64,000 bases of DNA from Myxococcales bacterium (lineage in GTDB: Bacteria > Myxococcota_A > UBA9160 > UBA4427). Numbering within the stretch: position 1 is the first letter of the stretch; every line of letters starts with the position of its first letter. The stretch is from contig DUCN01000098.1 of NCBI GenBank assembly GCA_012959805.1, forward strand, positions 257,646 to 321,645, in the 5' to 3' direction. The position numbers and the translations under genes are program-made. The notes below the pieces were generated by a model. The model was given only the letters and a program-made list of their open reading frames with translations, did not search any database and was not told where the DNA came from. Of this stretch, positions 1 through 64,000 are shown piece by piece.

Positions 1-151
1 GCGCAGTTCCGGGGCCCCCAGCATGCCCAAGCAAGCGCTCGAGCCGCAGCGCAAGGCCCCGGCAACTTCGTTCGACCGAACTCCAGTCGAAGTCGGACAG
101 TAGCCGATGGGCCCCCTTGCCAGGGATCGCGGGTTATAGTGGGGAGCAGCC

Positions 152-988
152 ATGAACCTCTCCCACCCAACCTCCGCCGTGGCCGTCCAGCCGGCTCCAG
201 CGCTCTCGCTGGTCTTCCCCGCCTTCAACGAGGCCTCGAATCTTCCCGCGCTTCTCGAGAGTGCGCTTTCGATTGGCGTAGGCCTCGATGTCGATTTCGA
301 AATCGTCATCGTCGATGATGGTTCGCAAGACCGAAGCGCGGAACTACTCATCGCCGCCTCCCAGCAAGACCCACGAATTCGCGCCGTGCATCACGCCGCC
401 AACCAGGGCTACGGCGCAGCGCTTCGCTCCGGACTCCGCGAAGCCCGGGGCGAACTCGTCTTCTTTAGCGACGCCGATCTCCAGTTTGATCTGGCAGAGA
501 TTCGAAGGCTGCTCGAATTCGCCGAGGCGTTCGATATCGTCGCCGGATATCGCGCACCCCGGCGAGACCCCTGGATTCGGCGCGCAATCGCTGGATTATG
601 GGGCGGACTCGTTCGCCTCCTATTCGATCTGCCCGTCCGCGATGTCGACTGCGCCTTCAAGGTCTTCCGGCGCGAAGTGCTCGACGCGATTCCGATCGAA
701 TCGATCGGTGCTTTCGTGAACACCGAGATCCTGGCCCGCGCACGAGCCGCAGGATTCGTCATCAAGCAAGTCCCCGTCACGCATCGCCCGCGCCAATCGG
801 GTCGCCAGACCGGCGCGCATCCACGCGTGATCCTTCGCGCCATCGTCGAACTCTCCCAGCTCTACAGCGAACTTCGCGCGCCGATGGTTCGCCGACTCCC
901 ACCCGCCGATACTTCAGGTGCGCGCGGCCGCCGCCGGCCACGCATCCGAAATGTCACCGACCTGGGTCCCTTCGGCACGACCCAATAG
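152..988 (+). CDS. GT2 family glycosyltransferase (dolichyl-phosphate mannose synthase-like)
   Basis: This 278-residue protein looks like a soluble GT-A glycosyltransferase that moves a sugar from a nucleotide donor to a lipid phosphate or another sugar. The family opening FPAFNEASN is at residues 22-30, the nucleotide-binding VDDGSQD at 54-60, and the metal-binding DAD (SDADLQFD) at 106-113. No C-terminal membrane segments are evident, unlike two-domain DPM synthases. The start is the ATG 18 bases after a TATAGT hexamer. The next gene begins 5 bases after the stop, so the two glycosyltransferases probably form one operon for surface polysaccharide or glycolipid. Donor and acceptor cannot be read from the sequence. 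Confidence 0.88.
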   Translation: MNLSHPTSAVAVQPAPALSLVFPAFNEASNLPALLESALSIGVGLDVDFEIVIVDDGSQDRSAELLIAASQQDPRIRAVHHAANQGYGAALRSGLREARGELVFFSDADLQFDLAEIRRLLEFAEAFDIVAGYRAPRRDPWIRRAIAGLWGGLVRLLFDLPVRDVDCAFKVFRREVLDAIPIESIGAFVNTEILARARAAGFVIKQVPVTHRPRQSGRQTGAHPRVILRAIVELSQLYSELRAPMVRRLPPADTSGARGRRRPRIRNVTDLGPFGTTQ

Positions 989-993
989 CCAAC

Positions 994-2274
994 ATGCGAC
1001 TTCTCCTGGTCGGCGCTTTCCCCTATCCCCACAATCAGGGCTCCCAGATCTACTTTCAGGAACAGGCCATCGCGCTGCGTTCTCTGGGTGCCGAAATCTC
1101 GCTTCTGACCTACGGCGAGGCGAACTCCGGCGGTCACCCCGAAGCAAAAGCAAGGTCTGCCCAGTACTGGCGAGCCCTCGATGGTTTCGATCACCACCGG
1201 TCGCCAAAATGGACGGCTCCCACCACAACTCGCGCCGGACCCAGCTGGTCGAAGCCCTTGGCGGATCTAGGCCTTGCCATGACGCTTCGCGACGCAATTG
1301 CGTCACACTCCGGAGATGACGCATTTGACGCAATCCTGACGCACAACGCAGAAGCGACCCTGACAGCCCTCCACGTGCTCGATCGACCTCGGCCACCGAT
1401 TCTCTACTGTGCGCATACGCTCCTGGGCCAAGAGCTGTCAGCCTACCTAAGAGGCCCTAAAACAAACAGTTTTATCGACAAACACAACCTCGTTGACTCA
1501 GCGGGCCGGATCGCGAATCTCCTGAATCGGCTCGGCGGAGGAATCGATGACTGGATGGCTCGACGCGTCGACGGCTGGATCGCTTTGACGCATTCGGCAG
1601 AATGCGTCATGCGTCAGGATGAGACCCGACCGGGCGCACAAATTCCGCCTGCCGTTCCCGATCCAATGGTCCATCCGGGGAGGCTGGAGCCCGATGCGAT
1701 TGCGCGCAGCCAGCATCTGGAACCCAATGGGTTCCTGCTCTATTCGGGAAACCTCGACGGATATCAAGAACTGGACATCCTTTGCGAGGCTGCGGCGCAG
1801 CTGGCGAGTCGACCCAGCGGCCATCGAATGCCCCTGGTCATCGCGAGCCATTCGGATCGGTCGGTGGTCGGCTGGTCCGATTCCATGCCGGGGGTCGAGT
1901 TTCGGCGCGTGGAATCCGTCGCCGAGATGCAGGCGCTGCTAGCGAGCGCTCGGGCGAGCCTGCTGCTGCGGCGGACCGGGGGTGGATTCCCGATCAAGCT
2001 CGTCAACAGCCTGGCCGCCGGCACGCCGGTCATTGCCTTCCGGGAGCGGGAATGGGGACTCGAGCACGAGGTCAATAGCCTGATTGGCTCGCCTCTACGC
2101 CCCGTCGAGTCGTTGGTCGCGGCGATCGAGCGGATCAAAGGGGACGACCTACTCGCGCGCAGACTCGCCCTTGGAGCGCGCCAGCTCTACCTCGCGAGGC
2201 ACCAGCCAGAGCCCGGGGCGAAACAGCTGTTGGCTCTGATCGGAAGACTGACGCAATCGAAGGCGCGAGGCTGA
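994..2274 (+). CDS. GT4-type glycosyltransferase
   Basis: This 426-residue protein resembles GT-B glycosyltransferases of the GT1/GT4 type. It opens with MRLLLVGAFPYPHNQGSQ, typical of the N-terminal Rossmann domain, where the glycine-rich turn contacts the acceptor. The C-terminal nucleotide-sugar domain has the FLLYSGNLDGYQELD segment and a GFPIKLVNSLAAGTPVIAF segment, matching the family's donor-binding motif, although the first acidic residue of that motif is not obvious. The ATG at 994 is chosen because homology begins there; the open frame extends upstream only as antisense-like sequence across the previous gene. It lies 5 bases after the GT2 gene, suggesting co-transcription and a shared glycan product. 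The substrate is unknown. Confidence 0.85.
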   Translation: MRLLLVGAFPYPHNQGSQIYFQEQAIALRSLGAEISLLTYGEANSGGHPEAKARSAQYWRALDGFDHHRSPKWTAPTTTRAGPSWSKPLADLGLAMTLRDAIASHSGDDAFDAILTHNAEATLTALHVLDRPRPPILYCAHTLLGQELSAYLRGPKTNSFIDKHNLVDSAGRIANLLNRLGGGIDDWMARRVDGWIALTHSAECVMRQDETRPGAQIPPAVPDPMVHPGRLEPDAIARSQHLEPNGFLLYSGNLDGYQELDILCEAAAQLASRPSGHRMPLVIASHSDRSVVGWSDSMPGVEFRRVESVAEMQALLASARASLLLRRTGGGFPIKLVNSLAAGTPVIAFREREWGLEHEVNSLIGSPLRPVESLVAAIERIKGDDLLARRLALGARQLYLARHQPEPGAKQLLALIGRLTQSKARG

Positions 2275-2479
2275 CTCGATCTCTCGGCGACCCTCTCCTC
2301 CGATCCCCCAAACCCGGCCCACCAAAGACCGACGTGCCATTTCGACCAAGGTCCCTAAACTGGGCCCCGCTCGGTCCCCGATTTCTCGGGAGCCGGGCTT
2401 TCGCCGTTCTTCGACGAACACTTTTCATTGGATGAGTCGTCGAGGCCGAAGCGGCAGAAGCGAGGGGAACGAGTCGACG

Positions 2480-5400
2480 ATGAGTGCGGAACCGAAATCG
2501 GGCGACGCCGCCCGCGAACGTCCGCGATCGACCCCGCGCGGCAACACGCCCTTCGATCGCTTCGTGCGCGATGCGCAAGCCACGGGAAAGCTGGCTCGCC
2601 TAACGGGCCTGCGCGGCGCGGCGAATCGGGTCGCCGCGAGTCATCTCATCCGGGCCCACGGCGATCGCCCGGTCCTGTATATCACGCCGAATTCACGCGC
2701 CGCGGATTCCACGGTCGCGGCGCTTCGCGGAATGCTCGGAGAGCGCGAAGAGAAGTCACGCATTCGATCTTTCCCGCGCCATGACACCCTGCCCTTCGAC
2801 CGCTTCTCGCCGCAGCCCTTTCTCGTTAGCCAGCGGATGGAAGTCCTGCATCGCCTCGATCAGGCACGGCAGGGAGATGTCGACGAGACGACCCCGATCA
2901 TCGTCGCGCCACTCTCCGCCCTTGCCCTGCGGCTTCCCTCCCGTGAGATCTTGCGGGCTTCGACCGAACGCATCTCCGTCGGGGACTCCGTAGACCGCGA
3001 TCTGATGGCCGCACGACTTGTCGGCCGAGGCTATCAGCGCATGGCGCTGGTCGAAGAACCCGGCGAGGTCGCTATCCGCGGTGACATCATCGACATATTT
3101 CCGCCCCAAGGTCGCCTTCCCGTGCGGATCGAACTCTGGGGCGATGAGGTCGATTCAATCCGTGGTTTCGATCCGGCTAGCCAACGCTCCCAGTCGAAAT
3201 CCTCGACCGTCCTGATTCCACCGCCCCGAGAATTGTTATTCGATCGCGAGGGAATCGTCGAACGATCGGATTCGATCCGACGGCTGGCTCTCGAGCAGGA
3301 AATCGCGACATCCGAGATCGATGCGCTCATCGACGCGCTTCTCCGGGGCCACCTCCCACCGGGCGCTGAGTCTCTCGCGCCCCTCATTCAACCGGATCAC
3401 GAATCCTTCTTCGACTATCTGCCCGACGATATCCTGATTCTGCTCGAAGAGCCCGACGAAGCGGCCGCACGACTGGGTGAAATCTCGGACGAAGTGGCAC
3501 AGAACTTTGAAGCGGCCAAAGGCGAACGCCTAACGGTGCCGATCGAATCGCTTCTGGTCTCCACCCAGGAGATCTCGCAGATCCTCGAGTCGAGAAAAGC
3601 CATTCGAATCGAACGGCTTGATGTCGATTTGTCCGCCGATGAACTGGGCCGACATAGAATTGAAACCCAAAGCCAGGACGAACTTCGACGTGAGCTGGCT
3701 TCGAGTCGGAGTCATGAGCGCGCGCTTTCCTCGCTTGCGGACCGATGTCATGCATGGCTCGGCGACGGATGGCGGGTCGTCATCGCCTGCAGCACCTTGT
3801 CGATTGCCGAGCGAATCAAGTCACTGCTCGCGGATTACGACCTCGATGGACAGGTCGCCACCGACCCCCGACCGGTCTGGCACTGGTCCATGCCCGGACG
3901 TCTCGAATTTCGCGTCGTCGATCAGGGCGAAGGATTCGTCTGGCCGGCACAAGCACTCGCCATCATCACGGATGAAGAAATCTTCGGCGTCCGTGAGCGA
4001 AAGCGAAACCGGGCGAGTTGGCGCGAAGGCCAACGCCTCGATGGGATCGCACAGCTCGCACCCGGGGATTTCCTGGTCCACGCCGATCATGGCATCGGCA
4101 TCTATCGCGGCCTGATGGAACTCAAGGCCGGCGGCACTTCGAGCGAACTCCTCGCCATCGAATTCCTGGGCGGCGACAAACTCTTTCTACCCGTCGACCG
4201 TCTGAACCGGGTCCAGCGCTACGGGGCGGCCGACGGCGTCAAGCCGCGCATCGACAAACTCGGCGGCGAGACCTGGGAGAAAACTAAAGGCAAGGTCAAG
4301 GCGAGCCTTCGCAACATGGCCGGCGAACTGCTCTCGCTGCATGCGGCCCGAGAACTCGCCCCGGGCTTCAGCTTCTCGCCCCGGGATACGGAGCTCGAAG
4401 AATTTGAAGCGACGTTCGCCTTTGAAGAAACCCCCGACCAAATGTCCGCGATCAATGATGTCCTCGAAGACATGAACTCGGAAAAGCCCATGGATCGATT
4501 GGTCTGTGGCGACGTGGGTTATGGAAAGACCGAAGTTGCCATTCGCGCAGCCCTACGGGCCGCCCTCGATGGCAAGCAAGTCGCGATCCTCACGCCGACC
4601 ACGGTGCTCTGCCAACAGCATTTCGAAACCTTCACGGAGCGATTCAAAGACCAACCGATTCAAGTCGAAATGCTCTCGCGCTTCTGTTCACCCAAGGACT
4701 CACGCGCCACCCTCGAAGGGCTAGCCACCGGTCGCGTCGACGTCGTGATTGCGACCCATCGAATTCTTCAGAAGAACGTGCAGTGGCATGATCTCGGACT
4801 CCTCGTCATCGACGAGGAACAGCGCTTCGGCGTGTCTCACAAAGAGCGAATCAAGAAGATCAAGAAAACCGTCGACGTTCTCACCCTCACCGCGACCCCA
4901 ATCCCTCGCACATTGCAGATGGCCTTCACCGGCATCCGCGATCTATCCGTCATCGAAACGCCACCCGTCGATCGACTCGCCATCCGAACTCAGGTCTGTC
5001 GTTTCGACGAGGGCTTGATCCGAGAAGCAATTCTTCGCGAGGTTCGTCGCGGTGGCCAATGCTTCTTCCTGCATAATCGCGTCCGCACCATCGGTGCGAT
5101 GGAGGAATTGCTCGAGCGGCTCGTTCCCGAAGTGCGCGTCATGGTCGCCCATGGCCAGATGAAGGAACGCATACTGGAGGATCGAATCCATGCCTTCTTG
5201 CGCAAGGAGGCCGACGTACTCCTGTGTACCACGATCATCGAGAGCGGTATCGACATGCCGAACGTCAACACGATCCTGGTCAATCGCGCGGATGCACTGG
5301 GTCTCGCCCAGCTCTACCAGTTGCGCGGACGCGTCGGAAGAAGCTCGCGAAGAGCCTACGCCTATCTGTTGGTGCCCACACAGCTCGGTTCGCTGTCCGC

Positions 5401-6058
5401 GGACGCACAGAAGCGACTCGAAGCCATTCAGGATCTGTCGGAATTAGGCGCTGGTTTTCGACTCGCCAATCTCGACCTCGAAATTCGCGGCGCCGGAGAC
5501 CTGCTCGGCAGTGAACAGTCAGGGAATCTGCGATCGGTCGGGTATGAGACCTATATGGAGATGCTTGAGGAGACGATCCATGAACTCTCGGGACAGGCGC
5601 ATGAAGAATGGATCGACCCCGAGATCAAGCTCCCGGTCGTCGGACGCCTGCCCGACAATTATGTCGAAGATGTGAGTCAGCGGTTGGTGCTCTACAAACG
5701 GCTTTCCAGCGCGCACGATGAAAATGAAGTCGCTCTGATTCGCGACGAACTCCTGGATCGCTTCGGCCGTTTGCCGGCGGAGGCCGAGAACCTGTTCGAA
5801 GTCATCCGACTCAAGATCGCGGCGCGCAGGCTCGGCATCGTTCGGGTCGAAACTGCGCGGGGGGAAATTGTCCTGCAGGTCGCAGCCAAGAGTCAGATCG
5901 ATCCAGACCGACTCGTCCAACTTCTTTCCCATTCTCGCGGTGGCCTACGGGTCACCCCCGAACAACGCTTGATCGCCAAGGCACCGGGACCCGAAGGTGG
6001 CGCGCCGGCGTTATTCGATGCGGTTCGAACCCTGCTCCGGAAATTGTCGGGGAAATGA
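2480..6058 (+). CDS. mfd: Transcription-repair coupling factor Mfd
   Basis: Mfd (1192 residues) is a DNA translocase that pushes stalled RNA polymerase off damaged DNA and recruits UvrA. The N-terminal UvrB-like modules are followed by the RNA-polymerase-interaction (CarD-like) domain near residue 530 ([18 protein letters not shown]). The RecG-like helicase core has Walker A GDVGYGKT at 677-684, the DEEQ box at 778-781 and the TATPIPRTL motif. The TRCF C-terminal domain is also present. Length is usual for the family. The ATG at 2480 is preferred over one at 2432 because AGGGGA lies about 11 bases upstream and the first 16 residues of the longer form are not conserved-looking. uvrA, its partner, lies about 5 kb downstream on the same strand. 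Confidence 0.97.
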
Positions 6059-6081
6059 GCCGGCGATCAGTCGAGCGGCGA

Positions 6082-6825
6082 TCAACCAAGTGCCTCCCGA
6101 ATAACAGACAAGACCCGGTCGGGCCGAGAACGCTCGGTGTAGTCGGCGGCTTGATCGATCCAGCGAACAGTGCCCTTTGCATCCGTGAGGATCGTCGTAG
6201 GAATCGGCAGTCCTTCGATGCCCGGGGGTGTGACTTTTCGTGCTGTATTCTCGATCCCATATTGGCGCGTCACTGCGAGATCACGGTCGGATAACATAAT
6301 GGCCTGTGCACCGTGCTTCTGCCTTCCTTCCGCGATCTGCTTTGGCGTGTCCGTGCAAAGGGTCACCATCGCGATGTTGTGAGCGTCCAAGTCCGTGCGA
6401 AGTTCTTCCCATCGCCGTAACTCGGCGACACAGTAGGGTCACCAGTGGCCACGGAAGAACTTCATCAAGATGGGTCGCCCGTTCAAACTGGCGAGATCAA
6501 AAGCCTTGCCCTCGTGGTCCAAGGCCGTGAATGCGGGAAGCACCTGACCAACCGCGATGGCTGGTTCTTGCTTCGATTGGGGTGCGAGTACTTGGAGCAC
6601 AACGGCGATCGATCCCATCGTCGCCGTGAGCCCGGCCAGAATTCCGCCGACCAGACCCGGGCTTTGGGTGAGAGCGATGACCGAGAGAACGAGTGCTGTG
6701 GCGATCATCGCTGAAGGCAGACGGCGTCCGCTGTCGATCTCGACGCGACTGATCAGGCGCATCCAAAGCGCGATCCCGCCTATCAAGAGTCCGACGGCGA
6801 TTCCCGCCAAGATCAAACCAGTCAT
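6082..6825 (-). CDS. Membrane-anchored AhpC/TSA-type selenoprotein (in-frame UGA read as Sec)
   Basis: Read through one in-frame TGA, this gene gives 247 residues. Residues 1-80 carry three predicted membrane helices (about 3-22, 37-54, 57-80). Residues about 91-247 form a thioredoxin/peroxiredoxin (AhpC/TSA) domain. The redox motif reads FFRGHW-U-PYCVAEL, with the TGA codon at 6439-6441 being residue 129 and the partner Cys residue 132, a UxxC motif where relatives have CxxC. Downstream coding is intact, including the family's cis-Pro segment LPIPTTILTD. A hairpin 16 bases after the TGA fits a bacterial SECIS. AGGAGT lies 7 bases before the ATG. Likely role: thiol-dependent peroxide or disulfide chemistry at the membrane surface. 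Gene finders would split it in two. Neighbour genes use TGA as stop, so global reassignment is unlikely. Confidence 0.85.
6412..6428 (-). promoter_or_regulatory. Bacterial SECIS-like hairpin
   Basis: On the minus strand, TCGCCG, loop AGTTA, then CGGCGA form a perfect 6-bp stem with a 5-base loop; two wobble pairs extend it. The apical loop starts 16 bases after the UGA and has G at its second position. Both agree with the described bacterial SECIS rules (loop about 16-37 bases from UGA, G among the first two loop bases). It lies inside the coding region, as bacterial SECIS elements do. Confidence 0.8.
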
Positions 6826-7131
6826 TCAAGTACTCCTGTCCAAGTTCGTTGTAGGAACGATGATAGGCCGATCGCCTTTCACTTGTTCTCGATTTGAACC
6901 CGCTTCTGATGGGACCCCTATATTTGTTCGAGTCACGGCCTATCCGGTCGCGGGATCGAGACCTCAACTGAAAAACGGGCTGCCACAATCTGACTTTGGC
7001 GTCGTTTCTGCTGAAAAGGGCATCGGAGCCATGCTTGGCTCAGTCATCCCTGAGCCTTCTAGCGCTTTCTCATCACTCTCGGATGGCTCGGCTTGAGCCT
7101 GAAGCGAAGCCAGGGTGGCCGGGCCATTTCT
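6826..7131. other. Intergenic region between tetR and the selenoprotein gene
   Basis: About 306 bases with no convincing gene in any frame. It holds the ribosome-binding site of the selenoprotein gene (minus-strand AGGAGT just above 6825) and a small inverted repeat GGCTC/GAGCC near 7086-7100. No clear promoter or terminator was recognised. Confidence 0.5.
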
Positions 7132-7710
7132 TCAGGACGTAATCGAGGCCGGATGTAGGGCCGAAAGAGTTTCAATCAGCTCGGCCGCCGTCGCGCGCGA
7201 TGGATCTTCGAGCCACCACAAGAGCGTCCCGAGTTCCATCGAAAGATACGCACGTGCCGCGAGCTCGAGATTGAGATTGGCCGAGATGCGACCTTCGATT
7301 TGCAGTTGCCGTAGCCCCTCGGCCAGCGGGCGAGCTGATTCCGAAACGACCGCACCATGCCGAGCTGCGCCGGCGCGCTCGCGACCGAACGCCACGCGAT
7401 AGGCCTCGGAATGACGTTCCGCGAAGTGGACCGCTGCCTCGACGGTTTTCAACGCCTGCTCCCTCCGGTTTACAGGCACCTGACGAATGGCCTTGAGGCG
7501 GGCTTCGCGCAGCCCGGACAGGGTTCGAAGCTCGATTTCTCGAAGCAGCGCCTGCTTGTCCGAAAAATGGGCGTAGAAGGTTCCGATCGCCAGACCGGCT
7601 CTGCGGGCGATCAAATTGCTGTTGACGCGCTCCGTTCCCCGGCTGGCAAAGAGTTCGAGTCCCACCTGGAGCAGTCTCGACTGAGCGTCTTCGATCTTGG
7701 GTCTCGGCAT
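7132..7710 (-). CDS. TetR/AcrR family transcriptional regulator
   Basis: This 192-residue protein is a one-component repressor with an N-terminal TetR helix-turn-helix (ARRAGLAIGTFYAHFSDKQALLREI, quoted here only as the segment beginning near residue 36) and a C-terminal ligand-binding half that is not recognisable to subtype. The ATG at 7710 is used; an in-frame TTG at 7716 is possible. A perfect minus-strand TATAAT at 7721-7716 ends only 5 bases before the ATG, so the mRNA may be leaderless. A 14-bp perfect palindrome at 7787-7800 upstream could be its own operator. The gene lies upstream of the selenoprotein on the same strand, but a 306-base gap makes co-transcription uncertain. The regulated genes are unknown. 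Confidence 0.9.
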   Translation of the reverse strand: MPRPKIEDAQSRLLQVGLELFASRGTERVNSNLIARRAGLAIGTFYAHFSDKQALLREIELRTLSGLREARLKAIRQVPVNRREQALKTVEAAVHFAERHSEAYRVAFGRERAGAARHGAVVSESARPLAEGLRQLQIEGRISANLNLELAARAYLSMELGTLLWWLEDPSRATAAELIETLSALHPASITS

Positions 7711-7757
7711 CGTCAAATTATAACTGATTTATTTATCGTTATTTTTAATTTTTAGCG

Positions 7758-7782
7758 GGGCCGGCCCATCTCGGCCCTTTTT
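7758..7782 (+). terminator. Rho-independent terminator-like hairpin
   Basis: GGGCCG (7758-7763), an 8-base loop, CGGCCC (7772-7777), then TTTTT (7778-7782) read as a plus-strand intrinsic terminator. No plus-strand gene lies just upstream, so it may be left over from a lost gene or may block readthrough into the divergent region. Confidence 0.55.
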
Positions 7783-7786
7783 AATT

Positions 7787-7800
7787 ATTGATTAATCAAT
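7787..7800. promoter_or_regulatory. Perfect 14-bp palindrome, candidate TetR operator
   Basis: ATTGATTAATCAAT is self-complementary and lies 77 bases upstream of the tetR start in AT-rich DNA. Its length and position fit a TetR-family operator. Binding is inferred, not shown. Confidence 0.4.
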
Positions 7801-7833
7801 CATAAATAGGTGGAATGAAAAAATTTCCGTAGT

Positions 7834-7854
7834 CCACCCGTTTGGGTGGGTTTT
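7834..7854 (+). terminator. Second plus-strand terminator-like hairpin
   Basis: CCACCC (7834-7839), loop GTTT, GGGTGG (7844-7849), then GTTTT. The 6-bp stem with a following T run fits a weak intrinsic terminator in the same orientation as the hairpin at 7758-7782. Confidence 0.45.
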
Positions 7855-7896
7855 CTGCGAATGACATGCTCCTTGTTCTGCCGATTGAAGCAGGAC

Positions 7897-7946
7897 GCGA
7901 TCTGTGCAGCTACATGAGAGCACCGCTTCTGGAAAGCACAGATCGC
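7897..7946. repeat. 11-bp perfect inverted repeat
   Basis: GCGATCTGTGC (7897-7907) and GCACAGATCGC (7936-7946) are exact reverse complements separated by 28 bases. The pair sits at the 5' edge of the broken cytidylyltransferase gene. Function is unknown; it could be a regulator site, a hairpin or a deletion junction. Confidence 0.5.
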
Positions 7947-8705
7947 TCCCGTCCGAGGGGACTGCCACACAGACGGCCGGAAGAGAAGAGGGAGCGGCTT
8001 CGACCAGGAAGACAATCGGGATCATTCAGGCGCGAATGGGATCCGAGAGGCTGCCGGGCAAAATCCTGGCGCCCCTGGGCGGACGGCCTCTGCTGGCACA
8101 GCTCTGCTCGCGGATCCGTCCGGCGCGAGTCGACGAGTGGTGGCTTGCGACGAGTGCGGATCCCGCGGACGACGTGACGGAAGCGAAGACGCCAAGCGCG
8201 CCGATGCGATTCGGCTTCGCAGCGGCATGGCCCAGGGCGACACAGATGCTGAAGCAGTTGGTGAATCGCATCGGGGTGCGGCCGGAGCTGGCGAAACGCC
8301 CAAGTTGAGCCCCGGACTTCCTCTGGGATATGGAGCTGAGCTCGTTCGGCTTTCCGCTTTGGAGAGGGCGGCGACAGAAATTCTCGACGATCAGTATCAC
8401 CATCGCGTTCATGTGACGAGTTGGCTGTTGAGCGGCGGTGCGCGTCCGGTGACGATGGATCCGGCCAATCAGAACCGATCCGTTCGTTTGATATTCCGAC
8501 ACCCCATGGCTGGCCCGATCGACCCGACTGGCGCTGGACCGTGGATACCTATGAAGATCTGGCGATGGCGCGTAGTGCTTTTCGTCTGTTCGGGCTCGCG
8601 GCAGCGAACATCGAATATCCCGCGATGGTGGCATTGCTCGATCAGCATCCAGAAATTTCGGACTTGAACCAGCACATCAGCCACAAGCGATTGGGGGAAG
8701 GGTGA
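7904..8705 (+). pseudogene. Broken SpsF-like (acylneuraminate) cytidylyltransferase
   Basis: Pieces of one cytidylyltransferase-type gene occur in three frames. The nucleotide-binding N-terminus TIGIIQARMGSERLPGKIL is in the frame of 7904. The middle, PGLPLGYGAELVRLSALERA, is in a second frame near 8305-8365. The C-terminus, RWTVDTYEDLAMARSAF followed by PEISDLNQHISHKR, is in a third frame ending at 8705. About 60 codons between the first two pieces also appear to be missing. Intact relatives activate sugars (often nonulosonic acids) with CTP for surface glycans. The stop of the last piece overlaps the GTG of the next gene, so the original operon arrangement survives. Either real decay or assembly error could explain the breaks; several independent changes favour decay. 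Confidence 0.72.
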
Positions 8706-9508
8706 TCTCGACCCAACCAATCTTCGATCCGACGGCTTTCGAAGGCGCGGGCATCGGCGTAAGCGGGGGCGGGTCTCATCTGGGTCGCGCAATCGCCCCT
8801 GGACTGGCGGAGTCAGGCGCGACGGTTGTGATCTTCGGTCGCCGGCACGCGCCCCTCGAAGAAACGGCCAAGCTCGCGAGCGATCTCCCGGGGACGATTC
8901 TCTTTGAAGTCGCGTACCAACACGAGGACGAGGATCTAGAACGCGTACTCGATCGCGTCGAAAAGGAATCGGGGGGTCTCCGCGGATGGGTCGACAATGC
9001 ATGTGGTGGTCCGAGTTCGCAGTTTCTGAATCTTGACCGTCGGGCCGTTCTCGAATCAGTCGAAAGAACCCTCGCCGATTTGATCATGGCTACAGAAGCG
9101 GCCGCCAAACGTATGATTTCGCGAGGGCAGGGCGGTTCGATCGTGAACCTGTCTTCGATGTATGGAATGGTTTCTCCTCAGCCAGAGACCTACGCCGAAC
9201 ATCCCCAGTTTCATAACCCGCCGGCTTATTGCGCCGCCAAAGCCGGAGTGATCGAATTCACACGTTATGCCGCCTGCCACTTGGCCAAAGATAATATCCG
9301 AGTGAATTGTGTGAGTCCGGGGCCCTTTCCCACGAACGCCGTCCATGCCGAAGGCGCATTCATCGATGAACTCGAACGCCGCGTCCCGCTCTGTCGAGTC
9401 GGAAACGCAAATGAACTCGCGGGTCCCGTCGCCTTTCTGCTTTCCCCAATGTCGAGTTTCGTCACCGGACATAATCTGGTCGTCGATGGAGGATGGACAT
9501 CGCTGTAG
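8702..9508 (+). CDS. SDR family NAD(P)-dependent oxidoreductase
   Basis: This 268-residue short-chain dehydrogenase/reductase has a glycine-rich cofactor loop SGGGSHLG at residues 21-28. The catalytic Ser lies in NLSSMYG (151-152), with Tyr176 and Lys180 in YCAAK. The late motif VSPGPF and the C-terminal VDGGW are also present. All catalytic elements are intact. The GTG start overlaps the stop of the cytidylyltransferase remnant (GTGA), implying translational coupling in the ancestral operon. SDR, SpsF-like and aldo/keto reductase genes commonly cluster in nonulosonate or modified-sugar pathways, so a sugar-nucleotide substrate is inferred, but its partners are damaged here. Confidence 0.88.
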   Translation: MISTQPIFDPTAFEGAGIGVSGGGSHLGRAIAPGLAESGATVVIFGRRHAPLEETAKLASDLPGTILFEVAYQHEDEDLERVLDRVEKESGGLRGWVDNACGGPSSQFLNLDRRAVLESVERTLADLIMATEAAAKRMISRGQGGSIVNLSSMYGMVSPQPETYAEHPQFHNPPAYCAAKAGVIEFTRYAACHLAKDNIRVNCVSPGPFPTNAVHAEGAFIDELERRVPLCRVGNANELAGPVAFLLSPMSSFVTGHNLVVDGGWTSL

Positions 9509-9540
9509 CCATGGATCACTCAACGTCGCAGGGGACGAGA

Positions 9541-10263
9541 ATGCGCGATCCCCGTCGCCTTACGCTCGGCAGCGCCCAATGGGGCATGCCCTATGGCATC
9601 GCGAATCGACACGGCTGCGGTGGTCGACTCTGGCGAACCCTTCTGGCTGAACGTGAGGCCGGCCGCATCGATGCGCTGGGGATCTCCGCCGCAACACCCG
9701 AGGAAGCCTGGGCCGCACTCGCAGACCCGAACATCGAAGTTCTTCAGGTCGCCTCGAGCCTGCTCGCCTTACGACTCTATCGACAGGATTTCTTTCCCCG
9801 AGCCCGAGAGCTCGGTCGCACCATCTATGTCCGTTCGATTTTTCTTCGGGGCGTCGCACATCTGGAGCCGCAGACATTGCCCCCCTCGCTGCGTGACCTG
9901 GTCGAGCCGATGCGCACGATTTTCGCGTTCGCCCGCAAGCAGGATGTGGCGCCGCGAGCGCTCTACCTCGCCTTTGCCCGAGAGATTCCCGCGGCGCATC
10001 CGGTTATCGGCTGTGAAACGGACGACCAACTCGAAGGCCTGCTTGAGGATTGGGAGAGTGACAAAATCGATGCCGCAGCCATGGCCCAGCTCGTCGAGTC
10101 GTTGCCCACCCTCGAGGCCGAGGCCGTGGATCCCTCAAAATGGGGCGACACCCGAATCGAAGACGGAAATGGCCGGGACGCGGTCGGCAACCAAACAGAG
10201 ACCGCGAGCGTCGCTGCCGCTACCATAGGCGCCACAGACACGATCAGTACGATGCGCGTCTAG
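9541..10263 (+). pseudogene. Aldo/keto reductase with internal deletion (probably inactive)
   Basis: The frame is open for 240 residues, but an aldo/keto reductase is normally 270-330. The N-terminal strand LTLGSAQWGMPYGIANRHG runs directly into a segment that belongs much later in the barrel (LWRTLLAEREAGRIDALGIS, near the usual WxAL...GxIRxxGVS). The stretch that should carry the catalytic Asp, Tyr, Lys and His is absent. The C-terminal part (VASSLLALRL, IYVRSIFLRG) is recognisable. ATG at 9541 follows AGGGGACGAG and is preferred over the in-frame ATGs at 9493 and 9511. With the neighbouring cytidylyltransferase it indicates a decaying sugar-modification cluster. A diverged, shortened but functional protein is less likely. 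Confidence 0.68.
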
Positions 10264-10307
10264 TCGCGGTCCGGATCCCGGGTCGCGAGTCCCGGAGGTT
10301 CGACACT

Positions 10308-11378
10308 TTGACCGAAGTATGCGCTTTCGCGCCGACCGAAGTATGCGCTTTCGCGCCGCGCTCGTCCGCCTGCGCTCAACCATTCAAGACTTCGAGGACC
10401 CGCCTCGGCTACGCGCTCATCTGCATGGTCGCGCTCGCGATGGCAAGCGCGCTTCCTACGATCGCCAGTGCCGAGCGTCAGGTCGAGGCGATCGCGGCCC
10501 AGGTCGGCAACGAAATCATTCTGCTCTCCGAAGTCCTAGAACTCTCGGCGCCAGTCGAAGAGCGAATGCGCCAAGCCGGCGTGCCCGCCTCCGAGATTGC
10601 CACCGTGCGAAAGAACGCTCTGGATCGATTGATCGAAGGGAAGCTTCTCAGTTCGGTCGTCGGTCGCTTAGAGCTCGATGCCGATCGTGAGGAAGTCGAC
10701 GCAGCCATCTCGGCCATCGCCTCCGACAACAATCTTTCAATCGAACAGCTTTTTCGAAGCATCGTCAGCCATGGTCTCACCATCGAGGAGTACCGGGCCA
10801 AGATCAAGAGCGAGGTCGAACGCAGTAAAGTCGTCAACGCCATGGTTCGCTCCCGCATTCAAATCTCGGACGAAGAAATCGAAATCCTTTACGAAGAACA
10901 GTTCAGCCAACAACACAGCGGCGGCGAGGAGTTCAATCTGCTTCACCTGATGGTGTCGGCGCCTGGAGAACGAGCCCAGTCGCCGGATGCGGCCTGTCAG
11001 ATCGTGGCCGAAACGCGCGAAAGAATCGAATCGGGAGAGCTGACATTTGGGGAAGCTGCCCAGCAGGAATCCGACATGAACCCCGAGCGCGGTGGCCAGC
11101 TCGGCTGGATGCATCGCAATGATCTCGCCGGTTGGATGACCGACTCAACGGACAAAATGGATGCCGGCGACCTCAGCGAAGTCATCCGGATGCCTTTCGG
11201 ATGCAATCTCCTGCAGGTCATCGACCGACGTCCCTTCGAGCGCATCGAACTCGAAGACGCGAAGCCTCAACTCCAGAACATCGTGTTCCAGCGCAAGACC
11301 GAAGAGAAGTACACCGAGTGGCTCGACGAGCTTCGCAAACACACCTACATCGAACGCAAGACCAACTTCGGTGGCTAG
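10308..11378 (+). CDS. SurA/PpiC-type periplasmic peptidyl-prolyl isomerase
   Basis: This 356-residue exported chaperone or isomerase assists folding of outer-membrane proteins. A signal peptide ends near ALPTIASA. A SurA-type N-terminal chaperone domain follows ([18 protein letters not shown]), then a parvulin domain ([46 protein letters not shown]). The TTG at 10308 is chosen because GGAGG lies 9 bases upstream. The start gives an unusually long N-terminus made of a duplicated 8-residue unit TEVCAFAP, from a perfect 24-base tandem repeat at 10310-10357. A start further in, nearer the hydrophobic segment, cannot be excluded. uvrA begins 77 bases after the stop. Confidence 0.88.
10310..10357 (+). 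repeat. Two perfect 24-bp tandem copies at the 5' end of the isomerase gene
   Basis: Copies at 10310-10333 and 10334-10357 are identical and in frame, each coding TEVCAFAP just after the TTG start. The duplication keeps the reading frame, so translation is not disturbed. Confidence 0.9.
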
Positions 11379-11455
11379 GGGAACCCGCCGGGTCAGCCCG
11401 CCCGTCGTGCGGACATAATTTGAGCAAATCGGTGACCGAATCAAGCCTCGACCGG

Positions 11456-14431
11456 ATGAGCGGACGGACGGACGCGACCGATGCACAGGCGCGAGATTTC
11501 GAGACGATTGCGGCGCTCGCGAGCAATGGCGATCCCATCGAAATCACGATCCAGGGTGCCCGCACACATAACCTACAAGACATCGATCTACGCATCCCCC
11601 GCGACCGCTTTGTGGTCATCACGGGGCCCTCGGGTTCGGGAAAGTCGAGCCTCGCCTTCGACACGATCTATGCCGAAGGACAGCGACGTTATGTGGAAAG
11701 CCTGTCGGCGTATGCACGCCAATTCCTGGATCAACTCGCCAGACCCGATGTCGAATCGATCGACGGACTCTCCCCGGCTGTAGCGATCGAACAGAAGGGC
11801 GTCGGCCGTAGCCCTCGCAGCACAGTCGGAACGATTACCGAAATCGCCGACTACCTACGTCTGCTCTACGCGCGTGCGGGCACCGCCTATTGCTGGACAT
11901 GCGACACCCCGATCTCCAGCCAGGCCCTCGAGGAAATGGTCGACCGGATCTTCACTCTTCCGAATGGCACAAAGATTCAGATCCTCGCGCCCATCGTCCG
12001 CGGCCGAAAGGGTCAGTACAAAAAGGAGCTTGAGCGTTTTAGGCGCGATGGCTTCGTCCGCGCGCGCATCGATGGCAAGATCGTCGATCTGTCCGAGGAC
12101 ATCGAGATCGCCCGCAATGTCCGACACGACATCGAGATCGTGGTCGATCGGCTCGTCGTCAAGGAAAGCGCGCGTGCGCGCCTAACTGAGTCGCTCGGGG
12201 CGGCGCTGCGACTCGCTGATGATCTCGCACTGATCGATATCGTTGACCGCAGCGGAAGCGAAGCTTGGTGGCTATCGCGAACCGGTGCATGTCCGACCTG
12301 CGACAATTCATTTCCCGAGATCTCGCCGCGACTCTTCTCCTTCAACAATCCCTTCGGCGCGTGCAAAGCCTGTCACGGCCTCGGCGTCGAATCCGTGTTC
12401 GATGCGGCGCGCATCATTCCCGATGAAAGCCGGTCGATTCAGGAGGGTGCTATCGCACCTTGGGATCTCGAAGACAACCACGACTACTACCACCGCCTGC
12501 TCGAAAATCTGGCGACCCGCTATTCCTTCTCCCTCGACACACCCTGGAAGAAGCTCCCCAAGGCGCTTCGCTCGAAACTAATCAGCGGCGACCCAAGCTT
12601 CGAGCTGGAGATCGAAGTTCCAGTCGCTGGACGGGGTCGGCGACGACCCACACGCAGCGAGGTGATCCGGAGACCCTTTGATGGCGTGATCGGGGACCTG
12701 ACACGGCGCCTAGAAATCGGTGGCGGCCGTGGACGGTCGGCGCTCGCGCGATTTCGCCGGGAACAAACATGCCCGGAATGCCAAGGGGCGAGGCTTCGCA
12801 TCGAAGCGCGCCATGTTCGCGTCGGAGACTGTTCACTTCCCGAACTCACACAACGCTCGATCTCGGAAGTCATCGCCTTTTTCGCCGAACTGAAGCTGCC
12901 TTCCAACCTGGCGCGAATCGCCGAACGCATCGAAATGGAACTTCGCGAACGGCTGGGATTTCTCGAACAGGTCGGCCTCGGCTATCTCAGCCTCGATCGC
13001 CCGGCCGCAACACTCTCAGGTGGTGAGGCACAGCGGATTCGCCTCGCCACGCAAATCGGCGCGCGCTTGATCGGCGTGCTCTACATCTTGGATGAACCCT
13101 CGATCGGACTGCATTCCCGAGACAACGACCGGCTGCTCCAGAGTCTCGAAAGCCTGCGCGATCTCGGAAATAGCCTGATCGTCGTCGAACATGATGAAGC
13201 CACGATCCGCCGCGCCGATTACGTGATCGACATCGGACCCGGCGCCGGCATCCACGGCGGCCTCATTGTCGCCGAGGGCAGCCCCGATGAGATCATCTCC
13301 GCATCCCATTCAACCACAGGCGATTTCATCTCCGGCCGCCGTCGTATCGAAACTCCTAAGCGAAGACCAACGAACATGAAGAACGTTCTTCGACTAAGAG
13401 GTTGCCGCACCAACAATCTCAAGAATGTCGATCTCGAAATTCCCCTCGGCTGTTTGACGGTCGTGTCCGGGGTTTCGGGCAGCGGCAAGTCGACGCTGAT
13501 CAATGACACACTACATCCGATTTTGGCGGCGGAACTGCATGGCTCTCTGGTCGAGCCCGGTGAGCACCTTTCCATGAGCGGCCTGGACCAGATCGACAAA
13601 GTGGTCGACGTCGATCAAAGCCCGATCGGCCGCAGCCCACGCAGCAATCCGGCCACCTATAGCGGCGCCTTTACGGGTATCCGCAGTCTTTTCGCACAGG
13701 TTCCCGAGGCTCGGGTGCGAGGCTGGGATAGTGGACGGTTCTCCTTCAACGTAAAGGGGGGGCGATGCGAAGCATGTGAGGGCGACGGCGCGATTCGTAT
13801 GGAAATGCAATTTCTCCCGGATGCGTTCGTCGGATGTGAAGTCTGTACAGGCCGACGCTATGACCGTGAAACCCTCAGCATCCGGCATCGTGGCAAGTCG
13901 ATCGCGGATGTTCTGGAGATGACGGTTGTCGAAGCCCTCGCACTCTTCGAAAACATCCCTACGATTGCCCGACCCCTACAGGCTCTCTCGGATGTTGGCC
14001 TCGACTATCTTCGTCTCGGTCAATCCGCAACGACGCTTTCCGGGGGCGAGGCACAGCGCATGAAGCTCGCAAAGGAGTTGGCTCGGAAAGCCACGGGGCG
14101 CACGCTCTATCTACTCGATGAACCCACGACGGGTTTGCATTTTGTCGACGTGGAACAACTTTTGGGCCTCGTCGACCGCCTCGTCGACAGAGGCAATACG
14201 GTGGTCATCATCGAACACAACCTCGATGTCATTCGTTATGCCGACCATATCGTGGACCTCGGACCTGAAGGCGGCGACGCTGGCGGAAAGATCGTGGTTG
14301 TCGGCACACCGGAAGAAGTCTCACAATGCGCGGAGTCACATACGGGTGTTGCTCTCGCGCTCGCGATGGAGTCGCAGCAGTTACTCCCAAAGCAGCGGGC
14401 AACCGTCAGGCAGATCGGATTGGATTCATGA
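11456..14431 (+). CDS. uvrA: Excinuclease ABC subunit UvrA
   Basis: UvrA (991 residues) is the damage-sensing ATPase of nucleotide excision repair. It has two ABC ATPase modules: Walker [10 protein letters not shown] near residue 57 and GVSGSGKST near 673, with LSGGEAQR signatures in both. Zinc-binding Cys pairs are seen in the insertion region (CPTC...CKAC) and in the second module (CEAC...CEVC). The ATG at 11456 is used; TTG at 11420 and GTG at 11432 are in-frame alternatives, and the upstream frame overlaps the isomerase gene without homology. The stop overlaps the next gene's ATG (ATGA). Its partner Mfd is encoded about 5 kb upstream; uvrB and uvrC are not in the window. Confidence 0.97.
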
Positions 14432-15513
14432 TGGGACCGAGTGGCAATGATGGAGACGGGCCCTATCCCGATCTTCGAAGCGCTTTCATGCTCACGATTT
14501 TTGCAATGCTGGCCGCCGGCTTCACAGGGATCGCGTTCATCGACTTCGGACTCCTAGCCGCCGTCGGCATAGGACAAGCCATTGGCGTCGGTGCCGTTGC
14601 AACGATGGGCGCGCAGCGCGTGGCCGAACCTCAGGCGCAGCGAATTGGATTGCGCGCACTCGATCTCAAGCTGGTCCCGACGATTCTCTGTCTCGCCCCG
14701 GCGGTTCTACTGGTGAGTGAGCTGGACAATTTTGCGGCGGACTGGACCGGAAGCCCAGCCGCCATCGAAGATTCCGAGCACTCGGCAGACCAACTTTCAG
14801 GCGACAACCGGGGCCTCGTCGATCGCTACGATACCGACAACGTCGACGCCGAATACGATCGACCCAACAACACCGACAACACCGACATCGCCGACGGCAC
14901 ATCTTCGGAATCCGGGGCGGCGGGTGGGATCGCAAACGCCTCGGACCTGAGGTCACGACTCATCGACCCTGACGATCCGTGGAGCCTACTGTCCGCCTTT
15001 GTGGTGATGGTCGGGATCGCGCCCGTCGTCGAAGAATTCCTTTTTCGCGGCGTCATCCAACAGGGTCTCGTTGCTCGCATGGGGCTACTCCGGGGCGTCA
15101 CCATGGTCGCGATCTTGTGGACCCTACTTCGGCCCGCGCCGATCGCGGGCATCCCGCGCTTCCTGGCCGCCGCGGTGGCCTCCTTTGGATTGGGTTGGGC
15201 TCTCGGCATGGTGCGCATCGCGAGCGGTTCGATCCTCGGCTCGATTATGCTGGCCGCCAGCTGGGCGGCGATTGGCCTAAGCGCCGTCGCTCTCGAAGGC
15301 CGGGTAGAGCTCCCGGGCATGAACATCGAAGGTACTCATCTCCCCGTGACGATCACGCTGGCCAGCCTCTTCATCGTTGGATGGGCCGGACTCGAAATTT
15401 TTCGGGAAGCGGAACGTCGCTTCAACTCGGCGGATGGCGGCGTCGGCGGGCCGGGCCGCCCCACAGGCAGAAGCCGCACGAGCATAAAGGCGCTGTTCGG
15501 CGGCGACGAGTAA
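14428..15513 (+). CDS. CPBP family membrane protein lacking the catalytic histidines
   Basis: This 361-residue multi-pass membrane protein has the CPBP/Abi (CAAX protease-like) glutamate motif EEFLFRG at residues 202-208. Active relatives also have a His in a following helix (FxxxH) and another in an HxxxN/B motif. Here the equivalent helices (about 225-285, including AILWTLLRP and ASWAAIG) contain no His at all, so proteolysis is doubtful. A hydrophilic insert of about 65 residues (108-172), rich in Asp, Asn and Ser, separates the N-terminal helices from the CPBP core. The ATG overlaps the uvrA stop by ATGA, pointing to translational coupling. Function is unknown. Confidence 0.82.
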   Translation: MMGPSGNDGDGPYPDLRSAFMLTIFAMLAAGFTGIAFIDFGLLAAVGIGQAIGVGAVATMGAQRVAEPQAQRIGLRALDLKLVPTILCLAPAVLLVSELDNFAADWTGSPAAIEDSEHSADQLSGDNRGLVDRYDTDNVDAEYDRPNNTDNTDIADGTSSESGAAGGIANASDLRSRLIDPDDPWSLLSAFVVMVGIAPVVEEFLFRGVIQQGLVARMGLLRGVTMVAILWTLLRPAPIAGIPRFLAAAVASFGLGWALGMVRIASGSILGSIMLAASWAAIGLSAVALEGRVELPGMNIEGTHLPVTITLASLFIVGWAGLEIFREAERRFNSADGGVGGPGRPTGRSRTSIKALFGGDE

Positions 15514-15523
15514 ACTTCAGTCC

Positions 15524-15889
15524 ATGAACGGCGAACCCCGAATCGACACAGCAGCCCTTCAATCCAAACTCGATGACCCACGACTTCGCGTCTTCGACGC
15601 CACGCTTCATTTTGCCTCCGACGGAAAGACGCGAAGCGGGCTGAGCGACTGGGAAGCCGGCCATATTCCGGGCTTCCGCTCGGCGGGCCGAATCGCAGGC
15701 AGCCAGAACGCACCGTTCACAGGTGTCCTCGACCCTGAAACGGGAACCCTCCTCGGCGAAGACGCACTCCGCGAGTTTTTCGAGGTGGGGGATGCGGCCA
15801 TCAAGGCGTATACCGATGACGAGAATGCGAATTCGAGACGCCTGGCCGAGCATCTGGGATTTGAGGTGATGGATGCGTCTCGCGACTGA
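15524..15889 (+). pseudogene. Truncated rhodanese-like protein without catalytic Cys
   Basis: The open frame codes 121 residues that look like a compressed two-domain sulfurtransferase. LRVFDATLHF and EAGHIPGF resemble the N-terminal rhodanese domain. GRIAGSQNAPFTGVLDPETGTLL and ALREFF resemble the second domain, which in full-length enzymes ends in a Cys-containing loop. This protein contains no Cys at all and stops about where the active loop would be followed by the final helix. An in-frame internal deletion joining the two domains is the simplest reading. It starts 10 bases after the CPBP gene and converges with tmk. It may be a pseudogene or a non-catalytic small protein. Confidence 0.6.
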
Positions 15890-15895
15890 GGCGAC

Positions 15896-16516
15896 TCAAC
15901 TGGATTCGGACCCCGTCGAACCCAAGAATCGCTTGAGAACCAAAATCACATCCGCGGCGATCTCATCCTCGCTCCGACTCGCATCGATCCGCTCCAGACC
16001 GTCGACCTTCAGCACCTTGAAGACCGCGCTCACGCGTTCGAGAAACTCGAGATTCTCGAAGACCGGTTCGCTCTCGCCCCCGCGTGCCGCCACCCGAGCA
16101 AGGCCCTCTCTCGCCGATATCTCGAAGAGCAAAACGAGATCAGGCCGAACAAATTCCGCTTCGCTCTCTTGAAGAATTTTCCCCGGATCGAGCCCCCGAG
16201 CCCCCTGATAGGCCACGGTCGAAATATACGATCGATCCGAAAGCACGAGTCGACCCGCCCGAAGCGCCGGTCGAACAACTTCGCGCATATGGTCGCGACG
16301 ATCTTCAAAGAACCACTCGAGTTCCGACTCGGGCGCGACACCGTCTCCCGAACGGGCCATCTCCCGAATCTTGCGTCCCCAAGGCCCATCGGTCGGCTCG
16401 CGCGTCACGACGGGATCGATTCCTCGCTCACGTAGATAGGTTCCCGCCCGTCCCAGCTGGGTCGACTTCCCACAACCATCGAGCCCTTCGAATACGATCA
16501 GTGTCCCTGGCTTCAC
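15896..16516 (-). CDS. tmk: Thymidylate kinase
   Basis: Tmk (206 residues) phosphorylates dTMP to dTDP. The P-loop FEGLDGCGKST lies at residues 9-19. The dTMP-binding TREPTDGPWG and the SDRSYISTVAYQG segment containing the DRS motif follow. The GTG at 16516 is chosen because GGAGA precedes it by about 4 bases and homology starts directly after. An upstream in-frame start at 16558 would add residues encoded by the inverted repeats at 16536-16573. It converges with the rhodanese remnant (6 bases between the two ends). Confidence 0.93.
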   Translation of the reverse strand: MKPGTLIVFEGLDGCGKSTQLGRAGTYLRERGIDPVVTREPTDGPWGRKIREMARSGDGVAPESELEWFFEDRRDHMREVVRPALRAGRLVLSDRSYISTVAYQGARGLDPGKILQESEAEFVRPDLVLLFEISAREGLARVAARGGESEPVFENLEFLERVSAVFKVLKVDGLERIDASRSEDEIAADVILVLKRFLGSTGSESS

Positions 16517-16535
16517 GGTGTCTCCGAGAACTGGT

Positions 16536-16573
16536 GAACTCGTGAACGAGTTCAGCAAACTCGCAAGCGAGTT
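16536..16573. repeat. Two adjacent inverted repeats upstream of tmk
   Basis: GAACTCG, loop TGAA, CGAGTTC (16536-16553) is followed by AACTCGC, AA, GCGAGTT (16558-16573). The two share the AACTCG core. They sit just above the tmk GTG and could be hairpins in its leader or a regulator site. Nothing further can be said. Confidence 0.55.
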
Positions 16574-17123
16574 CGCGTGTTGAGCTTATCGCTTGAGGGG
16601 AAGGAGAGCCGGTTTTGATGGCGTTCGGGTGTTGCGCGGGGTTGGTACGGAGTTCGCAATCTAAATGTTCGTCGTCTTCGGACGATGCCCGTCGCGCTCC
16701 TCTAACGGGACCGGGAGCAAGGCGGGGCCGAGAGTGCCGGGTGGAAACACAGGGTCGAGTCGGGTTAATTTTACGGGGTGAAATCCGACTCGCGCTTCCG
16801 CTCGGCACTTCTCATTTCATGTGGGACGAGTCGAGGGCTGGGCAACCGAAAACAAGACACAGTCCGCGGGACTCGTCGCCGCCTCGTGGCGGCAAGACCC
16901 GCAAGACCGAGGCTCATCAGCAATTCGATACCCAGCTCCGGAACCAGAACGACAAGACAAGCGTCTTTCGCTTCTTCGTATCCTCGGAATCTCCTCAGTC
17001 GACAGAATTTCGGCTGGGCAGCGTCAATGATCGGATGAAACTATCTTGGACCCGACTTCCGATCTGGCTTCGAGATCCACTTTTCTCAAGCTCTGCGCCT
17101 CTGATGGGCTGCCACAGCCTGCG
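16574..17123. other. Long intergenic region between tmk and atpE
   Basis: No frame here resembles a protein, although long open frames exist. It contains a nested set of stems at 16733-16809. No tRNA, tmRNA, 6S, SRP or RNase P signature was recognised. Confidence 0.45.
16733..16809. other. Nested stem structure, candidate structured RNA
   Basis: AGTGCCG (16733-16739) pairs with CGGCACT (16803-16809). Inside, GTG-GAAA-CAC (16741-16750) forms a GNRA-capped hairpin, and CGAGTCGG (16756-16763) pairs with CCGACTCG (16785-16792) around a 21-base loop. Together they make a three-way-junction shape. No known riboswitch or ribozyme class was matched by eye, and either strand could be transcribed. Confidence 0.3.
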
Positions 17124-17164
17124 CAAAACAAAAAGGCGCGAAGGTTCTCTTGAACCTTCGCGCC
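17124..17164 (-). terminator. Rho-independent terminator of the atpZIBE operon
   Basis: GGCGCGAAGGTTC (17135-17147) and GAACCTTCGCGCC (17152-17164) form a perfect 13-bp stem with a 4-base loop. On the minus strand it is followed by TTTTTGTTTTGC. It lies 51 bases past the atpE stop. Confidence 0.92.
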
Positions 17165-17215
17165 AATTTTCTGCCCAGACTAACGATCAGCCCGACTCGA
17201 ACTGCGAATCGCGCC

Positions 17216-17521
17216 TTACATCTGGCCTTGCAGCATGATTGCGATGACCAGGCCGTAGATGGCGATCGACTCGATCAGCACCATGCCGAGGATGAAGTTC
17301 GTGAACATCGCTCCGGCGGCGCCTGGGTTACGTGCGATGCCGGCGGTGGTGTTGCCGGCCGTGAGGCCCTGGCCGATGCCACAACCAAGACCGGCCATGC
17401 CAACTGCTAGGCCCGCTCCGATTCCGAGGCCGCTGACTGCGGCGCCGTCGGCTGCGAAAGCCGTGGTCGGGGCGAGGAAGAGGACGATTGCCCAAACGAG
17501 AATATTCACGATACGACGCAT
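17216..17521 (-). CDS. atpE: ATP synthase Fo subunit c
   Basis: This 101-residue proteolipid forms the rotor ring. Residues 1-24 look like an extra signal-type hydrophobic segment ending TTAFAAD, before the usual two-helix hairpin. The ion-carrying Glu is residue 84 (IESIAIYG). Gln51 (GIGQG), Glu84, Ser85 and Tyr89 match four positions of the Na+-binding site known from Ilyobacter tartaricus (Q32, E65, S66, Y70, with the same 33-residue Q-E spacing). The T67 equivalent is Ile. Sodium coupling is possible but not proven. The ATG at 17521 follows AAGGA by 9 bases. It is last in the minus-strand atpZ-I-B-E operon and is followed by a strong terminator. Confidence 0.95.
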   Translation of the reverse strand: MRRIVNILVWAIVLFLAPTTAFAADGAAVSGLGIGAGLAVGMAGLGCGIGQGLTAGNTTAGIARNPGAAGAMFTNFILGMVLIESIAIYGLVIAIMLQGQM

Positions 17522-17673
17522 GCTGTTTTTCCTTCTTTCCGAGACCCTCGAACCGGTTTGGCTCCCCCCGTTCGGGGTGGGTCGAATGAACTCCGTCGAG
17601 TGTTCTTCACCCGACAAACGAACGGAGCTTGTCCCCGTCCGAAAAACTCCAACTCAAATTCAGGAACCGCCGA

Positions 17674-18393
17674 TCAGTGCGGTTCCTCCAGCGCCTGCCC
17701 GATGTAGATCATCGTGAGAAGCGCAAAGACGAAGGCCTGCAAAAAACTAACGAGGAGGCCGAGACCCATGAAGATCGCGGGAATTATGATCGGTACGAGG
17801 CTGAGCCAAATCACGACCACTTTATGATCGGCAAACATATTGGCGAGAAGACGAATACCCAGGGTCAGGATTCGCGCTCCATGAAGCACGATCTCAAGGG
17901 GCAGGAAGAAGGGCGTGAGGACACGCACGTGGTAGTGCTTCCCGCCCAGTTCCAGGGTCCAGAGTGCTGGGCCCATAAATTGGTAGATGTATTTCCATCC
18001 GTGTTGCTTGATGCCGACGAAGTTGTACACGACAAAAGAAATGATCGCCCAGGCGAAGGTCACATTCGCGTCGCTCGTCGATCCGAGCAGGCCGGGAACT
18101 AGGCTCATCACATTTGAAACGAGTACGAAGAAGAAAATCGTTCCAACGATTGGGAAGTAGCGGCGCCACTCGTCGCCAATCGTCGTTTCGCCGAGATCGC
18201 CTAGCGCCTGGATGATCACTTCGATGACGTTGCGAACGGTAACGCCTTCGTCCGGCAGCACGCCTGCGTTTTCACCGGCGACCGCACGCTTCACGGAAAC
18301 ACCCGCCAGGATCAAGACTCCGGCGGCGAATAGCGCCGAGACAAAAATCCACTCGGTATGAAGTTGATGGGCCAGACTCTCGAAGACGTTCAT
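17674..18393 (-). CDS. atpB: ATP synthase Fo subunit a
   Basis: Subunit a (239 residues) provides the ion half-channels beside the c ring. Several membrane helices are visible. The essential Arg lies in LGIRLLANMFADHKV, and the C-terminal helix region carries the usual polar Gln (SFLQAFVFALL) and ends MIYIGQALEE. Length is normal. Its ATG (18393) overlaps the end of the atpI gene by 4 bases, and atpE follows after about 150 bases, so the genes form one operon. Confidence 0.96.
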   Translation of the reverse strand: MNVFESLAHQLHTEWIFVSALFAAGVLILAGVSVKRAVAGENAGVLPDEGVTVRNVIEVIIQALGDLGETTIGDEWRRYFPIVGTIFFFVLVSNVMSLVPGLLGSTSDANVTFAWAIISFVVYNFVGIKQHGWKYIYQFMGPALWTLELGGKHYHVRVLTPFFLPLEIVLHGARILTLGIRLLANMFADHKVVVIWLSLVPIIIPAIFMGLGLLVSFLQAFVFALLTMIYIGQALEEPH

Positions 18394-19010
18394 TGTTCAC
18401 TCTCGCTGGGTTCCGCGTCGACATCGCCTGCAACCGGTTGCGCGGAATCGCGGCGAATGTCGGCGAAGCTGTCGGCGGAGTTATGGTCGATACTGTCGGT
18501 GTTGACGGTGCTCTCGCTATTGCCATCGGAAGGCCAATCATCCGCCGGCCGATCAGAAAATTTGGAAGTAAAGAGACGACCGGCCTTCAAGAGTCGTTCG
18601 TCTTCATCTTCGTCGATGCCATCATCAAGAAAGACAGGAAGCGTTGCAGGATCAACGATCGGTGGGCGATTCAGCCAGGCATCGATGATCGTGGCGGGCA
18701 TCGCGATGGATAGTCCAATCAAGAGGGCAACGGGATTCGCGCCGGCATCCATAGTCATATAGATGGCCACGCCCAGAATGACGAAACGCATGGACAACCC
18801 GCCCACCCATCCGCGCGACATCAGCTCACCGGCGAAGAGGCGCTTGGCTGCGCGATGGATTGCACCGAGGTTGATCGCTTCGAGGAATGCACCGGCCGCG
18901 AGGCTCGTCGCAAAATGCGGGGTCGCCAACGCCAAAGACGCAGCCACCGCGCTCGCGGAGAGTCCGATATTCCACTGTTCAACTTTGGCCAATTCGAATC
19001 CCATTTTCAC
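18390..19010 (-). CDS. atpI: ATP synthase protein I (AtpI-like)
   Basis: This 206-residue protein has four likely membrane helices in its first 115 residues, then a long acidic, Ser/Asp-rich cytoplasmic tail (about 115-206) ending EPSESEQ. Position between atpZ and atpB and the helix pattern identify it as an AtpI/ATP-synthase-I family member, which in other bacteria aids c-ring assembly and may take part in Mg2+ handling. The family is weakly conserved, so the call leans on context. It overlaps atpZ and atpB by 4 bases each, showing tight translational coupling. The acidic tail is longer than in typical members. Confidence 0.82.
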   Translation of the reverse strand: MKMGFELAKVEQWNIGLSASAVAASLALATPHFATSLAAGAFLEAINLGAIHRAAKRLFAGELMSRGWVGGLSMRFVILGVAIYMTMDAGANPVALLIGLSIAMPATIIDAWLNRPPIVDPATLPVFLDDGIDEDEDERLLKAGRLFTSKFSDRPADDWPSDGNSESTVNTDSIDHNSADSFADIRRDSAQPVAGDVDAEPSESEQ

Positions 19011-19387
19011 TCATCATGCTCGTGTTCGCCGCGCAAAACCGAACTCACCCCCGGCAATTCCCCGACCCCGAGATCATCATCGCTTGGCACGATCGCGGGC
19101 GTTACTTCCTCTGTTCCGTCTTTCGTGCCGAGTCCAACCGCCGATTCCGGATGAATCTCTTTACCCAACCGCACCAACCGAAGAACCATCGCCGCGAAAC
19201 CAACGGCCGTTCCGACGAGCATCCCGTAGGGCGCGGTCTCCCACTGATAGTCGACCCAATAACCAAAGCCCCCGGCGACCAAGACCGATCCGATCGCCTC
19301 GAAGGCGCCCTGATAGGCTTCGCTGCCTGCCGCGGCGGCCGCGCGTTTCAAACGCTGACGCCCCGGATAGTCGGGCGGCTGACTCAC
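19007..19387 (-). CDS. atpZ: AtpZ/AtpI family protein
   Basis: This 126-residue protein carries a two-helix membrane hairpin: GAFEAIGSVLVAGGFGYWVDYQW, beginning near residue 27, and MLVGTAVGFAAMVLRLVRL near 56. This is the AtpZ pattern, including the G-YW-D motif between helices. The remainder is an acidic tail. AtpZ proteins cooperate with AtpI near the ATP synthase. It is the first gene of the minus-strand operon atpZ-atpI-atpB-atpE. Its stop overlaps the atpI start. No clear promoter was identified upstream. Confidence 0.82.
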   Translation of the reverse strand: MSQPPDYPGRQRLKRAAAAAGSEAYQGAFEAIGSVLVAGGFGYWVDYQWETAPYGMLVGTAVGFAAMVLRLVRLGKEIHPESAVGLGTKDGTEEVTPAIVPSDDDLGVGELPGVSSVLRGEHEHDE

Positions 19388-19538
19388 GATCCCTCACCTG
19401 GCCTAACTGGCTGCCGCGAATCTCCGCGGCGTCCTGGGTTGGTTGGCCCCGACCTGAACCGTACTCGAACGTGACAATTTCAGTTTGGCCCAGAGGCCCC
19501 GAAATCGGCGCGCAGCATAGCCTTTAGACGAACTGGAC

Positions 19539-20834
19539 TCAACGCGCGCGGGCCACTCGGAGCATCGCCCGACCGGCTGAATCGAGGGTTTCGGCGATGT
19601 CGCGAGGACGGTGCGCAAGGGACACGAAGCCCGCTTCATAGGGCGAGGGCGCCAGATAGACGCCTTCTTCGAGCATTGCACTGAAGAAGCGGCGGAAGGC
19701 GGCTGCATCACTTTGCTGCGCCTGTCCAAAGGAGTCCACGGGGCCCGGATGGAAGAAAAATCCAAACATTCCGCCGACACTTCGCGTGGTCATGGGAATC
19801 CCCAATTTTTCCGCGATCTCCGCAAATCCCACCGCCAGCGCACTCGACCGCGCAGCCAGCGTCTCATAGACGCCGTCGGCTTCCAGGAGCTCAAGCGTGA
19901 CGAGCCCCGCGGCGACCGCAAGGGGATTGCCCGAGAGCGTGCCTGCCTGATAGATGTCGCCTTCCGGTGCGATCCGCGCCATCAAGTCTTTGCGCCCGCC
20001 ATAGGCGGCCGCCGGCAACCCCCCACCAACGATCTTGCCGAGGGTGGTCAGATCGGGCTTCACCTTATAGAGACGCTGCGCACCGCCTCGGGCGACACGA
20101 AAACCGGTCATCACTTCGTCGAAGATCAGCAGCGCGCCATACTCATCGCATAACGCGCGAAGGCCCTTCAGGAATCCTGGAAGTGGCGGAACACAACCCA
20201 TGTTACCAGCGATCGGCTCGACGATGATCGCGGCGATGTCCTGGCCCCATTTCTCGAAAGCTTTTCGCGTCGCCTTGAGATCGTTGAACGGCGCTACGAC
20301 CGTAAGATCGGTCATGGCTTTGGGCACGCCGGGCGAACCCGGAATACCAAGAGTGGCCACGCCGCTTCCCGCGCCGACGAGCAAGCCATCCGAATGCCCG
20401 TGATAGCAACCATCGAATTTGAGAATGCGCGATCGGCCTGTGACACCGCGGGCTAGGCGAAGTGCGCTCATGGTGGCTTCGGTCCCGGAGCTCACCATCC
20501 GGACTTTCTGGATCGAGGGGAGCACGCGGCGGATCGCTTCCGCGAGATCCGATTCCCGCGGCGTCGGTGCACCGAAACTCGTCCCCGATTTCATCGCATC
20601 TCGGACGGCAGCCAGGATCTTCGGATGGGAATGTCCGAGAATCATCGGCCCCCAGGAACCGACGTAGTCTATGTATTCGTTCGAATCGATATCACGAATG
20701 CGCGCGCCCCTCGCGGACTCAATGAAACGCGGGACGCCGCCCACGGAATTGAAGGCTCGAACCGGGCTATTCACGCCACCGGGAATGGATCGCTTCGCAC
20801 GCTTGAACTCGCGACGGGAATTCGAAAGGTCCAT
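19539..20834 (-). CDS. hemL: Glutamate-1-semialdehyde 2,1-aminomutase
   Basis: HemL (431 residues) is the PLP enzyme that makes 5-aminolevulinate from glutamate-1-semialdehyde in the C5 haem pathway. It starts MDLSNSRREFKRAKRSIPGG, typical of the family. It has the substrate-loop SSGTEATMSALRLARG (115-130), the PLP-phosphate and Asp region FDEVMTGFR (238-246) and the Schiff-base Lys267 in TTLGKIVGGGLP. The ATG at 20834 lies 4 bases after the gyrA stop, with GGAGAA inside the gyrA end as its ribosome-binding site, so it is read from the gyrase transcript. Haem demand fits the cytochromes encoded elsewhere in the window. Confidence 0.97.
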   Translation of the reverse strand: MDLSNSRREFKRAKRSIPGGVNSPVRAFNSVGGVPRFIESARGARIRDIDSNEYIDYVGSWGPMILGHSHPKILAAVRDAMKSGTSFGAPTPRESDLAEAIRRVLPSIQKVRMVSSGTEATMSALRLARGVTGRSRILKFDGCYHGHSDGLLVGAGSGVATLGIPGSPGVPKAMTDLTVVAPFNDLKATRKAFEKWGQDIAAIIVEPIAGNMGCVPPLPGFLKGLRALCDEYGALLIFDEVMTGFRVARGGAQRLYKVKPDLTTLGKIVGGGLPAAAYGGRKDLMARIAPEGDIYQAGTLSGNPLAVAAGLVTLELLEADGVYETLAARSSALAVGFAEIAEKLGIPMTTRSVGGMFGFFFHPGPVDSFGQAQQSDAAAFRRFFSAMLEEGVYLAPSPYEAGFVSLAHRPRDIAETLDSAGRAMLRVARAR

Positions 20835-20838
20835 CGGA

Positions 20839-23445
20839 CTATTCTTCTCCGTCGCCTTCATCCGGCACGTCGGACTCGCCCGTCTCGTCTGCTGAGTCAG
20901 AGGAATCGGAGTCGCGCGGCGCGGGTGGTCCAGTTGCTGCCGACGAATCCGCCTCGACTGCTTCGGCGTTCTCGACATCCTCTTCCGCAACTCGTGCGAT
21001 TGAAACGAGCTTCTCTCCAGCATCGAGATTCATCACGCGCACGCCCTGAGTCGCTCGGCCCATCGAAGAGATACCGCCGACGGGACAGCGCAGAACCTTG
21101 CCGCCGTCAGTGATCAGCATGACGTCATCGTCATCGACAACCTGGGCGATGCCTATCACGGGACCATTGCGGTCGTTGGCGCGGATGTTGATGATGCCCT
21201 GACCACCACGTCGCTGTGCGCGGTAGTCGGCCAGTGGTGTGCGCTTTCCAAAACCATTTTCTGTAGTCGTTAGGATTTGCGCGTCGCCCGAAAGGATTTC
21301 CATACCAACGACTTCGTCGTCACCCCCGAGCGTAATTCCACGAACACCACCTGCCGTTCGACCCATCGCCCGAGCATCCGCTTCTTTGAAGCGAATCGAC
21401 TTGCCAGAACGCGTCGCCAAAAGAACGTCGTCGCTGCCGCTGCTGCGACCGGCGGCGATCAGTTGATCATCCTCTGAGAGATTAATCGCAATGATGCCAG
21501 CCTTCCGGGGATTCGAGAACGCGCGAAGCGAGGTCTTCTTGATCACGCCTCGGCGCGTCGAAAGGATGATGAATTCATCCTCGGCGTCATCGAAACTTCG
21601 AACCGGCAGCATCGTCTGAACGCGCTCGTCTGTCTGAAGTTGAAGCACGTTTACAATCGCCTTGCCCTTCGCGGCACGACCTAGCTGCGGCAATTCGTGG
21701 ACCTTCAACCAATGCAATCGACCCAAGTTGGTAAAGAAGAGGAGATAGGCGTGGGTCGAGGCGACACCGAGATGGCGCACGAAATCTTCTTCGCGCGTCG
21801 ACATTCCCCGTGCGCCCTTGCCTCCCCGGCGCTGCTGTCTATACAGGGTGACGGGATTGCGTTTGATATAACCGAGATGGGACAGGGTCACGACCATGTC
21901 CTCTTCGACGATCAGATCTTCGTTCGTGATTCCATCGATGGCCGGCGCGAGTTCGGTTCGCCGATCGTCGCCGAACTTCTCTTCGATTTCGCGCAGCTCG
22001 TCGATCACGACTTCGAGAATCCGTTCGTCGCTCGCCAAAAGATCTTTCAGGTCGGCAATCTTTTCGCGCAGCGCGGCCAGTTCGTCGAGCACTCGCTGGC
22101 GCTCCATGGCTGTTAGCGCCCGCAATCGCATATCGAGAATCGCCTGGGCCTGGCGCTCAGAAAGGTCGAAGCGCGTCATCAACTCGCCGCGGGCTGTCGC
22201 CGCATTCGAGGCGGCGCGAATCAGGGCGATGATTTCGTCGAGATGGTCAAGCGCAATCGCAAAGCCTTCGAGAATATGGGCCCGGGCTTCGGCTTGTGCG
22301 AGATCGTAGATCGCGCGACGAATCACGACCTCCTTGCGAAATTCGACGAAATGACCCAAGGCTGCTTTGACTGAAAGCGTCTGCGGTCGATTGCCAACCA
22401 GCGCCAGAAGGTTCACGCCAAAGGTCGTTTGGAGCGGAGTCATCTTATAGAGCTGGTTAAGGATGATGTCCTCGGCCGCATCTTTCTTAAGTTCGATGAC
22501 GACGCGCATGCCCTCGCGGCTTGACTCGTCGCGAAGATCGGCAATCCCCTGTAGACGACCGTCGCGAACGAGATCCGCAATCCTTTCGAGTAGTAAACTC
22601 TTGTTGACCTGATACGGAATTTCGGTAATGACGATTCGCGTACCGCGCTTGTAGGGCTCGAAAGCGGCCTTTGCGCGCAGGGTCAGATGGCCGCGACCAT
22701 TCGCAAAGTAGCTGCGAATGCCATCGGTTCCGCACAAGATTCCACCGGTCGGGAAATCCGGCCCCGGCATCTTCTCGAGCAGATCGTCGAGTGTGCAATC
22801 GGGATTCTCTGCCACCAGAATCAGCGCAGCCGTTAGTTCTCGAAGGTTATGCGGTGGGACATTCGTTGCCATGCCGACTGCGATGCCGGTCGAACCGTTC
22901 GCCAGGAGATTGGGAAATCGAGTTGGAAGAACGACGGGCTCTTCCATCTGACCGTCGAAGTTGGGCTGGAACTCGACGGTCTCGCGGTCGATATCCCGAA
23001 GCATTTCCTCGGCGAGCTTTGCCAGCCGGGCTTCGGTGTATCGATAGGCTGCGGCGGAATCGCCGTCAATGCTGCCGAAGTTACCCTGGCCATCAACGAG
23101 CGGATACCGCAGGGAAAAGTCCTGGGCCATCCGAACCATCGAGTCATAGACGGCACTATCACCGTGAGGGTGGTAATGCTTCAAGACTTCGCCAACGACA
23201 CCCGCGGATTTTGAATAGGGCCGATTCGAAAGGAGCCCTTCTTGATTCATCGCGTAGAGAATGCGCCTATGAACAGGTTTTAGTCCATCCCGCACATCCG
23301 GCAGGGCGCGCTGGATGATCACCGACATCGAATAGGCAAGGAAGGACGAGCGAACTTCGTCTTCGATGTTGACGATCGAAAATTCGCCGTCGGGAGGCGT
23401 AGGAGGCGTTTCGTCGCCTGTCGGATCGGTGGGTTCGTCGGACAT
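20839..23445 (-). CDS. gyrA: DNA gyrase subunit A
   Basis: GyrA (868 residues) is the cleavage-religation subunit of gyrase. The catalytic Tyr is residue 136 ([10 protein letters not shown]). The quinolone-determining positions are Ser97 and Asp101 ([10 protein letters not shown]), the wild-type pair. The GyrA box QRRGGKG, which marks true gyrase rather than topoisomerase IV, is present at the start of the C-terminal pinwheel. The tail is acidic. gyrB lies 28 bases upstream and hemL follows within 4 bases. Confidence 0.98.
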
Positions 23446-23473
23446 TTCGGGTCAGTATTCTCTCTTGGATGTC

Positions 23474-26388
<2,915 letters not shown>

Positions 26389-27513
26389 TCAAATCCGCAT
26401 CGGCATGACGACGGCGATGGTTTTCTCGTCGCCGGGTGGGGAAAGCTTTGACGGCGAAAGTTCGTCCTGGAAGGAGAAGAGAACCTCTTTTGACTGCACG
26501 GCATTGATCGCGTCCAGCAGATATTTGGCGTTGAAGCCAATCGCCAAGGGCTCTCCAGCGTAATCAATATCGAGCTCTTCTCGGGCGTCCCCAAGATCGG
26601 GATTGCTCGAAGTAATCACGAGCTGGCCGTCACTGAGTTCGAGCTTTACTGCGCGGCTTCGCTCCGAAGACAAGAGAGCAACTCGCCGAACAGCCTGAAC
26701 CAATGGTTCCGTCGGAAGCGTGAGATGTCGGGTGAGATTCTTCGGGATGACCTGATTGTAGTTTGGAAATTCGCCTTCAATTAAACGCATCACAAGCGTG
26801 ACATCTCCACGCCGCGCGAGACCGCTGTTATTCGCGAAAGCTAACTCGATCTCTTCCTCGTCGTTTTCGTCGACGAGTCGCTTCAGTTCACCAAGTCCCT
26901 TTCGTGGGACGATCACACCGCTGGCCAACGCGCTCGCGTCGCCTTCGATCTCTCGATCGACGCAAGCCAGCCGATGTCCATCCGTCGCAACCAGTCGAAT
27001 TCCACCCGTCTCGTCCAGAACTTCAACGTAGACACCATTCAGATTGTATCTGGTTTCATCTACCGAGGCGGCGTAAATCGTTCGATCAATCATCTCACTG
27101 AGAACGTTGGCCGGGATCGGAACCGTCTTCTCCGGGCTGAATTCAGGCAGTGTGGGATATTCCTCGGCAGCCGTTCCCGCGAGAGTGAAGCGACTTCTCA
27201 CGCAACGGATCTCTAGATATGAATTTGTCGTTGCCGCAAGGTCGATGGTCTCGTCTGGCAATTCACGAATGATTTCGAAAAGCTTCTTTGCGGAAACGGT
27301 CAATCCACCCGGCTCGCTGACGTTCGCGGGATGAAGACTTTTGATGCCCACTTCAAGATCGGTTGCAGCTAAATGAAGTTTTGCTTCCTTGCCTTTTTCG
27401 GGTGCTTCAATGAGCACATTGGCCAGGATGGGCATGGAGTTGCGTTTCTCGACGATGGATTGAATCCGTCCGAGACCTCGCAAGAATTCAGATTTGGTGA
27501 TCGAGAGTTTCAT
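26389..27513 (-). CDS. dnaN: DNA polymerase III beta sliding clamp
   Basis: DnaN (374 residues) is the ring-shaped processivity clamp of the replicase. It starts MKLSITKSEFLRGLGRIQSIVEKR, has the three repeated clamp domains (for example LATDGHRLACV in the middle) and ends with VVMPMRI, matching the usual C-terminal MPMR(L/V/I). Length is typical. It is first in the minus-strand block dnaN-gyrB-gyrA-hemL and divergent from rpmH. dnaA is not beside it. Confidence 0.97.
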   Translation of the reverse strand: MKLSITKSEFLRGLGRIQSIVEKRNSMPILANVLIEAPEKGKEAKLHLAATDLEVGIKSLHPANVSEPGGLTVSAKKLFEIIRELPDETIDLAATTNSYLEIRCVRSRFTLAGTAAEEYPTLPEFSPEKTVPIPANVLSEMIDRTIYAASVDETRYNLNGVYVEVLDETGGIRLVATDGHRLACVDREIEGDASALASGVIVPRKGLGELKRLVDENDEEEIELAFANNSGLARRGDVTLVMRLIEGEFPNYNQVIPKNLTRHLTLPTEPLVQAVRRVALLSSERSRAVKLELSDGQLVITSSNPDLGDAREELDIDYAGEPLAIGFNAKYLLDAINAVQSKEVLFSFQDELSPSKLSPPGDEKTIAVVMPMRI

Positions 27514-28138
27514 CTGCTCTCTCTTCTGTTGTTAGATTAATTGATTAAAGGGTAGTAGTAGAGAGGGACAGAAAGTCCAACAAAACCAGTATAACTCTAC
27601 GTTGGTGAACACGTTTTCCGCTTGTCGTTCGTCTGTAGGAGATGAGTCGGACCGACAGAAACGAACGCGTTCCAAGCTTTCGGGCAGATTCTGTCTGCAG
27701 AGTAACACGGGCGTAGCGTAACGGTCCCTTCCGTTGTGCAAGAAGCGCAGAGAAAGGCGATCGTTCGGAGGCGGCATTTTGGGAGAGGAATACTGAGAGG
27801 CTAGAATCACTGTTCTCGTGGTTTAGAAATGGCGGCCTGAAGCAAATTTTCGTCCAACCGCGTCAATAAGTGGGCCCTCGGCGCATTGACAGCGTGGGAG
27901 CTTGGCAGGTAAGCTCCCGCGCTTCCTGAGAATTGCTGCTGCTTCCCCTGAATCAGTTCTATTCAGAAGAAGTGCCAGTTAGAGATCTATATAATCCTAA
28001 GTCGGTTGAATCGCTTCCTTCTGCCAGGCTTGACCCGAAGGTTCTGGGCGTTGGGCCTCGCAGTGCAATGATTGCCGAAAACCGAATAACCATATTAGTC
28101 GGAAAATCCCGAACTATACAGAGTGAGGATCCGCAGCG
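27514..28138. other. Divergent dnaN-rpmH intergenic region
   Basis: 625 bases separate dnaN from rpmH, where dnaA and oriC often lie. No dnaA coding sequence and no TTATCCACA-type DnaA box was found by eye. It holds the rpmH promoter with an overlapping inverted repeat (27886-27918) and an imperfect stem in the dnaN leader: CGTTCGTCTGT (27626-27636) with ACAGAAACGAACG (27655-27667), which has a 2-base bulge. No protein-coding frame is convincing. Confidence 0.55.
27886..27918 (+). promoter_or_regulatory. Candidate rpmH promoter with overlapping inverted repeat
   Basis: A consensus -35 TTGACA is at 27886-27891. A weaker -10, TAAGCT, is at 27910-27915 (18-base spacing). GGGAGCTT (27896-27903) and AAGCTCCC (27911-27918) are exact inverted copies spanning the spacer and -10, a layout that could bind a repressor. 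Confidence 0.45.
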
Positions 28139-28288
28139 ATGAAGCGGACATTTCAGCCGAGTCGGATCAAGCGCCTCCGTAAACACGGCTTTCGAGAACG
28201 AATGAAGACGAAGGCGGGGCGTGCGATCCTGAAGCGCCGCCGAGCAAAGGGCCGGAAGCGGCTCGCCGCGACCGTCGCGTCCAAGTAG
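28139..28288 (+). CDS. rpmH: 50S ribosomal protein L34
   Basis: This small gene codes 49 residues, starting [18 protein letters not shown] and continuing with the Arg/Lys-rich pattern [17 protein letters not shown] of L34. L34 is a late-assembling protein of the large ribosomal subunit. The stop is TAG at 28286-28288, and rnpA starts 4 bases later, the classic rpmH-rnpA pair. Confidence 0.97.
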
Positions 28289-28291
28289 TTC

Positions 28292-28684
28292 ATGGGCAAT
28301 GAGACCGGCCGTTTCAAACGGTCGGATCGGCTCCTCGATTCACGAGATTTTGTTCGTGTACTTCGTCAGGGGCGCCGCCGTTCGGATTCTGACGTTGTCG
28401 TAATTTCTGCTCTGTGTAGGAAAAACGACAATCAACCCAAAGACTTGCGTGGATCTGGCCGGGATGGATCGAGGATCGGGATTACGGCAAGTCGCAAGAT
28501 TGGCTGTGCAGTGGTCCGAAATCGATTCAAACGACGCGTTCGGGCATGGTTTCGAGTTCGTCGTGTGGAGCTTTCCGAAGATCGAGATTTTGTGGTGATT
28601 GCCCGTCGATCTGGAGCGGCTCTCTCTTACAATCAGCTCGATAGGCAGTTGTCGAGACTGACCGGTCTCGCTTATGAGTCGTGA
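28292..28684 (+). CDS. rnpA: Ribonuclease P protein component
   Basis: RnpA (130 residues) is the protein cofactor of RNase P, which trims tRNA 5' ends. It begins near [14 protein letters not shown] and has the basic RNA-binding core [20 protein letters not shown] followed by RRVRAWFR. An insert ([17 protein letters not shown]) sits before this core. It follows rpmH by 3 bases, and its end overlaps yidD by 11 bases. Confidence 0.96.
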
Positions 28685-28979
28685 TCAAAGGTTTCTTCCC
28701 AAGGGGACTGCGTTGATTACCACCAATTCTCGAGCATCAACAAGCTGCGAGCTGACCGAACACGCACGGCCAGGCATTGTCGTGCGGGGACTTTTTCTTT
28801 TTTACCGAACGGTGGTTCATTCCTTCTTCGGGCCGACTTGTCGTTTTGAGCCCACGTGTTCTCATTTCACGGAAGTATCGATCGCTCGGTATGGGTTCTT
28901 CCGTGGCGCCTGGCTTGGGCTTCGACGAATTCTTCGGTGCCACCCCTTTCACTCCGGCGGTTACGACCCGGTTCCGTAA
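28674..28979 (+). CDS. yidD: Membrane protein insertion efficiency factor YidD
   Basis: YidD (101 residues) is a small amphipathic protein at the inner membrane that helps YidC-dependent insertion. The family motifs are clear: [15 protein letters not shown] with three Cys, [21 protein letters not shown], and the C-terminal GGYDPVP. An N-terminal extension of about 35 residues precedes the usual start; a downstream start is possible. It overlaps the rnpA end and is followed by yidC within about 50 bases. Confidence 0.94.
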
Positions 28980-29027
28980 TTCGGATCACCCGCATTGGCG
29001 GGTGGACCCCTAGAGGCCTCTATTTTC

Positions 29028-30767
29028 GTGGATCGAAATACAACCCTCGCATTCGCTCTCTCGATGCTCGTATTCGTCGGATACGTCATGTATCAGGAGG
29101 GACAGCGCGCCGAGCTCCAGCTTGCCGCACAACAGCAGCAGGAACTTGCGCTCGAGAGTGATTCTGATGATTCAGTGGAACTCGACCGAGACGATTTCCC
29201 TGAGGCCGATGCGCGAGGGCGCATCAATCAAGCGCCACAGGTAGCTCGACGTGTGGAAGAGCGGCGCCCCGAGGTTCCGTTCACGCCCAATACCCCGGCT
29301 ATTGCACTTTCGACTGTCGTCCTAGAAAACGACTCGATCATCGCTCGGGTTTCGAATGGGCCGGGAATGATCGAAAGCTGGCGTCTGCGAGATTTTGAAG
29401 AATTCGTCGACGATGGCGGGGTTCCGATCGAACTCGTTGACGCTGACCATCCTGTTCTGCAAACGCAGATTCGCGGCATACCGGGCGAGGACTTTTCAGG
29501 TCTTCGATACGAGACCGTGCACCAGAGTTCCAGAGAGGTTGTACAGCGAGCCCAGAGTTCGGCTGGAATACTCACCCGGACTTTCCGACTCGACGAACAC
29601 GGCTTCGGCTTCGACGTCGACTTGGAATTCGAAAGTCATCGAACTGACCCTGTCGACGTCGCGTTTGAAGTCGTCTGGCCGACCCAGGTCACGGATCGCG
29701 AAGACTTTCGCGAATTGTCGGTTCTTGCATACGGTGAGGAAACGGGCGTAACCCGCACCCTCGTTCCGGCAGTGGGGCAGCCGGCGTTTCTGAGTTTCCT
29801 CGGGGCTGGCAGTGGCATCGACAACGGAGTCGAAACCGTCGAGGGCCGTTCGGCCTGGGCGGGTGTTGATGTTCAGTACTTCGTGGGCGTCATTATTGAT
29901 CCCGAACCCAAACCGCGTCTAAGGGTCCAATTCGCGCCTCTCGAGGAGAAAACGAGCGCAGAAGTTCGAGTGACCCTGCCCAGCCTCGCGCTCTCCCCAG
30001 GTGCGTCGGCGAAGGAATCTCTTCGTGGCTTCATTGGACCAAAGACGACCGACGCTCTGGCCGAAGCCGGGAGTGGACTCAAGTACTCGGTGAATCGTGG
30101 GTTCAGTTGGCTCGAACCACTGACGCGGTTTTTCGAGATCGCTCTCGACAAGCTCTATCTATTCATTCCGAATTATGGCCTGGCGATTATCGTGCTGACG
30201 ATCCTGGTTCGGATTTGTACGGCCCCACTGATGGCGAAGCAGATGCGGTCGGCTGAGCGGATGCGTGCGCTGCAACCGCGTATGAAAGAATTACAAGAGA
30301 AGTACAAGGACGATCGTCAAAAGCAATCCGAAGAAACGATGAAGTTGTATCGAGAGGAGAAGGTAAACCCGATCGCTGGGTGTCTGCCCCTGCTCCTTCA
30401 GTTTCCGGTCCTCATCGGGTTGTTCTACGCGCTGCGCAGTTCGATCGGATTGCGTCACGCCCCCTTTGCTCTATGGATTACCGATCTTTCGCAGCCGGCC
30501 ACGCTCTTTGTTATGCCGGGCATCGACTTTCCGATACGACTTTTGCCGCTTGTCATGGGCGCGAGTATGTTCGTTCAGCAGAAGATGACGCCGACAACAG
30601 GCATGGATCCGACGCAAGCCCGGATGATGCTTATTATGATGCCAGCGATGATGCTCTTTATTTCTTATACGTTCCCATCTGGGCTCGTCCTTTATTGGAC
30701 GGTCAGCAATTTACTGGGTATCGCCCAGCAATATTGGATTCGGAAACAGACACAGCAAGCAAGTTGA
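29028..30767 (+). CDS. yidC: Membrane protein insertase YidC
   Basis: YidC (579 residues) inserts and folds inner-membrane proteins, including ATP synthase subunit c. It starts with GTG in VDRNTTLAFALSMLVFVGYVMYQ, the usual N-terminal anchor. A Gln/acid-rich linker leads to the large periplasmic beta domain. The conserved membrane core begins near YGLAIIVLTILVRICTAPL, with the positively charged coiled stretch ARMKELQEK-type segment following, and ends near GLVLYWTVSNLLGIAQQY. An in-frame TTG at 28995 would add 11 residues, but the VDRNT start matches the family. Confidence 0.96.
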   Translation: MDRNTTLAFALSMLVFVGYVMYQEGQRAELQLAAQQQQELALESDSDDSVELDRDDFPEADARGRINQAPQVARRVEERRPEVPFTPNTPAIALSTVVLENDSIIARVSNGPGMIESWRLRDFEEFVDDGGVPIELVDADHPVLQTQIRGIPGEDFSGLRYETVHQSSREVVQRAQSSAGILTRTFRLDEHGFGFDVDLEFESHRTDPVDVAFEVVWPTQVTDREDFRELSVLAYGEETGVTRTLVPAVGQPAFLSFLGAGSGIDNGVETVEGRSAWAGVDVQYFVGVIIDPEPKPRLRVQFAPLEEKTSAEVRVTLPSLALSPGASAKESLRGFIGPKTTDALAEAGSGLKYSVNRGFSWLEPLTRFFEIALDKLYLFIPNYGLAIIVLTILVRICTAPLMAKQMRSAERMRALQPRMKELQEKYKDDRQKQSEETMKLYREEKVNPIAGCLPLLLQFPVLIGLFYALRSSIGLRHAPFALWITDLSQPATLFVMPGIDFPIRLLPLVMGASMFVQQKMTPTTGMDPTQARMMLIMMPAMMLFISYTFPSGLVLYWTVSNLLGIAQQYWIRKQTQQAS

Positions 30768-30851
30768 TGGATTACAACCTCCAACCCTACGGACAACCCC
30801 CAACTGACAACCCCGCGAGCGCCTGATGACGGCGAGATAGAGAGAAACCAT

Positions 30852-31802
30852 ATGTACGATGCACGCCAGGAACCGAATGAATTTGTTGCCGATAGTCTTG
30901 CGGACGCCACGTCTAAGGCTGCGGAGTTTTTTGGAACAGACGCAGGCGAACTCAGGATCATTGTTCCCAAAGACGGCGAGATCTACGGCGTCCACGGGCA
31001 GACCGTGATCACGGCCGTGCCGAAGAATGCGAAGGGGCCGCAGCCCTCTGGCCGATCGGGCGGCGATGATCGAGGTCGAGGTGATTCGCGCGGTGACGAT
31101 AGGGGTCCCCGGAGGGGCCCTCGAAACGACCGAAACGACCGAGGCGGTGATCGTGGTGGCCGAGGGGGCCGCAGTGAGCGCGGCGGTCGAGGCAATCAAG
31201 GAGATGATCGGGCCCGTGGGCCAGCTGGTATCTCGAAGAGTACCCCCGAGGCACCCAGGGAAACGCTTCCGCCGGAGGTCAAGAAAGCCGTTGAAGGTTC
31301 CAAGGGCAAGGCGGTCGGTAAAATCGGGGCAATCGGCGAGTTCCTGCTCGGTGCCGTCGAACTCATGAAGATCGGGTCTTTTGAGATCTCAGAGTCATCT
31401 GAAGGCGACTATCTGATCTTTCAGCTTCGGGGGGCGGCCGCAGAGTCACTGCAGGGCGGTGATGGCCGCGCGACGGACGCACTTCAGCTCGTTGCGAACC
31501 AGGTCTCAATGCGCCAGAGCGAAGACGCTCCGAGAGTTGTCGTCGATGTAGAGGGTGGCGGAGACGAGCGCGAAAATTCGCTGAGCAAGCTAGCCGATCG
31601 CGCTGTGAAACGCGCACGAGACACGGGGCGATCGATTGCCCTCGATCCCATGAACTCTCGTGATCGGCGCACCGTTCACGTCACGATTCGAGATATTGAT
31701 GGCGTCGAGACGATGAGTATCGGTGAGGGTCGCTATCGACAGGTTCTCGTCGTCCCAGAAGGCGCCCCGGAATATGACGATGCCGTGAACGAATCTGCCT
31801 GA
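30852..31802 (+). CDS. khpB: Jag/KhpB RNA-binding protein with RG-rich linker
   Basis: This 316-residue protein has the order expected for Jag/KhpB: an N-terminal Jag_N domain (residues 1-55, with AAEFFGTDAGELRIIV), a linker, then a KH domain (roughly 170-235) and an R3H domain (NSRDRRTVHVTI). KhpB-type proteins bind RNA and affect cell division and elongation. The linker (about 61-125) is extremely rich in Arg, Gly and Asp, with repeated DRG and RGG-like units, and is likely disordered and RNA-binding. It follows yidC, the normal neighbour. mnmE, often next, is missing. Confidence 0.92.
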   Translation: MYDARQEPNEFVADSLADATSKAAEFFGTDAGELRIIVPKDGEIYGVHGQTVITAVPKNAKGPQPSGRSGGDDRGRGDSRGDDRGPRRGPRNDRNDRGGDRGGRGGRSERGGRGNQGDDRARGPAGISKSTPEAPRETLPPEVKKAVEGSKGKAVGKIGAIGEFLLGAVELMKIGSFEISESSEGDYLIFQLRGAAAESLQGGDGRATDALQLVANQVSMRQSEDAPRVVVDVEGGGDERENSLSKLADRAVKRARDTGRSIALDPMNSRDRRTVHVTIRDIDGVETMSIGEGRYRQVLVVPEGAPEYDDAVNESA

Positions 31803-31821
31803 GATTTTTGCCGGCATCGGG

Positions 31822-31837
31822 TGTTCCACGTGGAACT
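31822..31837. other. parS site 1
   Basis: TGTTCCACGTGGAACT contains the perfect 14-bp palindrome GTTCCACGTGGAAC, matching the widespread parS consensus bound by ParB. It lies just after khpB and about 2 kb upstream of parB. Confidence 0.92.
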
Positions 31838-31885
31838 TTACCCTGATGGACCAATGCGCTCGACCTCATCCGCCGTGGGTTCCAC

Positions 31886-31918
31886 TTCCATTTTGCAATG
31901 TTCCACGTGGAACAGAAT
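31886..31918. repeat. 33-bp direct repeat, copy 1, containing parS site 2
   Basis: The repeat includes parS TGTTCCACGTGGAACA at 31899-31914. It is identical over 33 bases to 31959-31991, beginning 73 bases downstream. Confidence 0.92.
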
Positions 31919-31958
31919 GCAATCTGTGATACGGAACTGCCCAATGCCGCGACAATCA

Positions 31959-31991
31959 TTCCATTTTGCAATGTTCCACGTGGAACAGAAT
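31959..31991. repeat. 33-bp direct repeat, copy 2, containing parS site 3
   Basis: It carries parS TGTTCCACGTGGAACA at 31972-31987 and ends 5 bases before the rsmG ATG at 31997. The flanking identity with copy 1 points to a local duplication of a parS unit. Confidence 0.92.
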
Positions 31992-31996
31992 TCAAA

Positions 31997-32662
31997 ATGA
32001 AAGACGGAGCCGTTTCGCCGGAAACAGCGCAATCGGTCTCCGCATTGATCGAGGGAGGACTCGCTGTACTCTCGATTTCGAATGCTGGTGAAGCGACTGC
32101 GAAACTGACCCAGCTGGTCGTGCTGGTCTCGGAATGGGCGGGGCGTATCAGCCTGACGGGCCACCGAGATCCGTTAGAACTCGCTGGTCGGCTGGTTTTG
32201 GATGCCGTTGCTCTCTCCGAAGCGATTCCCGAGCTCGATCAGGCTTCCAGCCTGGCGGACCTTGGGAGTGGGATTGGCTTTCCCGGGTTTCCGATAGCCA
32301 TTCTTCATCCGGAGCTGGATGTCCACCTGGTCGAATCAAGACTTAGGCGCCATCACCTTCAGCGAGAGATTCGGCGTCAACTCGAGTTGACGCGCGTCAA
32401 TCCGATCTTGGGACGATCGGACGGCATTGAGGCCCGCGTTTCCGACGTTGTGGTGGCTCAGGCAATGACCAACCCTGATGAAGCTCTGAAATTGATGCGC
32501 TCCTGGGCCCGGCCTGGTGGGCTCGTTGCGCTGCCCGCCGCGGATTCGGCGGAGCGCCTTGAACTTTCCCAAGGATATTGCGATCTCGAGTTGCGGGAAT
32601 ATCGAGTGCCCGCTTCAGGGCGTATTCGAAGACTTTGGATCGCGCGCGTCGAGGGTCCATAG
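31997..32662 (+). CDS. rsmG: 16S rRNA (guanine(527)-N7)-methyltransferase RsmG
   Basis: RsmG (221 residues) methylates G527 of 16S rRNA using S-adenosylmethionine. The SAM-binding motif LADLGSGIGFPGFPIAIL and the later VVVAQAMTNPDEALKLM and PGGLVAL segments fit the family. The ATG at 31997 is chosen. The open frame continues upstream to 31898, but those 33 residues (beginning MFHVEQ and including NVPRGTE) are simply translated parS repeats. The family's usual RAMA motif reads AQAM here, a mild divergence. It precedes parA and parB, the usual order; mnmG, its common neighbour, is absent. Confidence 0.9.
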   Translation: MKDGAVSPETAQSVSALIEGGLAVLSISNAGEATAKLTQLVVLVSEWAGRISLTGHRDPLELAGRLVLDAVALSEAIPELDQASSLADLGSGIGFPGFPIAILHPELDVHLVESRLRRHHLQREIRRQLELTRVNPILGRSDGIEARVSDVVVAQAMTNPDEALKLMRSWARPGGLVALPAADSAERLELSQGYCDLELREYRVPASGRIRRLWIARVEGP

Positions 32663-32883
32663 CCGAGGCTGTCCCCACCGCTTTCCCAAACTACGTAGGG
32701 CAACCCTGAGAATCGTGACGGCCCGGACTGTCGTCAGGGCTTATACCGGTCGCAATCGGCGGATCGTGTGTTAAAAACGGGTGGACGACCCGGGAAGCCG
32801 GTGTTGCTCGGCCGCTGCGGCCAGGGGGGCGAAGCAGCTGGTCGCGTTGCCTTCAGTCCCATTTTGCTCGAGACCGATTGTCT

Positions 32884-33828
32884 ATGGATTCCCGTCCCAG
32901 TCCCAGCCCGAGTCGCAACCCCTATGTGATCGCAGTCGTCAATCAGAAGGGTGGCGTCGGGAAGACTACGACGGCCGTCAATCTAGCGGCGTGCCTGGCA
33001 GCCTCTGAGCGCCCGACCCTATTGATCGATGTGGATCCTCAGGCCAACGCCTCGAGTGCTTATGGAATCACAAACGCCGAACGACAGGTCTACGACGCGC
33101 TCATCGATGAAGTTCCGCTGACCCATTGTGCCTTCGAGACGGAACTGGAAACCCTGCATGTGGTTCCGGCGGGTCGAGATCTTGTCGGTGCTGAAATCGA
33201 GCTCGTTTCGCTCGAATCACGGGAATATCGCCTGTCGCAATCGATTCAGGCGATCGGTGAAGCTTACGAGATCATCTTGATCGATTGTCCGCCTTCGTTG
33301 GGCCTGTTGACGTTGAACGCACTGACCGCGGCGGATGCCGTCTTGATCCCACTTCAATGCGAATATTATGCGCTCGAGGGTCTCGCCAATCTCGTCGAGA
33401 CCGTTGACCTCGTGAACGCTGAGCTCAATCCAAGACTCGCGATCCAGGGCATCGTTCTCACGATGGCGGACCAACGAAATAACCTGGCTCGCCAGGTCGA
33501 GGCCGAAGTCCGTGGACATTTCGGGGACAAGGTTTATCGAACACGCATTCCACGCAACGTCAGGCTGTCGGAGGCACCCAGCCACGGCCAACCCATTCTG
33601 CTCTATGACATTCATTCAAAGGGCGCAGTCGCCTATGTGAAGCTGGCAGACGAACTGCTTGCCCAGCTTGCCCTGACGACTTTGCCTCGAAAGCCGCCGG
33701 TCCTTCCGAACCCGCAGTCGACGGCCGATGAAGCGAATGATGAAGCGGGCGCCACGGTCAAATTACCAGAAACGACGACGATCGATCACATAACAACCGA
33801 TCGTTCGGTCACCCATTCGGAGGAGTAG
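32884..33828 (+). CDS. parA: Chromosome-partitioning ATPase ParA (Soj)
   Basis: ParA (314 residues) is a deviant-Walker ATPase that forms DNA-bound gradients and moves ParB-parS complexes. The signature KGGVGKTTT lies at residues 22-30 with the second Lys typical of ParA. IDVDPQANAS and IDCPPSLGLLTLNAL follow. The ATG at 32884 is used; an in-frame TTG lies 6 bases upstream. Its stop touches the parB ATG directly, so the two genes are translationally coupled. Confidence 0.96.
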   Translation: MDSRPSPSPSRNPYVIAVVNQKGGVGKTTTAVNLAACLAASERPTLLIDVDPQANASSAYGITNAERQVYDALIDEVPLTHCAFETELETLHVVPAGRDLVGAEIELVSLESREYRLSQSIQAIGEAYEIILIDCPPSLGLLTLNALTAADAVLIPLQCEYYALEGLANLVETVDLVNAELNPRLAIQGIVLTMADQRNNLARQVEAEVRGHFGDKVYRTRIPRNVRLSEAPSHGQPILLYDIHSKGAVAYVKLADELLAQLALTTLPRKPPVLPNPQSTADEANDEAGATVKLPETTTIDHITTDRSVTHSEE

Positions 33829-34842
33829 ATGAGTCAACGTCGAAGCGCATTGGGTCGAGGACTCGGCGCACTGATTTCGAATCCATCATCGCGGGGTGGC
33901 TCGCCTTCCGCACGTCCAGGGTCACAGGGACCAAGTGATCGTGACGCCCCAACACCATTTGGTGTCAACACAGAAGTGGGTCAATCTGCGGCGGCACCAA
34001 CGCCCGAATCATTAGACCGATCGATTTCCGGCGATACAGGGCGTGTAGAGCTCGATATCACGCTGATCGATCCAAATCCCGATCAGCCGAGAAGGGAATT
34101 TGACGAAGCGGCCCTTCGGCGCTTGGCGAATTCCGTTGAGCAGCATGGGGTACTTCAGCCGGTAGTCGTTCGACGAGCGGGCGATCGATTCGAGCTCATC
34201 ATGGGTGAGCGGCGGTTTCGCGCCAGTCAGCTTGCGAATCGAGCGACGCTGCCCGCAGTGATCTCGGATGTCGCGCCCGCCGATCGCCTCGAACTCGCCA
34301 TTGTCGAGAACGTGCAGCGGCAGGATCTCAATCCGATGGAACTGGCCCATGCCTATCAAGCACTGACGGAGGCTGGACATACCCAAGCCGAAATCGGACA
34401 GAAGGTTGCGATGGAGCGTTCGTCCGTCGCGAACCACCTTCGTCTGCTCGATTTGAGTCGCGCGATCCAGGGGGATCTCGAAGCGGGAAAGCTTTCGATG
34501 GGCCATGCCAAGGCTCTGCTGCAGGTGACGGATCTGGAGGCGCGCGAGGGATTGCGCGTTCGAATCTTGAATCAATCATTGGCGGTTCGCGCCGCGGAGC
34601 ACGCGGCCCGGGGTATCAACCGCGCCTCGGGCCGCCCAACGCGCACGCCCAGAGCCTTGAGGCAAGCGGTCGGGCCCCTCGATCCGGACACGCGCGCCTA
34701 CGTTGAGCGGATCGAACGCCATCTCCAAACGAAGGTCACTCTGCATCCCACTGCCGAGGGCGGCGGGAAACTCGAGATCAACTTCTTCAATCTCGAGGAT
34801 CTCGAGCGCATCGGTGAGCTTCTGCTCGGGGACACACGGTGA
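33829..34842 (+). CDS. parB: Chromosome-partitioning protein ParB
   Basis: ParB (337 residues) is a CTP-dependent clamp that loads at parS and spreads. It starts with the ParA-activating tail (SQRRSALGRGLGALI). It has the nucleotide-binding region IDPNPDQPRREFDEAALRRL and GERRFRASQLA, the HTH (TQAEIGQKVAMERSSVANHLRLL) given here by its first residues TQAEIGQ, and a C-terminal dimer domain (YVERIERHLQTKV). Three parS sites lie 2 kb upstream. Its stop overlaps the next GTG by 4 bases. Confidence 0.96.
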   Translation: MSQRRSALGRGLGALISNPSSRGGSPSARPGSQGPSDRDAPTPFGVNTEVGQSAAAPTPESLDRSISGDTGRVELDITLIDPNPDQPRREFDEAALRRLANSVEQHGVLQPVVVRRAGDRFELIMGERRFRASQLANRATLPAVISDVAPADRLELAIVENVQRQDLNPMELAHAYQALTEAGHTQAEIGQKVAMERSSVANHLRLLDLSRAIQGDLEAGKLSMGHAKALLQVTDLEAREGLRVRILNQSLAVRAAEHAARGINRASGRPTRTPRALRQAVGPLDPDTRAYVERIERHLQTKVTLHPTAEGGGKLEINFFNLEDLERIGELLLGDTR

Positions 34843-35246
34843 ACGACAGGCTTCGAGATCCGTCGCGGCCCCAATCCGAGAATTTGGGTGACGCGACCGG
34901 GGCGGCGAAAAGCTTCGACGCGGAATCGAGATCCGAATTCGCGTTGGTGCCGGAGGGGGGTCTTTTCGAAGGTCAGGTTGCAGTCGTTGGCCAGACTCGA
35001 GTAGAGGGCAGGATTCGCGGGAGCTTGCAGGGGCCGGGGACGCTGGTTCTCGGACCCCAATCGAAGATCGAGGGGCGCATCGAATGTGAGGCACTCTCGA
35101 GTCGCGGTGCAATCGTGGGGCCCGTGGTGGCGCGCAAGCATGCCCATTTCGGCGATGGAGCCCGATTAGAGGGAGATCTGAGAGCACTCGCCGTCGAAGT
35201 CGATGGCGATGTAATCTGGAATGGCACTGCCCGGGTCGGTCGTTAG
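34839..35246 (+). CDS. Bactofilin family polymer-forming protein
   Basis: This 135-residue protein resembles bactofilins, which assemble into cytoskeletal beta-helical filaments. The core shows the repeated short strands VVGQTRVEGRIRGSLQG, LVLGPQSKIEGRIEC, IVGPVVARKHAHFGDGARLEGDLRA (quoted in pieces of the 60-130 region), each turn ending with Gly. The N-terminal 40 residues look disordered. Bactofilin next to parAB is also known from Myxococcus, where BacNOP with PadC and ParAB positions chromosome ends, so a link to segregation is plausible. The GTG start overlaps the parB stop. Confidence 0.8.
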   Translation: MNDRLRDPSRPQSENLGDATGAAKSFDAESRSEFALVPEGGLFEGQVAVVGQTRVEGRIRGSLQGPGTLVLGPQSKIEGRIECEALSSRGAIVGPVVARKHAHFGDGARLEGDLRALAVEVDGDVIWNGTARVGR

Positions 35247-35766
35247 GGTCATTTCCCCGGATTGCCGAGGCTGACGGCGACCAGGGATACACCGATTCCG
35301 AATGCACTTTTCAGCTCTTCAGGCGGTTGAATTGCGGTCTCGGCGGTGCAAAACTTGGCGCCGCTCACGCCGGCCTGACCAATCCGGAGACGGTGGACGC
35401 GAGCATCGACGCAATCGGTCAACAAATCGTTGCGTCTCGCTCCGTTGCAGGTCATTTCGTGGTACCCACTCGGGGCCGACGGGCTTGCGGCACGATTGCA
35501 ATCCGCCCTGATTATAGACACCGCTCGGGATTGGCAGAAGGAATCGTCTGCTGCGTGGGTTGGGTAGGGCATGTTGGTGCAAGGCGGACATAGAACGAGC
35601 GTAGGTCGGCATAAGGCAACGTAGTCGGCGAAGCAGCACAGGCAGAGCATAATCAGCGACCAACGCTCACGTAGTTCAAGCAGGCAAACAGGCAGAACGA
35701 TCCGTCCTGAGAGTCGGGTCTTGGTCGATTTCGAAGGGTGAAGCGTCGCCCTGGAGCAACCACTTC
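35247..35766. other. Intergenic region between bactofilin and atp genes
   Basis: 520 bases. Open frames on the minus strand (up to about 134 codons) have no protein-like composition, and none matches a family I know. No tRNA or strong terminator was recognised. The GTG start of atpF' with GGAG 10 bases before lies at the right edge. The atp promoter is presumably here but was not identified. Confidence 0.45.
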
Positions 35767-36381
35767 GTGCGAAACAGATTGATTTCGTCAGCCGTGATCA
35801 TCCGGCGACTTCGTCATTCACCATCGATGAGCAAGACTGCGGGACTCGCCTGGACGGTGGCCGTTATGTCGGCGATGACGATTCTTGCCAGTGGTTCGGC
35901 TTCGGCGTCGGACAACCTGGTGTTGATCCCGGACTTTGGTCTCTTCGGATATGGAGATTCCACTTTCGGTGATCTCTGGGTGATGTTGATCGGATTCGTG
36001 CTGCTCGTCTTCCCGCTCAACGAATTGATTTTCAAGCCCATCTTCAGATCACTCGATGAACGTGCCGAGAGAATCAACGGCGCGCGAACTCGGTCGGTCG
36101 ATATGCAGCGTCAAGCCGACGAAGTTCTCGATCAATATGAGACTGCCATTCGGGAAGCGCGCAGCCAATCCGAAAAAGAACGCCAGGCGGGGCTTCTGGG
36201 GGCTCGCGAGGAACAAGTCGCACTGACCGCTGAAGCGCGAGGCGAAGCTGAACGCGAACTCGAGAATGCACGGGCGGAACTTGGCCGGTCACTCGAAGAA
36301 GCCCGCGCAAGTCTTCGCTCGAGTGCAGAGACATTGGCGGATGCGGCCGCTGAACAAGTTCTGGGAAGGCCGCTTTCATGA
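35767..36381 (+). CDS. atpF': ATP synthase Fo subunit b' (stalk)
   Basis: This 204-residue b-type stalk subunit starts at GTG with GGAG 10 bases before; an ATG at 35827 is an alternative. A signal-like hydrophobic segment (WTVAVMSAMTILASGSASAS) precedes the true membrane helix (LWVMLIGFVLLVFPLNELIFKP, at about residues 70-91). A long charged coiled coil rich in Glu, Arg and Ala continues to the end. As the first of two consecutive b-type genes, it is assigned b'; the b/b' pair forms the peripheral stalk in several deltaproteobacteria and phototrophs. Its stop overlaps the next ATG. Confidence 0.9.
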   Translation: MRNRLISSAVIIRRLRHSPSMSKTAGLAWTVAVMSAMTILASGSASASDNLVLIPDFGLFGYGDSTFGDLWVMLIGFVLLVFPLNELIFKPIFRSLDERAERINGARTRSVDMQRQADEVLDQYETAIREARSQSEKERQAGLLGAREEQVALTAEARGEAERELENARAELGRSLEEARASLRSSAETLADAAAEQVLGRPLS

Positions 36382-37019
36382 GTCACGCCGCTATCAACAC
36401 TTCGGCTTTCTCGATTCAGTCCAATTTGAAGTCGCTCTCGATCGTCCTTCTGAGCTGTATCTATTCAAGCGTCGCCATGGCGTCGGGTGACGAACATGCG
36501 GGTAACGAGGACGCGCTGAAAGACACGCTCTACCAGGCACTCAACCTGGCACTTCTTCTTGGCGTTCTGTTCTATTTCGGTCGCAAGCCGATTGCTGAAT
36601 TTTTTGCGACGCGGCGTGATGGAATTTCATCGGAACTCGATGAAGCTGCGGATTTGCTGAAGCAGGCAGAACAGCGCAACTCAGAACTCCAACGCCGTCT
36701 AGTCGATCTCGGTTCTGAAGTCGAAGGCATACGAGAAGACGCTGGTCGTCGAGCCGAAGAAGAAGCCGAGCGAATCCTCGCTGACGCGCGCGCCACAGCC
36801 GATCGAATTCGACGGGATGCGCAAGCGGCCGTTGCCCAGGAGCTTCGCCGAGCCCAGACCCAGCTTCATGACGAAGCGGCGGACCTCGCTATGGAAATCG
36901 CAGCTCGCAAGCTGACCGAGCAAGTGGGCGAAGCAGATCGCGATCGTCTGGTCGACGAATTCATCTTGCGAATCGAGCCGACGAGTACCACATCAGAGAC
37001 AGAAGGAACGAGCCGATGA
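36378..37019 (+). CDS. atpF: ATP synthase Fo subunit b
   Basis: Subunit b (213 residues) has a signal-like N-terminus ending SVAMASGDEH, then one membrane helix (YQALNLALLLGVLFYFGRKP) and the FFATRRDGI turn typical of b subunits. The remainder is an extended coiled coil (LLKQAEQRNSELQRRL, EEEAERILADARATAD) that dimerises with b' and binds delta at its C-terminus. It overlaps atpF' and atpH by 4 bases each. Confidence 0.93.
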   Translation: MSHAAINTSAFSIQSNLKSLSIVLLSCIYSSVAMASGDEHAGNEDALKDTLYQALNLALLLGVLFYFGRKPIAEFFATRRDGISSELDEAADLLKQAEQRNSELQRRLVDLGSEVEGIREDAGRRAEEEAERILADARATADRIRRDAQAAVAQELRRAQTQLHDEAADLAMEIAARKLTEQVGEADRDRLVDEFILRIEPTSTTSETEGTSR

Positions 37020-37561
37020 GGGGCGGGACCGCTGCACATCGTTATGCGAAGGCGCTCTTCGGATTGGCCGACGATGCTCATCGTCATCGGGAAGTTCGAG
37101 TCGAACTCGGAAATCTGGTGACGCTCTTTGATGACAGCCGCGAACTTCGGGATGCTCTGCTGACTCCGCTGCATCCGGCAACGGGACGAAAGGCTGCGCT
37201 TCGCGCACTTTCAGAGCGAATCTCGGTGAGCCCTCTGGTTCAGAATTTCGTTTCGTATCTCATCGACCAGCGACGCCTGATCGATTTCAGCGCCATCGTC
37301 GCCGCGTATGGAGAACTCGCGGACGATGCAGAAGGAATGCTGACTGCCGAAGTGATTTCGGCGAGCCCCATGGACGATCGTCGCAAGGATCGACTCCGCC
37401 GAGCACTTTCTGAGCGGACGGGTCGGGAAGTGCGACTGGAAATTGAAGTGGATGCCGCGCTCATTGGCGGTGCCATTGCGAAGGTCGGAGATATTGTCTT
37501 CGACGGCAGCCTACGCACGCAGCTCGGACAGCTGCGCGCAAACCTGACGAAGGGATCCTGA
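37016..37561 (+). CDS. atpH: ATP synthase F1 subunit delta
   Basis: Subunit delta (181 residues) links the top of F1 to the b stalk. It starts MRGGTAAHRYAKALFGLAD, the normal ARRYAKALF-type motif, and has the C-terminal (DAALIGGAIAKVGDIVFDGSL) pattern typical of AtpH, here from about residue 150. Length is standard. It overlaps the atpF end and is followed by atpA after 3 bases. Confidence 0.95.
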   Translation: MRGGTAAHRYAKALFGLADDAHRHREVRVELGNLVTLFDDSRELRDALLTPLHPATGRKAALRALSERISVSPLVQNFVSYLIDQRRLIDFSAIVAAYGELADDAEGMLTAEVISASPMDDRRKDRLRRALSERTGREVRLEIEVDAALIGGAIAKVGDIVFDGSLRTQLGQLRANLTKGS

Positions 37562-37564
37562 GAG

Positions 37565-39127
37565 ATGGACATCAAACCCGGAGAGATCACCGATATCCTC
37601 AAGCGGGAGATCAAGGACTACGACCGCGAGATCGACGTCGCCGAGACCGGCACGGTGCTCAGCGCCGGCGACGGCATCGCGCGGATCTATGGTCTCGATA
37701 ATGCTTTGGCCGGCGAACTCGTCGAATTTTCCGGCGGACTTCGTGGCATGGTTCTCAACCTGGAAGAGGACAACGTCGGCGTTGCCTTGATGGGTGTTTC
37801 CCGAAGTGTGAAGGAAGGCGATCTGGTCCGACGGACCGGACGCATCATCGAAGTGCCGGTGGGTGAAGCACTTCTGGGTCGCGTGGTCGACGCGCTGGGT
37901 GTCCCCATCGACGGCAAGGGTCCGATCGAAGCCGAGGCAAACCGACAGGTCGAACTCAAGGCGCCCGGCATCGTCACACGCAAGTCCGTCAACGAATCGA
38001 TGGCAACAGGCATCAAAGCCATCGACGCCATGGTTCCGATCGGTCGTGGTCAGCGAGAGCTGATCATTGGCGATCGACAGACGGGCAAGACGGCGATCGC
38101 GCTGGACACGATCATTAACCAAAAAGGCAAGGACGTGATTTGCGTCTATGTCGCGATTGGTCAGAAGCAATCGACGGTTGCCCAGGTGACGGACAAGCTG
38201 GAGCAGCACGGCGCCATGGAGTACACCATCGTGGTCGCTGCAACCGCGGCGGATCCGGCACCGCTCCAATACATCGCGCCCTATACGGGCTGTACGATGG
38301 CCGAGCATTTCGGACACAACGGCAAGCACGTGCTCATCGTTTATGATGATCTCTCGAAGCAGGCCGTGGCTTATAGGCAGCTCTCGCTCTTGCTGCGTCG
38401 TCCGCCGGGACGTGAGGCCTACCCAGGTGACGTCTTCTACGTTCACTCGCGCTTGCTCGAACGTTCCTGCAAGTTGTCAGACGAACTCGGCGGCGGCTCG
38501 ATCACGGCGCTTCCGATCATCGAGACCCAGGCCGGCGATGTGTCCGCGTATATTCCGACAAACGTGATTTCGATTACCGACGGGCAGATCTTCCTCGAGA
38601 CGGATCTTTTCAATGCCGGTATTCGTCCAGCGATCAACGTCGGTCTGTCGGTGTCCCGCGTGGGTGGTTCAGCGCAGACCAAGGCGACGAAGTCTGTGGC
38701 GGGGCAACTCAAGCTGAGCCTCGCGCAGTACCGGGAAATGGCCGCCTTCGCGCAGTTCGGATCCGACCTCGACAAGGCGACCCAGGAACAGCTCGCCAAC
38801 GGCATTCGTCAAACTGAAATTCTCAAGCAGGGTCAGTACTCGCCCCTCGCCATGGAAGATCAGGTCGTTTCGATCTATGCGTCGACGCCCCAGGATGATC
38901 GCGATTCCTGGATTCGGCCGCTCGAGCTGACGGACATTGGTCGTTACGAATCGGAGATGCTCGACTGGATGCGATCGAATCATGCCGAGATCCTTGCGGC
39001 CATTCGGGACTCCGGAAAATTCGAAGACGACACGCAGCAGAAGGTGGTCGCGGCGCTCGATGAGTTCGCGAAGATCTTCCAGCCGACGGTGGTGGCCGGT
39101 GCGGGTAAGGGAAGCGAGGCGGCCTAA
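37565..39127 (+). CDS. atpA: ATP synthase F1 subunit alpha
   Basis: Subunit alpha (520 residues) carries the non-catalytic nucleotide sites of F1. The P-loop GDRQTGKT is at residues 169-176. [12 protein letters not shown], containing the arginine finger, lies near 360. The N-terminal barrel and C-terminal helical domain are complete. It lies in the F'-F-H-A-G-D-C operon; atpG starts directly after its stop. Confidence 0.98.
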
Positions 39128-41468
<2,341 letters not shown>

Positions 41469-41568
41469 TCCACCCGCGGCCGTGTTATTCGGTCGATGGT
41501 TCAGTCAGGAAAAAGAGTCGAGAGAATTGGCAGTAGGCAGAAGAGAGAAGTAGGAGTCATCCATAAAC

Positions 41569-41976
41569 ATGGCGTTAGAACTCGTCGTCGTGACACCGTC
41601 CGGAGAAGCCCTTTGCGAAGAAGTCGAACAGGTCGTCCTGCCCGGAGAGGCGGGGGATTTTGGTGTGCTCGAAAGCCATGAGCGATTTCTGACTCCCCTC
41701 GGTCTGGGCCCGATGCAGATCATTGGCACCGGCGGTTCTCGCTGGGCTGCGCTTTCGAGCGGTTTTGCGGAAGTCGATGGAACGCGTGTGGTCGTGCTGG
41801 TTGACTCCTGTGCCCTGGCCAGCGATATCGATCAGGATGCCAGCGAATCGCGCCGAGTGGCAGCCGGTTCGGAACTGGCCGCGTTGCCGGACGTTGAAGA
41901 GAACGCTGGCGAGCGTGCGCGACTCGCCGCCGTGGTGGCGAAGGCCGAGCTCGACATCGACGTCGCCGGTCGCTGA
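41569..41976 (+). CDS. atpC: ATP synthase F1 subunit epsilon
   Basis: Epsilon (135 residues) couples the gamma shaft to the c ring and can inhibit ATP hydrolysis. It has the N-terminal beta sandwich (VVTPSGEALCEEVEQVVLPGEAGDFGVL, beginning at residue 5) with the usual PGExGDFGVL motif, then the C-terminal helical hairpin region ending ELDIDVAGR. It is the last ATP-synthase gene of the operon. A lipoate-ligase-family gene starts 15 bases later and may be co-transcribed. Confidence 0.94.
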   Translation: MALELVVVTPSGEALCEEVEQVVLPGEAGDFGVLESHERFLTPLGLGPMQIIGTGGSRWAALSSGFAEVDGTRVVVLVDSCALASDIDQDASESRRVAAGSELAALPDVEENAGERARLAAVVAKAELDIDVAGR

Positions 41977-41990
41977 GGCCGCGGACTCGA

Positions 41991-42887
41991 ATGCCGAATA
42001 GCACGCCGACGGAATCCGACGTCGACGGTCGAAGACACCATTCCAAAGAGCCGCTTCGTCTGCACCGAGACCAATTCCCCAATCGGCCAATCCTTGATAC
42101 CGCGATTTCCCATGCCATGCTTCGCCGCGTTGCCGCGGGTGTCGTTGGCAATAGTCTGCGGCTCTATTTGCCGAGCCGGGCCCTGCTCTTTTCCAGCCTC
42201 GACGCGAGGCGCCCGGGTTTTGTCCGGGCACTCGAGTTGGCTGTGGAGGCTGGGTTCCCGCCCGTGACTCGATTGGCCGGGGGGCAGGCTGCGATGTTTC
42301 TGGATGAGTCGATTGCCTTTGCCTGGGCCACGCGTGATGTCGACGCCCACCTGCGTATTCGGCCGCGTTTTGAAGCCCTCGCCGAATGGATCGCCAGGTC
42401 GCTCAGGCGTCTCGGGCTCGACGCGAGAGTCGGGGAGATCCCGGGTGAGTACTGTCCCGGCGAATTCAGCGTGAATCTCGGCGGCCGCGTGAAGGTCATG
42501 GGCGTCGGCCAGCGCGTGATTCGCGGCGGAGCACATATCGGTGGAGTTCTCACGGTCGCGCAGACTGGACTTTTGCGACAGACCCTGGCCGAGATCTATG
42601 AGGTTCTCGGACTCGAGTTCCACGAGCAGACGGCCGGCGGCGTCGCAGACTTCGATGAGAGTCTGGACTGCGAGCAGATCCTCGCGGCCATGATCGAAGA
42701 GCTCAGTGAATCCGGCTACGTCTTAGAAGCACAGACATTCGATGAATCAATTATTGGCGAAGCCGAGCAGCTTTTACCCCTACACGATCCACAGGCCAAG
42801 TCGCCCAGTGGCGGCGGACTCGGGACGCTTCTTCGTGCGAGTCGTCACGCTGGAAAAACCGTTGTACAAGAGGAATCGGAAAACTAG
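41991..42887 (+). CDS. Lipoate-protein ligase / octanoyltransferase family protein
   Basis: This 298-residue protein belongs to the BPL_LplA_LipB superfamily, which transfers lipoate or octanoate to carrier proteins. The signature block GEYCPGEFSVNLGGRVKVMG, followed by QRVIRGGAHIGGVLTV, matches LplA/LipM-like members, with the Lys expected to bind the acyl-adenylate or acyl group and a Cys in the GEYCPG turn. RLAGGQAAMF near residue 100 matches the family's R-x-GGG-like loop. The exact reaction (ligase or amidotransferase) is not certain. A shorter start at 42116 is possible. It follows atpC closely. Confidence 0.82.
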   Translation: MPNSTPTESDVDGRRHHSKEPLRLHRDQFPNRPILDTAISHAMLRRVAAGVVGNSLRLYLPSRALLFSSLDARRPGFVRALELAVEAGFPPVTRLAGGQAAMFLDESIAFAWATRDVDAHLRIRPRFEALAEWIARSLRRLGLDARVGEIPGEYCPGEFSVNLGGRVKVMGVGQRVIRGGAHIGGVLTVAQTGLLRQTLAEIYEVLGLEFHEQTAGGVADFDESLDCEQILAAMIEELSESGYVLEAQTFDESIIGEAEQLLPLHDPQAKSPSGGGLGTLLRASRHAGKTVVQEESEN

Positions 42888-43015
42888 GGGCAAGGGCGGA
42901 TCCGCTTGAACCGTACGCGCCGATCGGGTCGATTGCGCTCACTGTGTGTGGCGGTCGATGGGCCATGTGCTTCCATTCGTTCCCTCATCAATGAATTCAT
43001 CATCTGGAGGTTCGC

Positions 43016-43555
43016 ATGACGCGACCACATCGCTCGACAATGTCCCAGGCTTTTTCAACTTCTGTTCTTCGCACACTGTTCGTCATGATTCTGATAGCCA
43101 GCTTCGGACAAACGACGCTTGCTCGCGCGGATTCTGACGAGAATGCGCCCGCCGACGTGAAGTATCGTCAAACCCTGATGTCCAATATCGGTTCAAATAT
43201 GGGCGCAATCGGCGACATCTTGAAGAACGGTCTCGATCTTCCCGGTCATATCGCCGTGCATGCCTCGAATATGGCCAAGAGTGCCCCGTTGATTGGTCCC
43301 GCTTTCAAGAAGAACGTTCCGACCGAGGCGACGGATGCGAAGCCCGAGATCTGGCAAGACTGGGCGAAGTTCGAAATGGCGATTGCCGATTACGAGAAGG
43401 CGGCGCGGGATCTCGCTTCCGCCGCAGAGACCAACGACATGAAGACGATGGTTCCTTTGGTGAAGGCGCTTGGAAAGAGCTGCGGCGGATGCCACAAGTC
43501 CTTCCGCAAGCCGAAAGAAGAGTCATTCCATCGGTCGTCTTCTGACCACGAATAA
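43016..43555 (+). CDS. Cytochrome c' family protein
   Basis: This 179-residue exported protein has a signal peptide ending near TTLARA-DS. The mature part is a four-helix bundle with one haem site at the C-terminus, CGGCH (KSCGGCHKSFRKP), the typical place for cytochrome c'. RQTLMSNIGSNMGAI near the start of the mature protein contains Met at the expected axial position. Cytochrome c' proteins bind NO and CO or act in electron transfer; the role here is not known. GGAGG lies 5 bases before the ATG. A dihaem cytochrome follows on the same strand. Confidence 0.9.
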   Translation: MTRPHRSTMSQAFSTSVLRTLFVMILIASFGQTTLARADSDENAPADVKYRQTLMSNIGSNMGAIGDILKNGLDLPGHIAVHASNMAKSAPLIGPAFKKNVPTEATDAKPEIWQDWAKFEMAIADYEKAARDLASAAETNDMKTMVPLVKALGKSCGGCHKSFRKPKEESFHRSSSDHE

Positions 43556-43568
43556 CATTTTTCGCAAG

Positions 43569-44489
43569 TTGCGAAACTCACTGTCATTGCTTCTCTGCGT
43601 AGCGATTGCGATCACCGGTGCGGTCTCGACAGTGGCTGCAGAGTCATTGCCGCCAATGGATCCAGAACAGGAAGCCGCGCGCGAGCGAGGCCGAGGCGTT
43701 TTCTATTCAACCGGCGGGTGTAGTTGCCATACCAACTACCCGGACGAAGGAAGTGATGCGCCCCTGCTCGCCGGTGGGCGCGCGATGAAGACACCGTTTG
43801 GTGTCTTCTACAGCACGAATATTACGAATGATCTGGAAACCGGGTTGGGTCGCTGGACAGATGCGGATTTCATCCGTGCGATGCGCGAAGGTGTATCACC
43901 GGAGGGCGAGCATTATTTTCCCGTGTTTCCATTTCCCTCCTTCACCGGTTTGCGAGACGCAGATCTCACTGACTTGTTCGCGTACCTGAAAACCATTCCG
44001 ACCGTCGCTCGGGCCAACCGCGCTCCCGGTGCGTCTTTTCCGTTCTCGTGGCGGGCGACTCTACTCGGATGGAAGTGGATCAATTTCAAAGCGAAACGAC
44101 TGCGAGACGATCCGGAAAAGGATCCAGATTGGAATCGCGGCAACTATCTGGTGAACGCGGCCGCCCATTGCGGAGAATGCCATACGCCCCGCACGCTCAC
44201 AGGCGGCCTCGATCGGTCGATGTGGCTCGCGGGATCAGAGGACGGCCCAGAAGGCGAACTTGCACCGAATATCACGTCGCATAACGACACGGGCATCGGG
44301 AAATGGTCGTCGGCAGATCTCATCTGGTATCTTGAGACGGGCCTGAAGCCTGACGGTGATGACACCAGTGGGCTCATGTCCGAAGTGATCGAACACGGTT
44401 ACTCGAATCTACCGAGAGAGGATCTCGCAGCGATTTCGACCTATCTGAAATCGATCGCGCCGATCGAAAGCGACGTCTCGAACGACTAA
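43569..44489 (+). CDS. Dihaem c-type cytochrome
   Basis: This exported cytochrome (306 residues from TTG at 43569) has a clear signal peptide (SLSLLLCVAIAITGAVSTVAA). The second haem site is a normal CGECH at residues 201-205. The first reads CSCH at 51-54, one residue short of CxxCH; the surrounding GGCSCHTNY and the downstream FGVFYSTNITND and PVFPFPSFTGL segments match a family of dehydrogenase-associated cytochromes. The start is uncertain: no good ribosome-binding site is seen and the frame is open back to 43470, overlapping the cytochrome c' gene. It probably passes electrons with its neighbour. Confidence 0.85.
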   Translation: MRNSLSLLLCVAIAITGAVSTVAAESLPPMDPEQEAARERGRGVFYSTGGCSCHTNYPDEGSDAPLLAGGRAMKTPFGVFYSTNITNDLETGLGRWTDADFIRAMREGVSPEGEHYFPVFPFPSFTGLRDADLTDLFAYLKTIPTVARANRAPGASFPFSWRATLLGWKWINFKAKRLRDDPEKDPDWNRGNYLVNAAAHCGECHTPRTLTGGLDRSMWLAGSEDGPEGELAPNITSHNDTGIGKWSSADLIWYLETGLKPDGDDTSGLMSEVIEHGYSNLPREDLAAISTYLKSIAPIESDVSND

Positions 44490-44513
44490 CAGCGGACCTC
44501 GGTGGGTCGCCGA

Positions 44514-45086
44514 CTACTGGCCCGCTGCCGCCTTCAGCCGAACGCGTCCATCCCTGACCACGACTTTGAAGTCGATGCGCTCACAGTCGAATTTCTTCTT
44601 GAGCGCGGTTTCTTGTTTCGAAATCGCGGACTGTAGTTTTGCCCGGGTGAGTCGACTCGCGTCCTGGCCGGTGGCCAGCATCGCGTCTCGGTAGGTTTCG
44701 AAGATGCCACTATCCTCACCGCCGCCGCCAGCCTTTGCGCGTGATGAAGCCAGGTCTGGGGCGACATCGCGTTCTCGATCGCGAAGGTCGGCCTTGAAGA
44801 CATGTCGTTTGTAGGTCCCCGCATCGATCTGGCGAAGCACGCCGTCCCATTGGCGTTTGAAGGCCTGGTAGCGGCCATTGATGCTGTTGAATTTGAAACG
44901 GAGCGCGGTGTTCGTGATTTGCGTGTTTGAGAATCGGATGATGGTCTTCTGCACCTCGCCGCGAGGCATGGCGGGTTCTGTTGGCCGCGTTCCGAGAAAA
45001 TATTTGTCGTAGTCGAGCTTCAACTGGTTTAGTCGAAGCTCGAGAATCTTCAGCTCATCTTCTTGCGAGGGGGGTGTGCCTTCCAT
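44514..45086 (-). CDS. MXAN_5187 C-terminal-domain-like protein
   Basis: This 190-residue soluble protein starts MEGTPPSQEDELKILELR, continues LNQLKLDYDKYFLGTRPTEP and has FKFNSINGRYQAFKRQWD and AGTYKRHVFKADL. These motifs recall the C-terminal domain of Myxococcus MXAN_5187, known from myxobacteria and relatives; the function is unknown. The first half looks helical and charged, and the second half ends in a small basic domain (DFKVVVRDGRVRLKAAAG). Upstream in-frame codons to 45230 have no family resemblance. It lies downstream of the queuosine transporter on the same strand with a 286-base gap. Confidence 0.65.
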   Translation of the reverse strand: MEGTPPSQEDELKILELRLNQLKLDYDKYFLGTRPTEPAMPRGEVQKTIIRFSNTQITNTALRFKFNSINGRYQAFKRQWDGVLRQIDAGTYKRHVFKADLRDRERDVAPDLASSRAKAGGGGEDSGIFETYRDAMLATGQDASRLTRAKLQSAISKQETALKKKFDCERIDFKVVVRDGRVRLKAAAGQ

Positions 45087-45372
45087 CCAGAACCGAATCG
45101 GCTCTTCCTTGGAACCACTTGAAGGGTTTTGGCCCCGTCCGAGAATTGCGCGTTGGCTGCGCGCGGTCTGCGGTCGAAGGCACCGAAGACCCGGTGGGCA
45201 AATTTCCAACTCCAACCGCCCTCGACGCACCCAGCGAACCGGGGAATCGGCATATTGTGCGGCGATATGTGTCCATCAATGGGCGTGCGCGACAAGGGCC
45301 TTTTGGAACCATTTCGGTCCATCGATGGCCCGTGATGATTCGATCGATCCATCCTGTTCATTCGTCGTCATC

Positions 45373-46155
45373 TCAGAACTCGCGATCCGCTTCATGTTCA
45401 AGGTTTGGATTGATCTGGAGATAAAGACTCAGATAGTGCACGCCAATATAGAAGGGCGCTGTGTCGAAGAGCGCGATGGCGAGTTTGAAGACATAGCCTG
45501 AGCCGATGTACAGCCAGAGCTGCGGCCAGATTGCGAGACTCGAATCGATGGGGAGACCGTGCGCGTAGAAATGCGTAATCGTGATAACGGCAAACGTATC
45601 GACGAATTGACTGACGAGTGTCGAGCCGTTGTTGCGAAGCCAGAGATGTCGTCCGTTCGTCAGGCGCTTCCAGAAATGGAAAAGGGAGACGTCACATAAC
45701 TGTGCTGCGAGATACGCGATCATGGAGCCCACGACAGCGCCCATCGTGAGAAAGCGAATGCGAAAGAAGGCGAAATCGTAGGCGTCCGTCGGCGGCATGC
45801 CCGTCGCTGAATCGAGGACGGGGGTTGGCGGCAGTGCTCCCCCCAACCACAGGAACGCCACGACCCAGGCGTTCAGCAGTAGGCCGACCGCGACGAGGAA
45901 ATTGGCGCGCTTCTGCCCGTAGAGTTCGGAAATGAAATCCGTACACAAAAAGGTAACGGGATAAGGCAGCACCCCGATCGCCAGTGCCATGGGGATCTTG
46001 ATGCCCACAATCTCGAAGGAGAGATCGACGAACCTCGAGGTACCCAAAATGTTGAGCATGGTCATCGAGCCTAGAAAGAGACCCGCCAAGACAAGGTAGA
46101 CACGCTCACGTCGCGCATGAAGCTCCGAAGCTTCGATCGGATGTAGATCACTCAT
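45373..46155 (-). CDS. Queuosine precursor transporter (YhhQ/VUT family)
   Basis: This 260-residue membrane protein has about six to seven helices. The family motifs are visible: FLCTDFISELYGQKRAN, where relatives have T-D-x-x-x-E-x-Y-G, and LRNNGSTLVSQFVDTFAV, where relatives have R-x-x-x-S-x-x-x-x-Q-x-x-D. These are the YhhQ/COG1738 hallmarks; E. coli YhhQ imports preQ0 and preQ1 for queuosine synthesis. It lies 14 bases after bioD, so it is probably read from the biotin operon. No preQ1 riboswitch is seen upstream, consistent with operon transcription. Confidence 0.9.
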   Translation of the reverse strand: MSDLHPIEASELHARRERVYLVLAGLFLGSMTMLNILGTSRFVDLSFEIVGIKIPMALAIGVLPYPVTFLCTDFISELYGQKRANFLVAVGLLLNAWVVAFLWLGGALPPTPVLDSATGMPPTDAYDFAFFRIRFLTMGAVVGSMIAYLAAQLCDVSLFHFWKRLTNGRHLWLRNNGSTLVSQFVDTFAVITITHFYAHGLPIDSSLAIWPQLWLYIGSGYVFKLAIALFDTAPFYIGVHYLSLYLQINPNLEHEADREF

Positions 46156-46169
46156 CGCAGTGACGGATT

Positions 46170-48096
<1,927 letters not shown>

Positions 48097-48100
<4 letters not shown>

Positions 48101-49260
48101 GTCCGAACGATCTCGGGCTTCAGCAATTCATCCCCACCGCCTGGAATGCGAAACTGGGATGCACCCTGGTCCTTCGTGTTCGCTTCATGACTGGATGAAG
48201 GGGAGGCGCCTGCGGCCGCGATGCTGGCTTCGGCTTGCGCCTGGGAATAGGCGTCGTTCCCTTCGATTTCAAATCCGGCATCACGAATCATGCTGTAGGT
48301 CTCGGCAACCGAATCGCCGCGCGTTGTCAGGTATCCCTCGACGAAGAGCGAATTGGCTGGATAGAGCGCGAGCGACTGCATGCCCCGCAGATGGCCTTCC
48401 CGCCCGCCTGCGACGCGAATTTCGGCGTTCGGATTGATGAAGCGCATGAGGCAGAGCATTCGGAGACAGCGCTCGGGTGTGAGCGATCCGTCATCGGTGA
48501 CGCGATTGCCGTCGATTGGGATGAGAAAGTTGACCGGAATCGAGGGAACCTCGAGTTCGCGCAATTTGAAGGCGACTTCGATCAGGTCGAGAGATTCCTC
48601 GCCCATCCCCACGATCAATCCCGAACAGGATGAGATGCCATTTCGTTTGGCGGCTTCGAGTGTCGCTACGCGGTCGGCGTAGGAATGGGTCGACGTGATT
48701 TCGTTATAACGCCTCTCGCTGGTATTCAGGTTGTGATTCATTCGGTCGAGGCCGGCGCGCTTCAGGATCTGCGCATGTTCGTCGCCTAGCAGGCCGGCGG
48801 AAAGACACACTTCGATGGGCCAGCGGGATTTGATCTCGCTGACGAGTCCAGCGATTCGCTTGGTCCGCTCGATCGTGGGTCCGCGACCCGAGAGCACCAT
48901 GCAGTATCTGGAAGCCCCCGACGCAGCGGCCGCTTCGGCTTCGGCCAAGATTGCCTCGTCGCTTTTCATGGCGTATTTCCGAATCGCAGAATCGGAATCC
49001 TTATTCTGGGAGCAGTAGCCGCAGTCTTCGGGGCAGAGTCCGTTCTGAACGTTGTTCAAGACGTGGACCATGACCTTGCGGCCGAAGGCGCGCCGACGCG
49101 GTTCGAAGGCTGCGTGCAATAGAGGGAGCAGCTCAACGTCTGGCCCATCCAGGATCCACAGGGCTTCGGCTTCACTCGGGGGGAAATCGGCCAAAGCATT
49201 GTGCGTGAGGGCTTCATAGCGAGCGAAGGAAGAGGGGGAACTCGATGGGGAATCGGACAT
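48097..49260 (-). CDS. bioB: Biotin synthase
   Basis: BioB (387 residues) is the radical-SAM enzyme that inserts sulfur into dethiobiotin. The [4Fe-4S] Cys triad is C76, C80, C83 in CPEDCGYC. MGMGEE-like GLIVGMGEESLDLIE and the RVAGGREGHLRGMQSLAL segment, which includes the Arg ligand of the second cluster, are present. The N- and C-terminal ends are longer than usual. The ATG at 49260 follows GGAG by 9 bases. It is first in bioB-bioF-bioD-yhhQ and divergent from radA, with a BirA-type operator between them. Confidence 0.95.
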
Positions 49261-49289
49261 GCGTTGGATCTCCAGAGTTGGGGCGCAGC

Positions 49290-49319
49290 AGCCTACCTGG
49301 CGGGCTGGATCGCTGTCAA
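49290..49319 (-). promoter_or_regulatory. bioB promoter
   Basis: Minus-strand TTGACA (49319-49314) and TAGGCT (49295-49290) are separated by 18 bases and lie 30-60 bases before the bioB ATG. The -35 lies inside the left half of the BirA-type operator, so bound BirA would block it. Confidence 0.55.
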
Positions 49320-49344
49320 CCAATGGATCCCAGAGGGTTTACAG
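49313..49344. promoter_or_regulatory. BirA-type biotin operator
   Basis: CTGTCAACC (49313-49321), a 14-base spacer, and GGTTTACAG (49336-49344) form an inverted repeat matching at 8 of 9 positions. This fits the published BirA box pattern TTGTAAACC-N14/15-GGTTTACAA. It sits between bioB and radA, exactly where biotin-responsive control of bioB is expected. Confidence 0.75.
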
Positions 49345-49454
49345 CCCTGATCGAGTGGGAGGAGATTGTCCAGATTCGCTCCAGAGACCTACATTCACCT
49401 TGTTTTCGTGTCTGGATCGGTCAAACTGGCCTCTGGTGCTCCAGGGGGATAATT

Positions 49455-50939
49455 TTGGCCAAGAAACGAACGGTTCACGCCTGCCAGTCTTGTGGGGCAC
49501 AACATCCACAGTGGCACGGGCGCTGTCCGGATTGCGGTGCATGGGACAGTCTCGTCGAAGAAACCTATGTGGCCACGCCATCCTCGGCGACTGCGCCCGG
49601 GGTCAAGGGATTCGGCAGCCCCGGACGTCCTTCGGCGGGCCTCGCGGCGCTGGTGCCTGCAGCCGATGACCAGAAGCCGCGACGACTCTCGGAGATTTCT
49701 CCGGAGGCCAACCCCCGCCTCGCTTCGGGATCCAAGGAACTCGACCGCGTGTTGGGCGGCGGGTTTGTCCCGGGATCGGTCGTTCTACTCGGCGGGGACC
49801 CGGGAATCGGGAAATCGACCCTTGCGCTGCAGGTCGCCGGCCGTCTGGCGGCCAGTGGTCAGTCCGTTCTTTATGTCAGTGGTGAGGAGAGCGGAGAACA
49901 GATCCGTCTGCGCGCGGAGCGATTGCCCGGCTTGGGCGGTGCGCTTCAGATTCTGACGGCGACCCGGGTGGAGGCATTGGCCGAACCCTGGCGCGATCTG
50001 GCCCCGAGCCTGGTCGTTGTCGATTCAATCCAGACGATCCAGACCGACTCCGTCGAATCGGCCGCAGGTTCCGTTGCTCAGGTTCGCGAATCGGCCTCGC
50101 AGCTCGCGGCTACGGCGAAGCGCGCGGGATCGATTCTTCTCCTCGTGGGTCATGTGACGAAGGATGGGAGTCTGGCGGGCCCGCGCGTCCTGGAACATCT
50201 CGTCGATGTAGTGTTGACCTTCGAGGGTGACCGAGCCCATGCCTTTCGATTGCTTCGTGCGTCCAAGAATCGCTTCGGATCCACCGAGGAGATCGGTGTC
50301 TACAAGATGGCGAGCCATGGTCTTGAAGCCGTCGAAAATCCAAGCGAGCACTTCTTGGAAGAACGCAGCACTCGGGCACCGGGCAGCTGTGTGGTCCCGC
50401 TGCTCGAGGGGTCTCGACCGATGCTGGTGGAGTTGCAGGCATTGGTGGCCCCGGCGCCGTACGGAACTCCGCGGCGGACGACGCTCGGACTAGAAGATGC
50501 ACGGGTGGCGCTCCTGCTTGCGGTTCTGGAACGCAGGAGTTCGATCGATATGCTTTCTCAAGACGTCTATGCCAAGGCGGCGGGTGGAGTTCGCGTGGCG
50601 GAGCCGGCTGCGGATCTGGGAATTGCCCTCGCGATCGCATCCAGTCGGCTCGATCTTGCCGTTCCCGCGGACACCGCGGCCATCGGGGAGGTCGGTCTTG
50701 CCGGCGAAGTGCGTCGTGTGTCCCGCGTCGATGTACGTCTGGCCGAAGCAGGCAGACTCGGCTTTCGCCGCCTTCTGGTGCCCGCGGTTTGCGCACGGGA
50801 AATGGTGTCCCGCCGAAAAAAAGGCAGGTCGCCGACCGCTAAAAACGATTGCGAACTTGTTCCCATAGAAGAAGTCGCCCAGGCGATCGACTGGCTGCGG
50901 GAAAACGGGCGAGCAAGCGAGCAGGATGGCCGGTCGTGA
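49455..50939 (+). CDS. radA: DNA repair protein RadA
   Basis: RadA (494 residues) is a RecA-related helicase that helps process recombination intermediates. It has the N-terminal C4 zinc finger (CQSCGAQHPQWHGRCPDCG), Walker A GGDPGIGKST, the RadA-specific KNRFG motif (ASKNRFGSTEEIGVY) and a C-terminal Lon-protease-like domain (DVYAKAAGGVRVAEPAADLG). The TTG at 49455 is used, with AGGGGG 7 bases before. The upstream open frame to 49245 crosses the bio operator and has no family resemblance. It is transcribed away from bioB. Confidence 0.96.
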   Translation: MAKKRTVHACQSCGAQHPQWHGRCPDCGAWDSLVEETYVATPSSATAPGVKGFGSPGRPSAGLAALVPAADDQKPRRLSEISPEANPRLASGSKELDRVLGGGFVPGSVVLLGGDPGIGKSTLALQVAGRLAASGQSVLYVSGEESGEQIRLRAERLPGLGGALQILTATRVEALAEPWRDLAPSLVVVDSIQTIQTDSVESAAGSVAQVRESASQLAATAKRAGSILLLVGHVTKDGSLAGPRVLEHLVDVVLTFEGDRAHAFRLLRASKNRFGSTEEIGVYKMASHGLEAVENPSEHFLEERSTRAPGSCVVPLLEGSRPMLVELQALVAPAPYGTPRRTTLGLEDARVALLLAVLERRSSIDMLSQDVYAKAAGGVRVAEPAADLGIALAIASSRLDLAVPADTAAIGEVGLAGEVRRVSRVDVRLAEAGRLGFRRLLVPAVCAREMVSRRKKGRSPTAKNDCELVPIEEVAQAIDWLRENGRASEQDGRS

Positions 50940-51035
50940 ATGCATCCAAGTGTCGTCCGTGTCACATGTCGCGATGATCATTTCGTGAACGGCAGTAAAC
51001 GCCCGTTTTTGAACTGTTTTTGGATATCTCGGCCT

Positions 51036-51064
51036 TTGACACATTTTGTGCTCGAAGCTAAGTT
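51036..51064 (+). promoter_or_regulatory. Candidate promoter of the polyprenyl synthase gene
   Basis: TTGACA (51036-51041) and TAAGTT (51059-51064) have 17-base spacing. The -10 is only 6 bases before the ATG at 51071, so if used the mRNA would be nearly leaderless. Confidence 0.35.
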
Positions 51065-51070
51065 GAGGAC

Positions 51071-52150
51071 ATGGCAGGCCCCCCATTCTCCGAACAAAAC
51101 GAAGGCGAAGAAGCGGCGCTGAAGAGTTCGCCGCTTGAAGCGGGGATTCGAGCAGTCTTTACTCGAGTCGCCCCGGACCTCGAACTCGTCGAGGCGACGC
51201 TGCGGGATCAGCTGGCTTCAAAAGTCGAACTGATCGGCACCCTCGGCGAGCATCTTCTCGCGTCTGGGGGAAAGCGATTGCGTCCGGTTCTGGTTCTGCT
51301 GTCGGCTGAGTTGTGTGGCTATACGGGGTCACGCCGAATCGAGTTGGCCGCAGCCCTGGAACTCCTTCACACCGCGACATTATTGCACGACGACATCGTC
51401 GACCTGGCTGAGATCCGTCGCGGTCGACCGGCGGCGAACGCGATCTGGGGCAATCGACGTGCGGTGCTTGCGGGCGACTTTTTTTACGCGCGAGCCTCTT
51501 CGATCATCGTCGAGGACGGGAATCTTGAAATCGTTGAGAGTTACGCACGCACCATTCGGCTGATGGCGGAAGGCGAACTCCTTCAACTCGAGCGCAGCTT
51601 CGATGTCGATGTGACCGAAGCCCACTACTACGATGTGATTGAGCGAAAGAGCGCGACGTTGCTTTCCAATTGTTGCGAGATCGGATCGCTACTCGGTGGT
51701 GTGACCCGAGGCGAACGCAATCGGATTCGTGAATACGGTCGACAACTGGGGCTCGCTTTTCAGCTGCGCGACGACTGTCTCGACTACGATGCGGAGCTTC
51801 AGGAACTCGGCAAGGAACCCTTCGCTGATTTGCGCGAAGGCAAGATCACGCTTCCGCTGATTCTGACCATGAAGCGATGTCGCGTTGGTGAACGGGAACA
51901 GGTCGCAACGGTCTTGAAGAATGCCTCGCGACTGGCCGATGAACATGGCGGAATGGCGCCGCCGGCTGTAGATCTCGATCTCGGGCTGGTGACGGACATG
52001 ATCCACCGATATCATGGACTGACGGACACCGCCCGCCGAGCCGAGGAACACGTTGCGAAGGCGCTCGAAGCGATCGCCCCCTTCCCGGATGGAGAGGCCA
52101 AGAACGCTCTGCGGACAGCCGCCGAGTTTTCTGTCGCCCGCGATCGCTAG
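51071..52150 (+). CDS. ispB: Polyprenyl (octaprenyl-type) diphosphate synthase
   Basis: This 359-residue trans-prenyl synthase elongates farnesyl diphosphate to the side chain of quinones. The first Asp-rich motif is LLHDDIVDLAEIRRGRPAAN (DDxxD) and the second LRDDCLDYDAE. GGKRLRP near residue 67 binds the substrate diphosphate, and the GDFFYARAS motif is standard. Chain length cannot be fixed from sequence by eye; similarity favours the long-chain IspB group. It has an extra N-terminal 25 residues rich in charge. It stands alone between radA and a ComEA-like gene, in the same direction. Confidence 0.92.
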   Translation: MAGPPFSEQNEGEEAALKSSPLEAGIRAVFTRVAPDLELVEATLRDQLASKVELIGTLGEHLLASGGKRLRPVLVLLSAELCGYTGSRRIELAAALELLHTATLLHDDIVDLAEIRRGRPAANAIWGNRRAVLAGDFFYARASSIIVEDGNLEIVESYARTIRLMAEGELLQLERSFDVDVTEAHYYDVIERKSATLLSNCCEIGSLLGGVTRGERNRIREYGRQLGLAFQLRDDCLDYDAELQELGKEPFADLREGKITLPLILTMKRCRVGEREQVATVLKNASRLADEHGGMAPPAVDLDLGLVTDMIHRYHGLTDTARRAEEHVAKALEAIAPFPDGEAKNALRTAAEFSVARDR

Positions 52151-52207
52151 CGAGTCACGCGAGAAAACAGTCAGAGGATTTCGCCCCAGGTCCCTGGGAG
52201 AAGATTC

Positions 52208-52693
52208 ATGTCATTTTCAATTGCTACTGAGCGTGGTGAGCTGCCGGGTACGTTGCCCAGTGGATCCCGCGACGGATCGCAGGATCGAGCCATGATCCCT
52301 GCGAAGACCGGAAATCCGGGCTCCTTGACGCCTCCGAGCCCATGGCAACGGCCCAAGCGGTCCGGATGGAGCATCAGAAGCCTGGGGAGCATGCCAGCTC
52401 TTCTGCTGCTGAGTCTGCTTCTTGTGTCCGGTTCGGCCCAGGCCGAATCGGCGACCGCGAATGCGCCCGTGGATCTGAATCGGGCCACCGCCGAGCAGCT
52501 GGAGGCGCTGCCGGGAATTGGTGCAGTGAAGGCGGCGGCGATTCTGGCCGTGCGCGATACGAAAGGCGGCTTCCAGTCGATGGATGAATTGGAGGCTGTT
52601 CGCGGGATCGGACCGGCACTCGTCAAGAAGCTTCGACCGCTGGTGAGGATCGGAAAGAAGGGCACGAGCAGCGCCAAGACCACGCGAAAGTAG
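52208..52693 (+). CDS. ComEA-type helix-hairpin-helix DNA-binding protein
   Basis: This 161-residue protein has a hydrophobic segment at about residues 62-78 (MPALLLLSLLLVSGSAQA), then a double helix-hairpin-helix domain: VDLNRATAEQLEALPGIG, GGFQSMDELEAVRGIG. This is the ComEA domain that binds double-stranded DNA in the periplasm during natural transformation. An N-terminal tail of about 60 residues precedes the signal segment and is unusual; a start nearer the hydrophobic part is possible, but GGGAGAAG 4 bases before the ATG at 52208 favours the longer form. No other competence genes are in the window. Confidence 0.85.
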   Translation: MSFSIATERGELPGTLPSGSRDGSQDRAMIPAKTGNPGSLTPPSPWQRPKRSGWSIRSLGSMPALLLLSLLLVSGSAQAESATANAPVDLNRATAEQLEALPGIGAVKAAAILAVRDTKGGFQSMDELEAVRGIGPALVKKLRPLVRIGKKGTSSAKTTRK

Positions 52694-52849
52694 CCGCCGA
52701 CCGAAACAATCGGGCCGCCGGGGCCAGCTGGGTCCCGGCGCGTCCGATCTGTGGGGAGTCCGATGCTCATTTGATAGTTTGGGCGTATCGGATGAGTCGG
52801 GCGGGGAAATGTCGCACCCGGTTTTCGCCGACTACACCCAACGCCGACT

Positions 52850-53824
52850 ATGATTGCGCGCGTGATCCGCCATTCGAAATCCCTTGCTCGCTTCCTTCTG
52901 GCCTTCGGCCTGGGATTCGGAGTTCTCTTTGTCTCGACTCCGCAGGGGGAAGAGGCAGCAGAGTTGTTGGAGCCCACTCTCGCGCCGGGGCCGCGTCGCC
53001 TTATTTCACTCAATCCGTCGCTTTCAGCGATCGTGTTACGTCTGGGCGAAGGGCAACGGCTTGTGGGGGTCGACGACTACTCCGCGCGACTGATGCCGGA
53101 ACTGGCCGAGCTGCCCAGAGTCGGTGGGCTCTTTGATCCAGGTCTCGAATCAATCCTGTCGCTTCGGCCAGATCGTGTGTTGTTAGTCGCGGGACTCGAG
53201 CAGGAAACACATGCAACGCGCCTCGCAAAACTCGGAGTCCCCGTTGATATCTATCCCAACGAACGGCTCGATGAAGTCCTCGAAAACATTCAGCGTCTCG
53301 GCACACTCCTAGGCCGCGAGCAGGCGGCAGCGAATCGAATTCAGGCAATCCTGGAGATGCGAAGAGCCGTTTCGGTGGCGGCGAAGAGTCGCCGACGACC
53401 GACGAGTGTCGCGATCGTCGACCGCTCGCCCCTGTTCATCGTTGGTTCGGAAACCTTTCTCGATGAGATGCTCGACGCGGTCGGTGCGGAGAACCTTGGG
53501 CGAAGACTGGCGAAGGGCTATCCACGGGGTTCGATCGAATGGCTGATCGATGCTCGTCCGGAACGGCTCCTTGATATGACGCCGGGTGCGACCGCAGCCT
53601 TAGAGTTCTGGTCGCGGTGGCCGAGCATTCCGGCTGTGGCCAACGGCCAGGTCGTCGATGTCGATGCGAGTCGGATCAGTCTCCCCGGACCAGATCTCGA
53701 TCGGGCTCTTCGAGAACTGGCAATCGCAGTTCACGGCGAGGGCATCGAAGTGGATATCCGTCGCGCCATTGCCGAGAGGAGTGCGTCGCCGCCGATGCGC
53801 GAAGACGAGCTGGTGGATCAATGA
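52850..53824 (+). CDS. btuF: ABC transporter substrate-binding protein (BtuF-like)
   Basis: This 324-residue periplasmic protein has a signal peptide (FLLAFGLGFGVLFVST) and two Rossmann-like lobes joined by a long helix, as in BtuF and other group III binders. RRLISLNPSLSAIVLRLGEG, followed by LVGVDDYS, is the N-terminal lobe pattern, and LRPDRVLLVAGL the next conserved part. Ligand could be cobalamin or a metal chelate; BtuF is the best fit, but it is not proven. Its end overlaps the permease start (ATGA). No cobalamin riboswitch was seen in the 156 bases before it. Confidence 0.82.
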   Translation: MIARVIRHSKSLARFLLAFGLGFGVLFVSTPQGEEAAELLEPTLAPGPRRLISLNPSLSAIVLRLGEGQRLVGVDDYSARLMPELAELPRVGGLFDPGLESILSLRPDRVLLVAGLEQETHATRLAKLGVPVDIYPNERLDEVLENIQRLGTLLGREQAAANRIQAILEMRRAVSVAAKSRRRPTSVAIVDRSPLFIVGSETFLDEMLDAVGAENLGRRLAKGYPRGSIEWLIDARPERLLDMTPGATAALEFWSRWPSIPAVANGQVVDVDASRISLPGPDLDRALRELAIAVHGEGIEVDIRRAIAERSASPPMREDELVDQ

Positions 53825-54864
53825 TTCGGCTTTCACTTTCGCGAATGATCTTTGTTCTGGGGACGCTCTCGTTCGGTCTCGTGTTGATCTGCTTGATCGC
53901 GCTCGCGACGGGACCATCGAATATCGGCTTCGGCGCCGTCGTCGATGTTGCCAATTCGTTCTTGCGTGGAAGCGCCGATACCGCAGCCGGCGATGCGTCC
54001 TTCGATATCGTGCTCCGCGTTCGCTTGCCGCGACTCATCCTTGGGTTGCTGGTCGGCGCGGCCCTCGCGACGGCGGGGGTGATCTTTCAAGCACTGCTTC
54101 GAAATCCGCTGGCGGACCCGTATGTGCTCGGCGTATCAGGGGGCGCGGCGCTGGCGGGCATCGTTGTCCTCGCCCTGGGTGGGTTGTTAGGTATCTCGAC
54201 CTCCTTCGTTCCGATTGCCGCCTTTGGCGGAGGGCTTCTCGCGACGGCCCTGCTCTACTGGGTTTCTGGTGGGCCGGGCCGAAGTGGGCCGACCGGTCTG
54301 TTGCTGACCGGCGTCGTCTTCAACGCTTTTGCTTCGGCCGGGATCGTCTTCCTCGCATCGATCGCGGGCTTCTTCGACGGCTCACGAATATTTCTCTGGC
54401 TGATCGGCCACCTTTCTGCGGTGGAGATCGACGCCGCTGGTCTTGTGGCAGTCAGCGTTGCGATCGGTTTCGGGGTTGCCTGTCTATTGTCTCGGAGTCT
54501 GAATCTGATCGCATTGGGCGATGAGACGGCTGCGCAGTTGGGCATTCCCGTGGATGCACATCGAAGGTGGCTTCTTCTCTCGACATCTTTGATGGTGGGA
54601 GCGGCAGTCGCGGTTTCCGGTCTGATCGGCTTCGTCGGTCTGATCGTGCCCCATGCCCTGCGATTGGTGATCGGAAGCGATCATCGCTTGTTGATTCCGG
54701 CGGCCGCGCTGTCGGGCGCTGGATTTCTCGTGCTTTCGGACACCCTGGCGAGGACGATCCTCGATGGGCGCGAGTTGCCCGTTGGTGCAGTGACCGCGCT
54801 CATCGGTGGGCCGCTCTTTATCTTCCTATTGCGGCGTGCGCAGAGTAAGGGCCCTCTTTCATGA
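53821..54864 (+). CDS. btuC: ABC transporter permease (BtuC/FecCD family)
   Basis: This 347-residue permease has about ten membrane helices. The FecCD family motifs are RLPRLILGLLVGAALATAG, NPLADPYVLGVSGGAAL, LGIPVDAHRRWLL and GLIGFVGLIVPHALRLVIG, the last lying in the coupling loop that meets the ATPase. The ATG at 53821 overlaps the btuF stop, and its own stop overlaps the ATPase ATG, so the three genes are translationally coupled. Confidence 0.92.
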   Translation: MIRLSLSRMIFVLGTLSFGLVLICLIALATGPSNIGFGAVVDVANSFLRGSADTAAGDASFDIVLRVRLPRLILGLLVGAALATAGVIFQALLRNPLADPYVLGVSGGAALAGIVVLALGGLLGISTSFVPIAAFGGGLLATALLYWVSGGPGRSGPTGLLLTGVVFNAFASAGIVFLASIAGFFDGSRIFLWLIGHLSAVEIDAAGLVAVSVAIGFGVACLLSRSLNLIALGDETAAQLGIPVDAHRRWLLLSTSLMVGAAVAVSGLIGFVGLIVPHALRLVIGSDHRLLIPAAALSGAGFLVLSDTLARTILDGRELPVGAVTALIGGPLFIFLLRRAQSKGPLS

Positions 54865-55721
54865 CCGCGCATAGCAAGGTGAATAAGTCGACCGCGAATT
54901 CGGCGGCTGGGGATCGACCGGGTCCTACCATTGAATTTGTTCAAGTCTCGGTAGAGCTCGGTGGAAATCTGATTCTCGAGGGCGTCGATTTCGAAGTCGT
55001 ACCCGGAGAGGTCGTTGGCCTTGTGGGCCCCAACGGAGTGGGCAAGACGACCTTATTGCGATTGGCCAGTAGCATGCTGGCGGCGAAGTCTGGGGAGGTT
55101 GTGTTAGGCGGACGACCGGTCGGGTCAATGACACGTCGAGAACTCGCTCAGCAGGTGGCCATGGTGCCACAAGATTTTCATGTGTCCTTTCCGTTTCGAG
55201 TCGGCGAGCTGGTGATGATGGGCCGAGCGCCGCACCAGCCTTTGGTCGGGCTCGAGAGCGACAGAGATGTGGCCCTCGCCCTGGCCGCTCTCGAGCGATT
55301 GGGAATCGCGCATCTGGCAGACCGTGGCGTCGATACGCTTTCCGGGGGCGAGCGGCAGCTCGTCTTGTTTGCGCGTGCATTGGTCCAGGGCCCAGACCTC
55401 TTGCTGCTCGATGAACCGACGGCATTCCTCGATCTCAAACATCGGGTCGATGTACTGCAGGAAATACGTGCTTTCGCCCGCTCGGGTCGGGCGGCCCTGG
55501 TCGTTTCCCATGACCTGTCCCTGGCGGCACGCTCCTGTGATCGAATCGTCTTGTTGCAGCCCGGGGCGGAGGCCGGGCGGGTGGCCGCCGTGGGGCAGCC
55601 CTCCGAAATCCTGACCGCCGAGAATCTTCGACGGGCCTTCGGAATCGAGACCCTGACCTTTTCAGGCCCCGACGGTGCCCTCGTCGTGGTTCCCAGTTTG
55701 TCCGAGTTCGATCGGCGATGA
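54861..55721 (+). CDS. btuD: ABC transporter ATP-binding protein (BtuD/FecE family)
   Basis: This 286-residue ATPase powers the BtuFC-type importer. Walker A GPNGVGKT is at residues 56-63, the signature LSGGERQ near 163, Walker B LLLLDEPTAFLD and the switch His in VVSHDLSLAAR. The Q-loop lies in MVPQDFHVSFPF. The C-terminal 40 residues (AENLRRAFGIETL) match the FecE/BtuD extension. The ligand is the same as for the other two subunits, most likely a cobalamin or iron chelate. Confidence 0.92.
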   Translation: MTAHSKVNKSTANSAAGDRPGPTIEFVQVSVELGGNLILEGVDFEVVPGEVVGLVGPNGVGKTTLLRLASSMLAAKSGEVVLGGRPVGSMTRRELAQQVAMVPQDFHVSFPFRVGELVMMGRAPHQPLVGLESDRDVALALAALERLGIAHLADRGVDTLSGGERQLVLFARALVQGPDLLLLDEPTAFLDLKHRVDVLQEIRAFARSGRAALVVSHDLSLAARSCDRIVLLQPGAEAGRVAAVGQPSEILTAENLRRAFGIETLTFSGPDGALVVVPSLSEFDRR

Positions 55722-55766
55722 CCCGGGTCATTGTCGTTCACGGTTCGGGCGTCGGGCGTTGATTGA

Positions 55767-58168
<2,402 letters not shown>

Positions 58169-58228
58169 GCGTAGCGAAGTCGCATGGGACCCATTCAGCG
58201 AGGGCGACTCAGTAAAAATCCTTAGAGA

Positions 58229-58714
58229 TTGAACGTTCTCATCGTCGACCGTGAAGAAGAATCCCAGCTTCAACTCAAGGAGCTCCTTCGGAGCCGCTCC
58301 GCGTGCCCGAAGAAGTTCGCCAGAACCGCTTCCAGATGATCGTACTCGACGTGTCACCGGGAAGTGGTGGTGCCCGAGGCCTTGGCGGCGATTCGTTCAT
58401 TTGATGGGGATCTCTGCGTTAGAGCCACGACCGGTATCGCATCGGTCAAGACGATGAAGCATCGGGCCTTTCACTATTTGCAGAAACCACTCGATCTGGA
58501 AGAGATTCTCGCTGTCGTTCGCGAAGCCATTCGGGATCGGGGTCTATTGGCGGATCTCGAGACCCATCTCAATATCGAGGTCGGGCGCCGCATTCGCAGC
58601 AAGCGTCATGAGAGGGAGGTCACGCTCAAGCAACTCGCCAATCGAGCGACTTCCCGAGGGGCGCGCAAGGTTCCAATAGCGAGAACGACGGCCGCCTGGT
58701 TCGTCCGCCATTGA
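58229..58714 (+). pseudogene. Broken response-regulator receiver with XRE-type HTH
   Basis: Fragments of one protein lie in different frames. LNVLIVDREEESQLQLKELL (58229 onward, TTG) is a receiver start and ends at a TGA at 58337-58339. MIVLDVSPGSGG, the phosphoacceptor-Asp region, is in another frame near 58336. A third piece, from about 58364, reads PEALAAIRSFDGDLCVRATTG, then the receiver end HYLQKPLDLEEILAVV and the beginning of an HTH (GRRIRSKRHEREVTLKQLA). The rest of the HTH is missing. At least two frameshifts and some lost sequence make it non-functional. It was probably a regulator of a neighbouring gene. Confidence 0.7.
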
Positions 58715-58797
58715 CGCTCGGGAGGGCGGATTCTAAGGTCCGCCGATCGAAATCACCTCGTGATGGAGTTCATTCTTTCTATTCCGCAGGTATTTCT

Positions 58798-58873
58798 GGG
58801 GCCGTAGCTCAGCTGGGAGAGCGTCGCGTTCGCAACGCGAAGGTCGGCGGTTCGAACCCGCTCGGCTCCACCA
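58798..58873 (+). tRNA. tRNA-Ala (anticodon CGC)
   Basis: The 76 bases fold as a cloverleaf. Acceptor GGGGCCG pairs with CGGCTCC (one G-U pair), the D arm has AGCTCAGCTGGGAGAGC, the anticodon stem TCGCG/CGCGA encloses TTCGCAA (CGC at positions 34-36), and the T arm has GGCGG-TTCGAAC-CCGCT. The 3' CCA is encoded. It decodes the alanine codon GCG, which suits the high-GC coding of the window. Confidence 0.95.
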
Positions 58874-58978
58874 TTTACAAGCGGCGTGTGTTCATCGATC
58901 CATCGATGACGCACGCCGTTTTCTCATTCGGACATCCATCACCTCTTCGTCCGTATCACGGATGGCTGCATCGGACGC

Positions 58979-59848
58979 CTACGCGAACCTCGCCAAATGA
59001 AGTGCCGCCGCGAGCGCACCGATGAGGAGGCCGCCGTCGACGGCCAGATGACCATAACGCTCAGTTGGCCAGAAGCGCATGAGCACCAGTCCTTCGGTCA
59101 AGGGAATCCAGACGAGAGCCCGCATTGGAGCCGGGCCGAAGGCAGCACAGCTGATGGCAACAAGAAGGAAGCCACGTGCCGCCCATAACCTTTTGTTGGG
59201 ACCGCCCTCGCCGGGCATGATTGTCATGACTTCGTTGTCACGAAGATTAGAGGCGATTAAATTGGCTGCGAGACTCGGAAGAAAGACACCGGCGACCCAG
59301 GGCCCGAGTGGATGGAAATGACTGGCGAGCCAGGGGAGGCCGACGCAGGCACCCGCCCAGGCAACCGATACGTACGTGGCCTTCAACGCTGGCCGCTCTT
59401 TGATTCGACGATGGAAGAGGCCGACCACGCCAATCAGCAGGCAGAGCACAATCATGCGAGGCGGCGTGCTCCGCAAAACTGCGGCGAAACCCGAGCCCAC
59501 GATGACGAGGCCTGCGTACAGCCACTTTCGATATCGCAAGACGAAGGCCGTACGACTCGGTGAGGTTTTGCGATCACGCTCGAGATCACGCAACCGATCA
59601 AGGTTGTAGATCATGAAGGTTCCAGCCGCGACGAGGAAAATCCAGCGTCCCTCGTCCGGTGCATCGAAAATTCGGCTTGCGACCAGCGTCAGTGCTGCGC
59701 CCACGGCTGCGGCGAGCCCACTGGCATACGCGAAGGCATCCGCCATACGGAATCCAACCCGCGCGATCCGGCCGTGGCTGCCGCTCATGGGTGGGTGTCC
59801 ATTCGTAGAGTCCGCGATCACAGGAGTTGAAGGTTTCGGTGGGGTCAT
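58979..59848 (-). CDS. UbiA-like membrane prenyltransferase-family protein
   Basis: This 289-residue protein has about eight hydrophobic helices. The first helices carry IYNLDRLRDLERDRKTSP, which resembles the N-x-x-x-D-x-x-x-D polyprenyl-diphosphate motif of UbiA enzymes, although spacing is imperfect; a second Asp region (NLRDNEVMTIMPGE) could be the second metal site. UbiA-family enzymes attach prenyl chains to ring acceptors in the membrane. The substrate is not known. It converges with the tRNA-Ala gene. Confidence 0.65.
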   Translation of the reverse strand: MTPPKPSTPVIADSTNGHPPMSGSHGRIARVGFRMADAFAYASGLAAAVGAALTLVASRIFDAPDEGRWIFLVAAGTFMIYNLDRLRDLERDRKTSPSRTAFVLRYRKWLYAGLVIVGSGFAAVLRSTPPRMIVLCLLIGVVGLFHRRIKERPALKATYVSVAWAGACVGLPWLASHFHPLGPWVAGVFLPSLAANLIASNLRDNEVMTIMPGEGGPNKRLWAARGFLLVAISCAAFGPAPMRALVWIPLTEGLVLMRFWPTERYGHLAVDGGLLIGALAAALHLARFA

Positions 59849-60004
59849 GAGCGGAGAAATTGGCCAGCCTCTTTCGTTTGATTATGCCAGAGCGCCCACA
59901 TGCCAGCGATGTCGACGACTGCGCGAGGCGCCCAACCGGGCACCGCGCTAGCTTCGCGCTCTGGATTGCCATTCATGCTTCGAATGGGTGGGGTCGGAGT
60001 TCCT

Positions 60005-60226
60005 ATGTGGGTCAGTAAGGTCAGTGAGATTATCGGTTCGAGCCCGACGAGTTTCGAAAATGCCGCGCAGTCGGTTCTCGCCAGAGCGAATCAAACGCTG
60101 CGGGGAATCACGGGGATCGAGGTCGTGGACAAGCGGCTCAAGGTCGAGGACGGTGTGATCACGGAGTACCGCGTTCACTTGCGCCTGACTTTCGATGTGG
60201 CACCCAGGGCGGTGTCCCATTGGTAG
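60005..60226 (+). CDS. Dodecin family protein 1
   Basis: This 73-residue protein starts MWVSKVSEIIGSSPTSFENA and continues LARANQTLRGITGIEVVDKR, then KVEDGVITEYRVHLRLTFDV, which is the full dodecin strand-helix-strand-strand fold. Dodecins are dodecameric shells storing flavin or other small molecules. Where archaeal and many bacterial dodecins have a flavin-stacking Trp (RWFEV-type), this one has GITGIEV, so flavin binding is uncertain. GGAG lies 6 bases before the ATG. An upstream in-frame start at 59900 would add non-family residues. A second dodecin follows 80 bases later. Confidence 0.88.
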   Translation: MWVSKVSEIIGSSPTSFENAAQSVLARANQTLRGITGIEVVDKRLKVEDGVITEYRVHLRLTFDVAPRAVSHW

Positions 60227-60306
60227 CCCCCGAGGCAGATGACGGTACAGCTGCCGAACAGGATGAATCCGTCGTAGCGGTAGTAGCAGGCGAGGCTTGA
60301 GATCCG

Positions 60307-60537
60307 ATGGCGATTGCATCCATTTCGACGCTTACTTCAGCGTCTCCCAATAGCTGGCAGGAAGCCGCGGAGCTCGGATTTGCCCGAGCAAGCGATACTC
60401 TGCGCGGCATCACAGGTATCAAGCTCGTCGAGGAGAAGGCGCGCGTCGAAGACGATGTCATCGTCGAATTTCTGGTCACGCTGCAAGTCATTTTCCTGCT
60501 CGAGGAATCGCAGGTTGAAGACTCGGAAGGGGACTGA
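60307..60537 (+). CDS. Dodecin family protein 2
   Basis: This 76-residue protein is a second dodecin: ASISTLTSASPNSWQEAAEL, FARASDTLRGITGIKLVEEK, ARVEDDVIVEFLVTLQVIFLL, with an acidic tail (EESQVEDSEGD). It also has GITGI where flavin-binding dodecins have Trp. Divergence from the first copy (moderate, mainly at both ends) suggests an old duplication and possibly mixed or separate shells. It is followed 3 bases later by a nucleotidyltransferase gene, so the four genes from 60005 may be one operon. Confidence 0.88.
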   Translation: MAIASISTLTSASPNSWQEAAELGFARASDTLRGITGIKLVEEKARVEDDVIVEFLVTLQVIFLLEESQVEDSEGD

Positions 60538-60540
60538 GAC

Positions 60541-61536
60541 TTGGGTATTCCGGCAATCGTGACGGCCGGTGATAGTCGAGCGGCGAAGGCCGTTTACGGC
60601 AAGAGCAAGGTCTATCTCGAGATCGATGGACTTCCGCTTGTGGCACATGTCGTTCGCGCACTGCAGGACTGTCCCGAAGTCGACGCAGTCTGGGTCGTCG
60701 GAGACACCGAACGGCTCGAGCAAGCTCTCGGTTCTCAGCAACTAACAAGTACGCTCCGAAAGCCCCTGCATATCGTGCCGCAGCAGCGCGATCTCATTTC
60801 AAATGCCTGGGAAACGTATCGACGTGTTCTGTCAGGCGACGTCACGAAGGGCCGAGATCCCAACCCCGATGAGCTCGATACGGAGGTCTTTCTTCTTTCG
60901 GGCGATGTGCCCCTTGCGACGCCGCAAGAATTCTCGTCCTTCATCAAGGCGTCTCAGGTCGCCAACGTGGACTATACGCTGGGGCTCTGTCCTGCCGAAT
61001 CGCTGGACATTTTTCGGCCGGAACAAACGGGGGGATCCGGCATCTCGGTCGCCTACTTCAATGTAAGGGATGGACGCTTCAGACAGAATAATCTGCATTA
61101 CGCCCGGCCTGCTCGAATCGGTCGACTGGATCGGATCGAAGAGATGTACGAGCTTCGACATCAGCGCCGGTTCTGGAATATGTTCACCCTCGCAATTCGG
61201 ATCCTCGCCTCCCGGGTCGGCGGTTTCAAAATCGCCATGCTCTTCAGCATGATGCACTTCGCCGGCGTGGCGGATCGAAAGGGGCGAAAGAAGCTGGCTC
61301 GATTCCTGGCGCGCGCAGTGACGCTCGAGATCAATCGCGCCACGATTTCGAAGATCCTGGATACGCGATTCACCTTCATCGTGACGGAGAGTGGCGGCTG
61401 CGGCCTCGATATCGACACCGAGGAAGAATACGAAGTCATTCGCGAGCGTTTCACGCAATGGTTGAAGGATCAGAAGGCTCGATCGATTGAGCTCCATGGC
61501 CCGCTCCCACAGAGACTGGAAGACCAGAGACAATGA
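60541..61536 (+). CDS. MobA-like nucleotidyltransferase family protein
   Basis: This 331-residue protein has a GT-A/NTP-transferase N-terminal domain: IPAIVTAGDSRAAKAVYGKSK resembles the AGGxSxRMGxxK nucleotide loop, though degraded (AGDSRAAKAVYGKSK). FLLSGDVPLATPQEF is the strong metal-binding LxGDxP motif. The C-terminal third (FWNMFTLAIRILASR, FAGVADRKGRKKLARFLARA) is helical and specific to a subfamily. Substrate is unknown. The TTG at 60541 follows AAGGGGACTGAGAC. The gene overlaps ygfZ by 4 bases, placing it in the same transcript. Confidence 0.78.
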   Translation: MGIPAIVTAGDSRAAKAVYGKSKVYLEIDGLPLVAHVVRALQDCPEVDAVWVVGDTERLEQALGSQQLTSTLRKPLHIVPQQRDLISNAWETYRRVLSGDVTKGRDPNPDELDTEVFLLSGDVPLATPQEFSSFIKASQVANVDYTLGLCPAESLDIFRPEQTGGSGISVAYFNVRDGRFRQNNLHYARPARIGRLDRIEEMYELRHQRRFWNMFTLAIRILASRVGGFKIAMLFSMMHFAGVADRKGRKKLARFLARAVTLEINRATISKILDTRFTFIVTESGGCGLDIDTEEEYEVIRERFTQWLKDQKARSIELHGPLPQRLEDQRQ

Positions 61537-62588
61537 CGATCCAAGAGATGATCGAGGCGACGCGGCAGGGGGTCGGACTTTTCGAAATGGCCGATCGTGG
61601 GCTGCTCGAAGTTCGCGGAGAGGATCGGGTTCGCTGGCTCGATGGAATGATCTCCCAAGATGTTGCCGCCCTCGAGGCAAGCGACGCTCCATCGGGTTGC
61701 TATGCGCTGCTTCTCACGAACAAAGGGGCGATCGTTGCGGACCTGCATGTCGGTCGAATTGGCGATGTCTATTACCTCGAGAGTCTTCGAAGCGAGATTC
61801 CGAGAATTCGAGAGACCCTCGATCGATACATCATTGCGGATGATGTCGTTCTCACGGATCTCTCCGACGAACGCCCAGCGATCGGACTCGAGGGACCTGG
61901 CGCGGCAGGGCTGTTGTCGAAAATCTCGAGTCCCGAGACCAAGGATCTCGAGCGCGAGTGCTGGATGAAGACTTCGATCGCCGAATGCGAGGTCTTGGTT
62001 GGCGCGTTTGGCTTCAGTGGAGAAGCGGCTTTTCAGATTCGCGCGAATGCGGCCGACCGGGGGGCGGTGGAAGAGGCGATTGCCCAGGCGGGGAATTTGG
62101 GCGAGGCGAATGGACTCTTTCGGGGGAGCCCGGAGGCACTCGGCATCATGCGAGTGGAGGCCGGAATTGCCCTGCTCGGTGCCGAACTCGATGAGGACGT
62201 ACTGCCTCCGGAGGCCAGACTCGAAGCAGCGATTTCAACGACCAAGGGGTGTTATGTGGGTCAGGAGATTGTTGCGCGATTGCGCGCTCGTGGTCAGGTG
62301 AATCATCTCCTGGTTGGATTTCGGGTCGAGGCGGGCGAACTCCCAGATGCTGACGTCCCGCTTTCGGCAGACGGGCGAGTGACCGGGGAACTGACGAGTG
62401 TCGTGTCGTCGCCGACCGCGGGAAAGATTGCGCTTGGCTTTGTTCGCCGGGAGCATGCCGAGGTCGGAACGGAAGTTGAGTTTTCTGGGGGGCGCGCGAC
62501 GGTCTCGGCGCTTCCTTTTGTGGAGATCGGGGTGGAACTCCGGCCGTCGGTTGGGCGCGCGGTCCCGACCGCGGCGAGTACGACGTGA
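61533..62588 (+). CDS. ygfZ: tRNA-modifying / Fe-S assembly protein YgfZ
   Basis: YgfZ (351 residues) is a folate-binding GcvT-like protein that helps maturation of certain Fe-S enzymes. The signature KGCYVGQEIVARLRARG with its conserved Cys lies near residue 232. GMISQDVAAL, the N-terminal barrel part, and the LLLTNKGAIVADLHV strand are typical. The reading frame is complete. It overlaps both neighbours by 4 bases. Confidence 0.95.
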   Translation: MTIQEMIEATRQGVGLFEMADRGLLEVRGEDRVRWLDGMISQDVAALEASDAPSGCYALLLTNKGAIVADLHVGRIGDVYYLESLRSEIPRIRETLDRYIIADDVVLTDLSDERPAIGLEGPGAAGLLSKISSPETKDLERECWMKTSIAECEVLVGAFGFSGEAAFQIRANAADRGAVEEAIAQAGNLGEANGLFRGSPEALGIMRVEAGIALLGAELDEDVLPPEARLEAAISTTKGCYVGQEIVARLRARGQVNHLLVGFRVEAGELPDADVPLSADGRVTGELTSVVSSPTAGKIALGFVRREHAEVGTEVEFSGGRATVSALPFVEIGVELRPSVGRAVPTAASTT

Positions 62589-63271
62589 GTCGTGGGTGGC
62601 TGATCGTATTCGCGAAGTCGCCGCGCCCCGGCCTGGTCAAGACGCGGATGTCGCCGCCGCTGACACTCGTCCAAGCGGCTGAGCTCTACGAGGCCATGCT
62701 GGCGGATATTCTGGATGCGAGCCTGCGTTTTGCGAAGGAACTCGACCTCGACCCCGTATTGGCATATTACCCGCCAGACGCGGCGTCGGAGTTCATGGAT
62801 CGTGCGCCGGCTGGATATCGTCTTCAGGAGCAGCGAGGTCTGGACCTCAATGGCAGAATGGCGAACGCATTCGCACAAGCCGCCGCGGCCGGTGTCACCC
62901 GGATCCTGTTGCGTGGAAGCGATAGCCCTGCGCTCGATCTCGATGTGCATCAAGGGATGCTGGATCGGTTGGACAACGGAGATGACCTGGTGTTGACGCC
63001 GGATCAGGGTGGCGGATACGCGCTGATCGGAATGCGAACCGCGCGTCCGGCGGTCTTCGAACTTCCCATGTCGACGGACCAAGTGATGGAACAAACCCTC
63101 ACCGCGGCGCGAGCGATCGGGTTGAAGAGTTCACTCACGAAGCCCGGCTTTGATCTCGATCATGTGGGCGATTTTCACTGCTTCGATTCGCTTCCTACAG
63201 AATCATTATTGGACCTTTGCCCGCGTACAGTCGCATCGATTGCGTTGGCTCCCTTGCGCGGTGTGCTATAA
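62585..63271 (+). CDS. DUF2064 / TIGR04282-type GT-A glycosyltransferase-like protein
   Basis: This 228-residue protein begins WLIVFAKSPRPGLVKTRMSPPLT, the characteristic opening of the TIGR04282 family, with K-x-R in the nucleotide-binding loop. ILLRGSDSPALDLDVHQGML supplies the metal-binding DSP motif, and LVLTPDQGGGYALIGMR the substrate part. The family has a GT-A fold but no assured reaction; members often accompany glycosyltransferases. The GTG start overlaps ygfZ by 4 bases, and the gene ends the transcript. Confidence 0.85.
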   Translation: MSRGWLIVFAKSPRPGLVKTRMSPPLTLVQAAELYEAMLADILDASLRFAKELDLDPVLAYYPPDAASEFMDRAPAGYRLQEQRGLDLNGRMANAFAQAAAAGVTRILLRGSDSPALDLDVHQGMLDRLDNGDDLVLTPDQGGGYALIGMRTARPAVFELPMSTDQVMEQTLTAARAIGLKSSLTKPGFDLDHVGDFHCFDSLPTESLLDLCPRTVASIALAPLRGVL

Positions 63272-63883
63272 GTTTCCGCCTGCCACTCGTGCAGACCTCC
63301 CCCCAAAGAGATTGCTGAGCCGAACATCGTAGCGCGCCGAGACCTACGGCCGCTTGAATATGATGTGACGCTTGGGCCTTGGTTTGTGTTGAGCGCATAC
63401 CGAGTGCATCGCAAAGTGTGTGTTACGACGATCGAATGAACGACCCCCCGTCGGAGCATCAAGCGAACTTGTACGCTGAGCTAGACATTCGATGGATCCC
63501 CGGTGAACCGCTTGGCAACCCGAAGCGTGCATCCGAGTGCCCGTCTGTTTGGCCGGTGCTGAACAGTTCTCAAGCAGTCTCGATCAGCTTCAACCCGTTT
63601 TCCGACTGCCGTGTCCGTGAGCCTTCGGATTCCGCGGATTCCCATCGGTATGCCTATTGCGCTGAGAAGATCGGGAGGAGCTGTGCGGCGCGCTAACCGA
63701 ATCCGTGATGGCTAGTGATGTTTCCGTAATCTGAATTGAGAGCGGGAGGCCATTGCGATGCTCGATCTATTTCTAAGTCGCAAGCTCGTGGATGGACAGA
63801 GCGAACCGTTTCAATCGGGTTCGTTCCGCGCTGCAGGTCGTCAACAGCAATTGTTCTAATAAACTGATCAAGGGGATTTCTAA
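63272..63883. other. Intergenic region before the last gene
   Basis: 612 bases with no convincing gene. A 105-codon open frame (63379-63696) has an unlikely composition, and a 33-codon frame begins at 63758. No terminator or repeat stands out. AAGGGG, the ribosome-binding site of the next gene, is at its right edge. Confidence 0.45.
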
Positions 63884-64000
63884 ATGTACAGAATACGTCT
63901 ATTTGTAATCGCAATCGGGGTAGCCGTGATGCTTACGCCTTCAATTGCGATGGCCGGGGACTTCATGGAGGACACCACGGTCGAAGCGTGGGTTGCCACC
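63884..64000 (+). CDS. Exported protein, N-terminal fragment
   Basis: The ATG at 63884, 9 bases after AAGGGG, opens a frame running off the window (39 codons visible). It codes a signal peptide MYRIRLFVIAIGVAVMLTPS ending AMA, followed by GDFMEDTTVEAWVA, so it is an exported protein of unknown family. It is partial at its 3' end. Confidence 0.7.
   Translation, partial: MYRIRLFVIAIGVAVMLTPSIAMAGDFMEDTTVEAWVAT

What the first reader, a model, noticed from the sequence alone, without database searches (positions are those of the whole stretch)
6082..6825. Membrane-anchored peroxiredoxin-like selenoprotein hidden by an in-frame UGA
One in-frame TGA (6439-6441, residue 129) sits exactly at the redox-active position of an AhpC/TSA domain (GHW-U-PYC), with intact, family-like coding on both sides and the resolving Cys at U+3. 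The N-terminal three-helix membrane domain fused to it is not the standard AhpC layout. Conventional gene calling would produce two unrelated ORFs. Selenoproteins of the AhpC/TSA type with UxxC are known; this membrane-fused form may be less described.
Basis: partly seen in the sequence, partly recalled or inferred. Interest (0 to 1): 0.9.

Follow-up and report, generated by a model that had tools for sequence, protein, structure and literature searches.

The report
Membrane-anchored selenoprotein read through UGA
This gene has an apparent stop signal in its middle that is almost certainly read as the rare amino acid selenocysteine, giving a membrane-tethered redox protein that standard gene finders would split in two, and the same gene recurs in dozens of related bacteria.

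Summary
On the minus strand, 6825..6082 encodes a 247-residue protein with one in-frame TGA (6441..6439, residue 129, GHW-U-PYC): three predicted transmembrane helices followed by an AhpC/TSA-type thioredoxin fold. Of 91 genomes of the same class, 48 have close homologs (60 copies). All 60 carry exactly one internal stop, and it is always TGA. The genome has tRNA-Sec(UCA), SelA and SelB; SelD is missing from this ~90% complete MAG but present in all eight congeners. A bacterial SECIS hairpin lies 16 nt after the UGA. It shows a freeze of synonymous codons, compensatory base changes in relatives, and loss in Cys homologs. One full-length Cys version is nested in the Sec clade; its 99% complete genome has no SelA or tRNA-Sec. 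Sequencing error, pseudogene and code reassignment are effectively excluded. UxxC Prx-like selenoproteins are a known kind. No NCBIfam or Pfam model covers this membrane fusion, and I found no description of it in the held literature. It lacks the PxxxTxxC peroxiredoxin motif, and the positive-inside rule puts the redox domain in the cytoplasm, unlike ResA/TlpA. The substrate is unknown. Verdict: a genuine, uncatalogued membrane-anchored variant of a known selenoprotein kind.

The parts
6082..6825 (-). complete selenoprotein gene, 247 codons including Sec129, plus terminal TGA stop (6084..6082)
   Evidence: tree and alignment
6833..6837 (-). AGGAG Shine-Dalgarno, 7 nt before the ATG
   Evidence: sequence directly
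6586..6825 (-). N-terminal membrane domain, residues 1-80, three predicted TM helices (2-26, 35-53, 57-79)
   Evidence: AF2 model; charge distribution; no Pfam family above cut-off
6085..6558 (-). AhpC/TSA (peroxiredoxin-like, thioredoxin-fold) domain, residues 90-247
   Evidence: Pfam PF00578 E 8e-24; Foldseek best hits Bcp/PrxQ and ResA
6439..6441 (-). Sec-encoding TGA, residue 129
   Evidence: conserved in all 60 close homologs of the class; aligned Cys (TGC) in L102
6430..6432 (-). Cys132 codon, resolving residue of the UxxC motif
   Evidence: invariant in alignment A1
6410..6430 (-). bacterial SECIS hairpin UGUCGCCG-AGUUA-CGGCGAUG, apical loop 16 nt after the UGA, -9.9 kcal/mol
   Evidence: model constraints in PMC13188914

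Best explanation
The gene encodes a membrane-anchored, UxxC-type AhpC/TSA selenoprotein. During translation, the hairpin just after the UGA recruits SelB carrying Sec-tRNA(UCA), so UGA129 is read as selenocysteine and the ribosome goes on to make a 247-residue protein. Three N-terminal helices anchor it in the inner membrane, with the thioredoxin-fold domain most likely facing the cytoplasm. Sec129 attacks an oxidised substrate, most likely a peroxide (possibly a membrane lipid hydroperoxide) or a disulfide. It then forms a selenenylsulfide with Cys132, which a cytoplasmic thiol reductant reopens. Shown by computation: a conserved recoded UGA, the SECIS hairpin, the Sec machinery, Sec/Cys equivalence, and (by model) the fold and helices. 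Inferred: topology, the U129-C132 redox pair, and substrate class. The substrate itself is not known.
For: All 60 close homologous copies in 48 of 91 class genomes have exactly one internal stop, always TGA, at the same place in the 30 read directly. Three intact copies in the same genome all carry it. tRNA-Sec UCA, SelA and SelB are present. The hairpin meets the published bSECIS constraints. Codon choice at residues 131-138 is frozen: 0.90 identical synonymous codons against 0.49 in the rest of the gene. Compensatory pair changes occur (UA to GC to CG at one pair, CG to UA at another), with 0 of 500 shuffles reaching the covariation score and slid controls lower. The hairpin is lost in Cys homologs. 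Full-length Cys homolog L102 is nested in the Sec clade, and its 99% complete genome lacks SelA and tRNA-Sec. 55 of 56 TGA-carrying genomes in the class have SelA. The AF2 model has pLDDT 91. K/R average 3.9 in loop 1, 0 in loop 2 and 0 at the N-terminus.
Against: SelD was not found in this assembly above cut-off. One relative with the gene, G085 (85% complete), lacks SelA. Homolog L022 has a mismatch in the SECIS stem. There is no conserved gene neighbour to indicate substrate or partner. There is no expression or protein evidence.
Confidence: 0.9

Rival explanations
1. The TGA is a real stop: the gene is a pseudogene, or the TGA is a sequencing or assembly error.
For: The conventional table-11 ORF call splits the gene in two.
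Against: The same TGA, never TAA or TAG, in 60 copies from 48 separate genomes with intact coding on both sides; three intact copies in the same genome; frozen synonymous codons and covariation in the hairpin.
Confidence: 0.02
2. TGA is reassigned to an amino acid throughout this genome (code 4 or 25).
For: In-frame TGAs occur in several AhpC/TSA genes.
Against: TGA is the commonest stop among well-supported window ORFs (21 of 33), ends mfd and this gene itself, and tRNA-Sec with SelA and SelB is present.
Confidence: 0.01
3. It is a selenoprotein, but the redox domain faces the periplasm and it works as a thiol:disulfide oxidoreductase like ResA/TlpA/DsbE.
For: NCBIfam ResA and TlpA models are among the weak hits of all or most members; ResA structures are among the close folds; the WUxxC motif resembles the WCxxC of ResA-type proteins.
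Against: The positive-inside rule: loop 1 carries 3.9 K/R on average, loop 2 and the N-terminus none, which puts the C-terminal domain in the cytoplasm with three helices. Best fold matches are Bcp/PrxQ peroxiredoxins, which are cytoplasmic to my knowledge.
Confidence: 0.15
4. It is a classical selenium-containing peroxiredoxin (PrxU-type) with an added membrane anchor.
For: Peroxiredoxin fold; weak PrxU match in 16 of 27 members.
Against: The catalytic PxxxT/SxxU signature is absent (MKFFRGHWU), and the motif is UxxC rather than TxxU.
Confidence: 0.1

Closest known systems
Prx-like thiol:disulfide oxidoreductase selenoproteins, PF00578, UxxC/UxxU ('Prx-like 1' of the GOS survey, PMC2398784; Table 1 of PMC13188914)
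   Same: AhpC/TSA domain with UxxC, bacterial SECIS directly downstream, Cys homologs.
   Different: The entries name only the domain and motif; no membrane domain is mentioned for them in the text I searched. I could not fetch the representative sequences to see whether some have one.
Redoxin family protein, PF08534, UxxC (listed in PMC13188914; GOS 'Prx-like 3')
   Same: The window protein also matches PF08534 (E 4e-20) and has UxxC.
   Different: GOS reports an 'Unknown_3' fusion for Prx-like 3 whose alignment I could not read; an overlap with this family cannot be excluded.
ResA/TlpA/DsbE and NF041054 (ResA-like WAxxUGC selenoprotein)
   Same: Membrane-anchored thioredoxin-fold redox domain; weak sequence match.
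   Different: Far below every curated cut-off; three helices with a predicted cytoplasmic domain; UPYC instead of UGC.
Bcp/PrxQ peroxiredoxins (e.g. PDB 3hjp, 5epf)
   Same: Best fold matches, about 145-170 aligned columns.
   Different: No PxxxTxxC signature; none of the listed PDB matches is long enough to cover the membrane domain as well.

Membership tests
Bacterial selenoprotein | In-frame TGA aligned with Cys or TGA in homologs, coding conserved on both sides | tested here: met
Bacterial selenoprotein | bSECIS: 3-9 nt loop, 4-16 bp stem, G in first two loop positions, 16-37 nt from UGA, MFE <= -7.5 | tested here: met
   5 nt loop AGUUA, 8 bp, 16 nt, -9.9 kcal/mol; covariation
Bacterial selenoprotein | selA, selB, tRNA-Sec in the genome | tested here: met
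Bacterial selenoprotein | selD in the genome | tested here: inconclusive
   not above cut-off in this ~90% complete MAG; present in all 8 congeners and 75 of 91 class genomes
Bacterial selenoprotein | Selenium in the purified protein / selenium-dependent full-length product | not testable with these tools
   needs experiment
AhpC/TSA superfamily (PF00578) | Score above the curated cut-off | tested here: met
   84.4 bits against 26
Peroxiredoxin (PxxxT/SxxC-P signature) | PxxxT/SxxC (or U) around the catalytic residue | tested here: not met
   MKFFRGHWU in the window protein; KFFR-HWUPYC invariant across the family
UxxC Prx-like thiol:disulfide oxidoreductase | PF00578 domain with UxxC | tested here: met
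ResA/TlpA-type periplasmic oxidoreductase | NCBIfam score above cut-off | tested here: not met
   38.7 bits against 170 (ResA), 24.1 against 230 (TlpA)
ResA/TlpA-type periplasmic oxidoreductase | Periplasmic redox domain | tested here: inconclusive
   positive-inside rule favours cytoplasm; no experiment

The most novel reading that the evidence does not exclude
An uncatalogued selenoprotein family: an inner-membrane, cytoplasm-facing UxxC redox enzyme with its own three-helix anchor. It is present in over half of the genomes of one bacterial class, spread thinly through its phylum, and sometimes in two or three copies. It may repair membrane lipid hydroperoxides or relay electrons at the membrane.
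Probability: 0.55. Interest if true: 0.55.

Novelty: new variant of a known kind. Interest (0 to 1): 0.45.

Why it matters
No curated NCBIfam or Pfam model covers the full-length family, so annotation pipelines will tend to report it as two truncated ORFs, hiding a conserved gene in at least 48 genomes. The genome itself seems selenium-rich: 9 of its 15 AhpC/TSA-domain matches above cut-off contain an in-frame TGA. Its natural Sec/Cys pairs and one clear Sec-to-Cys switch coupled to loss of the Sec machinery make it a good subject for asking what Sec adds at a membrane.

Tried and rejected
Conserved operon or neighbours: none found. The recurring clusters mostly overlap the gene itself and look like antisense or shifted shadow ORFs. 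Minimum-free-energy folding of the whole 60 nt stretch was not significant (z -0.5) and missed the local hairpin; the evidence comes from conservation instead. The candidate SelD at C13 looks like ThiL, judged from its sequence and its low SelD score. The genome-contig scan with Cys at position 129 found only two distant loci. Haft and Tolstoy 2025 is not held. A first genome search used an RNase P family by mistake.

Full report
OBSERVATION. The gene runs on the minus strand from ATG 6825 to TGA 6082. Read with TGA as U it gives 247 residues with U129 in FFRGHWUPYCVAELRRWE; Cys132 is U+3. Without recoding, table 11 gives two ORFs, 6825..6439 (128 aa) and 6390..6082. An AGGAG Shine-Dalgarno precedes the ATG. 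In a six-frame scan of the 64 kb window, this is the only TGA flanked by open frame (at least 30 and 40 codons), with a Cys two residues before it or three residues before or after it, and a bSECIS-type hairpin of -7.5 kcal/mol or better.

CONSERVATION OF THE RECODED CODON. Among 91 genomes of the same class, 57 have a match at E <= 1e-15, and 48 of them have close homologs (60 copies, E <= 2e-40). All 60 have exactly one internal stop, TGA. Only two listed matches, both distant (L106, L107), have none; they carry Cys at that place. Reading 30 homologs directly puts the TGA in the same KFFR(G/A)HW-U-PYCVAELRRWE context. The window genome holds two more intact copies with the same TGA and hairpin. 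Outside the class, 11 further genomes of the phylum have a match at E <= 1e-25. Eight of these carry TGA and three Cys: the full-length L102 and two distant ones.

SEC MACHINERY. The genome has tRNA-Sec with anticodon TCA (68 bits), SelB (281 bits, 647 aa) and SelA (521 bits, 480 aa). SelD was not found above cut-off; the best hit, at C13, looks like ThiL (my reading of the sequence). The MAG is ~90% complete, and all eight congeners and 75 of 91 class genomes have SelD, so an assembly gap is the likeliest reason. SelA is found in 84 of 91 class genomes. Of the seven without it, only G085 (85% complete) carries a TGA version, so 55 of 56 TGA-carrying genomes have SelA.

SECIS. After the UGA comes CCCUACUG and then UGUCGCCG-AGUUA-CGGCGAUG: an 8 bp stem, 5 nt loop with G in second position, loop 16 nt from the UGA, -9.9 kcal/mol. 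This meets the published bSECIS constraints (PMC13188914). Three tests support function. First, synonymous codons in residues 131-138 are frozen (0.90 identical against 0.49 elsewhere; 0.52 for other highly conserved residues). Second, compensatory changes occur in relatives (UA/GC/CG at one pair, CG/UA at another; covariation 0.187 against a shuffled 0.100, 0 of 500; slid controls lower). Third, none of the five Cys homologs keeps the hairpin at that place. The number of covarying pairs is small (two), and shuffles do not control for relatedness; the slid control does. Homolog L022 has one stem mismatch.

NATURAL EXPERIMENT. L102 (genome G372, 99% complete) is a full-length version with Cys (QWCPFC). 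It sits inside the Sec clade in the tree, and its genome has no SelA above cut-off and no tRNA-Sec match at 1e-8. The eight TGA-carrying genomes of the outgroup clade have both, except G222, which is only 78% complete. This is what a Sec-to-Cys replacement after loss of the machinery looks like.

ALTERNATIVES. A global code change is excluded because TGA is the commonest stop in the window (21 of 33 well-supported ORFs) and ends this gene and mfd. Sequencing error and pseudogene are excluded by the conservation.

PROTEIN. Pfam PF00578 84 bits, PF08534 72 bits. No NCBIfam model reaches its cut-off in the window protein; the best scores are 40 bits against 140 (thiol peroxidase) and 39 against 170 (ResA). 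AF2: pLDDT 91, helices 2-26, 35-53 and 57-79, then a thioredoxin-type fold. PDB matches, over about 145-170 aligned columns, are led by Bcp/PrxQ peroxiredoxins and ResA, with no full-length match. The membrane part alone has no Pfam match above cut-off. K/R average 3.9 between helices 1 and 2, none between 2 and 3, none at the N-terminus, and 1.4 after helix 3. By the positive-inside rule the redox domain is cytoplasmic; this is inference. The PxxxT/SxxC signature of true peroxiredoxins is missing.

CONTEXT. The gene is flanked by mfd (convergent) and a TetR-type regulator gene upstream on the same strand about 310 bp away. I found no conserved neighbour in the 33 loci compared, with mechanical ORF calls only, so the context does not identify a partner or substrate.

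MECHANISM. Shown computationally: UGA recoding signals and a membrane-plus-redox architecture. Inferred: Sec129-Cys132 selenenylsulfide chemistry and a substrate at the inner face of the membrane, possibly lipid hydroperoxides. The last step is a guess guided by location and fold.

NOVELTY. UxxC AhpC/TSA ('Prx-like') selenoproteins were already reported in early surveys, and fusions with unknown domains were reported in the GOS survey (PMC2398784; PMC13188914). Neither text mentions a membrane domain for them, but I could not read the representative sequences or supplements, so prior listing cannot be excluded. I file it as a new variant of a known kind.

Noticed in passing
G000 genome-wide (e.g. 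C30:30063, C86:30762, C26:162632, C74:81930, C42:143216, C98:223439): Nine of the 15 AhpC-TSA matches above cut-off in this genome contain one in-frame TGA, suggesting a selenoprotein-rich organism. The six outside this family were not checked for SECIS.
   Followed up: partly
L104, L105, L113, L114: A second related family (DWUPFC/HWUPFC) with N-terminal hydrophobic segments uses a different hairpin: 7-8 bp stem, 3 nt loop GUC, loop 21 nt after the UGA.
   Followed up: partly
class-wide SelD hits: SelD occurs in two forms: a Sec-containing one with one TGA, and a TGA-free one mostly in long frames of about 750 codons or more, possibly the Ndh-SelD fusion described in PMC2398784.
   Followed up: no
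L022:1498-2238 (minus strand): One homolog has a synonymous change (GCC to GCA) that breaks one pair of the SECIS stem; it may be less efficiently recoded.
   Followed up: no

Follow-up and report, generated by a model that had tools for sequence, protein, structure and literature searches.

A predicted BirA operator overlapping the putative bioB promoter in a Myxococcales bacterium, and its conservation in related genomes

Results

Organization of the bio locus

The window, i.e., the whole stretch of 64,000 nucleotides analyzed here, carries a cluster of biotin genes on its minus strand. The first of these is bioB, encoding biotin synthase (48097-49260), which matched TIGR00433 at 355 bits (cut-off, 225) and contains Radical_SAM and BATS domains. 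The end of bioB is overlapped by bioF, for 8-amino-7-oxononanoate synthase (46850-48100, minus strand; TIGR00858, 431.9 bits against 426.45), which is followed by bioD, for dethiobiotin synthase (46170-46844, minus strand; TIGR00347, 175.1 bits against 83.3). A gene of the Vut_1/queuosine-precursor transporter family (45373-46155, minus strand; PF02592, TIGR00697) begins 14 nt after bioD and occupies the same place in four close relatives (L002, L004, L013 and L016). To judge from the 14-nt gap, it is likely to be co-transcribed as the last gene of the bioB-bioF-bioD operon. No other Vut_1 gene turned up in the assembly, where QueC gave only a weak partial match, so the transporter could sensibly serve to salvage a queuosine precursor. 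An open reading frame of 238 amino acids after the transporter gene (44514-45230) is without any Pfam match. On the other side of bioB, and divergent from it, lies radA (49455-50939, plus strand; TIGR00416, 533 bits against 403).

The bioB-radA intergenic region contains a predicted BirA operator (49313-49344, with no strand assigned). As read from the sequence, this inverted repeat consists of CTGTCAACC (49313-49321), a 14-nt spacer (49322-49335) and GGTTTACAG (49336-49344), and its arms are complementary at eight of nine positions. When compared with the consensus TTGTAAACC-[N14/15]-GGTTTACAA, 15 of the 18 half-site positions agree, and the spacer is 14 nt. The box lies approximately 52 nt before the bioB start and 110 nt from the radA start codon. 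With up to two mismatches allowed, the pattern TGTMAACC-N14-GGTTKACA was matched once in the window, as compared with a mean of 0.01 in dinucleotide shuffles (one of 100 shuffles with a match). The exact pattern, with spacers of 13-16 nt, likewise had a single match in the entire 4.46-Mb assembly (completeness about 90%), and the reversed control gave no match. The BirA-type repeat that an earlier note on this DNA had placed here is correct to the base, and unique in both the window and the assembly. A wider search of the assembly with up to three mismatches yielded one extra place (L045), against seven for the reversed control; because this count falls below that of the control, we took L045 to be a chance match and not a second regulated site.

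We also looked for the box at other biotin genes, as the earlier note had advised. The bioA gene is found elsewhere on the same contig as bioB, and the best match in its upstream region had six mismatches, i.e., there was no box; BioY was sought in the assembly and not found. The BirA regulon in this genome thus appears to be one operon.

A putative bioB promoter overlaps the operator

On the minus strand, the sequence TTGACA (49319-49314) lies within the bioB-proximal half-site, as the earlier note had proposed, and would form the -35 box of the bioB promoter. It is followed after 18 nt by the -10-like hexamer TAGGCT (49295-49290), then by a Shine-Dalgarno-like GGAG (49273-49270) that was read from the sequence 9 nt before the bioB start, and by the bioB ATG at 49260. 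A sigma-70 promoter scan returned none at the scanner's thresholds, because TAGGCT agrees with TATAAT at only three of six positions. Judged against E. coli promoters, this -10 is weak, yet its assignment is supported by conservation among the 67 boxed bioB upstream regions described below. In these, TTGACA is present in the bioB-side half-site of 52, as compared with 24 for the far half. Moreover, 39 of the 67 have a TAnnnT hexamer at a distance of precisely 18 nt downstream of the embedded -35, with at most five upstream regions showing it at any other spacing between 14 and 22 nt. The recurrence of TAnnnT at this spacing indicates that the overlap between promoter and operator is itself conserved. 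A half-site shared by sigma factor and BirA also suggests how occlusion would work.

Conservation of the box upstream of bioB in related genomes

With the strict pattern, 33 of 97 genomes were positive, whereas the reversed control gave 0 of 97. There were 34 strict sites, of which 32 adjoin bioB or bioF. Both sites in genome G034 are not known to adjoin either gene, and one of the loci concerned, L051, has neither. The G034 sites are two near-identical longer palindromes, TGTCAACTTTTCCC-GGGAAAAGTTGACA (L051, 1501-1531, and G034:C63:583-613), which look unlike the biotin box, L051 being without a biotin gene nearby. They may represent the end of a mobile element or an operator of another kind.

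Using a relaxed score of up to three mismatches, we detected a box in 67 of 79 bioB upstream regions, as compared with 12 of 1580 shuffled ones. Most of the 67 boxes had no mismatch (29) or one (28), while eight had two and two had three. The 79 regions come from 78 genomes, since G047 gave two bioB loci; G089, in which bioB begins at a contig end, was left out of the scan. The G047 locus that resembles the window more closely (L056, on G047:C391) has a bioB 85% identical to that of the window, though G047 belongs to another family; this contig is probably a stray one in the G047 assembly and may come from the window's genus. By genome, 66 of the 78 relatives scanned carry a box before bioB, which upholds the conservation that the earlier note had made a test of its reading. 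The 12 upstream regions with no box belong to ten genomes of family f12, to G060 and to G069.

The spacer in the 67 boxed regions is 14 nt in 54 and 15 nt in 13, and this constancy bears on whether the repeat acts in DNA or in RNA. An inverted repeat near two genes might be an element of the transcript, i.e., a terminator, attenuator or riboswitch. The spacer, however, is fixed at 14-15 nt in length and varies in sequence, as in operators with two half-sites; the repeat also lies upstream of the bioB transcription start implied by the promoter, and an Rfam search of 49000-49700 was empty. We regard an RNA element as extremely improbable.

BirA retains its DNA-binding domain, and the box co-occurs with it

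The assembly contains a single match to PF03099, on contig G000:C18, and hence one birA (L001:1207-2247). Its product of 347 residues contains an N-terminal HTH_11 domain, scoring 44.5 bits against a curated cut-off of 25, and a BPL_LplA_LipB ligase domain above cut-off. Its alignment with BirA structures of the E. coli type begins at residue 28 and takes in both the helix-turn-helix (HTH) and the ligase. Its score against TIGR00122 (BirA repressor domain) was 50.5 bits, below the cut-off of 70. The prediction of a bifunctional BirA encoded elsewhere in the genome, which loss of the HTH would have overturned, is supported by the HTH_11 and ligase domains. The neighborhood is inferred to be nadC-birA-coaX, the neighbors being named from their reading frames, and a scan of the birA locus for the box gave a best match with five mismatches, i.e., none.

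Among the genomes whose BirA has an HTH, the box is present at bioB in 60 of 61, whereas it is present in 0 of the 10 genomes scanned whose BirA has none, although these counts are not independent samples and amount mainly to one family-level contrast (f12) plus one within-family case (G060). In the latter, bioB is kept, BirA is without the HTH, and the 231 nt upstream of bioB before the contig end have no box. The exception among HTH-bearing genomes, G069, carries a perfect box in front of bioF (L057), while at bioB only the half on the promoter side is retained. By Pfam, the HTH was absent from 15 of 15 proteins from HTH-less genomes and present in five of five controls. The presence of the HTH was mostly called from the alignment start, with Pfam run on five such genomes besides the window's own. 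Four of the genomes behind the 15 HTH-less proteins (G039, G045, G050 and G054) gave no bioB match at E 1e-30. G089 was called HTH-less; its match runs from query residue 21, but the upstream part is in another frame, and Pfam gave no HTH. G064, whose birA is divided between two contig ends, was counted as HTH-bearing. Seven of the scanned genomes (G005, G008, G021, G031, G036, G063 and G088) were kept out of the comparison, since BirA was either unmatched in them or matched by no more than a C-terminal piece; six of the seven have the box and one does not.

The joint presence or absence of box and HTH constitutes a clean natural experiment, in favor of BirA as the protein that reads the box. 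It also bears on the alternative that the box is the operator of some other, unlinked regulator, such as an analogue of the GntR-type BioR or the TetR-type BioQ, with BirA uninvolved. Replacements of this kind are known elsewhere, BioR in alphaproteobacteria being the case described in PMC5343134. Such a regulator would leave the co-variation with the BirA HTH unaccounted for, and the motif is the BirA consensus that Table 1 of PMC545781 gives for delta-proteobacteria. We therefore consider another regulator very unlikely. Taken together, the data and the analogy with known BirA systems make it almost certain that the mirrored box before the biotin genes is the site where BirA would sit to switch them off at high biotin.

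Position of the box relative to radA

The earlier note had added that the operator may also affect the divergent radA. A possible radA -10, TACATT, is found at 49390-49395 (plus strand), 45 nt beyond the operator; it is a weak candidate, and similar hexamers occur at similar places upstream of radA in several genomes of the same genus. A terminator-like stem (49430-49447) immediately precedes radA and falls in a Shine-Dalgarno-like stretch. Throughout the window genus, 94-308 nt separate the box from the start of radA (8 of 8 genomes with a box at bioB). Outside it, in 28 of the 48 upstream regions with a divergent radA, the start is only 22-25 nt away; the distance obtained for G047a is spurious, owing to a partial alignment. 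In these 28 regions, 10-13 nt lie between the box and a -10-like hexamer, and another 6-8 nt lead to the start codon, a layout typical of leaderless transcripts, though in G034 only three of the six hexamer positions agree. In many relatives (L067, L065 and L062 among them), the hexamer between box and radA is TATANT-like, again with the start codon 6-8 nt on, and radA appears to be leaderless. The window's radA, unlike these, has a leader with the Shine-Dalgarno-like stretch.

In this genome, an effect of the operator on radA is unlikely because the box does not reach the probable radA promoter, and radA probably escapes its control; the suggestion of the earlier note becomes plausible in many relatives instead. 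The stronger version, in which one BirA operator in the window genome governs both the bioB and radA promoters and ties DNA repair to biotin status, could draw on the 28 close arrangements. All of these, however, lie outside the window genus, and even there a TTGACA on the radA side would be approximately 12 nt from the -10, too close to serve as its -35, while the radA-side half is the less TTGACA-like of the two. Dual control in the window genome is accordingly very improbable. In relatives with a close radA, bound BirA would cover the upstream part of the putative radA promoter. It is a possibility, albeit an unlikely one, that BirA at one operator occludes two promoters, that of the biotin genes and that of a leaderless radA, in many relatives outside the window genus, which itself has escaped with radA further off. 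Were this so, the DNA-repair gene radA would be repressible by biotin in those relatives. The open-licence PMC literature yielded no paper describing control of radA by BirA, and a possible BirA block of radA in relatives may be the one mildly new point here.

Discussion

Binding, corepressor and repression are inferred here from what is established for the BirA of E. coli. Once there is more biotin than the apo-carboxylases use up, BirA would hold biotinoyl-5'-AMP and dimerize, with the N-terminal winged HTH of each subunit on one half-site. The dimer would thereby cover the bioB-proximal half-site with its -35 TTGACA, 18 nt ahead of the -10 TAGGCT, and RNA polymerase would be blocked. As a result, bioB-bioF-bioD, and probably the transporter gene as well, would be turned off.

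The E. coli bio operator overlaps promoter elements, and bioA is transcribed divergently from bioBFCD at that operator. The window system has half-sites of the same TTGTAAACC/GGTTTACAA kind, an aligned repressor-ligase with an HTH, and an operator that overlaps promoter elements. It differs from that of E. coli in that bioA is elsewhere on the contig and has no box.

Like BioR, a GntR-family regulator of alphaproteobacteria, the window system is predicted to govern biotin genes. The proteins belong to different families, and alphaproteobacterial BirA has lost its DNA-binding domain, the opposite of what is found here (PMC5343134). As described in the same source, BirA regulons are present in gamma- and delta-proteobacteria, whereas the BirA of alpha- and betaproteobacteria has lost this domain.

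The closest parallel is provided by the BirA sites of the delta-proteobacteria Geobacter, Desulfuromonas and Desulfovibrio, published in 2004, which in Table 1 of PMC545781 are TTGTcAACC-[N14]-GGTTgACAA-like and precede bioB, bioF or bioW. That source gives one or two sites per genome, with birA apart in most. The window box is near-identical, including the C/G variant that makes TTGACA, and departs from these sites in an outer base that is C/G instead of T/A (PMC545781). The divergent neighbor in this lineage is radA, and not birA or bioA. The findings add an uncultured Myxococcota-like order to the known range of the BirA regulon, a confirmation for the field and not a surprise: the window box is a further instance of a well-known type of switch, in little-studied bacteria.
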